Shown here: positions 1-64,000 of the stretch, in pieces
Position numbering within the stretch: position 1 is the stretch's first letter
How the letters are laid out: every line of letters begins with the position of its first letter
Source of the DNA: a virus
DNA length: 64,000 bases
Reading direction: 5' to 3' (one strand)
Virus record (IMG/VR): IMGVR_UViG_3300030108_006260
Coordinates: 140,605 to 204,604 of that record
The notes under the pieces: model-generated
Seen by the model: the letters and a program-made list of their open reading frames with translations, nothing else
Database searches by the model: none
Told to the model about the DNA's origin: nothing
Program-made: the position numbers and the translations under genes

Positions 1-562
1 GAATTACGTCACCCGCCGAGGTGGCTACGCCATCTATGGTAGGCTCCCCAGACAACACCTGATTCGTATCAGCGTGCGCCACGGCGGATCCACGTGGAAC
101 GAGGTCCCGAACAAAGTCGTCAGGCAAAGGAGTTACAGGAGTAGACGCAGGTGAGTATGTTCCGTTAGTTTCTAGAGGATGACCATATAGGTCAACAGTA
201 GTACCAGAAGGGTAGGAAGTAATTAGGGGATCCTTAGTAATAACAACACGACCTCCTTCAAGAATGTCATCTACAATTACAAAAGAACCCGGATTTATAC
301 GGAGACGAGAACCGAGTGTTATCCAAGGATTTGGCTCCTCGAATTCCAGCCTATTTTTAGTGGCACTAGCACGGGAGGACAGTACCATCTGGTTTTCAGG
401 AAGCCAGATAGGAAGAGGGCTTCCTATCTTACGAGCAAACCGCATTCTACCAGACAAAAAAGTATCTAAAGGTAGTGCAACACCTCGTGCCTTAACAAAG
501 GCAGAGTTGTAACTAGGAAGTTTGGCGTTAGCTAACTCGAATATTTTTCTAAGACGGCCCAC
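1..562 (-). CDS. Partial virion-type protein of unknown function, runs off the left edge
   Basis: This frame is open from a GTG at 562 to base 1, so about 187 N-terminal residues are visible and the C-terminus lies outside the window. The protein starts MGRLRKIFELANAKLPSYNS and has no Cys cluster or membrane segment. Its second half is rich in short beta-type strands (for example VDLYGHPLE, then a Pro/Thr-rich stretch), which fits a tail or baseplate component, but no family was recognised. The GTG lies three bases after the stop of the preceding gene, the tight spacing normal for this operon. A purine stretch GAAGAAG lies about 13 bases upstream, which is far for a Shine-Dalgarno, so the start is only probable. 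Confidence 0.7.
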   Translation of the reverse strand, partial: MGRLRKIFELANAKLPSYNSAFVKARGVALPLDTFLSGRMRFARKIGSPLPIWLPENQMVLSSRASATKNRLEFEEPNPWITLGSRLRINPGSFVIVDDILEGGRVVITKDPLITSYPSGTTVDLYGHPLETNGTYSPASTPVTPLPDDFVRDLVPRGSAVAHADTNQVLSGEPTIDGVATSAGDVI

Positions 563-565
563 GGT

Positions 566-1324
566 TCAACAACAATCTTCTTCATCAAGCAGGTAAGCTA
601 TAGACCTCAGGCGCTGGGAAAGTGATCGGGAAAAGTGAGATGCTTCTCTCGGGTAACCATCGTTATCGTCTTCTTCAGTGTCACTGTCCTCCTGAGCTTC
701 CTGATCTTCTGTATTAGCTTCTGGTTCCTCCACCTCGGGAATCTGAGGAATAGGAGAAACAGCAGGTTCTTCTAGAGAAGTATCTTCCACAGGAGACTGT
801 GACCAATTAGAAATGGAGTGATGAAGTGCTGCATATATGTGCTTACACCCCATACCTATTCCTGATGGGTTTGTAACCCGTGCAGGGTCTCCTGTGGAGT
901 ATATTATATCAGAAGATCCATACCTACTTAGAGCCCATTCACACACATATCTGAAATACTTACAAGAACATGACACCCATACTGGAGTGTCCGGAGAGGG
1001 CCTTCCAGGAGACACTTCGTTTTGCCTAAGACCTGGAAGAGGAACACCTGCCCATGCAAGGACAACCTTTTTAGGAGCGCCTATTAGTGGCTTTGAGTTG
1101 TCCTCATACATACGAACGCATTGTGCGGTGTATCCCTGTATGAATACAGGTCCCAACTTAGATAGGCGGGAGAACTTAGGAGGTGCGTTCCTGTCGGCTC
1201 CCTCATTTATTGGTTTAATGGTACATCCTGAACTGTACCCTACAATTTTTGGAATTGTGTTGGATAATATCTGACCAGAAGTTAGGGGTCTCAGTCCCCC
1301 AAACGGTGCTCCAAAGACATACAT
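566..1324 (-). CDS. SWIM-like zinc-finger protein with acidic C-terminal region
   Basis: A 252-residue protein. A CxC...CxH pattern (C119, C121, C160, H162) inside VSCSCKYFRY...GCKHIYAAL matches the ligand spacing of SWIM-type zinc fingers, which in other proteins bind DNA or protein partners. The block VSCSC-YFRY recurs in the gene at 49068-49514, so the two are paralogues about 48 kb apart. Residues ~185-225 are strongly acidic (Glu/Asp/Pro-rich, probably disordered) and precede a basic Ser/Arg patch and a C-terminal Cys-Cys. The role is unknown; zinc binding is inferred from ligand spacing. The ribosome binding site is weak (AGG about 6 bases before ATG). Confidence 0.75.
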   Translation of the reverse strand: MYVFGAPFGGLRPLTSGQILSNTIPKIVGYSSGCTIKPINEGADRNAPPKFSRLSKLGPVFIQGYTAQCVRMYEDNSKPLIGAPKKVVLAWAGVPLPGLRQNEVSPGRPSPDTPVWVSCSCKYFRYVCEWALSRYGSSDIIYSTGDPARVTNPSGIGMGCKHIYAALHHSISNWSQSPVEDTSLEEPAVSPIPQIPEVEEPEANTEDQEAQEDSDTEEDDNDGYPREASHFSRSLSQRLRSIAYLLDEEDCC

Positions 1325-1363
1325 ACCGAACCTAAATAATGAAGAGCCTAAACAGGTCCATCT

Positions 1364-1681
1364 TCAAGTAATTTCGGATTCGATCCGAAGTAGTAAAATA
1401 TCCATTAAATAAGAAAAAGACGCACCACAGAAAGAGTACACCAATAAAGCAGGTAACAACCGCTCTACAGGAGGAGTAAGTCCACTAAAATAAAGTAAAA
1501 AGAAAGAAATCCAACCAGAGTGGAAACCTGTACAGAAAGAACAAGAGAGCATTTTCTCCATGAAGGAGGATCTAGATGTGACCCACTCTCGAAAAGGAGT
1601 AAGTAGACTCGCGTCCTTTATAGCAAAGGTTATTCCATACATAGAAAACAGTGTAAGGGCTGACACAACCATGAACGTCAT
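1364..1681 (-). CDS. Small membrane protein with CxFCTGFxxG motif (DUF1360-like)
   Basis: A 105-residue protein with three likely membrane segments (about residues 1-20, 55-68 and 76-98) and a pair of cysteines, C47 and C50, in the motif CSFCTGFHSGW. That motif resembles the conserved block of small DUF1360-type membrane proteins found in phages and bacteria. Their function is not known, so none is assigned. The ATG overlaps the stop of the preceding coiled-coil gene as ATGA, indicating coupled translation. A holin role is possible but has no specific support. Confidence 0.65.
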   Translation of the reverse strand: MTFMVVSALTLFSMYGITFAIKDASLLTPFREWVTSRSSFMEKMLSCSFCTGFHSGWISFFLLYFSGLTPPVERLLPALLVYSFCGASFSYLMDILLLRIESEIT

Positions 1682-2130
1682 CCCTTGCTTGTTTTCTTCT
1701 TAGTAGCCTTCTTAGTAGCCTTCTTAGTAGCCTTCTTAGTAGCCTTCTTAGTAGCCTTCTTAGTAGCCTTCTTAGTAGAGGAAGTAGATTTAGATTGTAT
1801 AAAAACTCCGCCAACCACGTCTAAACTCCATTGGCCGTCTGTCGGATCAATCTCGTAGAAATTCATAAGGTCTTTAGAATAAGACTGTAGTCCTGCGCTT
1901 TTCTCGTGAAGATGAACCTCTATACGTTCAAGTTCTGACTCTAACTCATTTCTGGTATCAGAGTACTTACTCACTAGTTCTTCTAGTTTACGCTCTAGCC
2001 CCCTTTTTTGCAGGGATAGGTGGGTATACCTGTTCTTCTCTTCTGTAATAGAAGAGACATGCTGAGATAAAACGTTTCTTTCCTCTTCTGTGAGAAGAAT
2101 TCGCTTCACTTCTGTGATGCTATCTGTCAT
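1678..2130 (-). CDS. Coiled-coil protein with KKAT-repeat basic tail (histone H1-like tail)
   Basis: A 150-residue protein. Residues 1-75 are heptad-like and charged, predicting a coiled coil. Residues ~120-150 are six to seven repeats of Lys-Lys-Ala-Thr ending KKKTSKG, a composition shared with histone H1 C-terminal tails and bacterial H1-like proteins that bind DNA non-specifically. DNA or RNA binding is therefore inferred, not shown. The start is well supported: AGGAG sits seven bases before the ATG. The gene follows a 76-base gap, the first clear break downstream of the GC-rich island. Confidence 0.75.
   Translation of the reverse strand: MTDSITEVKRILLTEEERNVLSQHVSSITEEKNRYTHLSLQKRGLERKLEELVSKYSDTRNELESELERIEVHLHEKSAGLQSYSKDLMNFYEIDPTDGQWSLDVVGGVFIQSKSTSSTKKATKKATKKATKKATKKATKKATKKKTSKG
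1697..1780. repeat. 12-bp tandem repeat coding for KKAT units
   Basis: Six perfect copies of the 12-mer ttcttagtagcc (plus-strand reading) occupy 1697-1768, followed by a degenerate seventh copy. The period is a multiple of three, so copy-number change would lengthen or shorten the basic tail without a frameshift. Identity at the third codon position shows recent expansion or homogenisation. Confidence 0.95.
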
Positions 2131-2206
2131 TTATGTACTCCTGAACATAATTTTAGAGTTATTATCTGTTTTACAGGATAGCTAATACAACTTTACCCTT
2201 AAACAA
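2131..2206. promoter_or_regulatory. Short non-coding gap upstream of the KKAT-tail gene
   Basis: This A/T-rich stretch holds the Shine-Dalgarno AGGAG for the next minus-strand gene and a small CTGT/ACAG hairpin. No promoter could be defined with confidence. Confidence 0.35.
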
Positions 2207-2642
2207 TCACTCTTCCATAGTAAGGATAGCACTGGCACTAACCATAGCTTCCACCCTTCGGATACGTGAGTTTAGGTCAGCCCTGATAGCTAGAGTGATG
2301 AGATCCCCGCTATTGATTGAAGAGTCTTCAATCAATAGGTACCCTCCACCTGGGGCTTCTTCTGAGAGGGAAAGGGACAAGGAGGCGACCTTCCTAAAGT
2401 CTCCCCCGATACGTTAGAAGAGGACCATCTACGTTTCCCTGTATCACATTTTCAGTGTGGCTGTCCCCGTCCATAGTCACACCGGGTCCAAGTATAATTC
2501 GATGTCCGACTGGAAGTCGTATCTCAGAGCCAACTTTCCAGTGGCCGTGAGGCACGTAGATGACACCTGAGGATGAAGCGGCGCCCAATTGCTCAGGCCG
2601 TGTGATAGGTGCATGACCTCTATATTCACTATATTTAGGCAT
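2207..2642 (-). CDS. Pectate-lyase-like tail-spike fragment, complete only with a frameshift
   Basis: The first frame starts at an ATG at 2642 that overlaps the preceding stop (TGATG). It encodes about 82 residues with a motif typical of the N-terminal part of right-handed beta-helix (pectate-lyase-like) spikes (GVIYVPHGHWKVGSEIRLP, then ILGPGV), then stops at TAG 2394-2396. A second minus-strand frame is open from 2413 to a TGA at 2207-2209, with protein-like content (SLSLSEEAPGGGYLLIEDSS) but no start codon or ribosome site near its beginning. The two frames meet at a run of five G (plus-strand C5, 2403-2407). Removing one G would join them into one protein of about 144 residues. It may be a real indel, a sequencing error, or two unrelated fragments at the edge of an inserted island. 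It is far shorter than functional spikes of this fold. Confidence 0.5.
2310..2338. repeat. Perfect 14-bp inverted repeat with 1-base centre
   Basis: Arms 2310-2323 and 2325-2338 are exact reverse complements around a single base. The element lies inside the second frame of the broken spike gene and has no U-tract, so it is not a standard terminator. Its place at the left edge of the GC-rich island suggests a protein-binding or recombination site, which is inference only. Confidence 0.85.
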
Positions 2643-3015
2643 CAATCTTCTTTTTCTATGAATGTTCCGTCATGGGAAACAAGCGGTTGGTAGTCGTCAT
2701 CCAGCACATACTCAGGCGAGTGCAGGGGGTACATGGGGGGGTTGGATCGCTGGGGCTCTTTGGCCTGTTCATCGCCTCGGTCGTCACATCGATCAGGTTC
2801 TCGATGGCCTCCACAGCCGTAGCTCCTGCGGCACTCCAGTGGTAGCACATGGCATAGTAGTCGGAGCTGACGATCATGTAGATGCGTTCGGTGGGGAAGC
2901 GAATCCCCGTACGCTGCAAGACCAACGCTACGAGGTCCTGCGCCACCTCTTCAGCAACAGCGAGGTCAACTGCGGAAGCAGTGTACCCTTCTTTGATCTG
3001 GAGATCGAACGGCAT
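2642..3015 (-). CDS. Hypothetical protein read through a C7 slippery tract
   Basis: The ATG at 3015 overlaps the stop of the lectin-like gene (TGATG). The frame starts MPFDLQIKEGYTASAVDLAV and is convincingly protein-like up to KSPSDPTPP at a run of seven C on the coding strand (plus-strand G7, 2735-2741). In the original frame it then ends with an implausible Cys/Met/Thr-rich tail at 2656. In the -1 frame it continues MYPLHSPEYVLDDDYQ... and ends at a TGA that again overlaps the next ATG as TGATG. The heptamer C CCC CCA fits the X XXY YYZ pattern of -1 slippery sites. The -1 product is about 124 residues of unknown function. Options are programmed frameshifting, phase variation, or a missing base in the sequence. 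Confidence 0.6.
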
Positions 3016-6000
3016 CAGGTGCTTCCCTTGCTGAATCCGTAGATGTTGTCGAGCCACTCCCCGAGGAGCACATGCTCGGCATCTGTGAGGATGCGATCGA
3101 AGATGAACGTCTGGCCCATATCGACGCCGGAGTCGAGAGTTGTACCGTCCGGGTCAGCGAGGATTGACCATCCGTAGCTGCCGTTGTAGATGAAGCTCCC
3201 TCGCATCGAGAGGTCCTCCGCCACGCTCCCGCGCAAGACACCATCCTCATATACCGCTGCGGTGTGTGCCTCGGCGTTATACTCGCCACGGTAATAAATG
3301 GGGGCTGTGGATGTCTTGGCGTTCACACTGGAAGGGCCGGCGCCTGATGACTCTTCCACTTGGATCAAAACGTTGGTCGCGTTGGTGCGGAAGCGGTAAC
3401 CGGCACCCGAGCCAACACGGTTGCTGATCAAGACGCCATTGGTTCCCGAGCTTACGGCTGCGACAGTGACGGTCGTATAGCTGGTGCCTCCTCGCCGGTT
3501 GAGACGACCAGTACGGACCTCTTCGAGGAAACCAGTGCCATCGGAGGTGAACGTCGGGAGGTTGTTGAACGCAGCCGTGGTAGCATCCAGACCAAGGCGG
3601 GTGCCGGCGTCCGTCTGCTCAAAGTGGTTGCCATACAGCGAGCGATCAGGTGCAAAGTCCACACCCCCGTCCAGGGTTGCGTAGGCAGGGTCTATCCAAG
3701 CCACCAGCCCTTGGATCATCAGGGGGTTCCAGTCCAGAGCGAAAGCCTGCTGGTACTCCAGCATCTTTGCGGCGAGCTGGTTGGGCGTGAGCGCACCCGC
3801 AAAGCCGTCAATCAAGCGGATATTACCTATCACCTGCCGTGTGCTGTTCGCTCCAGCGAGGGCGTTACCGATCACGGGAGTCGTGTTTTGCCCGACTGCT
3901 TGACTACTCCAGCCCGTGCCGTCCTCGTGGTAGGTGTCCGAGTTCTGGATCAAGAGCGTGTGCCCCTGGTAGGTGACTTTATCCTCGATGTCGTGGTTGA
4001 ACACGAGAATGCTCTCTGTCGACGCGGTGTCGATGTCTGAGTCGATGAACGAGCCGTAGTAGCCACCAACGACGGGGGTGGGCTGTGTCGAGTCGTTGAT
4101 GCTAGACAAGATCATGCTGCCTGCCGTGATCACACGATGGTCATCAGTGCCGTCTGCTGGGTCCGGCTCCATGACGGCCAGCAGCGTCGCAGTGCCGCCT
4201 CCTCGCTGGGCTGTGTTGCTCGTGAGATCCTGCACCGTTCCACGATCGAAGTACATGGCGTCGCCGCCATCGGCGAAGTAGCCAGCAGAGTATGCGGGGC
4301 CTGCCGTTGCGGGGGTCCATGTAGCGTCGCCCTGACGCGCACGGTCAGGGATCGAGGTGATGATGTTGCTGCCATCGTAGGATGCATCCTCGGCGTACAC
4401 CGAGAGCATCGGGTAGTCCTGGACGAATCCATCAGCTACGAGGTCTTCGTAATACTGTGAGATCTCTTCCTGCGACTGGGCGTAGCTAACGCATGCGACC
4501 TTACCAATCCGTCCGCGGTACTGACGAGACGTTGCGAAGCTGGCGTATCCGCCACCGATGCCGAGGTCTCCACCGAAGTCCGCGTCCTCGCCTTCCCCAA
4601 CGTTGACTCCGCAAGTGCCCACGAACTCGCCATCCACGTAGATGCGAGCGATACCGTTGGTGCCCCGAACGACAGACAGGAGACATGCGCTGGTAGGCAT
4701 GCGGAGTGGATTGCCAATGTGATCATCAGCTTCACGGAAGCTGCCGTCATAGATGCCGACACAGAGGTCGTTGTCGTAGGCGCTTTGGATGATGAAACGA
4801 CCGGACTGCATGTCGATTACGCGCAGGTCGTCGTCGTACTTCTCCGTCTGCAAGAGCATGTGCCACGTCCGGCCGCCCATGGGGTGATCGTTTAGCGTGC
4901 CGAAGAAGTCGACCGCCGTAGCGTCCCAGTACATCGCGGGGAAGTCATCGCCAAACACGTTGGCTTCGTAGAACGGACCCGAGAGGCTTGCACCGCCGGT
5001 GAACACAACACCCGTTGCGCGGTCGATGACCTCGGTGATCTCGCCAGACGTAACGGTGGCGTCACGTGCATCGACGTCGAGGATCGGCGAACGACCATCG
5101 GTGTGCCAGTGTCCCCACCCATACGCACGTGCCATAAGCCTCTCAGTCTCGGTCAGCTCGCGGGAGAAGATCGTGGTCTGGCACCACTCCATGTTCGGAG
5201 TGCGGTTGTCTGTGGGGATGGCGAAGCGCTGGTTGTTGGGGTGGCCGGTTGCAGCAGGGCTGCCTGTGCCTTCATTGCCAAGGAAATCAAACGTCCCGGC
5301 AGAACCATCCCATGACCCGATGAAGGATGCGGCGTGTCGCTTCGTAGTGTGCGCCCCGCCATTCGTGGCCTCTGGGTAGAAGATGACCTGGGTTGGCGTC
5401 TCTCGGATCTGCGGGTAGTTGCTATTGCCGTTGTACTGAATCCAACGCGCAGCGTTCTCTTCGGCCACTACGCGGCCGTAGTAACAGACGCTGAACGCGT
5501 TGAGCGTACCACCTACGTCGAGGGCATCGATGCGGTACTCGTTACCCGTACCGCCTCCGTCTGGCTGAAATCGCACGTACGGCCGGCCGCTAGAGCCGAA
5601 CCCGCTCATCAGCTGCGCCGTGTTGGTTCCAACATCGAGCAAATCGTTGCCGTTGACGGTGCCCGTAAGCTCGTCGACATCCGTGCCCGTAACCACAACG
5701 TTCTCCGCATCCCACGACTCGATGCAGTCGCTCCATTCTTGCGGTGCGCTGTCAACATTGGGGAAGTTGCGCTTGATCGCTGCACGCACATCGGCACGCT
5801 TCGCGGCATCATGGAGCCCATCATAGATGGCCAAAAATCGGAACTTAGTGCTCCACGTCTGAGCGGTGTCGAGGCCACCGATGGAGACGTAAGTCGAGCC
5901 CGCCAACGCTGACTGCCATACGCCAGCATATTCGGCGTGGCCATCGTCTTGGATCAAGACGCTATCGTGGTATCCACGGCGATCGCCGACGCTGTCCTTG

Positions 6001-6665
6001 CCGCTAAGGGTGTAAACGTTGAGGTCCATCGCGGACGGAGGCACGACACCGAATGAGTTGTACCCCGACGTCAGCACCTGAGCGTTGCCCGTGCTTGCGA
6101 CACACAGCGCCAATCGGTTGCTGCTCTGGTACAGCTCACCAATGAACTCGCGTGAGGCATAGCTCGCAGCGTTGTCCACGAGGCAGTACACGGTGTACTC
6201 ACCTGACGTGTACTCCGGGACGATGTTGGCGTTCGCGGCCTTCAGCGTGCCTGCACCCACAAAGCTAACGTAAGCTCCTTCGCTGTCCGTGCCTGTGGTC
6301 GGGCTTGCTCCCGATTCTGTGAGCGTGTAGCTGTACTCGGAGCGGCTGGGGATGCCGGAAAAGGCTACGTAATCTGTAGCGTCCGCCCACACAAGCGCAT
6401 TGCTCTTGATCGTACCCGTGACGTCAGTGTTGCCGCCTGAGGTTGCCGTGATCGTATCGCCCACCGTGATCGCAGGGATGACAATGATCGAGCCTGTGCC
6501 CAGTACCTCAGAGTCCGACGTGCGGGTCCAGGTGTAGTTGGACCCATCGCCTCCGGAAGCCGTAAGTGTCTCGCCCTCGGTTTCGGTTCCGCTAATCGTA
6601 ACTGGCCCTGCGGCAGCAACTTCTCCACCGCCAATGAGGCCCGCAAGCTGTCCAGGGTAGATCAT
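3015..6665 (-). CDS. Multi-domain lectin-like (LamG/ConA-fold) receptor-binding protein
   Basis: A 1,216-residue protein. Residues ~15-75 look like a bacterial Ig-like domain (VTISGTETEGETLTASGG...). The rest is four to five repeated modules of the LamG/concanavalin-like type, each with the pattern of a Trp- and Asp-rich start, Y-x-D-G strands and a closing R-x-G-x-IG or F-x-G block followed by a short helix (e.g. RIGKVACVSYAQSQEEISQY; LTPNQLAAKMLEYQQAFALD). Such modules bind sugars or host surfaces, so adsorption is the likely role. Its ATG overlaps the stop of the upstream fibre gene. Codon use and base content are clearly GC-richer than flanking genes, a sign of recent transfer. No enzymatic residues were identified. 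Confidence 0.75.
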   Translation of the reverse strand: MIYPGQLAGLIGGGEVAAAGPVTISGTETEGETLTASGGDGSNYTWTRTSDSEVLGTGSIIVIPAITVGDTITATSGGNTDVTGTIKSNALVWADATDYVAFSGIPSRSEYSYTLTESGASPTTGTDSEGAYVSFVGAGTLKAANANIVPEYTSGEYTVYCLVDNAASYASREFIGELYQSSNRLALCVASTGNAQVLTSGYNSFGVVPPSAMDLNVYTLSGKDSVGDRRGYHDSVLIQDDGHAEYAGVWQSALAGSTYVSIGGLDTAQTWSTKFRFLAIYDGLHDAAKRADVRAAIKRNFPNVDSAPQEWSDCIESWDAENVVVTGTDVDELTGTVNGNDLLDVGTNTAQLMSGFGSSGRPYVRFQPDGGGTGNEYRIDALDVGGTLNAFSVCYYGRVVAEENAARWIQYNGNSNYPQIRETPTQVIFYPEATNGGAHTTKRHAASFIGSWDGSAGTFDFLGNEGTGSPAATGHPNNQRFAIPTDNRTPNMEWCQTTIFSRELTETERLMARAYGWGHWHTDGRSPILDVDARDATVTSGEITEVIDRATGVVFTGGASLSGPFYEANVFGDDFPAMYWDATAVDFFGTLNDHPMGGRTWHMLLQTEKYDDDLRVIDMQSGRFIIQSAYDNDLCVGIYDGSFREADDHIGNPLRMPTSACLLSVVRGTNGIARIYVDGEFVGTCGVNVGEGEDADFGGDLGIGGGYASFATSRQYRGRIGKVACVSYAQSQEEISQYYEDLVADGFVQDYPMLSVYAEDASYDGSNIITSIPDRARQGDATWTPATAGPAYSAGYFADGGDAMYFDRGTVQDLTSNTAQRGGGTATLLAVMEPDPADGTDDHRVITAGSMILSSINDSTQPTPVVGGYYGSFIDSDIDTASTESILVFNHDIEDKVTYQGHTLLIQNSDTYHEDGTGWSSQAVGQNTTPVIGNALAGANSTRQVIGNIRLIDGFAGALTPNQLAAKMLEYQQAFALDWNPLMIQGLVAWIDPAYATLDGGVDFAPDRSLYGNHFEQTDAGTRLGLDATTAAFNNLPTFTSDGTGFLEEVRTGRLNRRGGTSYTTVTVAAVSSGTNGVLISNRVGSGAGYRFRTNATNVLIQVEESSGAGPSSVNAKTSTAPIYYRGEYNAEAHTAAVYEDGVLRGSVAEDLSMRGSFIYNGSYGWSILADPDGTTLDSGVDMGQTFIFDRILTDAEHVLLGEWLDNIYGFSKGST

Positions 6666-9600
6666 GGTGTATACGTGAAGTCGCCAGAAATGGCAACGTC
6701 TCCTGATCCATAGTAGAAAAACGTTACGGCTGTGTTACGGCTCACGTGGCTGTACGATCCTATGGACGAGTTCTGTGCCTCACCTCCGTGAATTGTGACC
6801 CCTACTCCTGCAACAAAAGTGACTTCCAAACCTGCGTTGGCGATCCAATGTACATAAGATGTTCCTGCGGTGCCCGACTCTATAGTGATGCTTCGTGTAA
6901 GATCTGTCCCTGTATGGACAACCCACTGGTTGTTGTTACTGTCATTCAGGGCGTCGGTACCTCCTGCATATGCTGTGTCATCAATGTCAAGCACCTCCAT
7001 TCGGATGTCAGCTTTAGAGGCCAACTTGGTGTCCGTGTCGTCCCGGACCTCGACTATTGCTGCCTGGACATCTGTGGAGGTGATATCTCCATCTGGGTCG
7101 AACACCAGCGAGTCGGCATCTGTCGTGTCAGTGTCTGTAATGACAAGCTGGGCGATTCCTCCCCCTAGGGGGTTTGACACAACTACACCTGATCCACTAA
7201 CATAAAAAGACGTTGCTTGTATTACAGTCTCTCCTCCCTCAAGAGGACTTTGCCCATTTACTACATTGATATATTCAATCTTACTATCGTCAGGAGAAAC
7301 CTGAATGGCCCATACCCTCGTGGAGGTCTCCCATACAATCTTCCAAACTACGTCTCCTGTAACACTAGTGGCTTTGAGTATGGTTCCACCATCCAGTGTA
7401 GTAGCTGTGACTCCAGATCCGTCATCAAGGTCATATCCGGCTGTTCCCTGTATGTGTACGTAGCACCAGTCTCCCGCAGTTCCGGCGTCGACAGTAATGG
7501 AAACGTCAGGACCGTCGTCATTTGCAGTGTAAACTCTGTATGTGGCACGAGTAGTATCATCAATAGTGTCTGATGTTCCTGATACCGACACTACAGTTAG
7601 AGCAGTCTCCGTTCCAGGAAACTCTTGTCCAGAATTGAAAACAATGTCCCCAGTCATGGTACCGCCTGTCCTCATAAGAGCACCAGCAGTAGTAACATTT
7701 GCAGTGTCAGTTACATCAGCACCTGGTTCGATTGTGTCCAGCTTGGACCCATCCACAGACAGGTCCCTACCATCAAATGTCTGGGCACCACTGAAGGTAA
7801 TGTTACCTGTCATAGTGCCGCCAGTTAGCATAAGAGCGCCTGCGGCAGTTACGTTGGCAGTGTCCGTTACATCAGCCCCGGTTTCAATGGAATCCAGTTT
7901 AGATCCATCTACAGACAGGTCCCTACCATCGAATGTCTGAGCACCACTGAAGGTAATATTACCTGTCATGGTACCTCCGGTGCGCATAAGAGCACCTGCG
8001 GAGGTAACATTAGCAGTATCGGTCACATCAGCACCAGATTCGATGCCGCTTAGTTTTGATACATTTGCGTCGTGGGCTGTCTTGTCTGCCGCACTCATGA
8101 AGCCTGCGGCACCCGTGGTAGCTACTGCGTGCTGCGTTCCTCCTCCTCGCGTGCCGTGTTGGGAGTCGCTTGCTAATATTCCTACCTGTATGTCATTTGC
8201 ATTAACTGCTATAGATCCGTCTGCATTGGCTATTACGTTTAGGGTACGATCAGTAGAAAGTGTCCCTCCTCCCGTAAGACCTGCCCCCGCAATAATTTGC
8301 GTGGATGTGTCTACTTTTGAGGAAAGTTTAGTGTCAGTGTCGTCCCGTACCTCTACGAGGGCATCCTGGACATTGGTAGATGTAATGTCCCCGTCAGGGT
8401 CGAACACTATGAGGTCAGCGTCAGTTGTTCCGCCTCCACCCACAGATGCTATTGCAGAGTCTATAGTATCAAGTATAGACTGCAAGTCATCAACGGCAGA
8501 TCCACCTATTGTGGTCCAAGAAGGGTCGTCATACACTCCTACTGCGTATGAACCTGCTGTTACAGCACCAGTAGCATTGAGTTGAACACTGGGATTGCCT
8601 GACGCCCCTACCACTTCTGTATGGAAAAGTGTAGTAGGTATAGAAGAGGTGCCAACGGTTATAGAGGCAGTGTCTGACTGTCCTATCTGAATGTCACCAT
8701 TAGTAGAGGTTCCGGTTCCAGCTCTGATGACGGTATCACCTCCTGTGGAGGACCCTCCTGTGGCATCACCTGCTTGTAATATTAGACTTCCGGCAGTGGA
8801 GGACGCAAAAGTAGTATCTCCACCTTGAACAGTAAGAGACCCTCCATCGGATGAGGTAGACGAACCACCCGACAATAGGATGTCAGTCCCATTTAGACCT
8901 AGTAAGGAGGTGGATGTGAGATTTAGAGAAGAGGTCCCGTCCGCTACTGATAAAGCAACACTACTAGAGGGAATGGTAAGATCAATTGCAGGACCCGTGG
9001 TTGATCCTCCCATAATGATATTAAGGGCATTTCCAGATCCTGTCGCTGTCCTGTTTAGGGATAGAAGATCGAATCCAGCAACACCTCCATCATTAAAAAT
9101 TAGGGGATCTGAGGACGGTACATCCGCTTCATTGTCTGTAGGGGCAGAAGTTATGACTGTATTGAGATCGGAGGCAGCAACAACGGAAGTAGGTACCTGA
9201 GACCAATCTGTAGCGGGTGCTCCAGTCTTTATCCAGGCAGTTCCGTTTGAAGCAAACGCAAAGCTACCAGCATTGGCCTGAATGCCTGTGCCAGCTCCCG
9301 GATCTGACACCGTTGTAATTATGGATAGGTTAGGTATACCACCGGCACTAGAGGATAGCAGAATGGGTGAAGAGGCGGCAGGAGCACCACCAACACCAGA
9401 GTCGGAAGTAGGAGCAGAGTTGACAGTAAGTACTCCCGTACGAGATATTGTCATTCTCTCGTTAGCAGCACCTGCTCCACTTCTCCATGCTGCAATATTT
9501 GTAGCAGACCCTGACTGAGTTAAATCCGAAGCAGCACCAGATCCAGAAGAGTTTACGGATAGACCAACGCCTGTAGAACTAGCGCCCATGGTGACACTTA

Positions 9601-10375
9601 GGCCCGACCCTCCTACTGATGAAGACGGACTCTTGTTCAACTCTAGAAGGTTGTGTGTGCCAGTTCCGTCCGTGTGAGCTATAGACAGTGCCGTGTCTAA
9701 GGCAGATGTGTCTATAGACTGTCCCTGATCATAAGCATCTTGAAGGTCTATAACGGGGGCAGCACCCACTGTAGTGATGAACTTCTCCCAGTCGGTAGCA
9801 AGTGCCCCTGTCTTCATCCATAGAGACCCATCCAAGTTAAGAAGAAGGGAGCCTTTAGGCGCAGGAAACCCTGTTGCATCTGGATCACCTGTGCCTGTTC
9901 CTATTAGAATATGGGCTGTTCCGTTTGAACCGAAAGAAGGGGTGTCTGAGGGGTCCAGTATAAGGCCAGCGGAGTAACTGAAGTCAGTAGAGTTATCGGA
10001 CCAACCCCGTGCCAATGTCGTAGTATCAGAAGAATCTCCCCCCAGAACAACACTAGAGTTTATGATGTGAGGGCCACCTGATAGGTTAACTGCCCCTTGT
10101 ACTTCTAGGTCACCCGATAGGATCCAGTCTCCATCAAATGTTCCTACAAAAGTACCGGCCACATTAGATATGTCCAAAATGGAGTTAGCAGCTCCATCTT
10201 GTAGATCAAACAAAGTCCCCCCAGGACCTATTGCAAGGACAGGACTTATGGTAAAAGGAGTAGAGCCTCCCGAGGGACGGTAGGTACTCATGAGTAGAGC
10301 GTCAGATGTAGGGTTAGCCTGGCGCTGAGTAGTGATAGTAGGTATGTTTATACCTAGGAACTTTAAATCAGCCAT
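6662..10375 (-). CDS. Long repeat-containing tail fibre protein
   Basis: A 1,237-residue Ser/Thr/Gly/Asp-rich protein with little Cys, typical of trimeric fibre shafts. The middle carries three copies of a 52-residue unit containing GADVTDTANVTSAGALMRTG and DGRDLSVDGSKLD. The same unit is used about ten times in the plus-strand fibre at 58411 onward. Two copies of a module ending in SLWMKTGALATDWEKF or TAWIKTGAPATDWSQ lie in the first third. The C-terminal part has two related domains (about residues 960-1060 and 1150-1237) with NTAVTFFYYGSGDV-like beta strands. The ATG has AGGA about 5 bases upstream. It is translationally coupled to the lectin-like gene (ATGA), so the two may build one adsorption device. 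Confidence 0.8.
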   Translation of the reverse strand: MADLKFLGINIPTITTQRQANPTSDALLMSTYRPSGGSTPFTISPVLAIGPGGTLFDLQDGAANSILDISNVAGTFVGTFDGDWILSGDLEVQGAVNLSGGPHIINSSVVLGGDSSDTTTLARGWSDNSTDFSYSAGLILDPSDTPSFGSNGTAHILIGTGTGDPDATGFPAPKGSLLLNLDGSLWMKTGALATDWEKFITTVGAAPVIDLQDAYDQGQSIDTSALDTALSIAHTDGTGTHNLLELNKSPSSSVGGSGLSVTMGASSTGVGLSVNSSGSGAASDLTQSGSATNIAAWRSGAGAANERMTISRTGVLTVNSAPTSDSGVGGAPAASSPILLSSSAGGIPNLSIITTVSDPGAGTGIQANAGSFAFASNGTAWIKTGAPATDWSQVPTSVVAASDLNTVITSAPTDNEADVPSSDPLIFNDGGVAGFDLLSLNRTATGSGNALNIIMGGSTTGPAIDLTIPSSSVALSVADGTSSLNLTSTSLLGLNGTDILLSGGSSTSSDGGSLTVQGGDTTFASSTAGSLILQAGDATGGSSTGGDTVIRAGTGTSTNGDIQIGQSDTASITVGTSSIPTTLFHTEVVGASGNPSVQLNATGAVTAGSYAVGVYDDPSWTTIGGSAVDDLQSILDTIDSAIASVGGGGTTDADLIVFDPDGDITSTNVQDALVEVRDDTDTKLSSKVDTSTQIIAGAGLTGGGTLSTDRTLNVIANADGSIAVNANDIQVGILASDSQHGTRGGGTQHAVATTGAAGFMSAADKTAHDANVSKLSGIESGADVTDTANVTSAGALMRTGGTMTGNITFSGAQTFDGRDLSVDGSKLDSIETGADVTDTANVTAAGALMLTGGTMTGNITFSGAQTFDGRDLSVDGSKLDTIEPGADVTDTANVTTAGALMRTGGTMTGDIVFNSGQEFPGTETALTVVSVSGTSDTIDDTTRATYRVYTANDDGPDVSITVDAGTAGDWCYVHIQGTAGYDLDDGSGVTATTLDGGTILKATSVTGDVVWKIVWETSTRVWAIQVSPDDSKIEYINVVNGQSPLEGGETVIQATSFYVSGSGVVVSNPLGGGIAQLVITDTDTTDADSLVFDPDGDITSTDVQAAIVEVRDDTDTKLASKADIRMEVLDIDDTAYAGGTDALNDSNNNQWVVHTGTDLTRSITIESGTAGTSYVHWIANAGLEVTFVAGVGVTIHGGEAQNSSIGSYSHVSRNTAVTFFYYGSGDVAISGDFTYTP
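7640..8060. repeat. Three ~156-bp tandem fibre repeats
   Basis: Three in-frame copies of a unit of about 156 bp (52 codons) start near 7680, 7835 and 7992 in plus coordinates. Their DNA is similar but not identical. Each matches the inner unit of the plus-strand fibre in length and protein sequence. Confidence 0.8.
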
Positions 10376-10456
10376 GAAGTCCTACTGCGGGTCTAAGGGG
10401 TACCATATCCCTCTATATTTAAGGTTATCGATAACCTGAACTAAGTCAGGTCATGA
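10376..10456. promoter_or_regulatory. Intergenic gap with 16-bp perfect palindrome
   Basis: The 80-base gap between the spanin-like gene and the fibre gene contains the palindrome AGGTTATCGATAACCT (10422-10437). On the minus strand it is followed by TAAATATAG and then the fibre ribosome site. It could be an operator, an RNA hairpin marking a transcript end, or part of a fibre promoter; no U-tract follows it. Confidence 0.45.
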
Positions 10457-10852
10457 CTAGTTTGTGGTCAGACCCACAATAACTGCACTTCCTGCTACCC
10501 CAAGTACAAGACCTAACCCAAACATAAACCAGGTACCGTTTTTATCCCACCAGGACTCTGTGGATAAAGAATCTATCCTAGAACGTTGTTCCTCTATGAA
10601 CTCTTCATAGAGACGTGCCTCCAGTTGAAGCTGGCTCCTCAGAAGCGAGTTTTCTTGAGTCAGGCGAGGAACAGCCGCATCATTTTCTAAGGAGAGGATG
10701 AAATCCTCCTCTGTCATCAATATTCCAGAAAAGGGAGCAGGTGACCCTTCTGCTAGAGGTGACGTAAGACGAGGGCCATCTTGTGCTAATGCAAAAGATG
10801 GTATGAGAAAAAAAAGCAGTAAGTAAGATATAAAAGTCTTCAAGGGTTCCAC
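10457..10852 (-). CDS. Signal-peptide and C-terminal membrane-anchor protein, spanin-like
   Basis: A 131-residue protein beginning with a GTG. Residues 1-23 are a typical Sec signal (hydrophobic core, then ALA before Gln-Asp). A short conserved-looking Pro block (SPLAEGSPAPFSGILMTEED) follows, then a heptad-rich coiled coil (~60-100) and a C-terminal membrane helix (~106-127, Gly-rich). Similar small proteins with this PAPFxG-ILxTEE block occur in lysis regions of other phages and are thought to act in envelope disruption. That assignment is by recollection of the pattern and remains tentative. It overlaps the gene upstream by 13 bases. Confidence 0.6.
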   Translation of the reverse strand: MEPLKTFISYLLLFFLIPSFALAQDGPRLTSPLAEGSPAPFSGILMTEEDFILSLENDAAVPRLTQENSLLRSQLQLEARLYEEFIEEQRSRIDSLSTESWWDKNGTWFMFGLGLVLGVAGSAVIVGLTTN

Positions 10853-11190
10853 CAGTCTGGCTTAGCTACACCAACATCCTTAGGATGGGGTCCCTTACGC
10901 CTCTCTTTATGAGGAAGCGCTCCTACTGGGAATCCTGTGAAGGAAGCGGACGAGTCATCGTCTTCTGCTTCTTCAACTTCCTGGTCATCATCCTCACTAG
11001 ATGATTCCTCTTCATCAAATGGATAGTTACCAGACTCTATATCTTCCTCAAGACCGTCATCTATAAGTTTAATTGTGTCAGTTGCTGCTAATAGCACAGA
11101 CGCCCTAAAAAGCCTACGTGCAATAACATGATAGCCCCTATCATGGGCAACCTTTGCTACTTTTTCTAATTTCAGACTAACTTTAATCAT
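10840..11190 (-). CDS. Hypothetical protein with acidic middle and basic C-terminus
   Basis: A 116-residue protein. The first 45 residues predict two amphipathic helices (KLEKVAKVAHDRGYHVIARR). Residues ~50-82 are Glu/Asp/Ser-rich and probably disordered, and the end is basic and Pro/Gly-rich, finishing WWNP. No family was recognised. It lies between two membrane proteins of the possible lysis group and overlaps both, so it is probably co-translated with them. Confidence 0.65.
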   Translation of the reverse strand: MIKVSLKLEKVAKVAHDRGYHVIARRLFRASVLLAATDTIKLIDDGLEEDIESGNYPFDEEESSSEDDDQEVEEAEDDDSSASFTGFPVGALPHKERRKGPHPKDVGVAKPDWWNP

Positions 11191-11669
11191 TTATCAGTAA
11201 AATCTTCTTCTAAGTCAACAGGGGGATACGAAGGCATGGGGTCTGGCATATGGTCGGGAGGGTATTCTCCTGGTCTAACAGACTCACCAGGGAGAGATAG
11301 GACAACTCCCTGCCTCTTTGCGTAAGATTTCATAAAGTTCCACGAGAACAAAGAAGCAACACCTGCGCCTGCAAAGTATCCTACACTAGCGGAAATAGGC
11401 CAAGAAGGGTCACTGAACTCTGGATTTGACCAAATAAGTCCTAGTAGTGCACCACTTATAATTGGATGTAGAGACAGTGTCTCCCTTCCCCACCACCAAA
11501 ACCACTGATTTTCCCATGGCCATTTACCCTTAGCAACGGTATAAGCACGCTTACGAGTAAAAAGTTTAGTACTAGTAAAACGACCAATAATAGTAAAGGC
11601 AAGCATCACGACCAAGAAAGGCCAGTGAGGCAAAATGTTTTCAGAAATAAATAGCCAGGTTTCTTCCAT
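11187..11669 (-). CDS. Membrane protein, holin candidate
   Basis: A 160-residue protein with three likely membrane segments (about 14-34, 66-80 and 91-110), a basic Trp-rich loop between the first two, and a Pro/Asp-rich soluble tail. It sits directly before the signal-anchored spanin-like gene, so a holin or other lysis role is possible from context alone. No specific family was recognised. Its stop overlaps the next ATG (ATGA). Confidence 0.6.
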   Translation of the reverse strand: MEETWLFISENILPHWPFLVVMLAFTIIGRFTSTKLFTRKRAYTVAKGKWPWENQWFWWWGRETLSLHPIISGALLGLIWSNPEFSDPSWPISASVGYFAGAGVASLFSWNFMKSYAKRQGVVLSLPGESVRPGEYPPDHMPDPMPSYPPVDLEEDFTDK

Positions 11670-11670
11670 G

Positions 11671-11937
11671 TCAGCTAGTCCAAGTTGCAGTTACATCCCA
11701 AACATAATATTTTTGTCCACCCGATAAAACGCTAACAGAGACAAAAGAACAAGATAAGGAAGAAGTAAGCGGTACGTCTATATCAATTTTTATTGTATCA
11801 GCTAAATCTGATAAGAGGTACGCACACGGGTCGGAGTAAGTGTTAAACGTCTCTTGTGTAACCTGTACAGTACGAACACAGGTAGTGTCACCTAAGACAT
11901 AGGTAGTTCTAGAACTTGGGGAGGAAGAGCAGGTCAT
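11671..11937 (-). CDS. Small hypothetical Cys- and Ser-rich protein
   Basis: An 88-residue protein with five cysteines (C3, C20 and C38 among them) and alternating hydrophobic residues suggesting a beta fold (TIKIDIDVPL, SFVSVSVLSG, YYVWDVTATW). It lies between the beta-propeller gene, whose stop overlaps its ATG, and the holin candidate. Function unknown; a minor virion part is possible. Confidence 0.55.
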   Translation of the reverse strand: MTCSSSPSSRTTYVLGDTTCVRTVQVTQETFNTYSDPCAYLLSDLADTIKIDIDVPLTSSLSCSFVSVSVLSGGQKYYVWDVTATWTS

Positions 11938-13574
11938 TCTTGTTCGCCTACAATGACAACCTCCTTGATGGACTTCTCGTCAATTATATCAACTAGGTCA
12001 GGAGTGACTCTGATCCTAAACTGGAAGAAGTCAGAGGCAGGAACGCTATCTGTTTGTGCGAGGCGCTGCCATGTTCCTGTGGCGGAGGTTCGGAACTCTA
12101 TACATACCTTAGAACTAGGTATTGTTCCCTTGACTAGGTACCCATGAAGGCTAACAGGTACTGAGTAGGAGAGGGCCTCAAAAGTAACTATGTTATCTCC
12201 TAGGTATGCGTCTTCTGGGTATCGTACAAACCTGTTGTTAGTCAAATCTGTGAACAGAACCAGGTTTCTTACTGACCCGTCTACAGACAGGATGTCAGAG
12301 GCGACCGAGGAAGACTGAGCTACGGAGGAAGAAGACATGTGAGGTACTTGTGGAGTAAGTGGATTGCCTCCTATCAACTTAGAATCGTTAGAATAGTACC
12401 CGAAAGTCATTTGATGACGAAGGGTGGTAAGGTCAAAAACCTCTACACTACCCTCGTTACCAACGTATAGCTTTCTTCTTTCCTCATCAAGATGAAGCTT
12501 AGTGTCCTGTAGCCTAAGCCAATATTCTGAACTTCTCCCGTCTATGTGGGCAGTTAGAAAGTTGTTGCTAACACCCGTTGTAACACTAAGAGCACCCGCT
12601 TCCATGTAAGGGTAGCCAGTCTGGAAGGGATTATTGGTGTTTGTTGTAAGGTCGTTGAGGACCCACAATGACTGTAGAGAAGCGTCAAAGTGGAGACTTA
12701 CAGGTATCGTTACCTGACCCTGAGGAAGGGTTCCATCACCTGAATTTATAGCAACATAGTCTATAAATACAGGAGCAGACAAAGGTAAGTCTGAGGCGTT
12801 AAAAGAAGCGATGTACCCCGGACCGGTGGAAGAAGGAGGAGTTCCTTCAGTACAAGCTACATATAGAGTAGAAGTAGCAGGATCAAAAGCAAGGTCCACA
12901 GGGCCAGAAAGATCCCCTGTTGTAGGCAGTCCAGAAGTTCCAGGAGTTCCTAGACTCTGAATAAGAGTAAAGTTACTGGTACTATAGATGTTTATGATGT
13001 GGTCTACTTGGTTTGATACTGCCAGGTACTCTACCCCATCTACCTCGAAAGTTATAGCGGAAGAAGGCTGTCCATACTGAGGAAGAACCGGAGTTCCCGA
13101 TGCCAAAAACCCTGGAACAGCTCCAAGGGGCTGACCGTGCTCGTTTAGGTAAAGAACTCCGTGGTCTTCGTCAGTTACGTAATACCTACGACCGTCCGAC
13201 AAAGTACCATAGGGTACGGTAGTCGCTGTTCCGAGGCTATCATCTCTTCTGACCCATATCTTCTTAAAACCAGATGATACATTTCCTCCTCCATGAAAGA
13301 GGGGCCTTACCCACCCCTGAAGGCGCTCTGCTCCTTTCCACTCAAATCGTATCTCGCGATTAAGCTGGTCGTTTACCATGAGTCCACTAGACCCGTTGGT
13401 GGCAGCAACCTTGGATGAGTCTAACCGTATGTTTTGGTCACTAGTTAGAGCAGATATGTGATCTTGGATAGCCTGGGCGTAAGATGAATCGGAGAGTACG
13501 GAGTTCTGGCTTACAGTCTGTGCGTTAGATACTACTAACGATAGGAAAGATTTAAAATTTTCAAAAAGAATCAT
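11934..13574 (-). CDS. Beta-propeller-like virion protein
   Basis: A 546-residue protein. From about residue 100 to 420 it has repeated propeller-type blades of the NHL/YVTN kind, for example VDLAFDPATSTLYVACTEG and LHLDEERRKLYVGNEGSVEV, with related strands near SLHFDASLQSLWVLND. Flanking regions are an N-terminal helical stretch and a C-terminal beta domain (CIEFRTSATGTWQRLA). Propellers of this kind usually bind proteins or sugars. Its position among baseplate and fibre genes suggests a tail attachment part, possibly a second adsorption protein. No catalytic motif was seen. Confidence 0.65.
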   Translation of the reverse strand: MILFENFKSFLSLVVSNAQTVSQNSVLSDSSYAQAIQDHISALTSDQNIRLDSSKVAATNGSSGLMVNDQLNREIRFEWKGAERLQGWVRPLFHGGGNVSSGFKKIWVRRDDSLGTATTVPYGTLSDGRRYYVTDEDHGVLYLNEHGQPLGAVPGFLASGTPVLPQYGQPSSAITFEVDGVEYLAVSNQVDHIINIYSTSNFTLIQSLGTPGTSGLPTTGDLSGPVDLAFDPATSTLYVACTEGTPPSSTGPGYIASFNASDLPLSAPVFIDYVAINSGDGTLPQGQVTIPVSLHFDASLQSLWVLNDLTTNTNNPFQTGYPYMEAGALSVTTGVSNNFLTAHIDGRSSEYWLRLQDTKLHLDEERRKLYVGNEGSVEVFDLTTLRHQMTFGYYSNDSKLIGGNPLTPQVPHMSSSSVAQSSSVASDILSVDGSVRNLVLFTDLTNNRFVRYPEDAYLGDNIVTFEALSYSVPVSLHGYLVKGTIPSSKVCIEFRTSATGTWQRLAQTDSVPASDFFQFRIRVTPDLVDIIDEKSIKEVVIVGEQE

Positions 13575-13585
13575 TTCTATTCTCG

Positions 13586-14164
13586 CTAGAGTGTTATGAC
13601 AATACGGTAAGAAACTACGTGCTTATCCGTCTTTACGTTTAGAGGTTGATGAGCCACAGCGAACATGAATTTACTACCGACCTCAAAGGGAAAAGGTGAA
13701 CTTAGTATTTCAGCAAAAAGAGCAACTTCTCCTATGCCGGCGTTTAGCTCTAAGGCACCTATCCTTCCAACAAATGATTTAGAAGTACCATCTAAAGTAG
13801 CTGTTTCTACCTGATCAATGGTATCTCTAAATACCTCGGAGATAAGAGAAGTGGAACTCGGATCAACAGCAGTAGCGGATAGGGGGTTAGAGGGGTCGTA
13901 CCCTGACGTGCCTACAGCAAACTCCATTACCCTAAAAGAAGTGCCGTCAGTTAAAGATCTGGCCATGTATTGGCGGGCCATGTCTGTTACTACAGCAGTT
14001 ACGGTACTGACAGTAGCAGAACCTGACCCAAGAGCAGATCCTGATAGTGAATAGCCGATACACCCTGCTTCTGGTGGCCAATGCTGAGCGAATCCGCTAG
14101 AAGAAGATGACCCTGAGCCTACAAAAGGGCTGAGTGTAGTAAATGAAGATGAAAAACTAGCCAT
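13586..14164 (-). CDS. Tail-collar-fibre-like baseplate protein, paralogue of 25738-26214
   Basis: A 192-residue protein with a Ser/Gly-rich N-terminus. The C-terminal segment KFMFAVAHQPLNVKTDKHVV matches the end of the protein at 25738-26214 (QFLFAIANFPLKFKTPTDTF), and both carry a short AVGTSGYDPSNP / VLGSNGHSPADP block earlier. This layout resembles the N-terminal domain of tail-collar fibre proteins that fasten fibres to the baseplate. The paralogy is seen directly; the attachment role is inferred. Confidence 0.65.
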   Translation of the reverse strand: MASFSSSFTTLSPFVGSGSSSSSGFAQHWPPEAGCIGYSLSGSALGSGSATVSTVTAVVTDMARQYMARSLTDGTSFRVMEFAVGTSGYDPSNPLSATAVDPSSTSLISEVFRDTIDQVETATLDGTSKSFVGRIGALELNAGIGEVALFAEILSSPFPFEVGSKFMFAVAHQPLNVKTDKHVVSYRIVITL

Positions 14165-14591
14165 GTATCACCACGTCTTCCGGATGAAAATCGTCATAAA
14201 ATCCAGAGAAAACCTGATGAAGGGGTCCTCCTATTGAACATTCAGGAGTACCTATACCGTCAAGGCGAGAAAGGAGGCAACACCAAAAAAGGTCATCGTG
14301 ATAGTGTATTTTTGGTATGTTTCCAAGCAAGGTACTACGAAAATAAGACGCAGCAGAAGGAATATCTGTAATTACAGGAGGGTCCTCGGAAACCAGGTGA
14401 GCCACCGCAGCGGCAAGGGAATCCTGTACCTTGTTAGAGGCACGAGCCCACTGTGCTACATGGTTTATCTTATCTGCTAACCCCTGATCCAGTACTGCCC
14501 TTTTGTAGAAAGAAGAGCTGGACAATAAGAATTCAGGGGAAGCATATGCGTATCGGACCCTACTCACGGAAGAGGTGCCTTTCCGTTCCAT
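14157..14591 (-). CDS. Hypothetical protein of the tail region
   Basis: A 144-residue, mostly helical protein (DKINHVAQWARASNKVQDSL). No family was recognised. It overlaps both neighbours, which are virion-type proteins with duplicated counterparts elsewhere in the window, so it is probably also structural or an assembly factor. Confidence 0.6.
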   Translation of the reverse strand: MERKGTSSVSRVRYAYASPEFLLSSSSFYKRAVLDQGLADKINHVAQWARASNKVQDSLAAAVAHLVSEDPPVITDIPSAASYFRSTLLGNIPKIHYHDDLFWCCLLSRLDGIGTPECSIGGPLHQVFSGFYDDFHPEDVVIHG

Positions 14592-15709
14592 ACAGAACCG
14601 ATTCCAGACCCTAAGGAATAAGTATTGTTGCTGTTCAGAGGAGTACGATTAAGGATGGCATCATTTAGTATTCTTAAACCAGGAACACGACCTCTCCACG
14701 CCTGGTTTGGTGACCTGTGGAAAACTACAGCGTCATAGTCATCCTGCTGCGAAGAGAAAGGATTAACTGAAGCGGCTGGGTCTGACATCATATCGTTTCC
14801 TGAGCTTAACAGACGTTTCTGGGCCACATAAACCGGAATGACAGAGAGTGTGTCGTCTAACATCTCACCAACAACGAAGTTGGAAGATACAGAAGTGTCC
14901 CTGCTAAGGTTGGACGAGGGAGAGGCCAGACTAGTTCCAAATATAGCGGAGTAACTTGTGTCCTTAGGAACACCGGGATCGGAAGGAGAGTGAAAAGGAC
15001 TTAATGACCCTACCCACACAGCATTTCTATCAGAAGCAACTCCCCCCGTATCTTCTGACCATGCGTAGAAATAACCCACGTCAGGGTCTGCTACACAGAA
15101 AGTCTGCGCTACTGTGTCATGCATGTAATGACCAGTAGATACAGGCAGGTCCCACGACGAAGTTCCAGTGTTCCAGCCCCCTATGAAACCTAGCTCCCAC
15201 TCAAGACACAAAGGAGCACCTGCCCTCACTAGGCATCTTGCCTGCCACGGAACTACATCTGTAGCAGGATTTTGAATAACGAAGTAATCCCCTGCGGAAG
15301 GTGGAGAGGACGCAGCGTCAAATACAATAAAATCTACTCCAGTAGAACTCACGTTTAGTAAAGCAGACGAATCTAGAGTAACCTGAGTAGCGCTCGGAAC
15401 AGCAGTTATCCTTGCTACAAAAGAGTTTGTAGGGTTAGTGATATCACGTATAGAGATGAACTTGTCCACAAAAGTTGCATCAAATACTCCAGTGGAAGAA
15501 TAGAACTGTTGGGGAGTGGCTGCATTGACGATTCCGTCAGAAGCAGTATAAACAGACGTACCCCAGTTGGCTCCGCTAGCCTCAACTAGGGTAAATTGGT
15601 TGACATTAACAAGCCAATGGTACAAAGCATGAGCTTGTACCCTATATCGAATTGCAGGTGGAGTTGCAGCAGTGGTTGTATCAAAGTTGTGTAAGTGAGT
15701 AGCAACCAT
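14564..15709 (-). CDS. Virion protein, paralogue of 19579-20643
   Basis: A 381-residue beta-rich protein. It shares with the 354-residue protein at 19579-20643 a block of the form PxWQARxxVxxG...xExxxxGGWxxGxxxWxLPVxxx, followed by a beta stretch ending near a Tyr/Trp-rich strand and an Asp-rich C-terminus. This points to duplication of a baseplate or fibre-associated component. Its stop lies inside the next gene, a 28-base overlap. Function beyond virion structure is unknown. Confidence 0.65.
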   Translation of the reverse strand: MVATHLHNFDTTTAATPPAIRYRVQAHALYHWLVNVNQFTLVEASGANWGTSVYTASDGIVNAATPQQFYSSTGVFDATFVDKFISIRDITNPTNSFVARITAVPSATQVTLDSSALLNVSSTGVDFIVFDAASSPPSAGDYFVIQNPATDVVPWQARCLVRAGAPLCLEWELGFIGGWNTGTSSWDLPVSTGHYMHDTVAQTFCVADPDVGYFYAWSEDTGGVASDRNAVWVGSLSPFHSPSDPGVPKDTSYSAIFGTSLASPSSNLSRDTSVSSNFVVGEMLDDTLSVIPVYVAQKRLLSSGNDMMSDPAASVNPFSSQQDDYDAVVFHRSPNQAWRGRVPGLRILNDAILNRTPLNSNNTYSLGSGIGSVWNGKAPLP

Positions 15710-16713
15710 TAGTCTTCCTTAATGTCAGGTGTAGCGGTATCATCAAGATACTTTTGATACTGCTTTTGTTTTTTGTCGATGTCTCTTCGAGTTTTAGTAT
15801 TTAGAGAGGCACTCTCAACTACTACCTGTCCAAGCTCTTTCAAGAGAGAAGCAAAAGCAGTGCATGTAGTGTAAGATCCTGGAAATAGTCCTTCTTTAGA
15901 AGAGTTAGCAGCTGCGTTGAAAGACTGAGCTAGTTGATTTGCCTGCTGCGCTGCTCTTACTATAAGAGTAAAGGTTTCATCATCAGAAGATGCTAGGCTC
16001 TTTTTAAGAGTGTCTTTATATTTTTGTATAACAGAAGCAGCATCCTGAGGTATCTGGGAGTATTTCCTTACAAGTTCACTGTACTCTGTAGTGTTCGACA
16101 CCTGACCGGGGCTTTTACTTCGGGTCTTTCGGTCCAACTGTATCCTTGTTTGCTCCTGGTTTTTATCAGGTATCCTAGGAGACCCTCTAAGGGCATCGGC
16201 CAGAGCGTCTGTGTTTCCCTCCATCTCCTCGTCAAAGTCTGATGGATCTGACGTGTTGTCTAAGGAGGAACTAGTAGCTGCCATGGATACATCCACGGCT
16301 TTCCTTGAAGCAGCAAGTACTGTGTTGTACACTATTTTGAATAAGCGAATAGCTTCAAGAGATGCTTTTTTCTGCTCTTCTTTTAACTTGTGCTTCTTTT
16401 TTAGAAGAAACATAGGGCGATGAATAGTCCTCATGAAGAGTCTCTTATACCCCTTGTCAGTGTACCCCTTACTCATGGGGTACCTCTCTTTAATCCACTT
16501 ATCAAGTTCACTTTTCATCTCATTTTTATCTGGAGACGAGTTTATTAAGTCCGACGCCTTTCTATCAAAAGATGATAGGACTCTATTCAAAGACCTTGTG
16601 TTATTAATTACAGATCTTAGTGCACCCGAAGACTGAGGTATAGGCCCCATGAGAGATATGGCACCCTTAAGGGACTCAAAAATATCATTACCAATGTTCT
16701 TGACTTCTGACAT
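15709..16713 (-). CDS. Helical, lysine-rich protein of unknown function
   Basis: A 334-residue protein from the ATG at 16713. This start is preferred over a GTG five codons upstream because GGAGG sits eight bases before it and it overlaps the preceding stop as TAATG. Residues ~75-110 are very basic (LLKKKHKLKEEQKK). The middle is acidic and Ser-rich, and the remainder predicts long helices. There are no enzymatic motifs. With its coiled-coil neighbours it may be part of an internal virion or scaffold module. Confidence 0.65.
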   Translation of the reverse strand: MSEVKNIGNDIFESLKGAISLMGPIPQSSGALRSVINNTRSLNRVLSSFDRKASDLINSSPDKNEMKSELDKWIKERYPMSKGYTDKGYKRLFMRTIHRPMFLLKKKHKLKEEQKKASLEAIRLFKIVYNTVLAASRKAVDVSMAATSSSLDNTSDPSDFDEEMEGNTDALADALRGSPRIPDKNQEQTRIQLDRKTRSKSPGQVSNTTEYSELVRKYSQIPQDAASVIQKYKDTLKKSLASSDDETFTLIVRAAQQANQLAQSFNAAANSSKEGLFPGSYTTCTAFASLLKELGQVVVESASLNTKTRRDIDKKQKQYQKYLDDTATPDIKED

Positions 16714-17153
16714 TATAGAATCCTCCACCTATGTAGAACGCGGCTTGATGACTTTCCCAGTCTCACTCTTTCCGTGTGTACTACATTTAGGGCACGAATA
16801 AGAACCGAAGCAAGGTCGTCTTCTGCTTTTGGTTCGGGAAGAAGAAACCTAGAAGTGTCATCGATACGACGAGCACGTTGACGGGTATCGTCAATCTTTC
16901 CAACTGACTCCATGTACAATCCAGAATTTACAGGAGCACCAGGAACCTTTGCAGGAGGTAGCGTCTTCCTCTCTGCACGATCTACCTCGTCAGACAAAAA
17001 TTGTCGTACAAATTGCTTGGATTTCTTGCTAATTGTACGAACCTTCCTGAGTCGTTCGTTTATTTCACGGACTTGGCTTCGATGAAGTTCCTTGTTTTCT
17101 CTCTCCAAGTCTACTAGACCAGGGAAAGAAGATCTGTCGTTATCGTCTTTCAC
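16713..17153 (-). CDS. Basic coiled-coil hypothetical protein
   Basis: A 146-residue protein if started at the GTG at 17153, which overlaps the upstream stop as GTGA; an in-frame TTG at 17168 is the alternative. It is rich in Arg, Lys and Glu with a heptad-like stretch at its beginning (ERENKELHRSQVREINERL). No family was recognised. It lies within a run of helical proteins and is probably co-translated with them. Confidence 0.6.
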   Translation of the reverse strand: MKDDNDRSSFPGLVDLERENKELHRSQVREINERLRKVRTISKKSKQFVRQFLSDEVDRAERKTLPPAKVPGAPVNSGLYMESVGKIDDTRQRARRIDDTSRFLLPEPKAEDDLASVLIRALNVVHTERVRLGKSSSRVLHRWRIL

Positions 17154-17446
17154 TTCCGAATATTCCAAATTCTCTCAGCAAGATTGTGAGTCTGATCTAT
17201 GGCGTCTATGACACTCTGTCCATAGTCCTTCAGGGTCTGATTTATCTCTTCTTCCCTCTTATTCTGTTTCTCATATATCTTCTCAAGAGTTGCCGCTTGA
17301 GAAGATAGTATATCCTGGATCTTCTCGTTAAGTTCTTCTATTCTCTCTTTGGACTGCTTCTTTTCATCTATATACATTTTTAAAAGAACAGCCGCCACTA
17401 TACCTATAGGACCGTTAGTAAGAAGAGATGTTATAAGGTCAGTCAT
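17150..17446 (-). CDS. Small membrane-anchored coiled-coil protein, BhlA/UviB-like holin candidate
   Basis: A 98-residue protein with one N-terminal hydrophobic segment (about residues 5-24, LLTNGPIGIVAAVLLKMYI) followed by a long charged helix. This is the architecture of the BhlA/UviB holin-like family (single N-terminal membrane helix with a Gly-Pro near its start, then coiled coil). Without a search the family call is tentative. A membrane-tethered assembly protein is an equally simple reading. Confidence 0.5.
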   Translation of the reverse strand: MTDLITSLLTNGPIGIVAAVLLKMYIDEKKQSKERIEELNEKIQDILSSQAATLEKIYEKQNKREEEINQTLKDYGQSVIDAIDQTHNLAERIWNIRK

Positions 17447-19576
17447 TTAAGACTTACCAGAGGAAAGAGATGATATTCCTTCATTAGACCTTAGAGCTAA
17501 GTCTAGTGTATCGTCTATAGAAAGAAACAAATATCCAAAAGCTTGTATAGTTAGAGGAAGGGAGGGGTATTTATTTTTAGCCTTGTACGACGTCTGAATA
17601 AGCTTATTTGCCAGTTTTGCTATCCTATCCGAGTGCCGCAGTAACTCCCTCTCTAGGTCTGCGTCGTCAGGTATAAGAGCAAGGTGCGAAAGAAGACGGG
17701 GCTTCAAGTCCTCCATTAACCTAACAGCCTGCTCATAATCAGATTTATTGGGACGGGATGCTTGTTCTTGTCCCGCCATAGCACCTCCAGAAGGAAGTGC
17801 TTCGAGGCCGTCGCGTATTACATCCCTTTGCTTTCCTATAAGGTCCGCTTGTTGTTGCATTTCCTGCATAGCTCTTTCTATTCTAGCTACTTCATTAGGG
17901 TCATTACCCCTTTTAGCTTCTTCCAAAAGAGAATCTGCACGATCCAGTTGCTGCCTCAGGTCTAGTTCGACACGGGAAAGATGCTGGAGGTGCTTACGAG
18001 CATCTTCGAGAGGTTTACCGAAATCTCTTCTAGGACCTTTGTCTTCCGTCTTGAACTTCTGCTTATCAACAAGGTCGGAGGCACGATCATAGATGTCCTT
18101 GCCTTTATCCCATACCTTTCGTGCAGTATCATGCGTGTCCTTAGCAAAGTTCTTAATCGAGTTTCCTACTTGCCGAGACTTGTCCATAATTTCTTTGAAG
18201 GATAGAGCCTCTTTTATGTGACCCGCTTCGAGGAGATCAATGTAGATGTAAGAAGCCTCCTTAGACTGACTGGACACGGCCGCTAACATAGATTTAGCAA
18301 TAATTTCATAGAGAAAAGGAACTAGTATGATAGATGTTCTATGCATGTCGTTCCTAGAATATTTATCTGCCAGAGAACGCATACTGTCTGCCCTCTTAGC
18401 TATACCCTCGCTGGCTATCCTTATGGCCTTGTCAACGGATTTATCAACGGGGATGTCAGGAGCAATAAAGTCTGTAACAAACCCTCGCAGGGCAGGCTCC
18501 GCTCCCTGCAAAAAGAGCTGCATGTCCTTTGACTTTTCCTTTATATTGTCTGACTTGGATCGTATGTCAGTCTTTTCGTCTTTCTCTATAAGATCCTCTG
18601 AATCTTTTGACACATCTTCAAAAGAAGGCATGTCATACACCTCTTCGATCTCACGAAGGGACTCCTCTACTTTTTTGCTCTTAAGAGTGTTCTCTTTTTT
18701 AAGAATCTTTCTGACAAGTGTTTTCATTTGCTTGTTTAGAATGAAAACCTCTACATTCAAAGAGTCAGACTTCATATCAAGCTCGTTGAATGATCGTAGT
18801 CTCCCTCCAAGGAGAGACTTCTCCTGGTCTCTTCTTATCCTGGACAACTGGTTTAGGTAGTTTTGGAGCTTTCTGTCCTTCTCAGCTAGCTCTTTCCGCA
18901 GAGATCCGATGTCCCTAATTATTTTTGTCCGCTCGTTTATTCTCTCTAGGAGGAGTTCATCATCCTCAGGGCCAGAAGTTAGGGTTGCTGTCTCGTTTAT
19001 CTCTTGCAGCTCCTCAAGGAGAGCATCTTCGTGTGAAACAATAGAAGAAATCATTTTGTTTTGAGCACGAATTTGATCTTCGATTAGAGTAAGATTACGC
19101 TCTGTCTCTTCTCTCAGGTCCTCAAAGTGCTCAATACGACGGTGAGAAATGTCGGACCCGTCGTTTTCTTCTTCCATAGATTCGATCCTGTCATAAAGGG
19201 AATCTATGAACTCTTGAGTTGCCTTTTGTTTCTTGTTAAGAAGGTCCAGTCTCTTCTTAGCCTTATCAAGCTCCTTCTGAACAGCAGCATCGTGCTTGTC
19301 TAGAAGATATTCTCTCTTATCGTCAGACTTCTTCTTATTTTCAAAGGTAAAGTCTGATTTGAGAATGTCTCGGGCCTCTTCTGGCCCCATCTTTGAAATG
19401 AAGTCGTCGGGCCATCCGAGCAGAGACAGGTTCTTTTTATCCTCTTCGGATAGGAAGGAAGACTCCGCAGAAACAGATCGGGGCCCTCTTAAAGACGCAA
19501 GGACACGTCGCCTCTTTTTGTGTAAGGCCGACATGTCTCGGTTCAGAGAGGTAGGAAAAAAGGTACTTCTTGCCAT
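17447..19576 (-). CDS. Large coiled-coil protein, possible internal or tape-measure-like virion protein
   Basis: A 709-residue highly charged protein. Residues ~90-330 are almost continuous heptads (KKRLDLLNKKQKATQEFIDS; EITERTKI-type repeats), residues ~350-470 are a less charged helical domain, and residues ~520-620 are another coiled coil with a Gln/Met-rich segment. There are no ATP-binding motifs, so it is not an SMC/SbcC ATPase. It is too short to be an obvious tape measure for a long tail but may serve as a rod, internal or scaffolding protein. It lies between virion proteins and overlaps neither. Confidence 0.6.
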   Translation of the reverse strand: MARSTFFPTSLNRDMSALHKKRRRVLASLRGPRSVSAESSFLSEEDKKNLSLLGWPDDFISKMGPEEARDILKSDFTFENKKKSDDKREYLLDKHDAAVQKELDKAKKRLDLLNKKQKATQEFIDSLYDRIESMEEENDGSDISHRRIEHFEDLREETERNLTLIEDQIRAQNKMISSIVSHEDALLEELQEINETATLTSGPEDDELLLERINERTKIIRDIGSLRKELAEKDRKLQNYLNQLSRIRRDQEKSLLGGRLRSFNELDMKSDSLNVEVFILNKQMKTLVRKILKKENTLKSKKVEESLREIEEVYDMPSFEDVSKDSEDLIEKDEKTDIRSKSDNIKEKSKDMQLFLQGAEPALRGFVTDFIAPDIPVDKSVDKAIRIASEGIAKRADSMRSLADKYSRNDMHRTSIILVPFLYEIIAKSMLAAVSSQSKEASYIYIDLLEAGHIKEALSFKEIMDKSRQVGNSIKNFAKDTHDTARKVWDKGKDIYDRASDLVDKQKFKTEDKGPRRDFGKPLEDARKHLQHLSRVELDLRQQLDRADSLLEEAKRGNDPNEVARIERAMQEMQQQADLIGKQRDVIRDGLEALPSGGAMAGQEQASRPNKSDYEQAVRLMEDLKPRLLSHLALIPDDADLERELLRHSDRIAKLANKLIQTSYKAKNKYPSLPLTIQAFGYLFLSIDDTLDLALRSNEGISSLSSGKS

Positions 19577-19578
19577 GA

Positions 19579-20643
19579 TTACCTAGATAAGCTACCGTCC
19601 CAGTCAATGGCAATGCCTCCTCCTAAACTTAGTAAAAGACGTCCATTATCAACAAAACTACGGTAGGGAATAAGTGGTGAAATGTATCTATAGCCACGAA
19701 GGTATCCGCGATCATCCTCTTCGAATCCTGCATCCTCTGTACCTAGTGGAATTCTAGCTGAGTCCCTACGGATGTCGAAAACACTATCAGGAAGAGCGGT
19801 AAACATATTTTGCTGGGATGAATCTCCGTATGTGACAGCAGAGTATGTAAGTGCGTTGCTCAGGGACTGGTCCAGAGCGTCTACGGAAGCAAGAGCCCCA
19901 GTAGGAGACAGTGCAGGGCTTCCTCCGAACGAGACAACGAACCTGTCATCATTTGCGGGGCGGCGTGGCTCTCCTGCTCCAAGATATCCTATTTCAAATA
20001 CTCCCGTAGCTGCTGTGTTCTGAGTGAATAATCTAACGTTAGTGTCATCTATTAGCGCGTACCAAGTCTGTGTCGTATCTGCCGACACACTGCGGGCAGG
20101 AAGAACAGGAAGAGTCCATCCAGCGGACCATCCACCCTGAGGTGAGACCTCAAAGTCAATGCGGTCAGTGATTCCACCCGTAACAAATATCCTGGCCTGC
20201 CAAAGAGGTGATGCAGACCCTGACAATCCCTGAACAACGTACTCGCTGGCTCCAGCACTATTAAGTGAGGGATCTACTACTCTAAACGATATGTTTATGT
20301 CATCAACAAAGCTAGCACCGTAGAGTCCTCCCTCTACCACCACTTCGTCAGCAGATGGGACACCTATAATTCTGTACACGCCATTATTTGAAAATTCCGA
20401 CCCGTAAACCGTAAGCCACATTCCTACATGAGCAGGAAGAAATGGACTGGCACCTGACCTGATGCGGTTAGGCTGTGTAGAGGTAGCTTCACCATCATTG
20501 CCAGAAGCTAGGGGTGCTTCAAAAACACCTAGCGGTGTTGCCTCTACACTTGACCACCCTTGAGAGTAAACTAGTACCTCACGAAGTAGGAGGTGAAACT
20601 CCCTCGCAGGTACATTAAATCTTTTCATAATTTTAGTGGGCAT
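19579..20643 (-). CDS. Virion protein, paralogue of 14564-15709
   Basis: A 354-residue protein. The segment PLWQARIFVTGGITDRIDFE followed by GGWSAGWTLPVLPARS corresponds to the same block in the gene at 14564-15709. The C-terminus ends with a Gly-rich hydrophobic strand (RLLLSLGGGIAIDW). It follows the 1,693-residue virion protein by three bases, so it is expected in the same particle substructure, probably the baseplate-fibre junction. Confidence 0.65.
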   Translation of the reverse strand: MPTKIMKRFNVPAREFHLLLREVLVYSQGWSSVEATPLGVFEAPLASGNDGEATSTQPNRIRSGASPFLPAHVGMWLTVYGSEFSNNGVYRIIGVPSADEVVVEGGLYGASFVDDINISFRVVDPSLNSAGASEYVVQGLSGSASPLWQARIFVTGGITDRIDFEVSPQGGWSAGWTLPVLPARSVSADTTQTWYALIDDTNVRLFTQNTAATGVFEIGYLGAGEPRRPANDDRFVVSFGGSPALSPTGALASVDALDQSLSNALTYSAVTYGDSSQQNMFTALPDSVFDIRRDSARIPLGTEDAGFEEDDRGYLRGYRYISPLIPYRSFVDNGRLLLSLGGGIAIDWDGSLSR

Positions 20644-20646
20644 TAA

Positions 20647-23600
20647 TCAAGAATCTTTCGTGTACAACGGCCTACCTACAGGGTAGAATGCATCAATTGC
20701 AGCTTCTCTTCCCGTCCTGACTCTCAATATTGAAGACCTGTCAGCTGAGGAGGAGTTTAGTATGGAATGACTCACAACAAGAGAGATAAGACCGCTTGGG
20801 TCCTTTATTAGGTACGTAAATGAAGCACCAACAAAAAGGGAATCTGATAGAGAAGAAGAGGTAGTGTCGGGGGAATGTGCCCCGTACACTTCTTGTGTTG
20901 ATGATGCAAAGGAGGAAGGTAGAGTACGAGATCTAGGACTGTCTGCAAAAGGCCATGAGATGTAAACTCCTAGCCTATCAAGGACAGAAAGGCTATCCTG
21001 TGCTTCTAAGTCGGACAGTGGAACATAGTACAAGAAAGATCCCAAAGAGGAAGAAGCACTTGCTACACCGAGGTCTAGAGAGTACCTAGATACTTTACCG
21101 CGAGGCACAGACCCATAGGAAGAATCTCCGTTTGCGAAAAATGAAGATTCAAGAGTAGCAAAATCAGGTGCAGACCACGGGTTAGAAAGAACCGCCCCTG
21201 TATGTAGGAGAGACCCAGCTCCTTGTCCTTCGTATTCAGTCCTAACTAATCTGGAATACTTTCGTCTAGACGAGTTAGAAGAAGGAACAGAAGGATCTCT
21301 ATAATAGACAGTTACAGTGTATACGAAGTGTTCTGCTCCAGGCGTGAGGCTTCGTATACGTAAAACATAGTTGTTAGAAGACTGCTTTAGAGCACCTACA
21401 CCATCAAATTCATATACCCTTACTTCTTCATCTGAAGAACTAGTAGATATTGTAGCTGTTGCTACAGTAGAGGAGGAGGGAGGATTTATGTTAAGAAGGT
21501 CTAGCTCGAACGAAGCAGAAGTAGCAGTACCTACTCGTACAGTTACTCCATTTATGTATGCACCATCAGGGACTATAAGAGGATAATAAGCGTATCTGTC
21601 TGCTACGCTAGGTGCACGCCATGCACCTAGCGAGTACTCCATACCTACAAGAGCACCCACATCGTCACCCCGTGCTTCCTCTGGGTGGATGACCCGCGAC
21701 ACAGTAGCAGGTCGATCAAATAGAAGGGTGTTTTCCACGAGGGTCTCTGCTTCCGAGACACCGTAGACTGATCCCCCTGTAGGTAGCCTTCGAGTCAGGG
21801 CCCCTATAGAGCGAGTTCCTGCATCATGAGTGGAAGAAGACTCAAGAACTGCACTACCATGAGAGTTTCTTAGCTGAAGAAGGTCCTGACCCCGACTGGC
21901 GGGAGATCCTGTATCTTGAGCAAGTACTACTTCTCCTCTAAAATCCCATGACAAGGATCTAGGAGATATCCAGGGCATGTTAGTTCCCATGGTGTGAACG
22001 TCAACGTCACCTACCTTAAGAACAGTACCAGTAGTCTTATCCTGGAGTGGATAAGCGTCTGCTAGTCCCTGGTATGGGGTCATGTCGTAGTAAACGGTCA
22101 GAGACTGGGCTGCGGTAAGAGGAACGCGACAAGGAGATACCAAAAGTACCTCGAAATCAAATCCAGGATAACCAGAGTAGTCAAAAGAGGCAAAGGCACT
22201 ATACCCCGAAGTATACAAGGGGTCCGAGAGGGCGTCTTTGACACCTACAGTAATAGTGTTAACTCCTCCAATGTTTGTATTGTCTCGAAGGCCAGGGTCA
22301 GTCCATAAGCGCCACTGAGGTGACGAGGTGGTTACGTTACGAGCGTAAGCCATTAGCTCAGACCCTCCCCAAGAAAGAGAAGAAATTTCTGACCCGTTAC
22401 TTGTTCCGAGGAAGAACCCAGAATAACCAGAATCTCTAACAGGCACCAAGAAGTTCCTGCTAGGAAGCGCAGTAGGATTTCGAGTGGGCTGTACTTGTGA
22501 TGCTCCGGAACTTCCTCCTACAAAAGTAGGACGAATGGCGGAGGTAGACCATGAATACAGGCCCCGTACACCCCTATTGAATGGACTTACTATAGCCCAC
22601 CTGTTTATAAGGTCACCATCGAATGCTACAGTGAAAGTAACAGGAGTAGCAACCGATCCAGGATCGAAACTTACTACTATTTGCTCGAATCCCTGAGCCA
22701 ACCCAGCAGCATTTTGAAGATCAACATAAGTTATCTTGGGAGATCCGGAAGGGAGGGCTAAAGAAGAACCCTGTATGGACACATCAAGAATACCATACAT
22801 ACGTAACTGAGAAGCTACGGAAGCATACTTGTTACCTGCCCCTCCCAAAGCAGCAAATAGGTCCGCTTGAGTAATAGTAATCTGATCACCTACAGGAGAC
22901 GCAGTTACCTGAGCAACAAGAGGTGAAGAGTCAACCTCAACGGTAGATACACCGTTAAAGAAGTCTATGCGGTGTACGTTGTCCGCTACTTCGAACATAC
23001 CACCGTTGTTAGAGTAGGTTGGGCCCCTACCACGAGAAGGACGTCGTGCCCATACCTGAACATGAACGACTCCAGCAGAAGAGGCTCCAGCAGGAAGTGG
23101 TATGGCAATACCACCAGATGCCGCCGATGCAAGATTACCCTCAGCATCAAAAGAAATAGACCCTGGACTGAAGGCGGCTGCATACGGGATATCGGTTGCG
23201 GTGTTCGTTCCTACTGTGTGAGTAATAACTTGCACGCCACCAGGCCCTAACAAAGTATTTGTTCTATCGTTATCCAGATTTAGAACATACCCAGGAGGAG
23301 CATTTATAGTAAGGAACCCCTCGGTAGGAGTACCAGACCAGGTGAATGTAGGGGTAGAGCTTCCATCTGTAACTGCTACACCACTGTTCCAGACTGGAAA
23401 AGTAGCAGATAGTAGTACTGCCTCATCAGAGTCTCCCCAAAATGTCACAGACCCGTTTGGTGCCCCTGGTATAGTGAAAGTGCCTGCTGCGGGGGCCGAT
23501 GCTACCCTGTCTACCTGTAGGTATTGTGTTCCTGCGACATCACTGGAAAGGGAGGACTCTCGCATCCTAGTTCTTAAGTCTCCACGGTACAAAAGGTCTC

Positions 23601-25728
23601 TGCTCTCTTCTAGAATTGAAGATGCTTCTTCCTTAGAAGTGAGGGTGTGACGTATGTCAAGTACCTCTTTCTGTGCGGGATTTGAGGAAGAGGTAATACC
23701 GTCTGGGCGTCCTGATGACCCATTCTGGAAAGACGGAGGACTGGCTGCCCAAGTCTGTGTGTTCCTTCTGTGAACTAGAGAAACAGGTATAGCGTACACA
23801 ACACCTGTAAGACTAGGATCCTCCCCTCCTGCGTCCTCGTGGGGAAGCGTAGCTCGTTCCCATAACCCAGGATCTTCTGAAGAAAGAGTGTATCCTGCCG
23901 CAGTCATGGCGTCAGATGTGTCCATGGCAGATCCGACAGAAAAAGTGCGAACCCTTCCTAGCCACTGGGCAGATCTTAGGCCCATTCTGTTGTATCTAAT
24001 AAGCTCGGAAGGTCCCCTGAACTGAGGATTGCCGTGTGGATGAATTGTCTTTTCTACTTCTACCACCACCAAGTCACGACGGCTACCCGTAGCTGGAGCA
24101 GAAGGGAGAACCACAGAAATAGGGTTCTCAGTCCTTAAATCACTTCCTTTTACCCGTACAACACACGGAGAAAGAGTAATGCCACCGGCCGAGGGCACTA
24201 GCGGAGAAAAGGTGCTCTTGTAGAATCCGGAAGGACCCTTAGAAGAAGAAATAGAGGTAGAAAGAGAGGACTGCTCGCCTCCTACAGTGGACATCTCCTG
24301 AATACCCGCACCTAGCTCTGCTCTAGGCGCAACGTCAAAAACATACCTGTCGTTGTTGTCGTCCGACCTTGTTGATAGCACGTAAGAAGAAGGTCCAGTC
24401 TCACTTAGTGTGCGTCTAATAAGAATGAGGGGGATGGCCCAGCTTACCCCGTCAACAGAAGTTACAGAAGAAGCAGACCACAACCTCTGATCATTCTGGG
24501 AAGCAGATGTACCAAAGGGATTACCGTCAATATTAGTGACAGAGGGGGCTGCTAGTAGGATGTTGTTCAGTGAGTTCGAAGATACACCCGACTGTACCCC
24601 TATCTGCCACCTAGTGGCTACAAAAGACGAGTCGTATGCCTCGATAGATCCAAACCCTATATTTGGAGAGGTAAACTGCTCTAAAAGCTGTTCCAAGTTT
24701 GCTCGAAGCTGGGAATACGTAGAGGTCCCGCCTACGGTAGGATCATTAGGAAACGATTCGGAAGAAACAGAGCCAGGGATAACCTCTCGCCACACCTCCA
24801 AGTACACAACGTCATATCTACCTGCTGTAGGAGCAGACAGTGATACTTCAGTATAGGGGGTCTTGACAAGGTGACCGTTAACTATCGAGTGAAGAGGCCC
24901 TAGGTCTATACGATCTGCGGTAGTTGATTGTACTACAATAGGAAGAGAAGAATCAGGTCCTCTGTGCGAGAACCCTCCTGCGAAACCGTACCCTCCCTGA
25001 AGGAAAGAGTCGTTGTTGGTAGATCCTATGATACCAGATCCGTTTAGTGCCCTACTTTGAATGGACGAGCTTTGCTGTGATACCTCCACTGCACTTGCTA
25101 AATCTGTAGCCCCTCCTACTGCGTTCCATGTTTCAGAAGAGGAATCCCACGCGTAAGGAGTGAGAGTGTCTAGTACTATACGTACGTCACCGTCCCTATT
25201 TCCTAGGTTGGGACCTGATGCAGAGATGGAGGGAAGGGACGCAAAATCTGCTACAGGAGACCTCCATCCGGACTTTCCTGCTTTCTCTGCCCAGTCACCG
25301 ATGGAGTAGTCAATTACAACGCCAGGATCCTGAAGGGACGTGGCACCGAAAGGAACTTCAATTCTAGCAAATGCTACAAAATATTCCTTGCTTATAGACG
25401 TAAGAAAGGTAGTCTCAGGTACTACCTGGAGATTTGCGATAGAAGAAGTTAGAGATCTGTATTCTAGGTGAAGAATAAGGTAACTTACACGAGAGGGACC
25501 AGCAGCAGCAGGAGCAGGAACCGTACGTGTCTCATTAGAGTCAGATATGGCAACAATTCCATCGTACCCTGCGGCAACAAATGGAGCGATACCCATCGTA
25601 AGAGAAGTAGACGAAGGACTCAAATGTCCTCCATCGAAAATACCTCTATCAACAATTCTAGCAAACCTGCTGTTCAAATCAGCAGTGCTATCGGAGTTAC
25701 GGTAAATTAGTACGGGTTTAATTGCCAC
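20647..25728 (-). CDS. Giant tail/baseplate-associated virion protein
   Basis: A 1,693-residue protein starting with GTG (AAGG upstream), rich in Ser, Thr, Gly and Pro with few Cys. It contains blocks common in large phage baseplate or fibre proteins: SLTMGIAPFVAAGYDGIVAI near the N-terminus, a G-HLVKTPYTEVSL...GRYDVVYLEVWREV block near residue 280, and a related VVLPSAPATGSRRDLVVVEVEK block near 530. The last 600 residues are beta-rich. These repeated carbohydrate-module-like segments suggest a fibre-network scaffold at the baseplate. No hydrolase motif was noticed. Confidence 0.65.
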   Translation of the reverse strand: MAIKPVLIYRNSDSTADLNSRFARIVDRGIFDGGHLSPSSTSLTMGIAPFVAAGYDGIVAISDSNETRTVPAPAAAGPSRVSYLILHLEYRSLTSSIANLQVVPETTFLTSISKEYFVAFARIEVPFGATSLQDPGVVIDYSIGDWAEKAGKSGWRSPVADFASLPSISASGPNLGNRDGDVRIVLDTLTPYAWDSSSETWNAVGGATDLASAVEVSQQSSSIQSRALNGSGIIGSTNNDSFLQGGYGFAGGFSHRGPDSSLPIVVQSTTADRIDLGPLHSIVNGHLVKTPYTEVSLSAPTAGRYDVVYLEVWREVIPGSVSSESFPNDPTVGGTSTYSQLRANLEQLLEQFTSPNIGFGSIEAYDSSFVATRWQIGVQSGVSSNSLNNILLAAPSVTNIDGNPFGTSASQNDQRLWSASSVTSVDGVSWAIPLILIRRTLSETGPSSYVLSTRSDDNNDRYVFDVAPRAELGAGIQEMSTVGGEQSSLSTSISSSKGPSGFYKSTFSPLVPSAGGITLSPCVVRVKGSDLRTENPISVVLPSAPATGSRRDLVVVEVEKTIHPHGNPQFRGPSELIRYNRMGLRSAQWLGRVRTFSVGSAMDTSDAMTAAGYTLSSEDPGLWERATLPHEDAGGEDPSLTGVVYAIPVSLVHRRNTQTWAASPPSFQNGSSGRPDGITSSSNPAQKEVLDIRHTLTSKEEASSILEESRDLLYRGDLRTRMRESSLSSDVAGTQYLQVDRVASAPAAGTFTIPGAPNGSVTFWGDSDEAVLLSATFPVWNSGVAVTDGSSTPTFTWSGTPTEGFLTINAPPGYVLNLDNDRTNTLLGPGGVQVITHTVGTNTATDIPYAAAFSPGSISFDAEGNLASAASGGIAIPLPAGASSAGVVHVQVWARRPSRGRGPTYSNNGGMFEVADNVHRIDFFNGVSTVEVDSSPLVAQVTASPVGDQITITQADLFAALGGAGNKYASVASQLRMYGILDVSIQGSSLALPSGSPKITYVDLQNAAGLAQGFEQIVVSFDPGSVATPVTFTVAFDGDLINRWAIVSPFNRGVRGLYSWSTSAIRPTFVGGSSGASQVQPTRNPTALPSRNFLVPVRDSGYSGFFLGTSNGSEISSLSWGGSELMAYARNVTTSSPQWRLWTDPGLRDNTNIGGVNTITVGVKDALSDPLYTSGYSAFASFDYSGYPGFDFEVLLVSPCRVPLTAAQSLTVYYDMTPYQGLADAYPLQDKTTGTVLKVGDVDVHTMGTNMPWISPRSLSWDFRGEVVLAQDTGSPASRGQDLLQLRNSHGSAVLESSSTHDAGTRSIGALTRRLPTGGSVYGVSEAETLVENTLLFDRPATVSRVIHPEEARGDDVGALVGMEYSLGAWRAPSVADRYAYYPLIVPDGAYINGVTVRVGTATSASFELDLLNINPPSSSTVATATISTSSSDEEVRVYEFDGVGALKQSSNNYVLRIRSLTPGAEHFVYTVTVYYRDPSVPSSNSSRRKYSRLVRTEYEGQGAGSLLHTGAVLSNPWSAPDFATLESSFFANGDSSYGSVPRGKVSRYSLDLGVASASSSLGSFLYYVPLSDLEAQDSLSVLDRLGVYISWPFADSPRSRTLPSSFASSTQEVYGAHSPDTTSSSLSDSLFVGASFTYLIKDPSGLISLVVSHSILNSSSADRSSILRVRTGREAAIDAFYPVGRPLYTKDS

Positions 25729-25737
25729 GGGGCTGCC

Positions 25738-26214
25738 TTAGAGTTGTACGAACACTTCGTATTCGAAGGTGTCGGTGGGGGTCTTAAACTTTAGAGGAAA
25801 GTTAGCTATAGCAAATAAAAATTGTGTCCCTATCTCAGGGTCCCCTATAGTGGGACTGTACACTACAGTACCTATCAGACACAAAGAGCTTACTGCTCCT
25901 GTTGCTTCACCTGCACCAGCAGTACATGTGAATACAGGACATGACAAACTAGCAAAACTAACAGAATCAACTGAGTCTGCGAAAGAACAACCTCCCACAG
26001 TGGTTATTGCCTCTACTACCGAACCTACAGGACCACAATAACACCCCGTCCTGGTTGGATCGGGGGTAAGGGCCAAAGTTGGATCGGCAGGGCTGTGACC
26101 ATTTGATCCTAATACAAAAGAGTCAACAACAAAACTTTTACCTGTAGCCAGCATTTCAGCAATACGGGCTTTTCCCTGGTTAGTAACCAGGGCTAAGGCC
26201 TCAACGGTAGGCAT
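25738..26214 (-). CDS. Tail-collar-fibre-like attachment protein
   Basis: A 158-residue protein beginning MPTVEALALVTNQGKARIAE, like the opening of tail-collar fibre domains (a first strand, then a helix LVTNxGKxxIAE). Its C-terminus is QFLFAIANFPLKFKTPTDTF, matching the NFP...K pattern of that family and the paralogue at 13586-14164. Eight cysteines in the middle are unusual for such a protein. The start has GGAGA six bases upstream. Likely role: fastening the giant neighbour protein to the baseplate. Confidence 0.7.
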   Translation of the reverse strand: MPTVEALALVTNQGKARIAEMLATGKSFVVDSFVLGSNGHSPADPTLALTPDPTRTGCYCGPVGSVVEAITTVGGCSFADSVDSVSFASLSCPVFTCTAGAGEATGAVSSLCLIGTVVYSPTIGDPEIGTQFLFAIANFPLKFKTPTDTFEYEVFVQL

Positions 26215-26345
26215 AGACTATCTCCATAAAAATCAGCACACAAGGCAAAAGTAACACTTATAGAGCTAGATAATGCTCAGAGTATCTAGCGTTTAGGTCC
26301 CCATATGCCAAAATGAGGTATAGATTACTTTTACCGTATCTTGTG
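26215..26345. promoter_or_regulatory. 131-base intergenic region with 8-bp inverted repeat
   Basis: Arms gctagata (26265-26272) and tatctagc (26283-26290) are exact reverse complements separated by ten bases. This is the longest untranslated gap in the tail cluster, so a promoter or transcript end is likely here. No U-tract follows on the minus strand, and no clear -10/-35 pair could be fixed. Confidence 0.45.
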
Positions 26346-27827
26346 CTAGGTAGAAATTAAACTAGCAAAAGATGTAATTGGAGTTGACAGGGATATAGTA
26401 GCTAGAGAAGAACCAAGAAGAGTAGCTTGAGGCCGATCAAAACAGCATTCAAGGTCCTCAAAGAGAGAAGTCTCGGGTACGGTAGTATCTAAACAAGATC
26501 CACCGTCAAAGCGGTTAACAAGTGGAGTTCCATACCACCCGTCACAAAGTGGATCAGATTCCTCACAGGAGTCTAAGGCAAGTCCTATATCAAAAGGAAT
26601 TGATGTTTCATACCTTACGGTAATATCTCTTCCAGGATTTCCTGAAACTAAAACAAGGGTCCTGGTGCCAGGAATGAAAAAACTAGAAAGGAGAGACGCT
26701 CCTAGGGGGTCTGATGAAGTTACCGAGGAAATTCTTCTAGGAGGACGAGAAAGAGTAACGTAGGAGGATCCGGGTATGCCAGTTACAGACCCCGTAATGT
26801 CGTCTAATATAGAACCAAAGGGAACACTTTCAGAAAACGGAGTAAAGTTATCTAGGCGAGATCGCCCTAGCGCAAGCTCGGAAACTACGTCAAAGGGGTA
26901 TCTCCACGCACAGAAGGCGAAGGACGACAGGGACCTAAGAGATACTGACACTGTTATAGGTAAACAGTCAGTTGTCAAAAGGGGAATTACGGAACAAAGA
27001 CCTGCTTCCGTGTCGAATATGTGAGACTCTGGTAGTCCTAAATAGTTTAAGGAAACTTTTTCATCAGAAACCGAGGTAAGCTCTGCAATGGACGGGTCCA
27101 GGTTATCCATTAGCTTAACAAAAGCAGCCCATGTTCCTATGCATAGGTTAGGGACCCACACATGAAATTCATACCCGCCACTGTCGTGCGCTTGGCTATA
27201 TACCGTGTATACGCTAGGCTCATACAGAACCCTGTTTACTACTGTTTCCCTTACTAGAGGAGTAGTATTGGATACAGCAGTAACAATGTCATCCACACCA
27301 CGAGTAGACCCTGTCTCATTTATAAGAGATCTGACAGCTAGTTTACCAGCGAGCACACGAGTTGCACGAGTAGAAGGAAGGTACTCCTGAAATTCTATCT
27401 GATGCTCAGTATGACGTAACGAAAGGTCACTGTTGAGCTGGGCCTCTGCGTCATTGAAGTTTATCTCGGAATTAAAGAAGTACTCCTGAGCCGCACCTTT
27501 TGTAATTGTAGCAAAATCAGTAGCTACAACGAGTATGAGCCACTGATCTGTTTCCGACCTAACAGATAGAAAGTTCTTTCCTCTTTCTAAGAAAAGGTCT
27601 ATAGATTGTTTGGAACTAGATAAAACGACACGTGTTACAAGGGTGCCATTCCTGGAGACCTCAACTACGTCTCCCTCGTTTCCCTCAAGTATGAAGGAAG
27701 TACGATCCGCACTAAGGGGTAGAGTCACAGGGCCCAGATGCCACTGTCTTCCGGAAGGAATAGAGGCTAGCAAGGACTCGTATGTACTGTCATACGGAGT
27801 AGGTGCAGGATATAGTCTAAGTGTCAT
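26346..27827 (-). CDS. Tail protein of the baseplate cluster, unknown family
   Basis: A 493-residue protein. It starts MTLRLYPAPTPYDSTYESLL and contains a beta-rich N-terminal third (LSADRTSFILEGNEGDVVEV), a helical middle and a Cys-rich C-terminal segment (CEESDPLCDGWYG, CLDTT, CCF). Located directly downstream of the gpJ-like wedge gene, the place where gpI-type or fibre-linking genes are usual, it probably connects wedge to fibres. The family was not recognised. Confidence 0.6.
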   Translation of the reverse strand: MTLRLYPAPTPYDSTYESLLASIPSGRQWHLGPVTLPLSADRTSFILEGNEGDVVEVSRNGTLVTRVVLSSSKQSIDLFLERGKNFLSVRSETDQWLILVVATDFATITKGAAQEYFFNSEINFNDAEAQLNSDLSLRHTEHQIEFQEYLPSTRATRVLAGKLAVRSLINETGSTRGVDDIVTAVSNTTPLVRETVVNRVLYEPSVYTVYSQAHDSGGYEFHVWVPNLCIGTWAAFVKLMDNLDPSIAELTSVSDEKVSLNYLGLPESHIFDTEAGLCSVIPLLTTDCLPITVSVSLRSLSSFAFCAWRYPFDVVSELALGRSRLDNFTPFSESVPFGSILDDITGSVTGIPGSSYVTLSRPPRRISSVTSSDPLGASLLSSFFIPGTRTLVLVSGNPGRDITVRYETSIPFDIGLALDSCEESDPLCDGWYGTPLVNRFDGGSCLDTTVPETSLFEDLECCFDRPQATLLGSSLATISLSTPITSFASLIST

Positions 27828-27833
27828 GAGATA

Positions 27834-28283
27834 CTAAATAAGACTCCGCCTGCTCAGGAAGTATCTAAAAGAAGATATCTCTCCAGCAGACGAAGTAAGA
27901 AGATCTTCCAGTCCTAGAGGCGTATCACCTCCTCCATGAAATGGAATTTCTGTTAAAATAGCTCGTATGTTACGTACCAGCTTATCCAGCTGACGCTGAA
28001 AGAACAACGAAAAGTCTGGAGAACTATCTCTAAACTCTCCGGAGTATTCTAACATTCGTGTAAGAATGTAGCGGCTCTGATTAACAGGATCTACGTCTGA
28101 TCCGTAGAAAACTGCCTGCTCCGCTATCGGGTCTAGAAGACTGTCAAGTTTTACGTAAAGTTCCCTGTATAACTGGTGGTCCGAGTAGCTAGAGGGACCT
28201 GAAGCGAGCCAGTGAGCTGTCTGGGCCAAAGAAGAAAGATATCTAAGCTCCCAAGCAAGCTGGGATAGAAGAGGTCCTATCAT
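27834..28283 (-). CDS. Dps-like ferritin-fold protein inside the baseplate operon
   Basis: A 149-residue protein, the usual length for Dps. The block AHWLASGPSSYSDHQLYREL followed by DPIAEQAVFYG reproduces the Dps signature: H24 and H36 are 12 apart, H36 to D51 is 15, D51 to E55 is 4, the same spacing as the ferroxidase ligands H51, H63, D78 and E82 of E. coli Dps. The C-terminal part (LGLEDLLTSSAGEISSFRYFL) fits the last helix. The Asp four residues after the second His is replaced by Arg (R40). Dps proteins oxidise iron and bind or protect DNA. Placed between gpJ-like and tail genes and overlapping one of them, it may be a virion component using the fold. The similarity is seen; the activity is inference. 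Confidence 0.7.
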   Translation of the reverse strand: MIGPLLSQLAWELRYLSSLAQTAHWLASGPSSYSDHQLYRELYVKLDSLLDPIAEQAVFYGSDVDPVNQSRYILTRMLEYSGEFRDSSPDFSLFFQRQLDKLVRNIRAILTEIPFHGGGDTPLGLEDLLTSSAGEISSFRYFLSRRSLI

Positions 28284-28498
28284 CGTGGTACTCCTCTTGG
28301 AGGTATGTAGTTTTCTACTGATTTAAAATCAGAAGTCTCCCCAGTTCCTAATCCTTTTTCCAGGTCATCAACGTCCTTGACTTTACGACCCTGGTTGTTT
28401 TGGGGTACTGTAAAGTTTTCTGCTTCAGGCTCTGGATGAAGCTTGGCGTCAGCGGTCATGTCTACTTTAGAGAAATCTAAAAATCTAGAGGAACTCAT
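28280..28498 (-). CDS. Small hypothetical protein, baseplate cluster
   Basis: A 72-residue polar protein, probably largely disordered, ending PPRGVPR. Its start overlaps the stop of the gpJ-like gene and its stop overlaps the Dps-like start, so it is translated as part of the wedge operon. It could be a linker peptide or a small baseplate part. No family was recognised. Confidence 0.6.
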   Translation of the reverse strand: MSSSRFLDFSKVDMTADAKLHPEPEAENFTVPQNNQGRKVKDVDDLEKGLGTGETSDFKSVENYIPPRGVPR

Positions 28499-29895
28499 CG
28501 TCGTACATCTATCTGTGTAAGGGAAGAATCTGAAACTGGGTACTCATACGGCTTAAACTCAATAACCTCCACAGGTATGGTTCCTCCTGAGTTCCTAGTA
28601 AACTCTGTGACTGTGATGGACGCTACGCCTGCTACAGTAGAAGTAAGCTTAGAGCGTAGGTCGTTAGGAAACAGCAAAGAAACAAACTGTTCCGGATTAA
28701 GGAATTCAGCTGTTGTAGCATATGCGAAAGATGCCGCATCTGTCTCATCAAAAGAGCTGAGTACTTGTACTAGTATCCTAGATCTAACTTCTACGGGTAT
28801 AGCTTTCCTGACTAGGATATCGGCCCTGTATAGCTTTACACCAACTCTATCTACGTAGTCCTGAGTGTCTCTAACGAGCCTATCATACTGGTACGTTATG
28901 GTTACGGTGGAATTCAGCCCAGGAATACTAGACAAGGAAACCTGGTCATTAGCCCTGGTAGAGCCCCTAAATCCGTCAGAAGTATCCGGGATAAAGGTGT
29001 AATCTACACTGGACCCGTCCACTAACACAGAAGAAACTGACAACACCGGAGTGTTAGGTATACTAAAGCGTTGCGTAAGTCCGTCTGAAATGTAGGATAT
29101 ATCTGCTGTTTCTGCTTTTGATCCTATCAAGTATACATCCCACGCAGACCTCCGGGTTCTTCTACGAAAGTTGTCGTAGTCCGTACTGAATATCAGTACA
29201 ACATCTTGTATGGACCCAGGGTCATAGTTACGTATCAGCTGCTCAAGACCAGATCCAGAACCTTGACCAAGCCCGTTAAATTTGGACCTTATTCTACGTC
29301 CAAATCTTGAGTTAGACTCACGCTCTGTTCCCCCAGAAATTCTTTCAAAGTTTATAACACCATCTATTCCAGGAACATCAACCAGTATGTTGTTGACCCT
29401 TCGAGCAGGTACTTCGAAAATACTTCCTGAACCAAGTGCCTCTACGGGGACCTTGACCTCATACCTACGACGTGCAGCATTGAAGAAAGCAGGTAGACTA
29501 GACCCGAATATGAAGGCATCCCGAACTGTTCGATAAGCGATAGACGGGTCTGATGTTGTTACTACGGTACCAGCCGGTATTACTGTTACATCCGAAGAGG
29601 ATATAGCAGAAGAAGTAAAAAATACTACATTACCGGTAGAAGGACGACCTGCGTCGGGACGAAGTCCGTGATTAGCTCCGTACAGAACGAGGACGTCCGA
29701 ACTTTGAGTAAGTACGTAGTCAAGACTAAACCTGCGGCTTAGATCATCGTATTTTAGTTCGACTGATCTAAGCTGTGCACTATACGGACGTATCAATAAG
29801 TCGAATACAGGACCTTTGACTGTGTCAATTGAGGAGTCCTGCTGCTCTATGGAAGAAGCCAGTGAGGCTTCAATTTGTGCTAAGGTTCTAGCCAC
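28495..29895 (-). CDS. Baseplate wedge protein, gpJ/gp6-like
   Basis: A 466-residue protein with the layout of the baseplate J family (gp6 in T4): helical N-terminus with DLLIRPYSAQL and a ranking of Asp/Leu (FSLDYVLTQSSDVLVLYGAN), the signature beta segment VIPAGTVVTTSDPSIAYRTV near residue 105, then alternating domains with GVDGVINFERISGGTERESN, the conserved GG-x-D/E-x-E block of the family. J-like proteins form the wedge that triggers sheath contraction. GTG start with AGGAAG four bases upstream. It directly follows the gp25-like gene, the conserved gene order in contractile tails. Confidence 0.8.
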   Translation of the reverse strand: MARTLAQIEASLASSIEQQDSSIDTVKGPVFDLLIRPYSAQLRSVELKYDDLSRRFSLDYVLTQSSDVLVLYGANHGLRPDAGRPSTGNVVFFTSSAISSSDVTVIPAGTVVTTSDPSIAYRTVRDAFIFGSSLPAFFNAARRRYEVKVPVEALGSGSIFEVPARRVNNILVDVPGIDGVINFERISGGTERESNSRFGRRIRSKFNGLGQGSGSGLEQLIRNYDPGSIQDVVLIFSTDYDNFRRRTRRSAWDVYLIGSKAETADISYISDGLTQRFSIPNTPVLSVSSVLVDGSSVDYTFIPDTSDGFRGSTRANDQVSLSSIPGLNSTVTITYQYDRLVRDTQDYVDRVGVKLYRADILVRKAIPVEVRSRILVQVLSSFDETDAASFAYATTAEFLNPEQFVSLLFPNDLRSKLTSTVAGVASITVTEFTRNSGGTIPVEVIEFKPYEYPVSDSSLTQIDVRR

Positions 29896-29903
29896 GGTAC
29901 TTC

Positions 29904-30398
29904 CTAGATAATGGTAGTATCATCTGTGCGAATAGACCCAGGCAACCCTGGTTTTGAACTACTCAAAGATTGATGTCGTAAATTTACCCTAAACGATAGA
30001 GGAATTCTGTCTAGACCCCCAGAGGGGACAATGTTTACAGTAAAAACAAATCCTGTTTTACTTGCCTGATACACACGGACGGTTCCTATTTCACCCACAG
30101 CTTCAAAAGCAGTAAGTTGGTCTGACCTTTGTCGCTGTATTGACTGTAGCCTCTCAAGAGAGTCTCTGACTTCTTGTCGTATAAATCCCCTATTAAATAT
30201 GAGGGCAACACTTCTGTTTGAGTTTGCTAACTCAAGACTAGATATCCTCGATCCATATCCTCTCTCGGGGTCATAATCGGTTAAAAGAGAGTCTGCGGCG
30301 TCCTGTGCGAGTTTTTCGTTACCAGAAATTAGAAGTGCCCTTCCATTACTGGGTTGAAGAAAGATATCCCCGTCTACCTTTTTTAAAGTTCTAGACAC
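29904..30398 (-). CDS. Baseplate wedge protein, gp25/DUF2634-like
   Basis: A 164-residue protein. It starts with a beta block and a DIFLQPSNGRALLISGNEKL motif followed by helices and DYDPERGYGSRI, which fits the small wedge proteins of the gp25/DUF2634 type (D-L-x-G then helical part with a Gly-x-G). These sit in the inner baseplate next to the gpJ protein. GTG start overlapping the preceding stop as TAGTG, with GGAG eight bases upstream. Adjacent to the J-like gene, which supports the call. Confidence 0.65.
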   Translation of the reverse strand: MSRTLKKVDGDIFLQPSNGRALLISGNEKLAQDAADSLLTDYDPERGYGSRISSLELANSNRSVALIFNRGFIRQEVRDSLERLQSIQRQRSDQLTAFEAVGEIGTVRVYQASKTGFVFTVNIVPSGGLDRIPLSFRVNLRHQSLSSSKPGLPGSIRTDDTTII

Positions 30399-30943
30399 TA
30401 GTCATACTCCATAAGAAGTCTAATCCATGATTCTAACTCTCTAAAGAACAGAGTGGACCCCGAGGCATCTGATCTAGACAGCAAGACATTAAGGGCAGCG
30501 TAGTTAAAAGTTAGACGATCCCTTTTTTCTGCCAGGCTCCCGAGACTTTGTGTAATAGCTTCTTGTAGACCTATTACTTCTCCTACGTCCGTAAATCCGT
30601 CTATAGTTCCTCCATAGGAATCTCGTACGCTGTCATAAAGACTTGTTAGGGCATCAAATTGTGTGTTACCTTCGTTTGTGTTTCGTATCTCTTCTTCTAT
30701 AAATTCCTGCAATAACTCGTTGTAAGTACCCAAGTCATTGGGGTTATTGTCTATAATTGTCTGAAAAAACGAAGCTATCTGTGTTTTGACAGAGGAGTCA
30801 GTCAGTATGAGATAAACTTCGAAGTCAGATGATATTTCCGCTTCTGTGTCGGATAAAGACGAATATAGAACAGGACGACTGCCCGGAGTGCGAGCCTTCC
30901 TGGATACTATGTCCGCCTCTTCCGCTGATAAACCACGTGGCAT
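30398..30943 (-). CDS. Helical hypothetical protein of the baseplate cluster
   Basis: A 181-residue mostly helical protein (VKTQIASFFQTIIDNNPNDL; NELLQEFIEEEIRNTNEGNT) with a low-complexity acidic stretch. Overlaps its neighbours by one to three bases. No family was recognised; a baseplate assembly part is likely from position. Confidence 0.6.
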   Translation of the reverse strand: MPRGLSAEEADIVSRKARTPGSRPVLYSSLSDTEAEISSDFEVYLILTDSSVKTQIASFFQTIIDNNPNDLGTYNELLQEFIEEEIRNTNEGNTQFDALTSLYDSVRDSYGGTIDGFTDVGEVIGLQEAITQSLGSLAEKRDRLTFNYAALNVLLSRSDASGSTLFFRELESWIRLLMEYD

Positions 30944-32781
30944 TAGGTGTTATCCCCACTAAAAGAAGCTTGTGCCCTCTGCTGTAGGAGCTGGGACAAG
31001 CGTGCTGTTTCTGGTGAAGAACAGGTTCCTCCAGGGGAAGAGCCTGTACCAGAAGAACTCATTGACATTCCAGTTTCTAGTTCAGACCTCAGGGACAAGG
31101 CCAAGTTTTTAGATGCAAGTCTTAGGGCCCTAGAGTTAGATATACTGAAGTCAAACAAGGTACTTGCAAAGTCCATAGCCTGCTTGTGCAGTCCCACAAC
31201 CTCTTGAATGGAAGAAGGAAGTTCAAATCCAAAGTCAATGGATTCCTCTACTAAACAAGATAGAGGAGCAGAAGGTAATCTAGGAACTGAGACTAAGGAG
31301 TTTGAAATAAATGACCCTGCGCATGAAACGGAAGAAAGTGATCCCATCAAGTTGTTGAATTTACTAGAGAAATCTCGTATCATTGTTGATTGATTCTCTA
31401 TGGTTGTTATAATGTCTTCTAGGACGTTAGAATCAGTTATTCCAAGTGTTCCGGGTGTTCCAGGGCCTCCTACGCCTCCTATGCCATCAACGAGAGAAGA
31501 TACTCCCGCATCTGGGTAGGAGAAGGAGGGGGAAAATCCAGACCCAAAGACACAGTCCATTAGTCCAGTAGACCTATTACCCAGAAGGTTGTATACTAGC
31601 GTCTGAACATTTGATAGTTCTATAAAAACGGAAGAAACAAACTCTTGGGCCTCCGACAATGCGGATTTAAGGGCCAGTAGCTGCGATCTTAAGGTTCCTA
31701 CTATGGCAGTAACAATTGCTCCTGCCTCAGGGGATAGAAGAGGTATCTCGTTCTCTAGAGTGGAAAGACTATCACTAAGAGAGAACGTAGCGTCTAAATC
31801 GATAGAGGATACGAGAGCGGGAGCACTGGACGTAAAGTCCCTAAATCCAGTAGGAGTAGAAGATCCAGAGGATCTACTAAGAGTATCTCTTAGGTCAGAA
31901 ACTAGAGTAGCGGGATCTATCTCAGTCGAAATAGGACGGTCAGACCTCTCAATAACAGAGTCGGAGTCAAGTCCAAACGAAAGAAATATTCGAACTATAC
32001 TTAGTGGGTCACTTATGCGATACACTACTAAAGATTCAGTGGACCTTAAACTTAGTGCGTCTATAAACTGTGACTTAGACAAGCCAAGACTTGTTGCCTT
32101 GTTTCTATTGAGGGGACTAGGGTCTGGTTGACCTAACCAAAACAGGTGTCCTGTAAGGTCTTCTGGATCTTTATCTACTAGGCGGGCTGCGTCGGTCAAA
32201 CTAGCGTCTACTGCTGCTGTCCTAGTGAGTGTCTGAGTAAACTCTGGGGAACACTTGGTAGCAGGAACAACAGTTGTTTCCGTGTACGTTGTGACAAAAA
32301 GGAATCTGTTCTTTAGATCTGAGGACGATCTATAGGAATCTTCGGATCCCGATGATATGGGAACGTCCATGAGGTCGGGAGTATACCGAATAAGCTTTGA
32401 TATACCACCAACTAGACGTGTAAGTACCTTCAGAGAAGATACTTCTGTGTTTCCTGGAGGGATAACCCTACCGTTTACTATGTTTATTCCAAACCTGTCC
32501 CTGATGGATGATTCCAGGTCTTCCCTAGAGTCTGTAACGGTGAGAGACATCACGTCTGATATATCAGAGGAACTTATGTTTCTTGTAGCAAGAAGCTTGT
32601 CCAATCCTGACTTAAGAGGCTTAGTTACAGAACTCTCTAAAGATTCTCTTATGGACTCTAGCTCTAAGAGAGCAGCACTAGAAGCGAGGTACTGCTCTCC
32701 CATCCTCTCTTGGAAAGATAATAGGGCACTATCTAGCTCAGGGTCTACTCGACATCTGATGGTATACGCACTAAATGGCAT
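30943..32781 (-). CDS. Large helical virion protein of unknown family
   Basis: A 612-residue Ser/Leu-rich protein with long predicted helices at its N-terminus (FQERMGEQYLASSAALLELE) and middle (VTAIVGTLRSQLLALKSALS), and a Pro/Gly linker near residue 440 (GGVGGPGTPGTLG). The last 120 residues include VLEDIITTIENQSTMIRDFS. It has no known enzymatic motif. Sitting between the spike-associated gene and the wedge genes, it is probably a hub- or tail-tube-linked component. The family was not recognised. Confidence 0.6.
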   Translation of the reverse strand: MPFSAYTIRCRVDPELDSALLSFQERMGEQYLASSAALLELESIRESLESSVTKPLKSGLDKLLATRNISSSDISDVMSLTVTDSREDLESSIRDRFGINIVNGRVIPPGNTEVSSLKVLTRLVGGISKLIRYTPDLMDVPISSGSEDSYRSSSDLKNRFLFVTTYTETTVVPATKCSPEFTQTLTRTAAVDASLTDAARLVDKDPEDLTGHLFWLGQPDPSPLNRNKATSLGLSKSQFIDALSLRSTESLVVYRISDPLSIVRIFLSFGLDSDSVIERSDRPISTEIDPATLVSDLRDTLSRSSGSSTPTGFRDFTSSAPALVSSIDLDATFSLSDSLSTLENEIPLLSPEAGAIVTAIVGTLRSQLLALKSALSEAQEFVSSVFIELSNVQTLVYNLLGNRSTGLMDCVFGSGFSPSFSYPDAGVSSLVDGIGGVGGPGTPGTLGITDSNVLEDIITTIENQSTMIRDFSSKFNNLMGSLSSVSCAGSFISNSLVSVPRLPSAPLSCLVEESIDFGFELPSSIQEVVGLHKQAMDFASTLFDFSISNSRALRLASKNLALSLRSELETGMSMSSSGTGSSPGGTCSSPETARLSQLLQQRAQASFSGDNT

Positions 32782-33383
32782 CAGATCTCAATAGGCTCCT
32801 GAATAGATATAACAAGTTGATACGCTGTTTTTGCATACCCTACTTCTTGTACAAAACCTCCGGAAGGTGGGTTTGGAGACAAAGTTATTTCTCCAGAAGA
32901 AGAACTGATCCAGTACACACTGTCAGGAGTAAGGGGAAGAAAAGAGTAGGGGTCTTGAGCGGAATACGTGTAAGTCCCAGAGTTCTGAACAGTCACAGAT
33001 CCCTGGGAGGGAACTCCCGTCACTACTCCGACTGATGGCCCGTCTGCGAAAGTGGACGCATCGGAAAGGCTAACAACGTTGGAAGAGGTTTGAACCACCC
33101 ACTGGCCTATTGATATTGTTCCCTGAGAGGAGAACGTGAGAGAGGAATTTCCCTGTCCCCCACCGCTTCCCTGTGAGTTGAACAGAGTGTTGTCATTATT
33201 GTCAAAGTGCTGAAGACTAGGGTTCGCTGTCTGCGCTATTGCGTCTGCGAATCCTTTCACTACATCATAGTAGTCAGGGCGACCTGCTAAACCAGAGGCA
33301 GATCTACTTTTATTCCTGTCTGCGATGTGAGTTTTTATAGCCTGAGCAAGTGTTTCAGGATCTAACAAAGGGAACTGTGGCAT
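32781..33383 (-). CDS. Small virion protein with C-terminal phage decoration-type domain
   Basis: A 200-residue protein. The first 60 residues predict helices; the rest is beta-rich with two ~50-residue segments. The end, YWISSSSGEITLSPN then FVQEVGYAKTAYQLVISIQ, is a common phage virion motif seen at the C-terminus of fibre and decoration proteins. It overlaps the next gene as TGATG. The function is probably structural. Confidence 0.6.
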   Translation of the reverse strand: MPQFPLLDPETLAQAIKTHIADRNKSRSASGLAGRPDYYDVVKGFADAIAQTANPSLQHFDNNDNTLFNSQGSGGGQGNSSLTFSSQGTISIGQWVVQTSSNVVSLSDASTFADGPSVGVVTGVPSQGSVTVQNSGTYTYSAQDPYSFLPLTPDSVYWISSSSGEITLSPNPPSGGFVQEVGYAKTAYQLVISIQEPIEI

Positions 33384-33384
33384 T

Positions 33385-34782
33385 TTACACTACCGTTAAA
33401 CTAGAGGATGACGAGTTTTGAAGCTCAGAGTGAAGCTGTACTATATAGTTAATCAGTGCAGTAAAAACTGGTATAGTTCCGGCGTAAGGGGTAGCCGAAA
33501 AACCCGAAACAGTTGCCAATTGACTAGACACTAAAGCATTCAAGGGTGTAAGAACGGAAGAAAACTCCGGGCGTAGTCTAAGAACAGGAAGTGCTCCTAT
33601 GGCACCCGTAGGAGAGTCGGCACCAGGACCCATAGAGATACTGCTGCTTGCCAGAGCGATAGAAGACCCCCCAAGAACGGCAGATCCTCCTGAAGTGGCA
33701 GAGAAAGACGTGTCTGCTGTGAGCTTAATAAGGGGTGAAGATATTTCTGCTGTAACACCAGAATCTACAGAAAAAGAGTTAGAGGGTTCGGCTAGGAAAT
33801 CCGTTGATTCAAAACTTACAGTGCTGTCAACGTCATAAAGGACATTCCTACCAACATTGTGTACTTCGTCTCTTCCCAGTACTATAGTAATGTCAGTCTG
33901 TTCCACGTTTATACTAAGTCCATAGGAGGAGTCACTAGGTATAGCAACAGAAACATTTCCCTCCTCGTCCACTTCTGCCACTGTGTCTTGGGAGGTAGCC
34001 GATCCCCAGCGAGTGATGCTACGAAGTTTCTTCCCTGTTACAGATGAAGTCTCCTCCTCTCCAGAGTCGGATATTACATGTCCTTCTCTATGGTCGACTA
34101 AGGTAAAAGGAGAGGCTTTACTTTGAATGTTACGTAGATATTCCTTTGCAAATACAGAGCCTTCTGTATTTGTTGGGGTTACTTTTATAAATTTGTCTTG
34201 AGTAGAATCTGACTCGTTGAATCTCTTAACTACGCCAAAGCGTACTTCACTGCTTACTGTCCCGTAGAAATGATCTAAGGATCGTGTAATAACAGTAGGG
34301 GCCTTAGAAACTATGTCTAATCCTTCTACACTCATAACGTGAGTCAGGGGACCAGCACGTAAAGACATTGTACCTCCCTGCGCTAAGTGCTGCTCTGCTA
34401 TACCAGGGCTAGCCAGTGAGATCTCCCCCTCACGTAACCTTCTGTAATAGAACTGACTGTCGTCATAAGTAGCAGTCAGCCTACTCTGAGAGGAGTTTTC
34501 TGCAAGATAGGCAGACACGTAAGGCTCCCCTCCATCCACCCGCGAGTTTACTATCATCCTAGTAGTACGCTCAGGCATGACACGTATCCAGCTATTAGGC
34601 CCCAGGTAAGGGTGAGTAATAGGTATGGTACGTCCTGACCTCGGACCGTCAAAGGTAATTTGGTCTTTCTCTGGGTTAGTGTTGACTAGAACAACGCCGT
34701 AAGGACGCGTAGCATAAGCTTCATTAGAAGCCTCACGTTGTGCATTGTGATGGAGTATTCTTGCAGCTCTTCCCGATGTCAT
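33385..34782 (-). CDS. Central baseplate spike-like protein
   Basis: A 465-residue protein. The N-terminal 100 residues look like an OB-type domain (YGVVLVNTNPEKDQITFDGP; GPNSWIRVMPERTTRMIVNS). The middle is beta-rich, and residues ~330-410 are short alternating strands (ISSPLIKLTADTSFSATSGG; SIALASSSISMG), the pattern of the beta-helix of gp5/gpV-type membrane-piercing spikes. It directly precedes the hub-peptidase gene (ATGA overlap), the conserved neighbour relation. The spike call rests on fold pattern and context. Confidence 0.6.
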   Translation of the reverse strand: MTSGRAARILHHNAQREASNEAYATRPYGVVLVNTNPEKDQITFDGPRSGRTIPITHPYLGPNSWIRVMPERTTRMIVNSRVDGGEPYVSAYLAENSSQSRLTATYDDSQFYYRRLREGEISLASPGIAEQHLAQGGTMSLRAGPLTHVMSVEGLDIVSKAPTVITRSLDHFYGTVSSEVRFGVVKRFNESDSTQDKFIKVTPTNTEGSVFAKEYLRNIQSKASPFTLVDHREGHVISDSGEEETSSVTGKKLRSITRWGSATSQDTVAEVDEEGNVSVAIPSDSSYGLSINVEQTDITIVLGRDEVHNVGRNVLYDVDSTVSFESTDFLAEPSNSFSVDSGVTAEISSPLIKLTADTSFSATSGGSAVLGGSSIALASSSISMGPGADSPTGAIGALPVLRLRPEFSSVLTPLNALVSSQLATVSGFSATPYAGTIPVFTALINYIVQLHSELQNSSSSSLTVV

Positions 34783-37700
34783 CCTTCTAGTTCCGTTCTT
34801 CTTCTATAGGCAGCACGTGCTTCCGACTGACGAATTCTACGCTGGTCGTCCAAAGGCTCTCCTGGCTGGCGGGGAACCGTTCCTTCGTAACTTGAAGGAG
34901 GGCATTCATCTGGAGGAACAGCATCCCTATAAAGGGCAATTTGCTGTTGTAGGAGTGCTCTCTTTCTCTCAAGCCTCTCCAGCTTCCTTTCGTTGGACGA
35001 AGTTATCTGTCGTTGCTGTCTCAAAATACGCTGAGACTGTCTCTCCGTGGCATTACTAGGGAGTTCAGGAATAGGATCTAAGGTCAGTCCTGACGGAGTT
35101 TCTGCCTGAGTTACCGTGGGTATTCCTTTAAGTAAGAAATCTTCAAAATACTGCCTCTGGGTTACAAGAGAACCTTTAGAGCTTCCTCCCCTAAGTTCAG
35201 CACCGGCAAACGGATCGTCCTCTACACAAGAAGGGCTGTAGAACAAGAAGGCACGTGGTACTTGGTATCCTTGTGACGAAGATCTTAAGAAAGAGAGGGA
35301 AAATCTCCTAGCTAGGTCCGGAGATATGTGACCTATCGAGTTCCTAGCATTTCCTATTCCTGATACACATCGTGTGCTTGCAAGAACTTTACCTGAAGGA
35401 AGTTGTGACAATAGCTGGGATCTCTCGGACGTTCCTTCATCTATAGATAGGGATGAATCATTTGATATGAGAGCCTGACGGGCAGACACAGCGAAGAATC
35501 TCTTGGTAGCATTCTGCGCTCCCACATAGCGAGAATACGCTTCTGACCCTGCTATGGCGGCACACTCAAAGTGTAGGTGTGCCCGTGCGATTGAGGTAGC
35601 CTCACGCCCTGGCATTCCTATCTTAGCAATAGACTGGTTTCTCTTTACCTCATCTCCTATAGAAACCGAGACATCTTTAAGATGTCGGTAAAACGTAGCG
35701 TATCCAGCCTTGTGAAGTATACCTACGCTCTGCCCTTTACCGGAGTCGTCCACTATATTTATTACGATTCCGTCAGCAACAGAGTACACAAAGTCCCCCA
35801 AAGTAGCAGGAAGGTCGACACCAGGGTGCCAGCTATTCCTTCCCCTTCTTCCAAAAGAGCTTGTGACAATACGGGGAAAAGCACCCCTGGTCTGGAATAT
35901 TCCTACGGAGGAGCTTATACCATCAAGGGGGTCACTTATGTCTCCTCTCGCGTACCTGATAAGAAAGTCAGACCTTCTTCTTCTTGTGAGGTTCAAATCA
36001 CGGTCAATAGCATTAAACCAATCAGCAAACTTTGGAACAACAGACAGAGACTGCCTTCCTAGAGGGTGACTAAACATGTTAGGGTCACCAGGAAAACAGG
36101 GCTCATCTTCGGAAGGAGGAGAAGCCGGGGTACGGTCAACTTCCTCGTGGTCTTCTAGAGTAGATCTTACACCAGACCTTCCTCTATCAGGGTTTGTTCC
36201 CTCAGGACCCTGTGTAGGATTGATAGTACTAGACCTATCTGATATCTGAGATCTAGCGTCCTCCACTAGACGAGCACACTCTTCTAACTGCTCATTGATC
36301 TCTTCCTGGGAGAAGGAGCCAGAGTTAAGTGCTATTTCCGTACAGAACTCCTGGGCACGCTGTAGGGTTGAAATTACCTCGTCCTCTGCTCCTTCGGGGA
36401 GATCAGACTGGGACCATATAGCAGCGCTAACAACGTTATAAGAGGACTGTCCTTGTGGAAGGATTGCGTTATACTGGTCCCGTAGCTGTGAGAGGTCCGC
36501 CTGGGTTATTGGAGAGTTAGAATCACGTAAAGAGCTTATGGCGTCAGAGAAGGTGCTTATACGACGAGATAGACTAGTTAAAATATCAGCTGCCCCTCCT
36601 CTCCTCTCACCAAAAAACATAGGCTGAGAGGGTCCTCCCGTGATGAACCTGGGTATCCCGAGTTCGTCTATGCTTCTAGTGTAGTTGAGTGTTATGGAAT
36701 AATCCGGAACAGTAGAGCCTGCTACTGACCCCGAGGTAACGGGTAAGGACCACCTGATACTATCGATTAGTGCATACCTCTCCCGGTATGCATTAAAGAT
36801 CGGTTTGTTTAACAGCAACCACGGACGAAACGCCAGGCTTATCTGATAGTTGTCAGCAGCAGCCAAGAGCTTCTGAAACTCAAGCATTGCTAGCTTCTCA
36901 AGCCTAATTATAGATGTAATCTGGAAATAATTTCTTACCTGAACCTTGATCCCGTGCCGGGAAGCAAGACTAGGACTCCACACGCCCACAGTCTTAGCAG
37001 GATTGTAGTTTCTTAATTCCGTTCCCTCCGATACGTCGGCTCTACCCACGAAAGATCCATTAGCAACAACAGCAGTAGTTATTTCGTTTCCTTCTTCATC
37101 AAAGGATTCACTAAGGAGGTGATGGTCTAAAGTAAGAACCTCTTTGTAGGGCCCATAGTCCCGTGGATCAAAGTCATACTGAGCAAACTCAAATATCAAA
37201 TCACCAGTTCCAGAAACCCAGAACCTGTAGTCTACCTTGTCACATGCGTCACTTATCATGTGAAGTCGGTTAGTCCAGTTCAGGTTAGTAGCGGCATTTG
37301 ACTGTGAAATTAGGCCAAGCTCGTCTATAAGACCTAGAGTAGGTGATTGACGAGAGGGATAGATCATGTTTACTGTCTGAGCGTCTACCGCCCACAAACC
37401 TTCCCTTCTTGTCTCAACACCGGCAGCGTGGACCTCGTCCTCACTCCAGTATCGACGAAGTGATGGACTCTGGTCTAGTTGTCCGTCACGCACAGACAGA
37501 GGACGAGTTAAGGAAGAAGTACCTACTAAGTCAGTACCCCCGAACTCTTGACTGGACACATTTATCCTCTTTGGAGATCCAAACAGGCATAGGTTATACC
37601 AGTCCTCCCACCACTCGGTTATGGCAGAGGATCCTTCTTCTGCCCTAGGGTAGATGGCACCAGAAACAGCGTAGGGGGGTCGAGTTTCTCCTTCAATTGA

Positions 37701-39266
37701 AGGTCTTCCCCACGGATATACCCCAGGACGCATCCTACCAATTCTTCCGGCGCCCCTAGATGATGTCGAAGTCAAAGGACGAGATTGTACAGGAGTCCCT
37801 TCGGTACCAGGAGGAGACTCAGGATTCTGGTCCGAACGAACCTGGTCCAGTTGAGAGTCGATAGGTCTAGATACAGAGGAGTCTTGCTCGGAAGGGTCTC
37901 CAGAGGAAACCCCAGTGTCCTCAATCTCAGACAGGAGGCTGTTGTACCTATCTCTATCAGAGTCGGACAGTCTTCCTCTTCTCTCCAGTTTTCTTCTCAA
38001 AAAATGAAGCTCTGAGGCGGCGCTCCTTGAATTTCTTCTTCTTTCTGCGACTATTCTTCTCTCAACTGTTGTTCCTGCACGAGCAACTAAACCTTGAGCG
38101 TTGTCTATGAAGGTAAGTGCAGCAATCATCTCCCTAAACTTAAGGGCAACCCAGGGGTTGGTATAGTTGTTACTAACTACAAGGTCCTGAAAAAAAGATC
38201 TGCTGAATTCTACGTTTGATTGCTCTCTGAATATCTGCAACCCTCTGAACGGCGTAGTATTAGTAGGGTCAGCCGCAGCAGTAGCTTGCTGGCCTGGAAG
38301 AACAGCCAGAACTGTGTTAGTGTTAACACGCATGCTGTGCATTATGTGCCGTATATCACTGCACGACACAGAGACTATATTTTCTCCTGTGATGTAGTTC
38401 TCTGAAGTCGGCTTGTTTACTATCAGACCGGTAAACACGGGTAGCCACTCATCTGAATCAGAAGCAGGGTTGTGTATCCACACCCTAACGTGGTCTTGTT
38501 TATGGAAAATACTAGACCAATAGTGCAAAGGAAATCGACGTCCCCCCGACTGAGGGTCTACAGGGTTAGATCCTGGGTTCTTCTTTCTGTCGTATATTTC
38601 CTTCTTAGCTGTCTCATCGTAGTCGATATGTGCTCCGCGAGATCTGGAAGAAGATGCTACAGTACGGAACTGATCCAGTTGTATGTTCTCTGGAGTAAGA
38701 GTAAACTTGTGACCTGAGTTGTCCAGCCGTAGATCACATTTATTAGGGGAAGACCCAAGGCCATACGTAACAGATATTGAGCCTATAAGGTAGTCACTTA
38801 CGTCCTGGCCCTCAATGTACACTATTGCATCATGGTAAAATACCTGATGTGGTTGCTCTTTAAAGTAGTGAGGAGGGTTTACTGGAGAGGGAAAAGCTTC
38901 TCTCTCAGGTGTAGCGTCTCCTGATCTCCTTGGATCCGGGTCTTCCTGTCTGTATAACGAAGAACTTCCTGTACCAACGGCGTCTGGGTCTACTCTAGGG
39001 TCTGGGGACCTTCCCTGGTTTCCCTGTCCCGACCTCTCTCCCCTGATTATTCTAAGAGCCTGCTCCTCGGCGGACCTTCGTCTTTGAGAAGGGCTTTGGC
39101 CCCCTGCAAGAGGAACATCGTCAACAGAAGGATCTGGAGAAGGAACTCCGTCCGTAGAAGCCAAAGAAGCAGAAGAATACGAACTCAGGTTGTCAAGAAC
39201 ATCCTGACCTGAAGGTACTAACCTCTCAGCCTGGTCCCCGCGTATCTCTTTGTCGTCTTCGGCCAT
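34779..39266 (-). CDS. Giant baseplate hub protein with internal M23 endopeptidase domain
   Basis: A 1,495-residue protein. Residues ~1-125 are Ser/Pro/Asp-rich and disordered. Residues ~140-350 carry a hub-like domain (VYIEGQDVSDYLIGSISVTY, then DHVRVWIHNPASDSDEWLPV), similar to late-control/gp27-type hubs. A coiled-coil-rich centre (~420-480) and a second beta region (~720-900) follow. Residues ~1130-1235 are a peptidase M23 domain with HPGVD (His and Asp ligands), a YRHL strand, and HLHFE (second His pair), so the metal centre appears complete. Such a domain cuts peptidoglycan cross-links during DNA entry. The C-terminal ~260 residues are helical and charged. Confidence 0.75.
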   Translation of the reverse strand: MAEDDKEIRGDQAERLVPSGQDVLDNLSSYSSASLASTDGVPSPDPSVDDVPLAGGQSPSQRRRSAEEQALRIIRGERSGQGNQGRSPDPRVDPDAVGTGSSSLYRQEDPDPRRSGDATPEREAFPSPVNPPHYFKEQPHQVFYHDAIVYIEGQDVSDYLIGSISVTYGLGSSPNKCDLRLDNSGHKFTLTPENIQLDQFRTVASSSRSRGAHIDYDETAKKEIYDRKKNPGSNPVDPQSGGRRFPLHYWSSIFHKQDHVRVWIHNPASDSDEWLPVFTGLIVNKPTSENYITGENIVSVSCSDIRHIMHSMRVNTNTVLAVLPGQQATAAADPTNTTPFRGLQIFREQSNVEFSRSFFQDLVVSNNYTNPWVALKFREMIAALTFIDNAQGLVARAGTTVERRIVAERRRNSRSAASELHFLRRKLERRGRLSDSDRDRYNSLLSEIEDTGVSSGDPSEQDSSVSRPIDSQLDQVRSDQNPESPPGTEGTPVQSRPLTSTSSRGAGRIGRMRPGVYPWGRPSIEGETRPPYAVSGAIYPRAEEGSSAITEWWEDWYNLCLFGSPKRINVSSQEFGGTDLVGTSSLTRPLSVRDGQLDQSPSLRRYWSEDEVHAAGVETRREGLWAVDAQTVNMIYPSRQSPTLGLIDELGLISQSNAATNLNWTNRLHMISDACDKVDYRFWVSGTGDLIFEFAQYDFDPRDYGPYKEVLTLDHHLLSESFDEEGNEITTAVVANGSFVGRADVSEGTELRNYNPAKTVGVWSPSLASRHGIKVQVRNYFQITSIIRLEKLAMLEFQKLLAAADNYQISLAFRPWLLLNKPIFNAYRERYALIDSIRWSLPVTSGSVAGSTVPDYSITLNYTRSIDELGIPRFITGGPSQPMFFGERRGGAADILTSLSRRISTFSDAISSLRDSNSPITQADLSQLRDQYNAILPQGQSSYNVVSAAIWSQSDLPEGAEDEVISTLQRAQEFCTEIALNSGSFSQEEINEQLEECARLVEDARSQISDRSSTINPTQGPEGTNPDRGRSGVRSTLEDHEEVDRTPASPPSEDEPCFPGDPNMFSHPLGRQSLSVVPKFADWFNAIDRDLNLTRRRRSDFLIRYARGDISDPLDGISSSVGIFQTRGAFPRIVTSSFGRRGRNSWHPGVDLPATLGDFVYSVADGIVINIVDDSGKGQSVGILHKAGYATFYRHLKDVSVSIGDEVKRNQSIAKIGMPGREATSIARAHLHFECAAIAGSEAYSRYVGAQNATKRFFAVSARQALISNDSSLSIDEGTSERSQLLSQLPSGKVLASTRCVSGIGNARNSIGHISPDLARRFSLSFLRSSSQGYQVPRAFLFYSPSCVEDDPFAGAELRGGSSKGSLVTQRQYFEDFLLKGIPTVTQAETPSGLTLDPIPELPSNATERQSQRILRQQRQITSSNERKLERLERKRALLQQQIALYRDAVPPDECPPSSYEGTVPRQPGEPLDDQRRIRQSEARAAYRRRTELEG

Positions 39267-39321
39267 AATTTCAGTATATCAAATAATCCACCACCTATAA
39301 TTTTAGTAGATAGCTGGGTAG
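39267..39321. promoter_or_regulatory. Short gap upstream of hub gene, possible promoter
   Basis: This 55-base A/T-rich gap separates replication-side genes from the tail block. On the minus strand it contains TTTGATATACTG, a TG-extended -10-like element resembling TTATATACTGG upstream of the gene at 57846-58220. No firm -35 was found. Confidence 0.3.
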
Positions 39322-39837
39322 CTAAGAGGAAGCAGAGTCTTCTTTACTGTGTAATAAATCTATAATTCTGGGTAGATCGTACGGACGACAAGAGTACCTA
39401 GTATGGTATGAGTCCCAAGGATTTATAAACGAAGTGTTTAGTACACCAATGGAAGGTATTCCCATAAACCCGGCGTAGGTTACTTCAGAAGACGAGAAGC
39501 TTTGCCCAAATTCTGAAATAACTACGTCAGATCTGCAAAGAATCCATAAATCCATTAGCACTGTATTTTCAGTAGAAGGGTCACTATCCCTAGACGTCAT
39601 TATATCCTCAAAAGATGAAGACATAACAGCATCAAAAAGACGTGATACATAAGTTCCCTCGAAAAGAGGAGCTGCTTTTTCTAGGCGTAGTGAAGGGTCC
39701 CTACCGGAAACAGAAGAGGACAGTGAGGGTGAAACAGACCCTGACGATGCATAAAAAGTGTAGTCACCCAAAACGCTAGACCAAGAGTGGGGTCTACTCA
39801 TGGGGTTTCTTGCCAAATAAATAAGAGGTGAAGTCAT
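39322..39837 (-). CDS. Nucleoside 2-deoxyribosyltransferase-like protein
   Basis: A 171-residue protein starting TSPLIYLARNPMS, like the first strand and loop of the nucleoside deoxyribosyltransferase/TIR-like Rossmann fold. The core LWILCRSDVVISEFGQSFSS followed by EVTYAGFMGIPSIGVLN corresponds to the family pattern with a Glu in the position of the catalytic residue (E of GTxxE), although the GT is replaced by Ser-Ser. The reaction would be base exchange or hydrolysis of deoxynucleosides, fitting nucleotide salvage next to the replication genes. Activity is inferred. Ends next to the hub gene with a 55-base gap. Confidence 0.5.
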   Translation of the reverse strand: MTSPLIYLARNPMSRPHSWSSVLGDYTFYASSGSVSPSLSSSVSGRDPSLRLEKAAPLFEGTYVSRLFDAVMSSSFEDIMTSRDSDPSTENTVLMDLWILCRSDVVISEFGQSFSSSEVTYAGFMGIPSIGVLNTSFINPWDSYHTRYSCRPYDLPRIIDLLHSKEDSASS

Positions 39838-40433
39838 ATCTTTGTCTTTAATCCCTTTCTACCGAACTCTCTTTCGATAAGAAGCGAAACTATCTGGTCA
39901 GTTTCTCCCTGGGATAAGAAACAAGATGAAAGGTGCTTTATCATGCATATTTCATCTAAGGATGTCATGATTCCAAGTACCTTATTAGGGTCAATCTCGC
40001 AAACACTGTCCCCCATGTTTGTATTAATGTCTAATATAGTGCTCTCGCTAGACTTTACGGCAGAAAAATATCCCTGCTGCCTAGATAGGCGGTCTGAAAG
40101 AGCTGAATATAGTATATTCTCATAAACCTGGTGAGGTATCTGGTGCTGCTCTTCTTTCTCCTCTAATATTCTAGACCTTATCCCGTCGTATAAGTCCATA
40201 CCGATCTGGGCGGTCTCGTGAGAGTGCAGGTCCTCTAGCTCTTCAAGAGACTCCTTTAGAATGGATTCTCTCTTTTTCTTATCCTCGTCAGTTTCACCTT
40301 CTGACGGAGGAGAAAACCTAGAAACAAGAGATGCCTTCTCTTTTTCGTACGTTCTGAACTCTTCCCTAAGCCTATTTTTCCACCTAGAGATCTCGTCAGT
40401 GGCATTAAATTTTTCCTTAAGAAAAGAACTCAT
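39834..40433 (-). CDS. Coiled-coil hypothetical protein
   Basis: A 199-residue protein, strongly charged and helical for its first 110 residues (KNRLREEFRTYEKEKASLVS), followed by a more globular part. No domain was recognised. ATGA overlap with the downstream gene indicates co-translation in the replication-side operon. Confidence 0.6.
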   Translation of the reverse strand: MSSFLKEKFNATDEISRWKNRLREEFRTYEKEKASLVSRFSPPSEGETDEDKKKRESILKESLEELEDLHSHETAQIGMDLYDGIRSRILEEKEEQHQIPHQVYENILYSALSDRLSRQQGYFSAVKSSESTILDINTNMGDSVCEIDPNKVLGIMTSLDEICMIKHLSSCFLSQGETDQIVSLLIEREFGRKGLKTKI

Positions 40434-41002
40434 AACTCTGTAGCCAATTTCTGGCCCCTCATTGCTTTAGTAAGACCCGCTTCGTATCGAAGCTCCTTGA
40501 GAATATCTACCTGAACACGAAGTATATTAAAAGACTGGTTTGCGTTTAGTACAACCCGCTGAGCTGCATCTAGTATTCTTGATATACGAATCAAAGCATC
40601 CTCGATCTCTGGGCAGGTAAGGGATACAATGCTTTGCCTCTGCGCATCGTTCTTAAGTCCCATAACCTCTCTTTTAGAGAAGAGGTGGGACCTGACAATG
40701 GAGTGAAGTCTCTCTAGCTTGCTTTTATGGTTAGTGTAAACAAGGGAAATGTATGATGATCTGTCTTTTATTGAAAGAAGACGTGCTGACACCTCAAGAC
40801 CAACAGATAGGTCAGCTGGCCCTTGAATCTGCCTAATACTGGTGTCCGCGTCTTCCATGTAAGGAAAGTAGCCGGATAGTTCTTTGATTAGAGAAAGATC
40901 GGCCTTGAACTTCTTTGCTGATCGCAAGGATGCCTCTACTACGGGATCCTCTCGATACTCGGACACTTTTACGGTCCACCAGTTGTCGTCTTTTATACTC
41001 AT
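40430..41002 (-). CDS. Helical hypothetical protein
   Basis: A 190-residue protein with helices throughout (ALIRISRILDAAQRVVLNAN; VQVDILKELRYEAGLTKAMR). No family recognised. It overlaps both neighbours by four bases. Because two successive helical genes follow the nuclease gene, a role in recombination or DNA packaging is possible but unsupported. Confidence 0.55.
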   Translation of the reverse strand: MSIKDDNWWTVKVSEYREDPVVEASLRSAKKFKADLSLIKELSGYFPYMEDADTSIRQIQGPADLSVGLEVSARLLSIKDRSSYISLVYTNHKSKLERLHSIVRSHLFSKREVMGLKNDAQRQSIVSLTCPEIEDALIRISRILDAAQRVVLNANQSFNILRVQVDILKELRYEAGLTKAMRGQKLATEL

Positions 41003-41262
41003 AGAATCATAACCTGAACGTTAGGGGAGTTGATTGACCCTATAGAGTGAGAGACTGATTTTCTTATACATAGCCATGTTTCATTTTTCATAAGTAAATC
41101 ACTCTCACCATAGTGAGCCTTTACAATAGGAGAAAACCACCGAATCAAATCATCTACTTTACCTTTGTATATGGAGGCATCTCCGTCGTCCCTCACAATA
41201 AGAAGGACGTGTTTTCCTTGAGACAAAGCTTTCCATATAATGTTGTATGCGTCGTCAGACAT
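40999..41262 (-). CDS. Small hypothetical protein beside SbcD-like nuclease
   Basis: An 87-residue protein of mixed alpha/beta character (WKALSQGKHVLLIVRDDGDA). Its start lies inside the end of the SbcD-like gene (8-base overlap). No family recognised; no Walker or zinc motif. Confidence 0.55.
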   Translation of the reverse strand: MSDDAYNIIWKALSQGKHVLLIVRDDGDASIYKGKVDDLIRWFSPIVKAHYGESDLLMKNETWLCIRKSVSHSIGSINSPNVQVMIL

Positions 41263-42289
41263 CTTGGAACGAAAGTAGTAAAGATTCTATTTCTTCTAGT
41301 GCCATATCCATAACAGTACCTTCAGCACCCTGCTGTTTAACTCCATCGATAAGTAGCTGCTTAAGTGATCCGCTCATATCGAGGCTCAGTGAGCTTAGTG
41401 TCTTTTTGACCTCATACTTCACTACGTTTGTAGGAATATCCTCGGAAACCAAATCAGACTTACTGTCTAAAACTAACTTTACGTAAGCGTTTGAAGGAAC
41501 ACTGTCACCTATTTTAGCTTTGACTAACTGGTTAGTATCAATAGGTATAAACTCAGGGGAGTCGGGGAAGTCAGTATCTACCAGTAGCACACCCTTAGGC
41601 CAATCACTGTCAAATCTAGTCTGGAGAGGACTACCTGGATAATAAGCACACGGACCTACCCTCTGCATCTTATGGATGTCACCTAGGGCCCAGTATGTTA
41701 CATCAAGAGACGGGTCAGGAGGAGACTCTCCCGTATCCATACGATAGTAATCTCCGGTAGAAAGCTTTATCTCTGTCTGAGAGCCACGAATAGTTTCGTG
41801 CGCAACCATAACGAAGTTTTTTGCCCCAGTAGCTATGCTAGACTCATGGAAATCTATAACTGCTTTCCTAGATTCCTCAGGAAAGCATCCCTTATTGTGA
41901 AATAGTAAACAAAAGACAGTGTCATCTATCTGGTGATAAGTAGTACTGTCAACTATTACGGAGTTGGACAACCTCTCATGCTTGCACAACATACTAAGGT
42001 AGTTAAGAGCAGTATAGCCGCTGTGGTCTACCAGATCATGATTGCCAGGAATAACCAGTATGTTGTACCCAGCAGCGTCATAATCAAGTATTTTACGCTC
42101 TACAAGGTCCCTCTCTTCAGGGGAAGGGTCAGAAACATCAAAAATGTCTCCAGCAATGACCACAGTATTAACTCCTGCGTCTGCTGCTGTATCAAAAATC
42201 TGATCTAGGGCCTCCTCTTGTCTTTCGAGGAAGTTAGGCAAAAACCTAGACCCTCCTATGTGGAGGTCGCCTGTGTGTATGAACTTCAT
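41255..42289 (-). CDS. SbcD/Mre11-like metallophosphoesterase nuclease
   Basis: A 344-residue protein of the calcineurin-like phosphoesterase superfamily. Metal-binding motifs are in order: GDLH (7-10), GDIFD (47-51), GNHD (82-85), a VAHE motif near 173, and ALGDIHK near 207, then YPGSP, a typical Mre11/SbcD/gp47 segment. Such proteins cut double-strand ends and hairpins with an SbcC/gp46 ATPase partner. No partner with Walker motifs is encoded next to it in this window, so it may lie elsewhere or come from the host. The start ATG follows the preceding stop without a gap. Confidence 0.85.
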   Translation of the reverse strand: MKFIHTGDLHIGGSRFLPNFLERQEEALDQIFDTAADAGVNTVVIAGDIFDVSDPSPEERDLVERKILDYDAAGYNILVIPGNHDLVDHSGYTALNYLSMLCKHERLSNSVIVDSTTYHQIDDTVFCLLFHNKGCFPEESRKAVIDFHESSIATGAKNFVMVAHETIRGSQTEIKLSTGDYYRMDTGESPPDPSLDVTYWALGDIHKMQRVGPCAYYPGSPLQTRFDSDWPKGVLLVDTDFPDSPEFIPIDTNQLVKAKIGDSVPSNAYVKLVLDSKSDLVSEDIPTNVVKYEVKKTLSSLSLDMSGSLKQLLIDGVKQQGAEGTVMDMALEEIESLLLSFQDV

Positions 42290-42931
42290 TTATATATTAG
42301 CTATTATTCTTTCATCCCGAAGATAGTTCAGTATGAGGGCCGACGCCTCTTCTCTTTTTATAAAAGATCTCTGCGTTCGGTCCCCATGTACATGGTAGCG
42401 ACCCTCCCTAGACATCCACAGTCTGATATGACTAATACCTACCCTTTCAGTAGATAGTTGTTCTTTAAAGTGAACGAGAACAACAGGGTGTCTCTTACAT
42501 ATTAGTACTAGACCAAACCAAGAAGCTACGCCCTCTTCTACCTTAAGACCTTTCTGGTTTATCACTACGAATATACTCTTGCTCTGAATTGCAGCAAGAA
42601 CACGGTCATAGGCATGTTCGTCTATGGGTACCACACCTATAGCATCCCCTAAAAATCTGGCTAGTGGAAGAACATACCTGTGCTCCGCCGATAGTATCTC
42701 TGTAGGGTGAGAAGGGTATGCATCCTGGGGACGGTAAGAGAAAGAGGGCTTCGAGTCTAGACCTATAATGTTAGGGTCGTCATTACCCATTTTAATGGGT
42801 TTACCGTCAAAACCATACAAAGTAGTTTTGTCTGTCTTAGAAGAGGGGTCGGATCCCATGTACCCCTGGTCTACCATATCAGATGTAACTGAAGGAGTGC
42901 CAGAAAAATCAGGTCTTGTTTTTTCAGTCAT
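42290..42931 (-). CDS. Hypothetical protein
   Basis: A 213-residue protein with a disordered N-terminal 60 residues and a mixed alpha/beta C-terminal part (AIQSKSIFVVINQKGLKVEE; LVLICKRHPVVLVHFKEQLS). Family not recognised. Overlaps the upstream gene by four bases. Confidence 0.6.
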   Translation of the reverse strand: MTEKTRPDFSGTPSVTSDMVDQGYMGSDPSSKTDKTTLYGFDGKPIKMGNDDPNIIGLDSKPSFSYRPQDAYPSHPTEILSAEHRYVLPLARFLGDAIGVVPIDEHAYDRVLAAIQSKSIFVVINQKGLKVEEGVASWFGLVLICKRHPVVLVHFKEQLSTERVGISHIRLWMSREGRYHVHGDRTQRSFIKREEASALILNYLRDERIIANI

Positions 42932-43395
42932 GATAGGCTCATTGAATCTAAGTATGATCTTAGAATTTTTCTAGCGGATTTAAGAGTCCTACACCTGGAA
43001 GTTATAAGCTCTCCGTCTATTTTTAGTGTTACACCAGAAACCCTGGTTCCCTTTGAATCATAGGTAGAACGTAAAGACCCTACCTGATCCCCACAAACAA
43101 AAATAGTTAGTGGAGCCCACGTACAATAAAGCGAAGAACCCTTAGTTCTAGATTCAAAGTCTGTATATCCGAAGACCATGTAAGATGTTTTACAAAGGGT
43201 AGCTTCCTCTACAGAATCAATATCTTCCTGTAGGTATAGCTTCCAGCCAGAGTCCTTGCTCAAAGCAACAGCAGAAGACCACAATGAAGACTGAAATCTT
43301 CTAACGTGGACCCCACAACGAGTGGCTCCAAAGTCAATAACACCAGGATTGTCTTCCAAAAAGACAAGGACTTCTGAGGGACAAAAAGAACTCAT
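42928..43395 (-). CDS. Hypothetical protein
   Basis: A 155-residue mainly beta protein with scattered Cys (TRCGVHVRRF, SLYCTWAPLTIFVCGDQ). No known fold recognised. Lies directly downstream of the recombinase gene with three intervening bases and may function with it; nothing in the sequence proves this. Confidence 0.55.
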   Translation of the reverse strand: MSSFCPSEVLVFLEDNPGVIDFGATRCGVHVRRFQSSLWSSAVALSKDSGWKLYLQEDIDSVEEATLCKTSYMVFGYTDFESRTKGSSLYCTWAPLTIFVCGDQVGSLRSTYDSKGTRVSGVTLKIDGELITSRCRTLKSARKILRSYLDSMSLS

Positions 43396-43398
43396 GTT

Positions 43399-44709
43399 CT
43401 ACACAGCAGTTACTTCTTTTGCTTTAGTCTTTCTTTTACGCTTAGGGGTGCGATCACTACCCTCATTATCGCTTTCTTCCTCGTCAGAGGAAGAAGAGGA
43501 GTAATCTTTAGAAAAAGAGGAGTCACTAAACTGCTCGAATATGTTTTCCTCATCCTCTGACGCCTCAAGGTCTACCTCATCGTACAGAGATGCCCAGTCG
43601 TTTGCCTTAAAGAACAAGTCAAAAGCTTTACCTGAAATAAGCTGGCTCCTGCACAGCTCACGAAACTCATTTGTGGCAAATAAAGGAAGTATGTCCTTCT
43701 CATAGTGGTTTTTATTGTTCCATTCAAACTCACCAGGAACATCAAGAGATAGAGATCTATATTTTCCTGCCCTTACGAACTGACCAGTCATCTCAAGATA
43801 TCCCTTTGTGTCTCGAACCCTCTCAAATCCACGACCAAAAGCTACACAAAGAGTGTCCTTTATATCCAAGAATGGAACAAATTGTTTATTCTTCTTGGTA
43901 GAGATATTGATGAACCGCATTGAACGTCTTCTTTCTTCAAAGACCTTTCCTACAGCACTCATTCTAACCTGAAGATCGGGATAAAACCCTACAGCCTGTC
44001 CTCCCGGCTGGTACTCAGGGTTTCCGAATAACTGACCAGGGTTTAGGCGTAGCTGATTTGTAGCAAACCAGCTAACGTTTTTTCTTCCAAGCTTGGTCTT
44101 GATAAGCGGCATATACTGAGAATGAACCGAAGCGCTTACGGCACGTCTACCATCAGTATCATCTATCTCATATGCCTCTGGCAACATAGCTGCCAAACTA
44201 TCAACAATGAATAGTGCCTGAGGCTTAGGTCTCGATCCGTCCTCATTAGGGTCGTAGTCAGGTAGAGCCCTCAAAAGCCTAGCCATCATTCGATAGGATG
44301 CCTCCCCCGTAGTGGGCTGGAAATAGTTAAAGTACGGGTTCTTTTTACCGTCGTTTGTTCTTATGCGAACACCTATGCTTCGCAGGTACTTAGAGTCAGC
44401 ACTTGCTTCATGATCAAAGACAAAAACAGGTACTTTCTCTTCTAAAGCTGATGCGATCAAATGGTAGCTCAAGGTGCTTTTTGCGGATCCCTGAGGTCCA
44501 TAAGCAACAGTGAACTTACCCGGAGGAAGACCTCCTCCGGTAATAAGATCCATTATCAAAGATCCCATGGACAATGATCCAGCAACAAAGGATCCACGGT
44601 CCAAGTTAACAGGGGGATTGTCAAGACCGGGCCCCAGCCTTTCTGCTAAAGCAGCTAGCTCTATGGGGTCACTTACGAACTCTTGTTCTGGTTTTTTCTT
44701 TTTAGCCAT
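43399..44709 (-). CDS. RecA/UvsX-like recombinase
   Basis: A 436-residue RecA-fold ATPase. Walker A is GPQGSAKST (71-79) and Walker B is ALFIVDS (165-171). A catalytic-type Glu follows the first strand (DHEASAD, ~99), and ATNQLRLNPG with PGGQAVGFYPDLQVRM are the L2-side elements conserved in phage UvsX/Sak4-type and bacterial RecA proteins. It would pair and exchange DNA strands on SSB-coated ssDNA. The last 60 residues are acidic then basic (KRKRKTKAK), unlike E. coli RecA, whose tail is acidic only. TAA is followed one base later by the ATG from the upstream topoisomerase-like gene. Confidence 0.85.
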   Translation of the reverse strand: MAKKKKPEQEFVSDPIELAALAERLGPGLDNPPVNLDRGSFVAGSLSMGSLIMDLITGGGLPPGKFTVAYGPQGSAKSTLSYHLIASALEEKVPVFVFDHEASADSKYLRSIGVRIRTNDGKKNPYFNYFQPTTGEASYRMMARLLRALPDYDPNEDGSRPKPQALFIVDSLAAMLPEAYEIDDTDGRRAVSASVHSQYMPLIKTKLGRKNVSWFATNQLRLNPGQLFGNPEYQPGGQAVGFYPDLQVRMSAVGKVFEERRRSMRFINISTKKNKQFVPFLDIKDTLCVAFGRGFERVRDTKGYLEMTGQFVRAGKYRSLSLDVPGEFEWNNKNHYEKDILPLFATNEFRELCRSQLISGKAFDLFFKANDWASLYDEVDLEASEDEENIFEQFSDSSFSKDYSSSSSDEEESDNEGSDRTPKRKRKTKAKEVTAV

Positions 44710-44710
44710 C

Positions 44711-46423
44711 TTATGATTCTTTTACACTTTCAGAAGGAAGTATTCGGCCCCTACTGTCGAAGCTAACGTCACAGGACCATTTGTTAGAAGGAGAATATGC
44801 TCTGGGGTAAGGGTCAACCCAAACCCTAAGTGGTTCATTTGAGGGAGACTTAAATGATGGCCGGAGAAAAGAAGATCTTATCTTTTTCAGGTAAGGGGAA
44901 AACATAGAAAACAAGTAAGAAGAGAAATCCACGTACGATAGTTCTCCAAGAAGTACCCTATCCAACTCCTCTTCTATCTCTGCATGAAAATCAGGGTCTA
45001 TAAAATCAGGAAACACCTGTCTAAGAAATGTAACACATGCCTCTCCTTTAGGAGTTATTTGTATCAATCCTCTGGACATGGTCACCATGTCAAACTCTAC
45101 TAGGGAATCTAATATAATAGAAACGTTGGACGGCCTTAGAATAAGGGAAGAGTCTAAGAAACCTACGACGTCAGATAGGGACGTACCAAACTTATAAGGA
45201 GTCTTAGTGTGTAGAGAAGACTCTAATATTCCCGTCTCTTCACAAGAAACAGGTATACTAGGTGAGCTAAACAAGAAGCTGCTTACCTTGTGCCACCCCG
45301 GCTTTACAAGCTCAGTGCTAGTAGCCTCCACAATTAGGTCGCTACCTTCTAAAGGTCTATAGGTACAGATGTTTGTCTGAGTAATACTGGTGACCGACTG
45401 AGACGCGAGGGCCCTAAACCATATGGAAGCGTATACGGTTCTGAGGTCACCCTTTATGCCTGAGGAAGAAGGAGTGATGGAAGGGTCTAAGGGAAATAAT
45501 CCAAAGTATCTATCGGATGCATCTCCTATGAAGTCAGCACCAGCGGTTTTGGTTATGAAAGACACTCCCTTATCAAAGGACTGAATGGACGTTTCTTTTG
45601 TTTCAAAGTCAGAGTTACCTACCAACTTACGTGTCATGAGAGACTCTAACAGACCTGCACTATATGAAGGAGAAAATCCGTACCTTGATGAAAGGAACGA
45701 GCATAGAGAAACTAGCCCAAAGCAGGAGGGAGGATCCTCTGCACTCTTTACTTCTTGGTACTCAGGTGTACATGAGGACAATAATTCCATGGCTCTCTCT
45801 GCCTTATCCCTATCAGGGATAGGAGTAGATTCGGCCAAAGCGCCACTCTCAAGCAAAGAGGATATCTGATAGTCCACCGTAGACCTTGATAGTCTGGTGT
45901 TCTTGGCTAAGATAGAAAGAACTACACCGCTGTGTCTTTCCAGGGCAACAGTGCCTATCCTGGAGGAGACTTCTTTAGAGGTCACAACAGAGGATAGATT
46001 CTCAACAAGACGACAAGACAGATAGTATGAAACCAAGGAGGTAGAGACGTCTATATTCTCATAAGAGAGACCAGAAGAAAGGTCTCCCAATTTTATTCTG
46101 TAGAAGGACGCACCACACTTGTTAGCCATAGATTCTACCCTAGAACTTATGAACTCTCCTAGGGGAGACCTATAAAAAGCTGAGTAGACTTTATCCCCTT
46201 CCGAGAAGGCGGAGGATAATCTAGAAAAAACACTAGAGTTAAGTATGCCTATCTTGGGCAGGAAGGATTTATCCTCTATTTTAAATGGCATTCCATCAGA
46301 ATGTAATCCCTCAAAAACACCATCTGTAGATAAAACAGACCATGAAGAAGGGTCCTCAAAGCGATCTATACAAGAGACTATTAAAGATGCTCTGGAGATG
46401 TTCTCTACTACTATGTAGTTCAC
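44711..46423 (-). CDS. Topoisomerase IA homologue lacking catalytic residues
   Basis: A 570-residue protein that aligns through its length with type IA topoisomerases. Seen: Toprim start NYIVVENISRA (E7 kept, as E9 in E. coli TopA), VYSAFYRSPLGEFIS aligned with the Toprim DxDxE loop, SRIGTVALERHSGV at the SAGRVQSVALRL position, YASIWFRALAS as LYxLIWxRxxAS, and LILRPSNVSIILDSLVEFDM as the GRPSTYASII block, ending with a Glu-Leu-Asp-Arg...Gly-Glu stretch. Missing: the three acidic residues of DLDRE become Tyr, Ser and Leu, and no Tyr exists in the segment where YxRTDS should be (GLLESLMTRKLVGNSDFE). Strand cleavage is therefore unlikely; a DNA clamp or regulatory role is inferred. GTG start with GGAGG four bases upstream. 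Confidence 0.7.
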   Translation of the reverse strand: MNYIVVENISRASLIVSCIDRFEDPSSWSVLSTDGVFEGLHSDGMPFKIEDKSFLPKIGILNSSVFSRLSSAFSEGDKVYSAFYRSPLGEFISSRVESMANKCGASFYRIKLGDLSSGLSYENIDVSTSLVSYYLSCRLVENLSSVVTSKEVSSRIGTVALERHSGVVLSILAKNTRLSRSTVDYQISSLLESGALAESTPIPDRDKAERAMELLSSCTPEYQEVKSAEDPPSCFGLVSLCSFLSSRYGFSPSYSAGLLESLMTRKLVGNSDFETKETSIQSFDKGVSFITKTAGADFIGDASDRYFGLFPLDPSITPSSSGIKGDLRTVYASIWFRALASQSVTSITQTNICTYRPLEGSDLIVEATSTELVKPGWHKVSSFLFSSPSIPVSCEETGILESSLHTKTPYKFGTSLSDVVGFLDSSLILRPSNVSIILDSLVEFDMVTMSRGLIQITPKGEACVTFLRQVFPDFIDPDFHAEIEEELDRVLLGELSYVDFSSYLFSMFSPYLKKIRSSFLRPSFKSPSNEPLRVWVDPYPRAYSPSNKWSCDVSFDSRGRILPSESVKES

Positions 46424-46737
46424 GATACCTCCATAAGAGCCGATTCTGCAATCGAGGACGTAAGAATACCTTCTGACTTGAACTGTAGGTGACCTCCCCT
46501 AAATATACGTAGCTGGGGTACACGGACGCAACTAGTCTCTGGCAAACTGGATCCAAGCTCACTTGCTTCAGTAGACGCTACTAAATATCCAAGACCTGAA
46601 AATCTAGATTCGAACAAACTAAGAAGTGACAAAGACCTAGAACTCATAGAGTCGCCTGGTGTTACTAGTAGTAAAACTAAGGGTGTTTTAAGTCTAACCA
46701 GAGCTGACGCTGAATCGTAAGTTAATTTGGTGATCAT
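46420..46737 (-). CDS. Thioredoxin-fold protein without CxxC
   Basis: A 105-residue protein: LVLLLVTPGDSMSSRS where a thioredoxin has WCGPC, then VPQLRIFRGGHLQFKSEGIL, the cis-Pro strand and following helix of the fold. The redox Cys pair is replaced by Ser-Met-Ser-Ser, so disulphide chemistry is not expected. Its GTGA overlap couples it to the topoisomerase-like gene. The ATG lies only a few bases from a strong terminator hairpin and no Shine-Dalgarno is exposed; AAGGAG is in the hairpin arm. A non-redox role such as a protein adaptor, comparable to polymerase processivity factors, is a possibility only. Confidence 0.55.
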   Translation of the reverse strand: MITKLTYDSASALVRLKTPLVLLLVTPGDSMSSRSLSLLSLFESRFSGLGYLVASTEASELGSSLPETSCVRVPQLRIFRGGHLQFKSEGILTSSIAESALMEVS

Positions 46738-46741
46738 AGCA

Positions 46742-46772
46742 AAAAGGGAAGGAGATAATCTCCTTCCCTTTT
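46742..46772 (-). terminator. Intrinsic terminator after the SSB gene
   Basis: A perfect 14-bp stem (46742-46755 with 46759-46772) with a three-base loop, G/C-rich in the middle and followed on the minus strand by a run of five T. It could work in both directions because A-runs flank both sides. It lies just after the SSB stop and immediately before the thioredoxin-like start, so it should limit readthrough and uncouple high SSB expression from the downstream recombination genes. Confidence 0.85.
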
Positions 46773-46793
46773 ACACTAAGGCACTACTTTTTA

Positions 46794-47828
46794 TTACAAA
46801 TCGTCAAAGTCATCGAAGTCATCGTCGAAGTCGTCATCCATGTCGTCGACGGGAGGACTCTTTTTCTTTGTCTTCTTGGGAGGAGTATCCTCCTCATCAT
46901 CGTCGTCGAAGTCGTCGAAGTCATCATCGTCGTCTTCTTCTACAGGTTCGACCTTTTTAGGCTTTCGCCTCTTAGGTGAAGGAGGAACATCCTCTTCATC
47001 GTCCTCGTCGTCATCGTCCTCGTCGTCATCCTCTGGTTCAGGTTCAGGCTTTTTAGCCTTTCTCTTCTTCTTGGGGGATTTTTTAGCAGGAACGTCGTCG
47101 TCGTCATCATCATCTTCGTCATCAACAGAAACAGATGCCTTCTTCTTACTTGGAAGAACTACCGAAGAGTCAGGGCCCCCAGAAGAGTCCTCTCCTTCGA
47201 AGTAACCGTGGCGACGCAAATCCATTCTAATTTTATCAAGGTCAGGCTCCAGCCAGTACTCGCTGAAGTCAACTACCTCTAGGGACAGTTCGCTCTCATC
47301 AAGAGGAGCCCTATCACCCTTCTGTACTTGCCACTCGATCCCACCTCTCTTTTTAGAGTTCTGCTTCATAAGATGAATGTCGCATCCATTTTTCTTATGG
47401 CTGACAGAATAAGGTGTTCCCTTGACAGAGTTTAGTTTCTTTAGGTCAACAAGCTGCCTCATGACAGTCGGGGAAATGTCTAGTGCTACCATAGGATCTG
47501 ATGTACCTGAGCCCTGGGCCTCTCTGTCGATAGCATTCATCATGTATCGAACAGAAGGACGCATGCCAAGTTCACAACAAGGACATCCTCCCTTTTTAGA
47601 GGGGGATTCTGTCTCTTCGTCCCAGTTGTTGCAGTCTACGGGGTATCTCTTGATCTGACCGTCTTTGTTCTTGAACTCGATCCAATGCTGTGCGTAAGAA
47701 AAGACTCCTCCTACTACACGGAAGGTGTAGAACTCGTCTTTCTTAGGCATCTGAGCAATGTTAATGTCTTGCTTCCAGTTGTGGTCCTTTGACCGTGGTT
47801 TAACATCATCGAAATCTTTTAGTGCCAT
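46794..47828 (-). CDS. gp32-like single-stranded DNA-binding protein
   Basis: A 344-residue protein. The N-terminal ~200 residues carry a Cys cluster YPVDCNNW...GGCPCCELGMR, the type of zinc site and context found in gp32-like phage SSBs, with a conserved-looking VRYMMNAID block. The last 140 residues alternate very acidic (Asp/Glu runs) and basic (KKSPKKKRKAKK) segments, longer than the acidic tail of T4 gp32. That tail normally binds replication and recombination partners. A strong terminator follows the gene, suggesting high independent expression. Confidence 0.75.
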   Translation of the reverse strand: MALKDFDDVKPRSKDHNWKQDINIAQMPKKDEFYTFRVVGGVFSYAQHWIEFKNKDGQIKRYPVDCNNWDEETESPSKKGGCPCCELGMRPSVRYMMNAIDREAQGSGTSDPMVALDISPTVMRQLVDLKKLNSVKGTPYSVSHKKNGCDIHLMKQNSKKRGGIEWQVQKGDRAPLDESELSLEVVDFSEYWLEPDLDKIRMDLRRHGYFEGEDSSGGPDSSVVLPSKKKASVSVDDEDDDDDDDVPAKKSPKKKRKAKKPEPEPEDDDEDDDDEDDEEDVPPSPKRRKPKKVEPVEEDDDDDFDDFDDDDEEDTPPKKTKKKSPPVDDMDDDFDDDFDDFDDL

Positions 47829-47853
47829 TATTACCTGTTATACGTTTTACGTT

Positions 47854-49068
47854 CTAAAGTGTTTGATTCTCTTTTTCAAGTTGAACATCACGAGAATCCA
47901 AGTGTTGGTCTACATACTCTGTCAACCCAAAAGATAGACAGACCATGTTCCTTAAGTCTGTTGGTAAGTTTTTAAGTAGAATCTTCACAGAGTCTGACGC
48001 CAGTTCATTTACAGAAGAGGAGTCGGGTGGTGCCTCGATAAAACTAGCAAGTGTTGCTGTTTTAAGTGGATGGTCTAATGACCTTACCTGGCTGGCCCTG
48101 ACCATTCCATATATGGAGGATATATGACCTTCAGAATAGCCAGAAAGGGTGCTCAGTGCCTTGTTGTCAAGAGGGCCCCTTTTGGACTCGTGCTTACGCC
48201 TAACATCCTCTAGTTTAGAGTAATGTTGCCAGGTGTTTGAGGATACTTTTATTATGTTAGAGTCTTCCTTCAAATGTAGGAGCATTCTTTGACGAATCCA
48301 CCATCTTGCATGTCCTACAAAACGTGCATTAGAGATATGATCGTAAGAAGATACTGCTCTAAGAAGACCAAAACTACCATTCTGGTAACAGTCAAGGGAA
48401 TGATCTTCACTTATCGCTTGTGACTTAGCCTGCTTGAATATTACCCTAGCATACGCCTCAAAAATTCTATCATAAATCTTACGTAGTGATTTTATCCTAA
48501 GACCTATGTATCGAACCACACCAAAGGCAGTACGTGGCTCTAGACCAGAGTCTAGTTCTATTTTATTACAAGAAGAATCAAATTTAGAAGCAGCAACAAA
48601 GTCCTCTGCAATAGTAGCTTTAAGTCCAGATATTGAAGCATCTACGTACCCCTCGGTCATAGAATACCACTCTGTAAGTATTTGCTCGAAAACCATTCGA
48701 GTGAGAGGAAGACTTAGTACAATTTCAAGCTGTCTCTGCTTGTCATCGTTTAACATAGCAAGCTGTAAGTCCATACATCGTGACAAGAAGTTGGCTTCGC
48801 GCGCTTCATTGTCTGCTGGAACGTCTTTTAACGTATCTTCAATATATGCTACACTTCTACGATAGATTGCCTTATTTCTATCTAAGTTAGAGGCTACTTC
48901 AGCACCCAAGTCTAATATACGAGACTGTACATAGGAGTTCTCTAGTATAAGAAGCCTAATGCAGTCCATTACTAGTGACGAACACTGAGCAAAAAGAGGA
49001 AACAGCTCCTCTTGGGTCAGGGTGTCACCAGAGTTTACCTTGTCTATGAATTTTCTGGCACTAAGCAT
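47854..49068 (-). CDS. Sigma-70-family factor, divergent
   Basis: A 404-residue protein. Residues ~205-275 match sigma region 2: LDCYQNGSFGLLRAVSSYDH then RFVGHARWWIRQRMLLHL, corresponding to the DLIQEGNIGLxRAVxxFD...FSTYATWWIRQ core. A weakly recognisable region 3/4 follows, with helix-turn-helix-like stretches near 290-330 and 365-395. The first 200 residues are helical and unlike host sigma factors. It would redirect host RNA polymerase to phage promoters, probably late ones; no matching promoter consensus was established. TAATG overlap with the upstream SWIM-like gene. Confidence 0.7.
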   Translation of the reverse strand: MLSARKFIDKVNSGDTLTQEELFPLFAQCSSLVMDCIRLLILENSYVQSRILDLGAEVASNLDRNKAIYRRSVAYIEDTLKDVPADNEAREANFLSRCMDLQLAMLNDDKQRQLEIVLSLPLTRMVFEQILTEWYSMTEGYVDASISGLKATIAEDFVAASKFDSSCNKIELDSGLEPRTAFGVVRYIGLRIKSLRKIYDRIFEAYARVIFKQAKSQAISEDHSLDCYQNGSFGLLRAVSSYDHISNARFVGHARWWIRQRMLLHLKEDSNIIKVSSNTWQHYSKLEDVRRKHESKRGPLDNKALSTLSGYSEGHISSIYGMVRASQVRSLDHPLKTATLASFIEAPPDSSSVNELASDSVKILLKNLPTDLRNMVCLSFGLTEYVDQHLDSRDVQLEKENQTL

Positions 49069-49514
49069 TATGTCAATCCTGAAAGCTTCTTATTAGGGGA
49101 GGATACGGCCTTCCTTGACTTCTCGTTGTTAGGGGACAAGATGGTCTCTGCAAGTTTCATGAGGTGAGGACATAATCCTATCTTCTGTGTCCCTGTGTAG
49201 GAAGTGGGAATGTCTGATTTACGTATTTTTACTTCAGTTGCATCGTTTGATGCCAAACTAAGAGCAAGTCGGTATCTGAAATAGTTACAAGAGCACGATA
49301 CGGTACACGGAGAAGTAGATGAAACTTTTTCGTCATATACCTTTATCTTTGGTACTCGTAAGTCCTTACCACCACTTACAACAGCTGAGAATAAAATAAA
49401 CTCATCGTTGGGGTCATCGGACTCTGACCTTCCTAGCTTCTCTATTCTATAGTATGATTTCCACGATCTCTTATCGTTTTGACTCATGGCTACAAGCTGA
49501 CCCAGATTAATCAT
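49068..49514 (-). CDS. SWIM-like zinc-finger protein (second copy)
   Basis: A 148-residue protein with C74, C76, C115, H117 in the CxC...CxH arrangement (TVSCSCNYFRY...GLCPHLMK), shared with the protein at 566-1324. It is about 100 residues shorter because it lacks the acidic tail. It is translated just ahead of the sigma-like factor (TAATG), a context that would fit a transcription or DNA-binding role; that is inference. The two copies differ mainly outside the zinc block. Confidence 0.7.
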   Translation of the reverse strand: MINLGQLVAMSQNDKRSWKSYYRIEKLGRSESDDPNDEFILFSAVVSGGKDLRVPKIKVYDEKVSSTSPCTVSCSCNYFRYRLALSLASNDATEVKIRKSDIPTSYTGTQKIGLCPHLMKLAETILSPNNEKSRKAVSSPNKKLSGLT

Positions 49515-49764
49515 CTAGGTTACCTTGTACGATATCAAGGGTACGAAGGCATGCCTTTAGCTTACGTATAGCAAACTTATTTTTAGGGTGCGACATACCT
49601 CTTTTAAGATCAGATACAGTAGACCCCTGAATAAGGAAAGAAAGAGACTGTGCTATGTGGAATATAGCATCATCTTCTGTCACACCCTGTTTTAGGGTCA
49701 CAAACCCTAAAAGTTCCTGTGCGTCCATTCCTGTTGCTACGTGTGCTTTTCTTCTCTTGCTCAT
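49507..49764 (-). CDS. Small basic hypothetical protein
   Basis: An 85-residue protein from the ATG at 49764 (MSKRRKAHVATG). An in-frame TTG at 49791 is a weaker alternative. Basic N-terminus, helical middle (VTEDDAIFHIAQSLSFLIQG) and basic C-terminal helix. No family recognised. It lies immediately downstream of the RNR gene. Confidence 0.6.
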   Translation of the reverse strand: MSKRRKAHVATGMDAQELLGFVTLKQGVTEDDAIFHIAQSLSFLIQGSTVSDLKRGMSHPKNKFAIRKLKACLRTLDIVQGNLDD

Positions 49765-49824
49765 ACTATGGTTGTATTTCCAGGTAAGCAAAAGAAGAAA
49801 ACACGTAAGGTGTATAAAGAATAG

Positions 49825-51762
49825 TCACGAACCAGTTTTTACAAGGTCCACAACTTCACATACACCACCAGAACACGCTAATGTGTGACTTCCAACCGTA
49901 TTGTCCGTCTCCTCGTAAGAGGAAAGCTGAGACCAGTCTATATCTGGCATGCTTTCTACGAGTGAGTTGTAAGTTTCTACGTCTACTTCCTCGTAAGGAG
50001 CCTGCTCGTAAACGTGGTCCGATTGGGGAAGGAAAGATATGCCAGACACAGTGTCAAAATTATCCCACAGCCACTGTCCTACTTCCATGAAGTCATCGTC
50101 CTTATAATAAACAGTGCAAGATGGCTTGTGCTCACACCAGTGGTTCTGGTAAATCAACCATAGGTTCAACTGGTCTAGGGCAGATACGCTCTTGACCACC
50201 TTAGAAGACTTGGGGCTTTTTATTGGAAAAGAGAATACAAGAGCACTATCGTTAAATCCATCTTCCTCACAGGGAACACCTACGTCTTGTAGAAAAGTTC
50301 CGATTGGATCTTTCTTATCAATACGAACTCTCCTAATGTAATGAGAAGAGAAGCGTGCGTGAATTCCACTAGAGGAGTTTACTAACTGACTTACTGTGCC
50401 ACTAGGTTTAACTGCGGTAACTGCTACACTGGCATTAATTCCCAACATAGATGCCCACTTAGCATTAGTAGATACTGCATGGTCTCTTAGTCGTTCCAAA
50501 AGTGCAGGCAAGTCTTTGTTGTTTGCGTCTCCTAGAACAGGATGATCCATAATACCTGTGAGAGAAACTCCCAAAAGCCTCTCTTCCTCGGTGTTCTTCG
50601 ACCATATTTTTCTAAGGTATCTAAATTTAGTAAGAGTACTTTGCAGAGTACCTAAAGCAGCAGCTACTGTTATCTTGTCCTTAAGTGTCTGCTCGGTGTC
50701 CTCGGACCTAACAACAACTTCAGACAGGTTACAGAACTGATAAGGTCTAAGTATAATTTCTGAGCAAGGATTTGTGCCGAAGTCGCGGTCAGAGTCGCGT
50801 CTTCCATTCTTAGCAGCCTGCTTCTGAGCAGCGACTCTGCTGAACACGCCACGTTCTCCCGATTTGCTTTCGTAAAGGGATGTCCATTCATTAAGGAACA
50901 CTCTGAAGTCTGGCTTCTCTGTGTAGCAAGCGGAGTTGTTAGCCAGTGACCTCTGCTTCTCTTCAATGTACCACTGCCCTGCCTTGGCTCCCCTCATCCT
51001 GTCGTCGCTAAGGTTGCTCAAACTAATAAGAGCAGACCTTCTAACTCCTCCAACTACCACTATTTCTGCTATCTTACATACAAGGTCATGACATTCAAGA
51101 GAGGAAAGCTTTCGACCCGCTGCTTTTTTGAACAGGGACACAGAAAAGTTGAACAACTTTTCTAAGGGCTCAGGACCTGATGACCTTCCTCCAAATGTCT
51201 TAAGTCTGGCTCCTGCCTTTCTGACCTTAGAAAGGTCCCATTGAGGTACCTGACCGTTGTACAACAGGCTTATGAGTGTCTTAAAAGAAGATGCCCATCC
51301 TATCCTAGAATCAGCAACATGTATAATGGTTTCGGACTGGTAGAACTCTTCTGCTACATCAGGTAGCTTATTAACATATTGTCGTTCTACAGAGAATCCT
51401 ACGCCTGTTCCGCACATCAAAATGTACATTATCTCGTCAAAGGCGAGTGGATGGTCGATAGGAAGGTAAGAGCAGTTATAACCAGCTACTGAGTCCCTCT
51501 TAAGGGCTGGACCAGCAGTCATTAGAGCACGCATACTCGGCATGGTCTCGAAGCTTAGTATTTTAGGAGAAAGGGCTCTGATCTCTTTTTCTAGAGAAGG
51601 ATTCCTCTCTACAAAGAAAGATATGTACCTCTCTACGGTCTCTTCCCACGTCTCCCTACGTTCTTTTTCATCGATCCACCTTGCGTACCTAGATAGGTGA
51701 ATAAATTGTGAGTAAGAAGGTGTCCCAGTTGCTGCGAAAAAACCAGTAGGCTCATGTGTCAT
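49825..51762 (-). CDS. nrdJ: Class II (adenosylcobalamin-dependent) ribonucleotide reductase
   Basis: A 645-residue protein resembling monomeric ribonucleoside triphosphate reductases. The ATG at 51762 is used because GGAG lies about ten bases upstream; a TTG three codons earlier is unlikely. The catalytic block NPCSEI (331-336) and FCNLSEV have their Cys 11 residues apart, as C408 and C419 of Lactobacillus RTPR. A buried Cys in AGYNCSY and the C-terminal pair CSGGVC (five apart, as C731 and C736) complete the redox set. It makes deoxynucleotides without an O2-dependent small subunit, using B12. It is somewhat shorter than RTPR (739). No small-subunit gene is present nearby. Confidence 0.85.
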   Translation of the reverse strand: MTHEPTGFFAATGTPSYSQFIHLSRYARWIDEKERRETWEETVERYISFFVERNPSLEKEIRALSPKILSFETMPSMRALMTAGPALKRDSVAGYNCSYLPIDHPLAFDEIMYILMCGTGVGFSVERQYVNKLPDVAEEFYQSETIIHVADSRIGWASSFKTLISLLYNGQVPQWDLSKVRKAGARLKTFGGRSSGPEPLEKLFNFSVSLFKKAAGRKLSSLECHDLVCKIAEIVVVGGVRRSALISLSNLSDDRMRGAKAGQWYIEEKQRSLANNSACYTEKPDFRVFLNEWTSLYESKSGERGVFSRVAAQKQAAKNGRRDSDRDFGTNPCSEIILRPYQFCNLSEVVVRSEDTEQTLKDKITVAAALGTLQSTLTKFRYLRKIWSKNTEEERLLGVSLTGIMDHPVLGDANNKDLPALLERLRDHAVSTNAKWASMLGINASVAVTAVKPSGTVSQLVNSSSGIHARFSSHYIRRVRIDKKDPIGTFLQDVGVPCEEDGFNDSALVFSFPIKSPKSSKVVKSVSALDQLNLWLIYQNHWCEHKPSCTVYYKDDDFMEVGQWLWDNFDTVSGISFLPQSDHVYEQAPYEEVDVETYNSLVESMPDIDWSQLSSYEETDNTVGSHTLACSGGVCEVVDLVKTGS

Positions 51763-51924
51763 TTGATACAAGTCTCCATTTCTGCGAAGACGCAGAAAAA
51801 CAAATACCTTCCCAGAATCATCCTCAGTAGGAGGGAGGGAAGGTCAATTTTTAACCTCTCTGAAGAGGTATAAAGTAGATAAGAGGATACAAGGTAAGAG
51901 TAAGTACAGTAAACAGGAAAAATG
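51763..51924. promoter_or_regulatory. RNR upstream region with three inverted repeats
   Basis: This gap upstream of the RNR start on the minus strand contains an 8-bp hairpin (51779-51798, TCTT loop) next to the ribosome site, an 8-bp inverted repeat with a 23-base gap (51806-51813 with 51837-51844), and a 6-bp hairpin (51854-51869). The hairpin next to the Shine-Dalgarno could affect translation of the RNR. A TTGACC element on the minus strand (51843-51848) might be a -35, but the -10 is poor. No B12-riboswitch core was recognised. Confidence 0.45.
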
Positions 51925-52380
51925 CTACAACCACTTATTAAGTGACTTCATGTACGCATTTAGGTGCTTTCTTAAGCAAGAAATGGCCAAGTCCAAAGAT
52001 TTTTCATCCACAGCAGATGATACTGTAGGTACGAGGTCAGATTGTGCAACTTTCCAAACCTTAGAATCTACCTTAAAGGCATGTGCAATCTGAAGATAAC
52101 TGTTACTTACAGCAGAAAGAGTAACTGCTTTATCTGAAGCAGAGTAAGAACTAGACTTATCCAAGGTGACTAAGAGAAGGTTGCTGATCTTTAGCAGTTC
52201 TTGTGCTCTCTTTACTGTGTACGTGTTGTCCTCTCCACCAGAAGACTTGTGTCCCCTAGATTCAAGGGAGGATTTAAGTGAAGACACCAAAGTCATTAGC
52301 TCGTCCTTTTCATCTTCAGGCAGAGAATCCGATAGTATCAACTTCTTAATCTCAAGAAGTGTATCCAAGGCACTAGTCAT
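51925..52380 (-). CDS. Helical hypothetical protein
   Basis: A 151-residue helical protein (LLEIKKLILSDSLPEDEKDE; AISCLRKHLNAYMKSLNKWL). No family recognised. It ends a tight set of replication genes (nuclease, primase) upstream and is followed by the RNR regulatory gap, so it is likely the last gene of that transcript. Confidence 0.55.
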   Translation of the reverse strand: MTSALDTLLEIKKLILSDSLPEDEKDELMTLVSSLKSSLESRGHKSSGGEDNTYTVKRAQELLKISNLLLVTLDKSSSYSASDKAVTLSAVSNSYLQIAHAFKVDSKVWKVAQSDLVPTVSSAVDEKSLDLAISCLRKHLNAYMKSLNKWL

Positions 52381-52383
52381 TAG

Positions 52384-53220
52384 TCAAATCTTTTTCCTCA
52401 GAGAGGACACAGGAAGTAGCATAGAGTCTAGACTAGGACTGAAACATATTCCGGCATACGTACATCCTGACCAGGACCCCTCACTAGAGGATTTACATAT
52501 ACCGTCGGGTATATGACCGGAATAGAGTGAGTCCCTCGCTTCAGAGTAAGATTCCACTGCATCGGTGTACGTGTCAGGTATAGGATCTACTACAAAAACC
52601 TTAAAATCCTGAGGACGGTCTCTACTTAGGTAGACAAAAACAATCTTGTCTAGATCCCAACCTTCTTGTAAGTTTATTCCCTCAAGGTAAGCTGATGCCT
52701 GTACATGGTGTTTTTTATAAGGAGAGGTAAGCTTTGGAAGATTAGAAGAACCTGTGGTCTTAAACTCCCACACCGCATTCATTGAAGGAACTATACCATC
52801 TACGTGGGCACCTAGAGATCCTTCTATGTTGTATTCCTCATACATCTGAGGTCTACCGCAGACAGGACAGCTACGGGAACCTAACCTCTCCTTTTCTATA
52901 ACACCACAGCATGACCAATGGCCATACAAAACATTATTCATTCCTAAGAACTGCTGTATAACTTCGTGGACGGCAGTTCCTATGCCTACGTAAAACCTAA
53001 ACCCATAAGACTCTTCTCTGAGAGCTTCGTCAGGGTACCTGTGATGTATAACCATCTCCCTGGGACAGAATGGAAGCCTAGAAGCCCTGAACTCATACTT
53101 CTGGGGGTAGAAAATACCAGGGCTAGGATCTAGATCAGACTGCTTATTACTGCCTATAGAAGCAGAGATGAGGTCCGCTGCCTGTTTCTCAAGCTTGCTC
53201 TTCTTTTTAAGACTAGACAT
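52384..53220 (-). CDS. RecB/Cas4-type PD-(D/E)XK nuclease with Fe-S and zinc-ribbon cysteines
   Basis: A 278-residue nuclease. GTAVHE (His85), VDGIV (D141), WEFKTTG (E152, K154) and QASAY (Q174) are the canonical catalytic elements. C52 plus C242, C253 and C259 give the one-plus-three pattern of the 4Fe-4S cluster in Cas4, AddB and Dna2-type nucleases. A CC...CPVC segment (104-121) is an extra zinc-ribbon-like insertion not typical for the family. Fe-S nucleases of this kind resect or process DNA ends. It is translated with the primase (8-base overlap), suggesting action at replication or recombination intermediates. Confidence 0.8.
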   Translation of the reverse strand: MSSLKKKSKLEKQAADLISASIGSNKQSDLDPSPGIFYPQKYEFRASRLPFCPREMVIHHRYPDEALREESYGFRFYVGIGTAVHEVIQQFLGMNNVLYGHWSCCGVIEKERLGSRSCPVCGRPQMYEEYNIEGSLGAHVDGIVPSMNAVWEFKTTGSSNLPKLTSPYKKHHVQASAYLEGINLQEGWDLDKIVFVYLSRDRPQDFKVFVVDPIPDTYTDAVESYSEARDSLYSGHIPDGICKSSSEGSWSGCTYAGICFSPSLDSMLLPVSSLRKKI

Positions 53221-54151
53221 TAGAAATCTTGGATTTTAGCCACTCAATCTGATTATCGTCTAGGCTTCCGGGGTCATCTCCATCAGGTAAACGAAGTACT
53301 GAGAACGAAGTAAATGACTTCAGACTCTTTTTTATTTCTGCTGCTGCCTTCTTTCCCGCTGCGTCACCGTCCATTAGTACGAAGACATGCTTTTTGCTAA
53401 GTAGCAGTAGTAGGTCTCTTTTTGAAAAGGACCAGTTAGTTGAACCAAGTATCGACAAAGCCGGTATGCCCTGACTTAGTAAGTAGAGAGCATCGAATTC
53501 TCCCTCAACGAGAACTACAAATGGATAAGATCCGTAGTGGTCTACAACAAAGTCAAAAGGGAATAGTACTTTACGGGCAGAACACCATGGTGCTCTATAG
53601 TACTTAACCTCGGGAGAAGTGTCTAGCCTTCGTGCAACATAACCAACTAGGGATCCCTGCTGGTAGTAGGGCCATAGTATACGGTCAACACCAGAATGGT
53701 CCCACCTAAAACTTGGGACCTTGGATAAGAAGGAACTTGTAGTTCCTCTCCAGTCTCCCCCGTCCCAAATTGATAAATTCTTAGGGAGATGACCTTCTTC
53801 AGTAGAAGAAGACCCCTCAAGCCTTGACTTAAGTCCTGAGAAAAGATTTTTATTTATTACTTTTTCGGTGAAAGTCTCAGACTCGAATGACATGGAGCTG
53901 AACTTAGCTAGACCCATCTCGGGTGCGAGTTTGTTCCAACTACCTGACCAGTTACAGACCCAGCAGTGGCACTTTTTACCGTTACGAGTTATTTCAAGTT
54001 TATATTTAGAGTCACTTCCTTTGTCGTGAGGAAAAGGGCAGCATATTTTTATGTCTTTCCTACCGACTCTATAGTCAATACCAGCGCGACTAAGTTCGCT
54101 GGTGATATGAAGCTCAGCTTCTATCGGATTAGGCCATATAAACTTCTTCAA
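53213..54151 (-). CDS. DnaG-type primase: zinc finger plus Toprim
   Basis: A 312-residue protein beginning with TTG (four bases after the upstream stop). N-terminal zinc finger: CPFPH (C38, H42) with CHCWVC (C63, C66), the CHC2 pattern. Toprim: FVVLVEGEFDALYLL (E216 and nearby Asp) and VLMDGDAAGKKAA (D261, D263), as in DnaG and primase-helicases. It should synthesise RNA primers. It lacks a helicase domain, so the partner helicase is elsewhere or host-derived. It is shorter than bacterial DnaG (~600), as common in phages. Confidence 0.8.
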   Translation of the reverse strand: MKKFIWPNPIEAELHITSELSRAGIDYRVGRKDIKICCPFPHDKGSDSKYKLEITRNGKKCHCWVCNWSGSWNKLAPEMGLAKFSSMSFESETFTEKVINKNLFSGLKSRLEGSSSTEEGHLPKNLSIWDGGDWRGTTSSFLSKVPSFRWDHSGVDRILWPYYQQGSLVGYVARRLDTSPEVKYYRAPWCSARKVLFPFDFVVDHYGSYPFVVLVEGEFDALYLLSQGIPALSILGSTNWSFSKRDLLLLLSKKHVFVLMDGDAAGKKAAAEIKKSLKSFTSFSVLRLPDGDDPGSLDDNQIEWLKSKISNV

Positions 54152-54155
54152 AGAA

Positions 54156-54497
54156 TCACTCGCTGATGAGAGAGTCTTTCTCCTCGCTAGGACCTGATAG
54201 GATCAGTTCAGTCCTGGAGATAAGATCATTCCATCGCACGGCACCTAAGGGTGTGGAAGATGGGTCCATCTCTTTAGCGTGAGATAACCACTCTCCTAAC
54301 AAGTTTAGGTGGGCATGAGGAGTAACAAAAATCTGAGTCAAAACAAGGAGAGGTGGATTGGAGTAATCCGAAATTGGTACATGTTCCTTACTCAAGGTAA
54401 GGTCCATTACCTTAGTGTCTCCTACTAAGTAGGTAACCAAGTGGTACTGGTCATCATGAGATGAAACCTGAACATTAACTAATGGAAGGGTCTTCAT
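54156..54497 (-). CDS. Small hypothetical protein
   Basis: A 113-residue alpha/beta protein (LVTYLVGDTKVMDLTLSKEH; PPLLVLTQIFVTPHAHLNLL). No family recognised; two His in PHAH could be functional but no complete motif exists. It is followed at once by the primase. Confidence 0.55.
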   Translation of the reverse strand: MKTLPLVNVQVSSHDDQYHLVTYLVGDTKVMDLTLSKEHVPISDYSNPPLLVLTQIFVTPHAHLNLLGEWLSHAKEMDPSSTPLGAVRWNDLISRTELILSGPSEEKDSLISE

Positions 54498-54514
54498 GGT
54501 AGCCCTTTACAGTA

Positions 54515-55366
54515 TCAAGGAGCCAGTGCCACTACTCCCGTTCCTTGGTAGGCAGCACGCCAGCTGCTCACAAGTTGAGCACTGTTATAGAAAGGAGGCT
54601 CAGTGGAACGAATCTTAAATGTGGATGTCCACTTAAGGTTCGCGGGATCCTGTGCGTTTTCCGAGAACTGGACTCCTTGCGGAGTGAAAAATCCTCGTAG
54701 GAAAATATCAGGATACACCAAGCTATGGTAGCTTATGAACACAAAGTTTGGTCTTCCATCCGGGAGTATCTTTTCCTCGTCTAAAAGTTCAAAAAATTCG
54801 TAGAAATCAAATAATCCTTGAGGGAGAGCTACTACTTCTGCTTTTGTTTTTGAAATTGTACCTCCGTCTGAATCCCCTCTGCTTAGTCGTACAGGCATTA
54901 TATTTCCTGCCTGGAAAGTTATATTCATCTCGGGTTCGTCAAAAAAAGTAGACCTAGAACCGTTTCTCCAAGTATGGAGTATGGTTCCCGACCTTGTTTG
55001 CTGCTGAGAGGCTCGTATAGGGAACTGCCACTGTACACTTTCTGGTCCTGCCCAAAATAATATGTACCTTCCTTGCGCAGCGAAACTTTCGGTAGTCATA
55101 ATCATAGGAGCAGTACGCTGTACGTAGGGGCCCCGGCTTTGTCCCTGTCCAGATACCTTACCTGATACAATGGATCCTCCGGTAATAGTAGGAGGGTCTA
55201 TTAGCTGTTCGAAACCTGCGTTCCTCTGACGAAGGAGGTCTAATATCCTCTCCTCATTTTCTACTAAGGATCTAAGACTGTCAAAACCAGATAGGTTATC
55301 CTCTGCGTTAGATCCTATACCTGATTGGTTTTGTCCTGGTTGAAGTGGGTTGTTAGGTCCTGACAT
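54515..55366 (-). CDS. Virion-type protein, baseplate-like beta domain
   Basis: A 283-residue protein. A disordered N-terminus is followed by a beta domain (RYILFWAGPESVQWQFPIRA; GTILHTWRNGSRSTFFDEPE; ITFQAGNIMPV), a pattern recalled from hub/tail-associated proteins in large phages. It is the first gene after a strong terminator, and it is separated from the giant tail cluster by replication genes. A role in the particle is likely; the family name is unsure. Confidence 0.5.
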   Translation of the reverse strand: MSGPNNPLQPGQNQSGIGSNAEDNLSGFDSLRSLVENEERILDLLRQRNAGFEQLIDPPTITGGSIVSGKVSGQGQSRGPYVQRTAPMIMTTESFAAQGRYILFWAGPESVQWQFPIRASQQQTRSGTILHTWRNGSRSTFFDEPEMNITFQAGNIMPVRLSRGDSDGGTISKTKAEVVALPQGLFDFYEFFELLDEEKILPDGRPNFVFISYHSLVYPDIFLRGFFTPQGVQFSENAQDPANLKWTSTFKIRSTEPPFYNSAQLVSSWRAAYQGTGVVALAP

Positions 55367-55386
55367 TACTATTCTCTCTAAAAGAA

Positions 55387-55417
55387 AAGCCCCAGGGCAG
55401 TCATCCCTAGGGCTTTA
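55387..55417 (-). terminator. Intrinsic terminator
   Basis: A 12-bp stem with one T:G pair (55387-55398 with 55406-55417), seven-base loop, followed on the minus strand by TCTTTT. It lies after the stop at 55436, so transcripts of the upstream virion-type gene likely end here before the 283-residue gene. Confidence 0.8.
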
Positions 55418-55435
55418 GTTTCTATATAAGCAGTC

Positions 55436-56125
55436 TTATAGGGACTCGATGTGGGAGTCACCATCTGATGTGACTTCTGCCATCTTCTCCTTAGCAAACT
55501 TCTGAACAATACCCACGGAATTTCCGATTATGAAAGTTAGGTCTTGTGCAGTAAGATCTAGGTTAGCCAACTCATTTTTAGCCTGCCTAGCCTTAAGATC
55601 ACCACTAGCAATGGCCTCAACGATTGCCTCCACGCGAGGAGAAGGTCCGCCTTCTTCCGATGACTCGAACTCTATGTCAGAGCTTACGTCATTCAATCCT
55701 GCATCAAACGCACTAGAAGAATCGTCTGTGATCGATACAATTCCATTGTTTTTAGAAATTTCGTCACCAGACGATTTCATCCTAGCAATGTCCCTGTTCT
55801 TATAACCTATTTTCTTGTATGCTTCTGCAAGAGCTTCTTTAACCCCGTCCCGCATAAGTTCTTCCTCTGCTTGAGAGGCCGGAATTAGTTCGAGAGCCCC
55901 AGCATCAAGGAACTGTCTAAGGCTAGAGCTATTCTTTATCATTGAGGGAGTAGCCTTGTTGCTTAGGCATACAGGGTACCTAGTATTAGGTATTGCTTCC
56001 CTATGAGTCTTTCCTGACCCATCGTTAAGAGTCAGGACAACAATTCCTCTTTCTTTAGAGGTGTTCCTCACATATATAGGCTCACCGCTGTCAATAACAC
56101 TATCTAAGTATATGAAAGAACTCAT
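55436..56125 (-). CDS. Virion-type protein of unknown family
   Basis: A 229-residue protein. The first 75 residues are beta-rich (EPIYVRNTSKERGIVVLTLN) and may be a distant version of the small domain seen at the start of the genes at 57286, 57846 and 58411. The rest is acidic and helical (VEAIVEAIASGDLKARQAKN). It is followed directly by a terminator, consistent with strong, separately controlled expression. Function unknown. Confidence 0.6.
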   Translation of the reverse strand: MSSFIYLDSVIDSGEPIYVRNTSKERGIVVLTLNDGSGKTHREAIPNTRYPVCLSNKATPSMIKNSSSLRQFLDAGALELIPASQAEEELMRDGVKEALAEAYKKIGYKNRDIARMKSSGDEISKNNGIVSITDDSSSAFDAGLNDVSSDIEFESSEEGGPSPRVEAIVEAIASGDLKARQAKNELANLDLTAQDLTFIIGNSVGIVQKFAKEKMAEVTSDGDSHIESL

Positions 56126-56127
56126 AA

Positions 56128-56286
56128 TTAATCTTCATCCTTGCTTTGTTCTTGGTTAGAGGAAGTAGAAGAATCAATTTCCTTGTCTTCGTCTTTCTTA
56201 TCGGAAGATTCTAATCTTTCCTTTAAGTTCTTCCCGTCAATTGTATTTTTAGACGAAACAACGTCTCCATATTTTACAATAGCCAT
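56128..56286 (-). CDS. Small acidic 52-residue protein
   Basis: An ATG at 56286 opens a frame of 52 codons ending TAA at 56128: MAIVKYGDVVSSKN, then a highly charged, probably disordered Lys/Glu/Asp/Ser segment. It exactly fills the gap between its neighbours, two bases before the next ATG. No clear ribosome site was found (AAAGG about 11 bases upstream). Function unknown. Confidence 0.6.
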   Translation of the reverse strand: MAIVKYGDVVSSKNTIDGKNLKERLESSDKKDEDKEIDSSTSSNQEQSKDED

Positions 56287-56302
56287 ACCGTGTTTTTACC
56301 TT

Positions 56303-57289
56303 TTACAGACTTCTTGGCATTATTCCAGATGAAGTAAACAACTCAGAGGGCCATAAACCCGATCTGGAAGCTATGAGGCGAGTCCTTGCCCATCTACCAT
56401 TACGAACCGAGTGATTCCACCTGCCATAACTAGACCTTCCTAGCATAGCAAGTAACCTTTTAGAAAATACCTCTGGTTTTTCCAGAGGATCACTTATTTT
56501 TAGAGCAGCAGAAAGAAATCTCCACGCAATTGCAGGAGCATTGACGCTGTGGCTCCACAGCACAGACAGAGCAAGGTCTAGTTCGGGAGATTCCACAACA
56601 GGATTATCGTGTTTCCCTCCGTAGAGCCACTGACTTAGGGTCTTCTTATCACCCGCAGTTATAGTCTTTCGGGTACAATACCTATGAAAGTGTTCCATTC
56701 CAAAAGAAGTCTGTGCATGGAACCCTTTAGGGTCAGAGAAAAGATTATGAAATAAAATAGCCCATGAAACAGATCTGTCCCAATCAGGACCACTTCTTGG
56801 TACTTTACCCTGATTGGGGGTAAACTCTTCTCTTATTGAGAATCCATATACTAGGTCTCCTGCGGAGACTTTTTTATTCCTAGACCTGACCTTAACTGTG
56901 TCGTCGCTAAGATACCTAAGGTCCCCCTTAGTAGAGACATACCAATTCTTTTCAGCCAGTGCACTCCATAACTCGTTTAGAGCAGGAATTCCGTGAACCA
57001 GTTCAAGCATTCGAAGAAGCTTCCACAAGCTTCCCTGGTCATCAGCTGCTGAAAAATCTTCGTGAGCTAGCTCCTTAGGGTAAACTGCAATTGCCTGGTG
57101 CAGACCAGCTGTCATAGCTGTGCCATCATACATGGTTATGGCACCAAACTTACCTCCGGATTCTACCTGAGAGGTAAGCCACAGTACCCTAGACCAGTGA
57201 CTAGAGGCAGTATTGGGTTCCCAGTCTACCGTTCCCTTGATAGAAGGGCCAGAATAGGAGTTGTACGAAACACGAGTTACTTTGGTCAA
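56303..57289 (-). CDS. Lysozyme-superfamily-like protein, endolysin candidate
   Basis: A 328-residue protein. ESGGKFGAI (43-51), then YDGTAMTAGLHQ (54-65), matches the E-S-G-G...D-G-x-x-S/T-x-G-x-x-Q pattern of lytic-transglycosylase/lysozyme-like domains. Downstream text includes QWLYGG and a C-terminal Arg/Trp-rich segment. If active it would cleave the glycan strand of peptidoglycan. TTG start overlapping the upstream stop as TTGA with AGGAG about 15 bases before. No signal peptide. The reading is tentative, as other virion enzymes use the same motif. Confidence 0.5.
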   Translation of the reverse strand: MTKVTRVSYNSYSGPSIKGTVDWEPNTASSHWSRVLWLTSQVESGGKFGAITMYDGTAMTAGLHQAIAVYPKELAHEDFSAADDQGSLWKLLRMLELVHGIPALNELWSALAEKNWYVSTKGDLRYLSDDTVKVRSRNKKVSAGDLVYGFSIREEFTPNQGKVPRSGPDWDRSVSWAILFHNLFSDPKGFHAQTSFGMEHFHRYCTRKTITAGDKKTLSQWLYGGKHDNPVVESPELDLALSVLWSHSVNAPAIAWRFLSAALKISDPLEKPEVFSKRLLAMLGRSSYGRWNHSVRNGRWARTRLIASRSGLWPSELFTSSGIMPRSL

Positions 57290-57816
57290 GTGCTAGACTT
57301 CTTTCTCCTACCTCTGCGTCGCTTCGGTGCTTCTTCAGCCTTCTCTTCAGCCTTCTCTTCAGCCTTCTCTTCAGCTTCAGCTCCAGATTTGGCTTCTTCA
57401 GCCTTCTTAGCCTCTTCAGCCTTCTTAGCCTCTTCAGCCTTCTTAGCCTCTTCAGCCTTCTTAGCCTCTTCAGCCTTCTTAGCCTTAGCAGCTTCTTCAG
57501 CTTCCTTAGCCTTCTTAGCCTCTTCAGCCTTCTTAGCCTTAGCAGCTTCTTCAGCTTCCTTAGCCTTCTTAGATTTGGCTTCTTCTTCAGCCTTAGCAGC
57601 TTCTTCAGCTTCCTTAGCCTTCTTGGCCTTAACGCTTCTCTTGTCCAGAGGCATGTTAGTGTCCTCTACGCAGGTAACAGAAACACCATACTTTTTAAGT
57701 TCTTCTACAGACTGGCTGCTAAGGAAAGCAGTCCTCTTAGAGTAAGGAGGGACCCTAAGTCCCTTAACAAAAACCAGGGAACCGTTAGGGTTCTTTATCT
57801 CGTATCTTCTTGCCAT
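57286..57816 (-). CDS. Glu/Ala/Lys single-helix protein with basic tail
   Basis: A 176-residue protein. The first ~55 residues are a small beta module (VFVKGLRVPPYSKRTAFLSS) like the starts of neighbouring genes. Residues ~65-160 are long runs of KKAEEA and EKAEEKAEE, which predict a single extended alpha-helix. The end is basic (RRRGRRKKSS). A rigid spacer with a nucleic-acid-binding tip is a possible structure; function unknown. Repeats are clear at the DNA level. Confidence 0.75.
   Translation of the reverse strand: MARRYEIKNPNGSLVFVKGLRVPPYSKRTAFLSSQSVEELKKYGVSVTCVEDTNMPLDKRSVKAKKAKEAEEAAKAEEEAKSKKAKEAEEAAKAKKAEEAKKAKEAEEAAKAKKAEEAKKAEEAKKAEEAKKAEEAKKAEEAKSGAEAEEKAEEKAEEKAEEAPKRRRGRRKKSST
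57401..57485. repeat. 18-bp tandem repeats coding KKAEEA units
   Basis: Four perfect copies of an 18-bp unit (57401-57472) and a partial fifth. The period is a multiple of three, so copy-number change alters helix length by six residues without a frameshift. Confidence 0.9.
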
Positions 57817-57845
57817 TTCAATAAATCCTTGAATTAATGTATAGT

Positions 57846-58220
57846 TTACTTAGCTACCCACCCGGTATTAGTTGCAGACCCGGATTCTTTCACATAAAGA
57901 GTGGTCGATGCTCCACCCTCTTTATCAACATATAGATCACCAACTGACCCAATTACAGACCCATTTGGAGCACCCACCCCAGCAAGAACAACAGCCCCTC
58001 CTAATACAGACTCTGCTCTGTTATCCTCGTTTGTGGACGTAGGAGAGGTAGACCACTCGATGTTGCCGCTAGCTGCCAGGCTTATAAGTTGGTCCCTACT
58101 GCGTTCGAGTTCGTCTGAGGTTAGTTGTAGTTGAATGGTCTTGTTGGGTCCCAAGACCCCTACTGTCGATCCAACAGGAAGACGACTTGATGTCTTGTTA
58201 GTAATAGTTACTAGAGGCAT
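57846..58220 (-). CDS. Small virion protein with shared N-terminal module
   Basis: A 124-residue protein. The first 55 residues (VTITNKTSSRLPVGSTVG, ending AASGNIEWSTS) resemble the N-terminus of the plus-strand fibre across the divergent region (VRITNKTRSIIAVN..., ending KGQIDFDVF). The C-terminus, GDLYVDKEGGASTTLYVKES then NTGWVAK, is a common phage decoration or fibre-tip element. The gene starts within 200 bases of the fibre start on the opposite strand. Likely structural. Confidence 0.65.
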   Translation of the reverse strand: MPLVTITNKTSSRLPVGSTVGVLGPNKTIQLQLTSDELERSRDQLISLAASGNIEWSTSPTSTNEDNRAESVLGGAVVLAGVGAPNGSVIGSVGDLYVDKEGGASTTLYVKESGSATNTGWVAK

Positions 58221-58410
58221 TTTTTCTCCAAAAAAAAGTAGTTAGGGGGTGCTTCCCTGGATTTTCCAGTATATAACATCAGGGTCTCCCGTCTTTATCA
58301 ATTAGGTACAGAAGCAGAGTAAGAGAGCCAGAGTAAGGTACCTAGTTACCCTTACTACTATGTAGTAAGCGCATGTTCCCTGTTAGTTTAGAATAACTTA
58401 TATATCGTGC
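58221..58410. promoter_or_regulatory. Divergent promoter region with AGTAAG operator-like cluster
   Basis: This 190-base region separates the minus-strand gene ending at 58220 and the plus-strand fibre starting at 58411. Four AGTAAG/CTTACT elements lie in 52 bases (58318-58323, 58332-58337, 58351-58356, 58364-58369). CAGAGTAAG is repeated at 58315 and 58329. A perfect 8-bp hairpin (58351-58369) and an overlapping 7-bp inverted repeat (58332-58338 with 58350-58356) cannot form together. For the minus strand, TTGATA and TGTTAT are 17 bases apart. For the plus strand, TTATAT lies near the ATG and no Shine-Dalgarno is visible. Confidence 0.55.
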
Positions 58411-61400
58411 ATGAGTTTAAAGGTCAGAATAACTAATAAGACCCGCAGTATAATAGCGGTGAACAAGGTCAAGAGGAAAGTACCGCCTTTAAGTACTACT
58501 ACTTTTGAAATTAGTATATCAGACCTTGACGTACTTAGGCCATTCCTGCTTTCTCATAGGGAAAAGGGCCAAATAGACTTTGATGTTTTTAATGACCCGG
58601 GGTCTGTGGACAGCAGTGACACTGAACTTGTTACACTAGCGGACATACCTGACGTAATACCGGGAGGTGGAGGATCATCTGACGCATTAGATATATCCTA
58701 CGATAATACTGCATCAGGATTAACAGCTACCAACGTAAAGGAAGCCATTGACGAAGTGGTATCCGCAGGGGGCTCCGGAACGGACAACCAGACAGCGTCT
58801 GAAGTTCCTTTCACACCTGCTGGTAACCTGACGTCCACTAATACTCAAGCTGCGTTAGAGGAGCTAGATGCAGAAAAAATAGATGTTGCTCATTTAGGGA
58901 CAGGAGGTGCAGCACACGCTAGTGCCACTACCAGCACTGCTGGCTTCATGTCCTCTACGGACAAAGTTAAACTAAATAGCATAGAGTCCGGTGCTGACGT
59001 AACAGACACTGCTAACGTCACGTCAGCCGGAGCGCTCATGCGCTCAGGCGGAACCATGACCGGCAATATTGTCATGTCTCCGTCACAAACAGTAGATGGC
59101 AGAGATCTGTCTGTAGACGGTGCCAAGTTAGATGGAATAGAGCCTGGAGCGGACGTAACAGACGCATCGAATGTCACTCTTGCTGGAGCGCTCATGCGTA
59201 CTGGCGGTACCATGACAGGTGATGTGGTATTTAGCGGGAGTCAAACATTCGACGGTCGTGATGTGTCCGTTGATGGATCCAAGTTAGATGGCATAGAACC
59301 AGGAGCCGAAGTTAACACAGTGGATACTGTGTTCGGACGCACCGGAAATGTAGTTGCAACAGCAGGAGACTACGAAGCAAGCGAGGTTAGCTATGACAAC
59401 ACTACTAGCGGACTAACAGCTACTGATGTTAAGGCCGCTATTGATGAGGTAGCAGCAAGTGTAGGAGGGGGAGGAACTGACGACCAAACAGCAGCCGAAG
59501 TACCTTTTACACCCTCCGGAAATTTATCGTCAACAGATGTACAAGATGCCCTAGAGGAGCTGGACTCTGAGAAGTTATCAACCACCCATGCAGGAACGGG
59601 CGGTACTTCCCATGCAAATGCCACTACCGGCACTGCTGGCTTCATGTCTAGTGGAGACAAGACTAAGCTAAACAGTATAGAGACAAACGCTGACGTAACG
59701 GACACCGCTAATGTCACGTCAGCCGGAGCGCTTATGCGCTCTGGCGGCACTATGACAGGCAATATTGTTATGTCAGGCGCCCAGACGGTAGACGGAAGAG
59801 ACCTGTCTTCGGACGGTTCCAAGTTAGACGGTATCGAGTCCGGTGCTGACGTAACAGACACTGCTAATGTCACTTCAGCCGGAGCGCTCATGCGCTCAGG
59901 CGGAACCATGACGGGTGACATTGTATTCAATGCCAGTCAAACGTTTGACGGTAGGGACCTTTCAGTAGACGGGTCCAAGCTAGATGGGATCGAGCCTGGG
60001 GCTGAAGTTAACACGGTAGATACAGTTCATGGAAGAACTGGTGACATAGTTGCTGTTGCTGGAGATTATTCAGCAGACGAAGTCAGCTATGATAACGCAA
60101 CGTCAGGACTAACAGCCACTGACGTCAAAGCAGCTATTGACGAGTTAGCTGCGAGCGGAGGAGGGGGAGGTACCGATGACCAGACAGCAGCAGAAGTACC
60201 ATTTACTCCCGCAGGAAACATAGCAGCAACTGACGTCCAAGATGCTATAGAAGAACTAGACTCTGAGAAGCTATCAGCTACCCACGCAGGAACAGGAGGA
60301 GCTGCCCATTCAAATGCCACTACTGGCACTGCTGGCTTCATGTCCAGTGGGGATAAGACTAAACTAGACGGTATCGAGTCCGGTGCTGACGTAACAGACA
60401 CTGCTAATGTCACTTCAGCCGGAGCGCTCATGCGCTCTGGCGGAACTATGACAGGCAATATTGTCATGTCTGGTTCCGAGACAGTAGATGGACGAGATCT
60501 ATCTGTGGACGGTGCTAAACTAGACGGGATAGAGACAAACGCTGACGTAACTGACACCGCTAATGTCACGTCCGCTGGAGCGCTTATGCGCTCTGGCGGA
60601 ACTATGACAGGAAACATTGTCATGTCTGGAGCAGAGACCGTAGATGGACGAGATCTATCTGTGGACGGTGCTAAGCTAGACGGGATAGAGTCCGGAGCTG
60701 AAGTTAACACAGTAGACACTGTTCATGGACGAACAGGAGATGTTGTCGCCGTAGCAGGAGACTATGCAGCAAGTGAGATTAGCTACGACAACACCACTAG
60801 CGGACTCACAGCAACAGACGTAAAAGCAGCTATAGATGAGGTTGTAGCAAGTGCAAGTACCGATGACCAGACAGCAGCAGAAGTACCATTTACTCCCGCA
60901 GGAAACATAGCAGCAACTGACGTCCAAGATGCTATAGAAGAACTCGACTCTGAGAAGCTATCGGCTACCCACGAAGGAACAGGAGGGGCGTCACACGCTA
61001 ATGCCACTACAGGTACTGCTGGTTTCATGTCTAGCGGAGACAAAACTAAGCTAAACAGCATAGAGTCAGGGGCGGATGTAACGGACACTGCTAATGTTAC
61101 ATCAGCTGGAGCGCTAATGCGTTCCGGGGGGACCATGACTGGCAATATTGTCATGTCTGGAGCAGAGACCGTAGATGGAAGAGACCTATCGGTCGACGGG
61201 TCCAAACTAGACGGGATTGAACCTGGAGCTGAGGTCAATACAGTAGACACTGTTTTCGGCCGAACAGGTAATATAATAGCAGTTTCTGGTGATTATGCAG
61301 CGAGTGAGGTCAGCTACGACAATACTACGAGCGGACTCACAGCCACTGACGTAAAAGAAGCTATTGATGAGTTAGCTGCAAGTGGTGGATCGGGAACTGA

Positions 61401-64000
61401 CGACCAGACAGCGGCAGAAGTTCCATTTACCCCCGCTGGAAACATATCTGCAACTGACGTACAAGATGCCATAGAAGAGCTGGACACAGAGAAACTAGCA
61501 GCTACCCACGAAGGAACAGGAGGCGCGTCACATGCTAACGCAACTACCGGCACTGCTGGCTTTATGTCCAGTGGGGACAAGACTAAACTAGACGGTATTG
61601 AGTCCGGAGCGGATGTAACAGACACTGCTAATGTCACTTCAGCTGGAGCACTCATGCGCTCAGGCGGCACCATGACGGGTGACATTGTATTCAATGCCAG
61701 TCAAACGTTTGACGGTAGGGACTTGTCTGTAGATGGCGCAAAACTAGACGGCATAGATCCAGGTGCTGAAGCGAATACAGTAGACACTGTATTCGGAAGG
61801 ACAGGAGACATTGTTGCTGTTGCAGGGGACTATGCAGCGAGCGAGGTTAGCTATGACAACACAACGAGCGGCCTCACAGCCACTGACGTAAAGGCAGCTA
61901 TCGATGAGGTTGCTAGCTCTGTAACCGATGATCAGACGGCACTTGAGGTTTCCTTCACTCCGTCCGGAAATATAGCAGCGACAGATGTACAGAACGCTAT
62001 AGAAGAACTAGACTCTGAGAAGCTAGCGGCTACTCACGAAGGAACAGGCGGGGCTTCCCATGCGAATGCTACTACTGGCACTGCTGGCTTCATGTCTAGC
62101 GGAGACAAGACTAAACTAGATGGCGTAGAGGCGGGAGCGGATGTGACAGACACTGCTAATGTCACGTCATCCGGAGCGCTTATGCGCTCTGGCGGCACCA
62201 TGACAGGCAATATTGTCATGTCTAGCACAGAGACAGTAGACGGACGAGATCTATCTGTGGACGGTGCCAAGCTAGACGGAATTGAATCAGGGGCAGAGGT
62301 AAATACAGTAGACACTGTTTTTGGAAGAACAGGAGATGTAATTGCTGTTGCGGGTGACTATGCGGCAGAAGAAGTCAGTTACGACAACACCACGTCTGGT
62401 CTTACAGCAACCGACGTCAAAGCAGCTATTGACGAGGTAGCTGCTAGCGTAGGAGGGGGTACGGACGACCAAACAGCGGCAGAAGTCCCATTTACTCCTG
62501 CGGGGAACATAGCTGCAACAGATGTCCAAGATGCTATAGAAGAACTAGACTCTGAGAAGCTATCAGCTACCCACGAAGGAACGGGAGGAGCGTCACACGC
62601 AAATGCCACTACGGGTACTGCTGGTTTCATGTCTGCTACAGACAAAGTTAAGTTGAATGGCATAGAGTCCGGTGCTGACGTAACAGACACTGCTAACGTC
62701 ACGTCAGCCGGAGCGCTCATGCGCTCAGGCGGCACCATGACCGGAAATATTGTCATGTCAGGTGCCCAAACTGTAGATGGAAGAGATCTGTCGGTGGATG
62801 GCGCCAAGCTAGACGGAATTGAATCGGGAGCGGAAATAAATACAGTAGACACCGTTCACGGAAGAACAGGTGACGTGGTTGCTGTTGCAGGGGATTACTC
62901 TGACTCTGACATCAGCGTAGATCCTTCTGGATTTAACGTAATCAGTTCGTCCGCAACTACACAAGCTCTCTATAACGCAGAAAATGACGCACGTCTTCTC
63001 GACGCTAGGTCCTCCGGAGTCAGGTTCTTCGACGGATTTGGATCAACAGGAGGCACTACAATAGCCGTTGGGGCAGGGTCAGGAGTTACATTAGATTTAT
63101 CAACTGACCCTGTAAGCTATGCGACTCCTTCGTGGGGGGCCCAAACCCTAACTCCCCCTGCTAGCCAGATTAGTTTCTTGATATGCGATTCGGCAGGCAC
63201 ACTTTCATGGCTGTCAGCCGAGCCGACACCATCACAACGTAGAACATCCGTACTTATTGGAACCGTAGCTACTCAAGGAACCACCATAACGGCTGCAATC
63301 TCGAACGCAATGCCCGTTCGTAACTCCATTCAGCAACTCCGAGATATGATGGAGGGTATGGGTAAGGTTAGGTTAGGGACAGGAACTGTCCCTCAACCTG
63401 TTACATCGACACTGGGATTTACTGTAACCTCAGGTTCTATTCTGGTTCCTGGAATTTCAGTTGCATCAAACCCCAACAACCCTCACTCTTTTGTGTATCC
63501 AGGGTCTGCTTCTCCTGCTTCTTTTCAATATGCCACACCCTCAGGGTCTGACGGTGTAACTAGAACCGCAATAATACCTGACCAATACTGGAACGGTAGT
63601 ACGTTGGTAACGATAGGAGGAAACTCCAACAGGGCAGCAATACATACAATATATTTGTTCCCGTCTAGCAATATACGAGTAGCTAGGCCACAGCAGTTCT
63701 ACTCTTCTATGTCAAGGGCACTTAGTGCCTTAGCTACACGCATATACACTACCCCTGCTGGTTATGAAGCTAACGGTTTTATCGTAGGTTACATCATAGC
63801 CAGAAGGAACGCTACAAACCTGGCTTCATCTTCGGATGCTCTATTTGTGTCAACAAACCAGTTTGGAGGAATTGGAGGAGGAACAGCAGGTATTATACAG
63901 GGAGTTACTAGCGTTAATGGTCAGGCGGGACCAGCTGTAACCCTAAACGAGTTTGTATCGGACGTGTTCCGCGTACAGGACAACACGGACACAACAAAAA
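58411..64000 (+). CDS. Giant repetitive tail fibre, partial at right edge
   Basis: The frame is open from the ATG at 58411 to the window end, at least 1,863 codons, the only plus-strand gene. The first 58 residues share a module with the gene at 57846-58220. Then seven supermodules follow (58695 to about 62900), each containing ISYDN...LTATDVKAAIDEV, DDQTAAEVPFTP, EELDSEKL, HANATTGTAGFMSSGDKTKL, and one or two 52-residue units with GADVTDTANVTSAGALMRSG. After them is a unique domain that ends with VNGQAGPAVTL, typical of tail fibres. Composition is Ser/Thr/Gly/Asp-rich without Cys in the repeats. No ribosome site is obvious, so the start rests on the shared N-terminus. Likely host-recognition or long structural fibre. 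Confidence 0.85.
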   Translation, partial: MSLKVRITNKTRSIIAVNKVKRKVPPLSTTTFEISISDLDVLRPFLLSHREKGQIDFDVFNDPGSVDSSDTELVTLADIPDVIPGGGGSSDALDISYDNTASGLTATNVKEAIDEVVSAGGSGTDNQTASEVPFTPAGNLTSTNTQAALEELDAEKIDVAHLGTGGAAHASATTSTAGFMSSTDKVKLNSIESGADVTDTANVTSAGALMRSGGTMTGNIVMSPSQTVDGRDLSVDGAKLDGIEPGADVTDASNVTLAGALMRTGGTMTGDVVFSGSQTFDGRDVSVDGSKLDGIEPGAEVNTVDTVFGRTGNVVATAGDYEASEVSYDNTTSGLTATDVKAAIDEVAASVGGGGTDDQTAAEVPFTPSGNLSSTDVQDALEELDSEKLSTTHAGTGGTSHANATTGTAGFMSSGDKTKLNSIETNADVTDTANVTSAGALMRSGGTMTGNIVMSGAQTVDGRDLSSDGSKLDGIESGADVTDTANVTSAGALMRSGGTMTGDIVFNASQTFDGRDLSVDGSKLDGIEPGAEVNTVDTVHGRTGDIVAVAGDYSADEVSYDNATSGLTATDVKAAIDELAASGGGGGTDDQTAAEVPFTPAGNIAATDVQDAIEELDSEKLSATHAGTGGAAHSNATTGTAGFMSSGDKTKLDGIESGADVTDTANVTSAGALMRSGGTMTGNIVMSGSETVDGRDLSVDGAKLDGIETNADVTDTANVTSAGALMRSGGTMTGNIVMSGAETVDGRDLSVDGAKLDGIESGAEVNTVDTVHGRTGDVVAVAGDYAASEISYDNTTSGLTATDVKAAIDEVVASASTDDQTAAEVPFTPAGNIAATDVQDAIEELDSEKLSATHEGTGGASHANATTGTAGFMSSGDKTKLNSIESGADVTDTANVTSAGALMRSGGTMTGNIVMSGAETVDGRDLSVDGSKLDGIEPGAEVNTVDTVFGRTGNIIAVSGDYAASEVSYDNTTSGLTATDVKEAIDELAASGGSGTDDQTAAEVPFTPAGNISATDVQDAIEELDTEKLAATHEGTGGASHANATTGTAGFMSSGDKTKLDGIESGADVTDTANVTSAGALMRSGGTMTGDIVFNASQTFDGRDLSVDGAKLDGIDPGAEANTVDTVFGRTGDIVAVAGDYAASEVSYDNTTSGLTATDVKAAIDEVASSVTDDQTALEVSFTPSGNIAATDVQNAIEELDSEKLAATHEGTGGASHANATTGTAGFMSSGDKTKLDGVEAGADVTDTANVTSSGALMRSGGTMTGNIVMSSTETVDGRDLSVDGAKLDGIESGAEVNTVDTVFGRTGDVIAVAGDYAAEEVSYDNTTSGLTATDVKAAIDEVAASVGGGTDDQTAAEVPFTPAGNIAATDVQDAIEELDSEKLSATHEGTGGASHANATTGTAGFMSATDKVKLNGIESGADVTDTANVTSAGALMRSGGTMTGNIVMSGAQTVDGRDLSVDGAKLDGIESGAEINTVDTVHGRTGDVVAVAGDYSDSDISVDPSGFNVISSSATTQALYNAENDARLLDARSSGVRFFDGFGSTGGTTIAVGAGSGVTLDLSTDPVSYATPSWGAQTLTPPASQISFLICDSAGTLSWLSAEPTPSQRRTSVLIGTVATQGTTITAAISNAMPVRNSIQQLRDMMEGMGKVRLGTGTVPQPVTSTLGFTVTSGSILVPGISVASNPNNPHSFVYPGSASPASFQYATPSGSDGVTRTAIIPDQYWNGSTLVTIGGNSNRAAIHTIYLFPSSNIRVARPQQFYSSMSRALSALATRIYTTPAGYEANGFIVGYIIARRNATNLASSSDALFVSTNQFGGIGGGTAGIIQGVTSVNGQAGPAVTLNEFVSDVFRVQDNTDTTK
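58695..62900 (+). repeat. Seven tandem fibre supermodules
   Basis: Supermodules start near 58695, 59389, 60084, 60781, 61312, 61848 and 62377. The first three are about 695 bp and hold two 156-bp inner units. The last four are about 530 bp and hold one. Long near-identical stretches occur, such as about 70 bp shared by 59825-59897 and 60365-60437, and 54 bp shared by 59905-59958 and 61669-61722. This shows recent duplication or gene conversion. Confidence 0.85.

Follow-up and report, generated by a model that had tools for sequence, protein, structure and literature searches.

A change of coding frame at a C7 tract in an orphan tail-region gene of a jumbo phage, probably ordinary rather than a programmed switch

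Introduction

Homopolymer slippage is a well-known switch of surface proteins (PMC3711429). For frame transitions in orphan genes, the GeneTack study expected overlapping genes to account for 33% and sequencing errors together with indel mutations for 67%, an indel mutation being more likely when the break is close to the 3' end (PMC3711429). In two sets of phage chaperone genes, the distance from the slippery site of programmed -1 frameshifting to the 0-frame stop averages 26-36 nt (PMC10885494). In E. coli, A-site codons of the CCN type shift less on average than UUN and AAN, and shifting is also weaker where a codon mixes purine and pyrimidine bases than where it is homogeneous (PMC4066793).

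Here we analyse a small gene from a virus record of 240,443 bases, lying in the part of it that forms the 64,000-nucleotide stretch under study (the window). The record carries genes of a contractile-tail phage, including those for baseplate J, a UvsX-like recombinase, ribonucleotide reductase and a protein with an M23 peptidase domain. A preliminary description of the window proposed that a C7 slippery site decides which C-terminus of the small protein is made, by programmed frameshifting, by phase variation of an adsorption gene, or through a missing base.

Results and Discussion

Genomic context

The genes of the window lie on the minus strand, except at its end (58411-64000). The gene containing the C7 tract is located at the distal end of the tail operon, behind two large proteins. 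The first of them (6662-10375) has a weak match to Phage_spike, while the second (3015..6665, minus strand) is a presumed adhesin or fibre of 1216 aa without a family match, with a GC content of 58-62% versus about 45% for most of the window; its stop codon overlaps the start of the C7 gene by one base. The plus-strand end of the window (58411-64000) is occupied by a long ORF. Its antisense ORFs are similar to the ones found opposite the gene at 6662-10375, which suggests that it may be a fibre gene related to the latter. Other features of the record include a protein of 150 aa with a tandem repeat of the ATKK type at its end (window 1678-2130, minus strand) and a DNA polymerase of family A that has a uracil-DNA-glycosylase domain at its N-terminus and contains an intein with a LAGLIDADG endonuclease (L007:3057-7205, minus strand).

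Gaps of ten N bases are present at L007:19791-19800, L008:17412-17421 and L013:3781-3790 and 10845-10854 of the record, and one such gap ends directly ahead of the first base of the window; the record is therefore a scaffold. The gaps suggest assembly from short reads.

Switch of coding frame in the C7 gene

The C7 gene is a small ORF of 119 aa on the minus strand (2656..3015), starting at ATG 3015 and ending at TAG 2658-2656. The C7 tract itself (2735..2741; G7 on the plus strand) contains the heptamer C_CCC_CCA. The -1 frame has no stop between 2950 and the TGA at 2644-2642, with GTG 2848, ATG 2734 and GTG 2707 as its only usual start codons, and its part beyond the tract (2642..2734, minus strand) encodes MYPLHSPEYVLDDDYQPLVSHDGTFIEKED.

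Frames were scored with a periodic Markov model trained on the other genes of the phage. Frame 0 is preferred until about 2750, and frame -1 beyond the C7 tract. For the 76 nt beyond the tract the scores are -9.4 in frame 0, -0.8 in frame -1 and -19.5 in frame +1. A score as low as that of the frame 0 tail is found in only 0.08% of true coding windows, and the difference of 8.6 between frames -1 and 0 is reached in none of 5110. A second model, for which the two GC-rich neighbours served as training genes, gave a tail difference of 11.6, compared with a maximum of 7.5 in 2365 windows. Off-frame sense windows that are both open and score as well as the -1 tail make up 0.7% of cases. Since the scores of both models agree, the switch of frame is real at the level of the consensus sequence, and the earlier statements that the ORF is protein-like up to the tract and that only the -1 frame is so beyond it are borne out.

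The point of the switch coincides with the only G or C run of at least 7 nt in about 204 kb of the record, scanned in pieces. A shift at a C4 run about 15 nt upstream would give an equally plausible peptide, so that, as judged from the sequence, the exact shift point is not fixed between the two runs. Elsewhere in the window the coding frame shifts at gene junctions only, with no further mid-gene break seen; the other frame-change calls inspected were scaffold gaps or overlapping genes.

The -1 frame ends as had been described, the last base of its TGA being the A of the next ATG (2642). The accompanying claim that every other junction in the operon overlaps is incorrect, as this holds for 23 of the 51 listed same-strand junctions, and the argument that overlapping junctions require the -1 frame was rejected on this ground. 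The 0-frame stop leaves a gap of 13 nt before the next gene, which is ordinary because gaps of 0-30 nt are common among same-strand junctions. Arguments from Shine-Dalgarno sequences were dropped, start sites in this phage matching little better than random positions. Overall, the described observation largely holds and is partly confirmed, while its interpretation is only partly supported.

Relatives and predicted structure

No significant match to the C7 gene was found in IMG/VR viral contigs (queried with its N-terminal part, the adhesin, a downstream gene and the next gene), in a scan of viral contigs with a DNA pattern in which the length of the tract could vary, or by tblastn in phages. 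Searches of PDB, Pfam and PHROGs gave no significant match for its product, and neither a homologue in GTDB genome contigs nor a paralogue in its own record was found. Among phages, IMG/VR, GTDB genomes and its own record, the gene is thus an orphan singleton; only the baseplate J gene recovered two distant contigs (30%). Structure models built from single sequences were of poor quality, with mean pLDDT values of 53 and 41; a low-confidence one places a beta-alpha-beta-beta-alpha core at residues 4-81, ahead of the C7 tract. The designation as a putative adsorption gene derives from the position beside the presumed adhesin, the product having no family or structure match.

The next gene

The ORF that follows (2394..2642, minus strand; ATG 2642, stop 2396-2394) encodes 82 aa with a weak likeness to the start of a pectate-lyase tailspike (E 0.06 in Pfam, 0.2 in phages). 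It is overlapped by 20 nt, at a G5 run, by a +1-frame stretch that is open for 68 codons with coding-like scores (2207..2413, minus strand). This may be a second, opposite (+1) frame break at the G5 run, or a separate small ORF from TTG 2380; the AlphaFold model of the read-through protein was of low confidence and did not decide between the readings. If the second break is real, neighbouring genes would carry indels of opposite sign, a sign of either decay or consensus problems confined to this region. The +1-frame stretch also contains an inverted repeat (window 2310-2338) with perfect arms of 14 nt and a loop of 1 nt, of a class for which about 0.2 would be expected by chance per 64 kb.

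A probable one-base change in the C tract

The best reading, which we hold with moderate confidence, is that the C tract of this orphan gene has contracted by one base, either by mutation or by consensus error. The tract would be one C shorter than an ancestral or sibling form, and the lost C would put the last ~30 codons of the gene out of frame. The main product would then consist of the ~90-residue N-terminal part followed by a meaningless tail of ~26 residues, and the downstream gene would start normally. We infer both that the frame switch originated by an indel and that the C-terminal tail is dispensable.

In support of this reading, the coding frame changes where the scanned sequence has its longest C/G run, as would be the case if a homopolymer in a gene without relatives had undergone a simple indel or carried a consensus error. 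Against it, no relative with an in-frame tract, and hence no longer ancestral tract, was found in the searched data; moreover, C_CCC_CCA is in the correct register, and the -1 frame stops neatly at the next ATG. Among the three options first proposed, the one with most support is that a base is missing, whether in the phage or for technical reasons, given the switch at C7, the orphan gene and the GeneTack proportions.

A real, perhaps polymorphic, replication-slippage mutation is favoured over a local consensus error because the break lies at the sole C/G run of this length and near the 3' end of an orphan, and because of the GeneTack proportions and the N gaps. In particular, an artefact of long-read sequencing at a homopolymer was judged less likely than a real indel, since the gaps suggest a short-read scaffold and few other breaks were found.

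Alternative explanations

Three alternatives are each less likely than the one-base contraction: an overlapping mini-ORF, phase variation and programmed frameshifting. In the case of a mini-ORF, the 0-frame protein would have its own tail and the -1 frame would be a separate ORF of 30 aa starting from ATG 2734, directly behind the C tract. Ribosome-binding sites are weak throughout the phage, so that a missing one says little, and roughly one in three frame transitions of orphan genes is a gene overlap (PMC3711429). On the other hand, only 0.1% of coding windows score as poorly as the 0-frame tail, and it is improbable that a gene of 30 aa lies buried inside another; we regard this explanation as unlikely.

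Slightly less probable is phase variation, in which the tract would gain or lose bases in replication and the phage population would be mixed, an adsorption-region protein having one or the other of two C-terminal tails. The tract is the longest of its kind scanned and occurs in a gene adjoining the presumed adhesin, but seven C's are short for this class, no length variant was found in the viral contigs scanned with the tract-length pattern, and a literature search found no example in a phage tail gene.

The more general proposal that a switch at the C tract, replicative or ribosomal, gives two C-terminal forms of a small adhesin-adjacent jumbo-phage protein and so tunes adsorption appears doubtful, a shade more so than phase variation. 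A true switch would mean that the phage diversifies its adsorption apparatus via a homopolymer. On the present evidence, the case calls for caution, since coding DNA often contains in-register slippery heptamers, and when the frame of an orphan gene is broken the usual cause is an indel, an error or overlapping genes.

Programmed -1 ribosomal frameshifting on C_CCC_CCA would yield the short and long forms in a set ratio. The heptamer at 2740 is in register with the 0 frame and within the overlap, and the -1 frame is coding-like and ends at the next start; this part of the original proposal stands. By the E. coli rules, its A-site codon CCA is a poor shifter (PMC4066793), and the slippery site lies 76 nt from the 0-frame stop. 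In-register X_XXY_YYZ heptamers are also common in this phage, with 59 in 56,244 coding nt, or about one per 950. No stimulatory structure was predicted downstream, RNA folding being no better than that of shuffles (z -0.02 to -0.5) in a prediction of pseudoknot-free folds, and such a structure is frequent but not obligatory for -1 frameshifting. Conservation is the strongest argument for recoding, and the searches gave no relative in which to compare the frame transition. With the common heptamers, the missing fold, the CCA codon and the distant stop, programmed frameshifting is the least probable explanation, very unlikely here.

A second candidate frameshift in the record

Two overlapping ORFs on the minus strand elsewhere in the record (L015:8-1368, about 100008-101368 of the record) form a stronger candidate for programmed frameshifting than the C7 site. 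The ORF at 568-1368 (minus strand) is overlapped in the -1 frame by one of 220 codons (8-670), in which no ATG, GTG or TTG lies close to the overlap, and C_CCT_TTT at 598 is the only in-register X_XXY_YYZ heptamer found there. A long ORF directly downstream (L014, 17630 onward) could be a tape measure. The pair, which resembles the lambda G/GT arrangement, may thus encode tail chaperones; its proteins and that of the downstream ORF have no family match, and since none of them does, the candidate is a lead only.

Comparison with known systems

The C7 gene shares with the phage tail assembly chaperone genes G/GT a -1 shift at a heptamer in a gene of the tail region. It differs in lying at the distal, adhesin end, whereas G/GT lies upstream of the tape measure, and in having a -1 extension of only ~30 aa. 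With the phase variation of surface genes by poly-C/G tracts it has in common a C tract in a gene of the host-recognition region, but its tract is only 7 nt long and without known length variants. The closest parallel is provided by the orphan frameshifted genes of GeneTack (PMC3711429), with the same frame transition near the 3' end in a gene without relatives; here it falls at a homopolymer, and no difference from that class was established. The frame change at the C7 tract is probably ordinary rather than a programmed switch.
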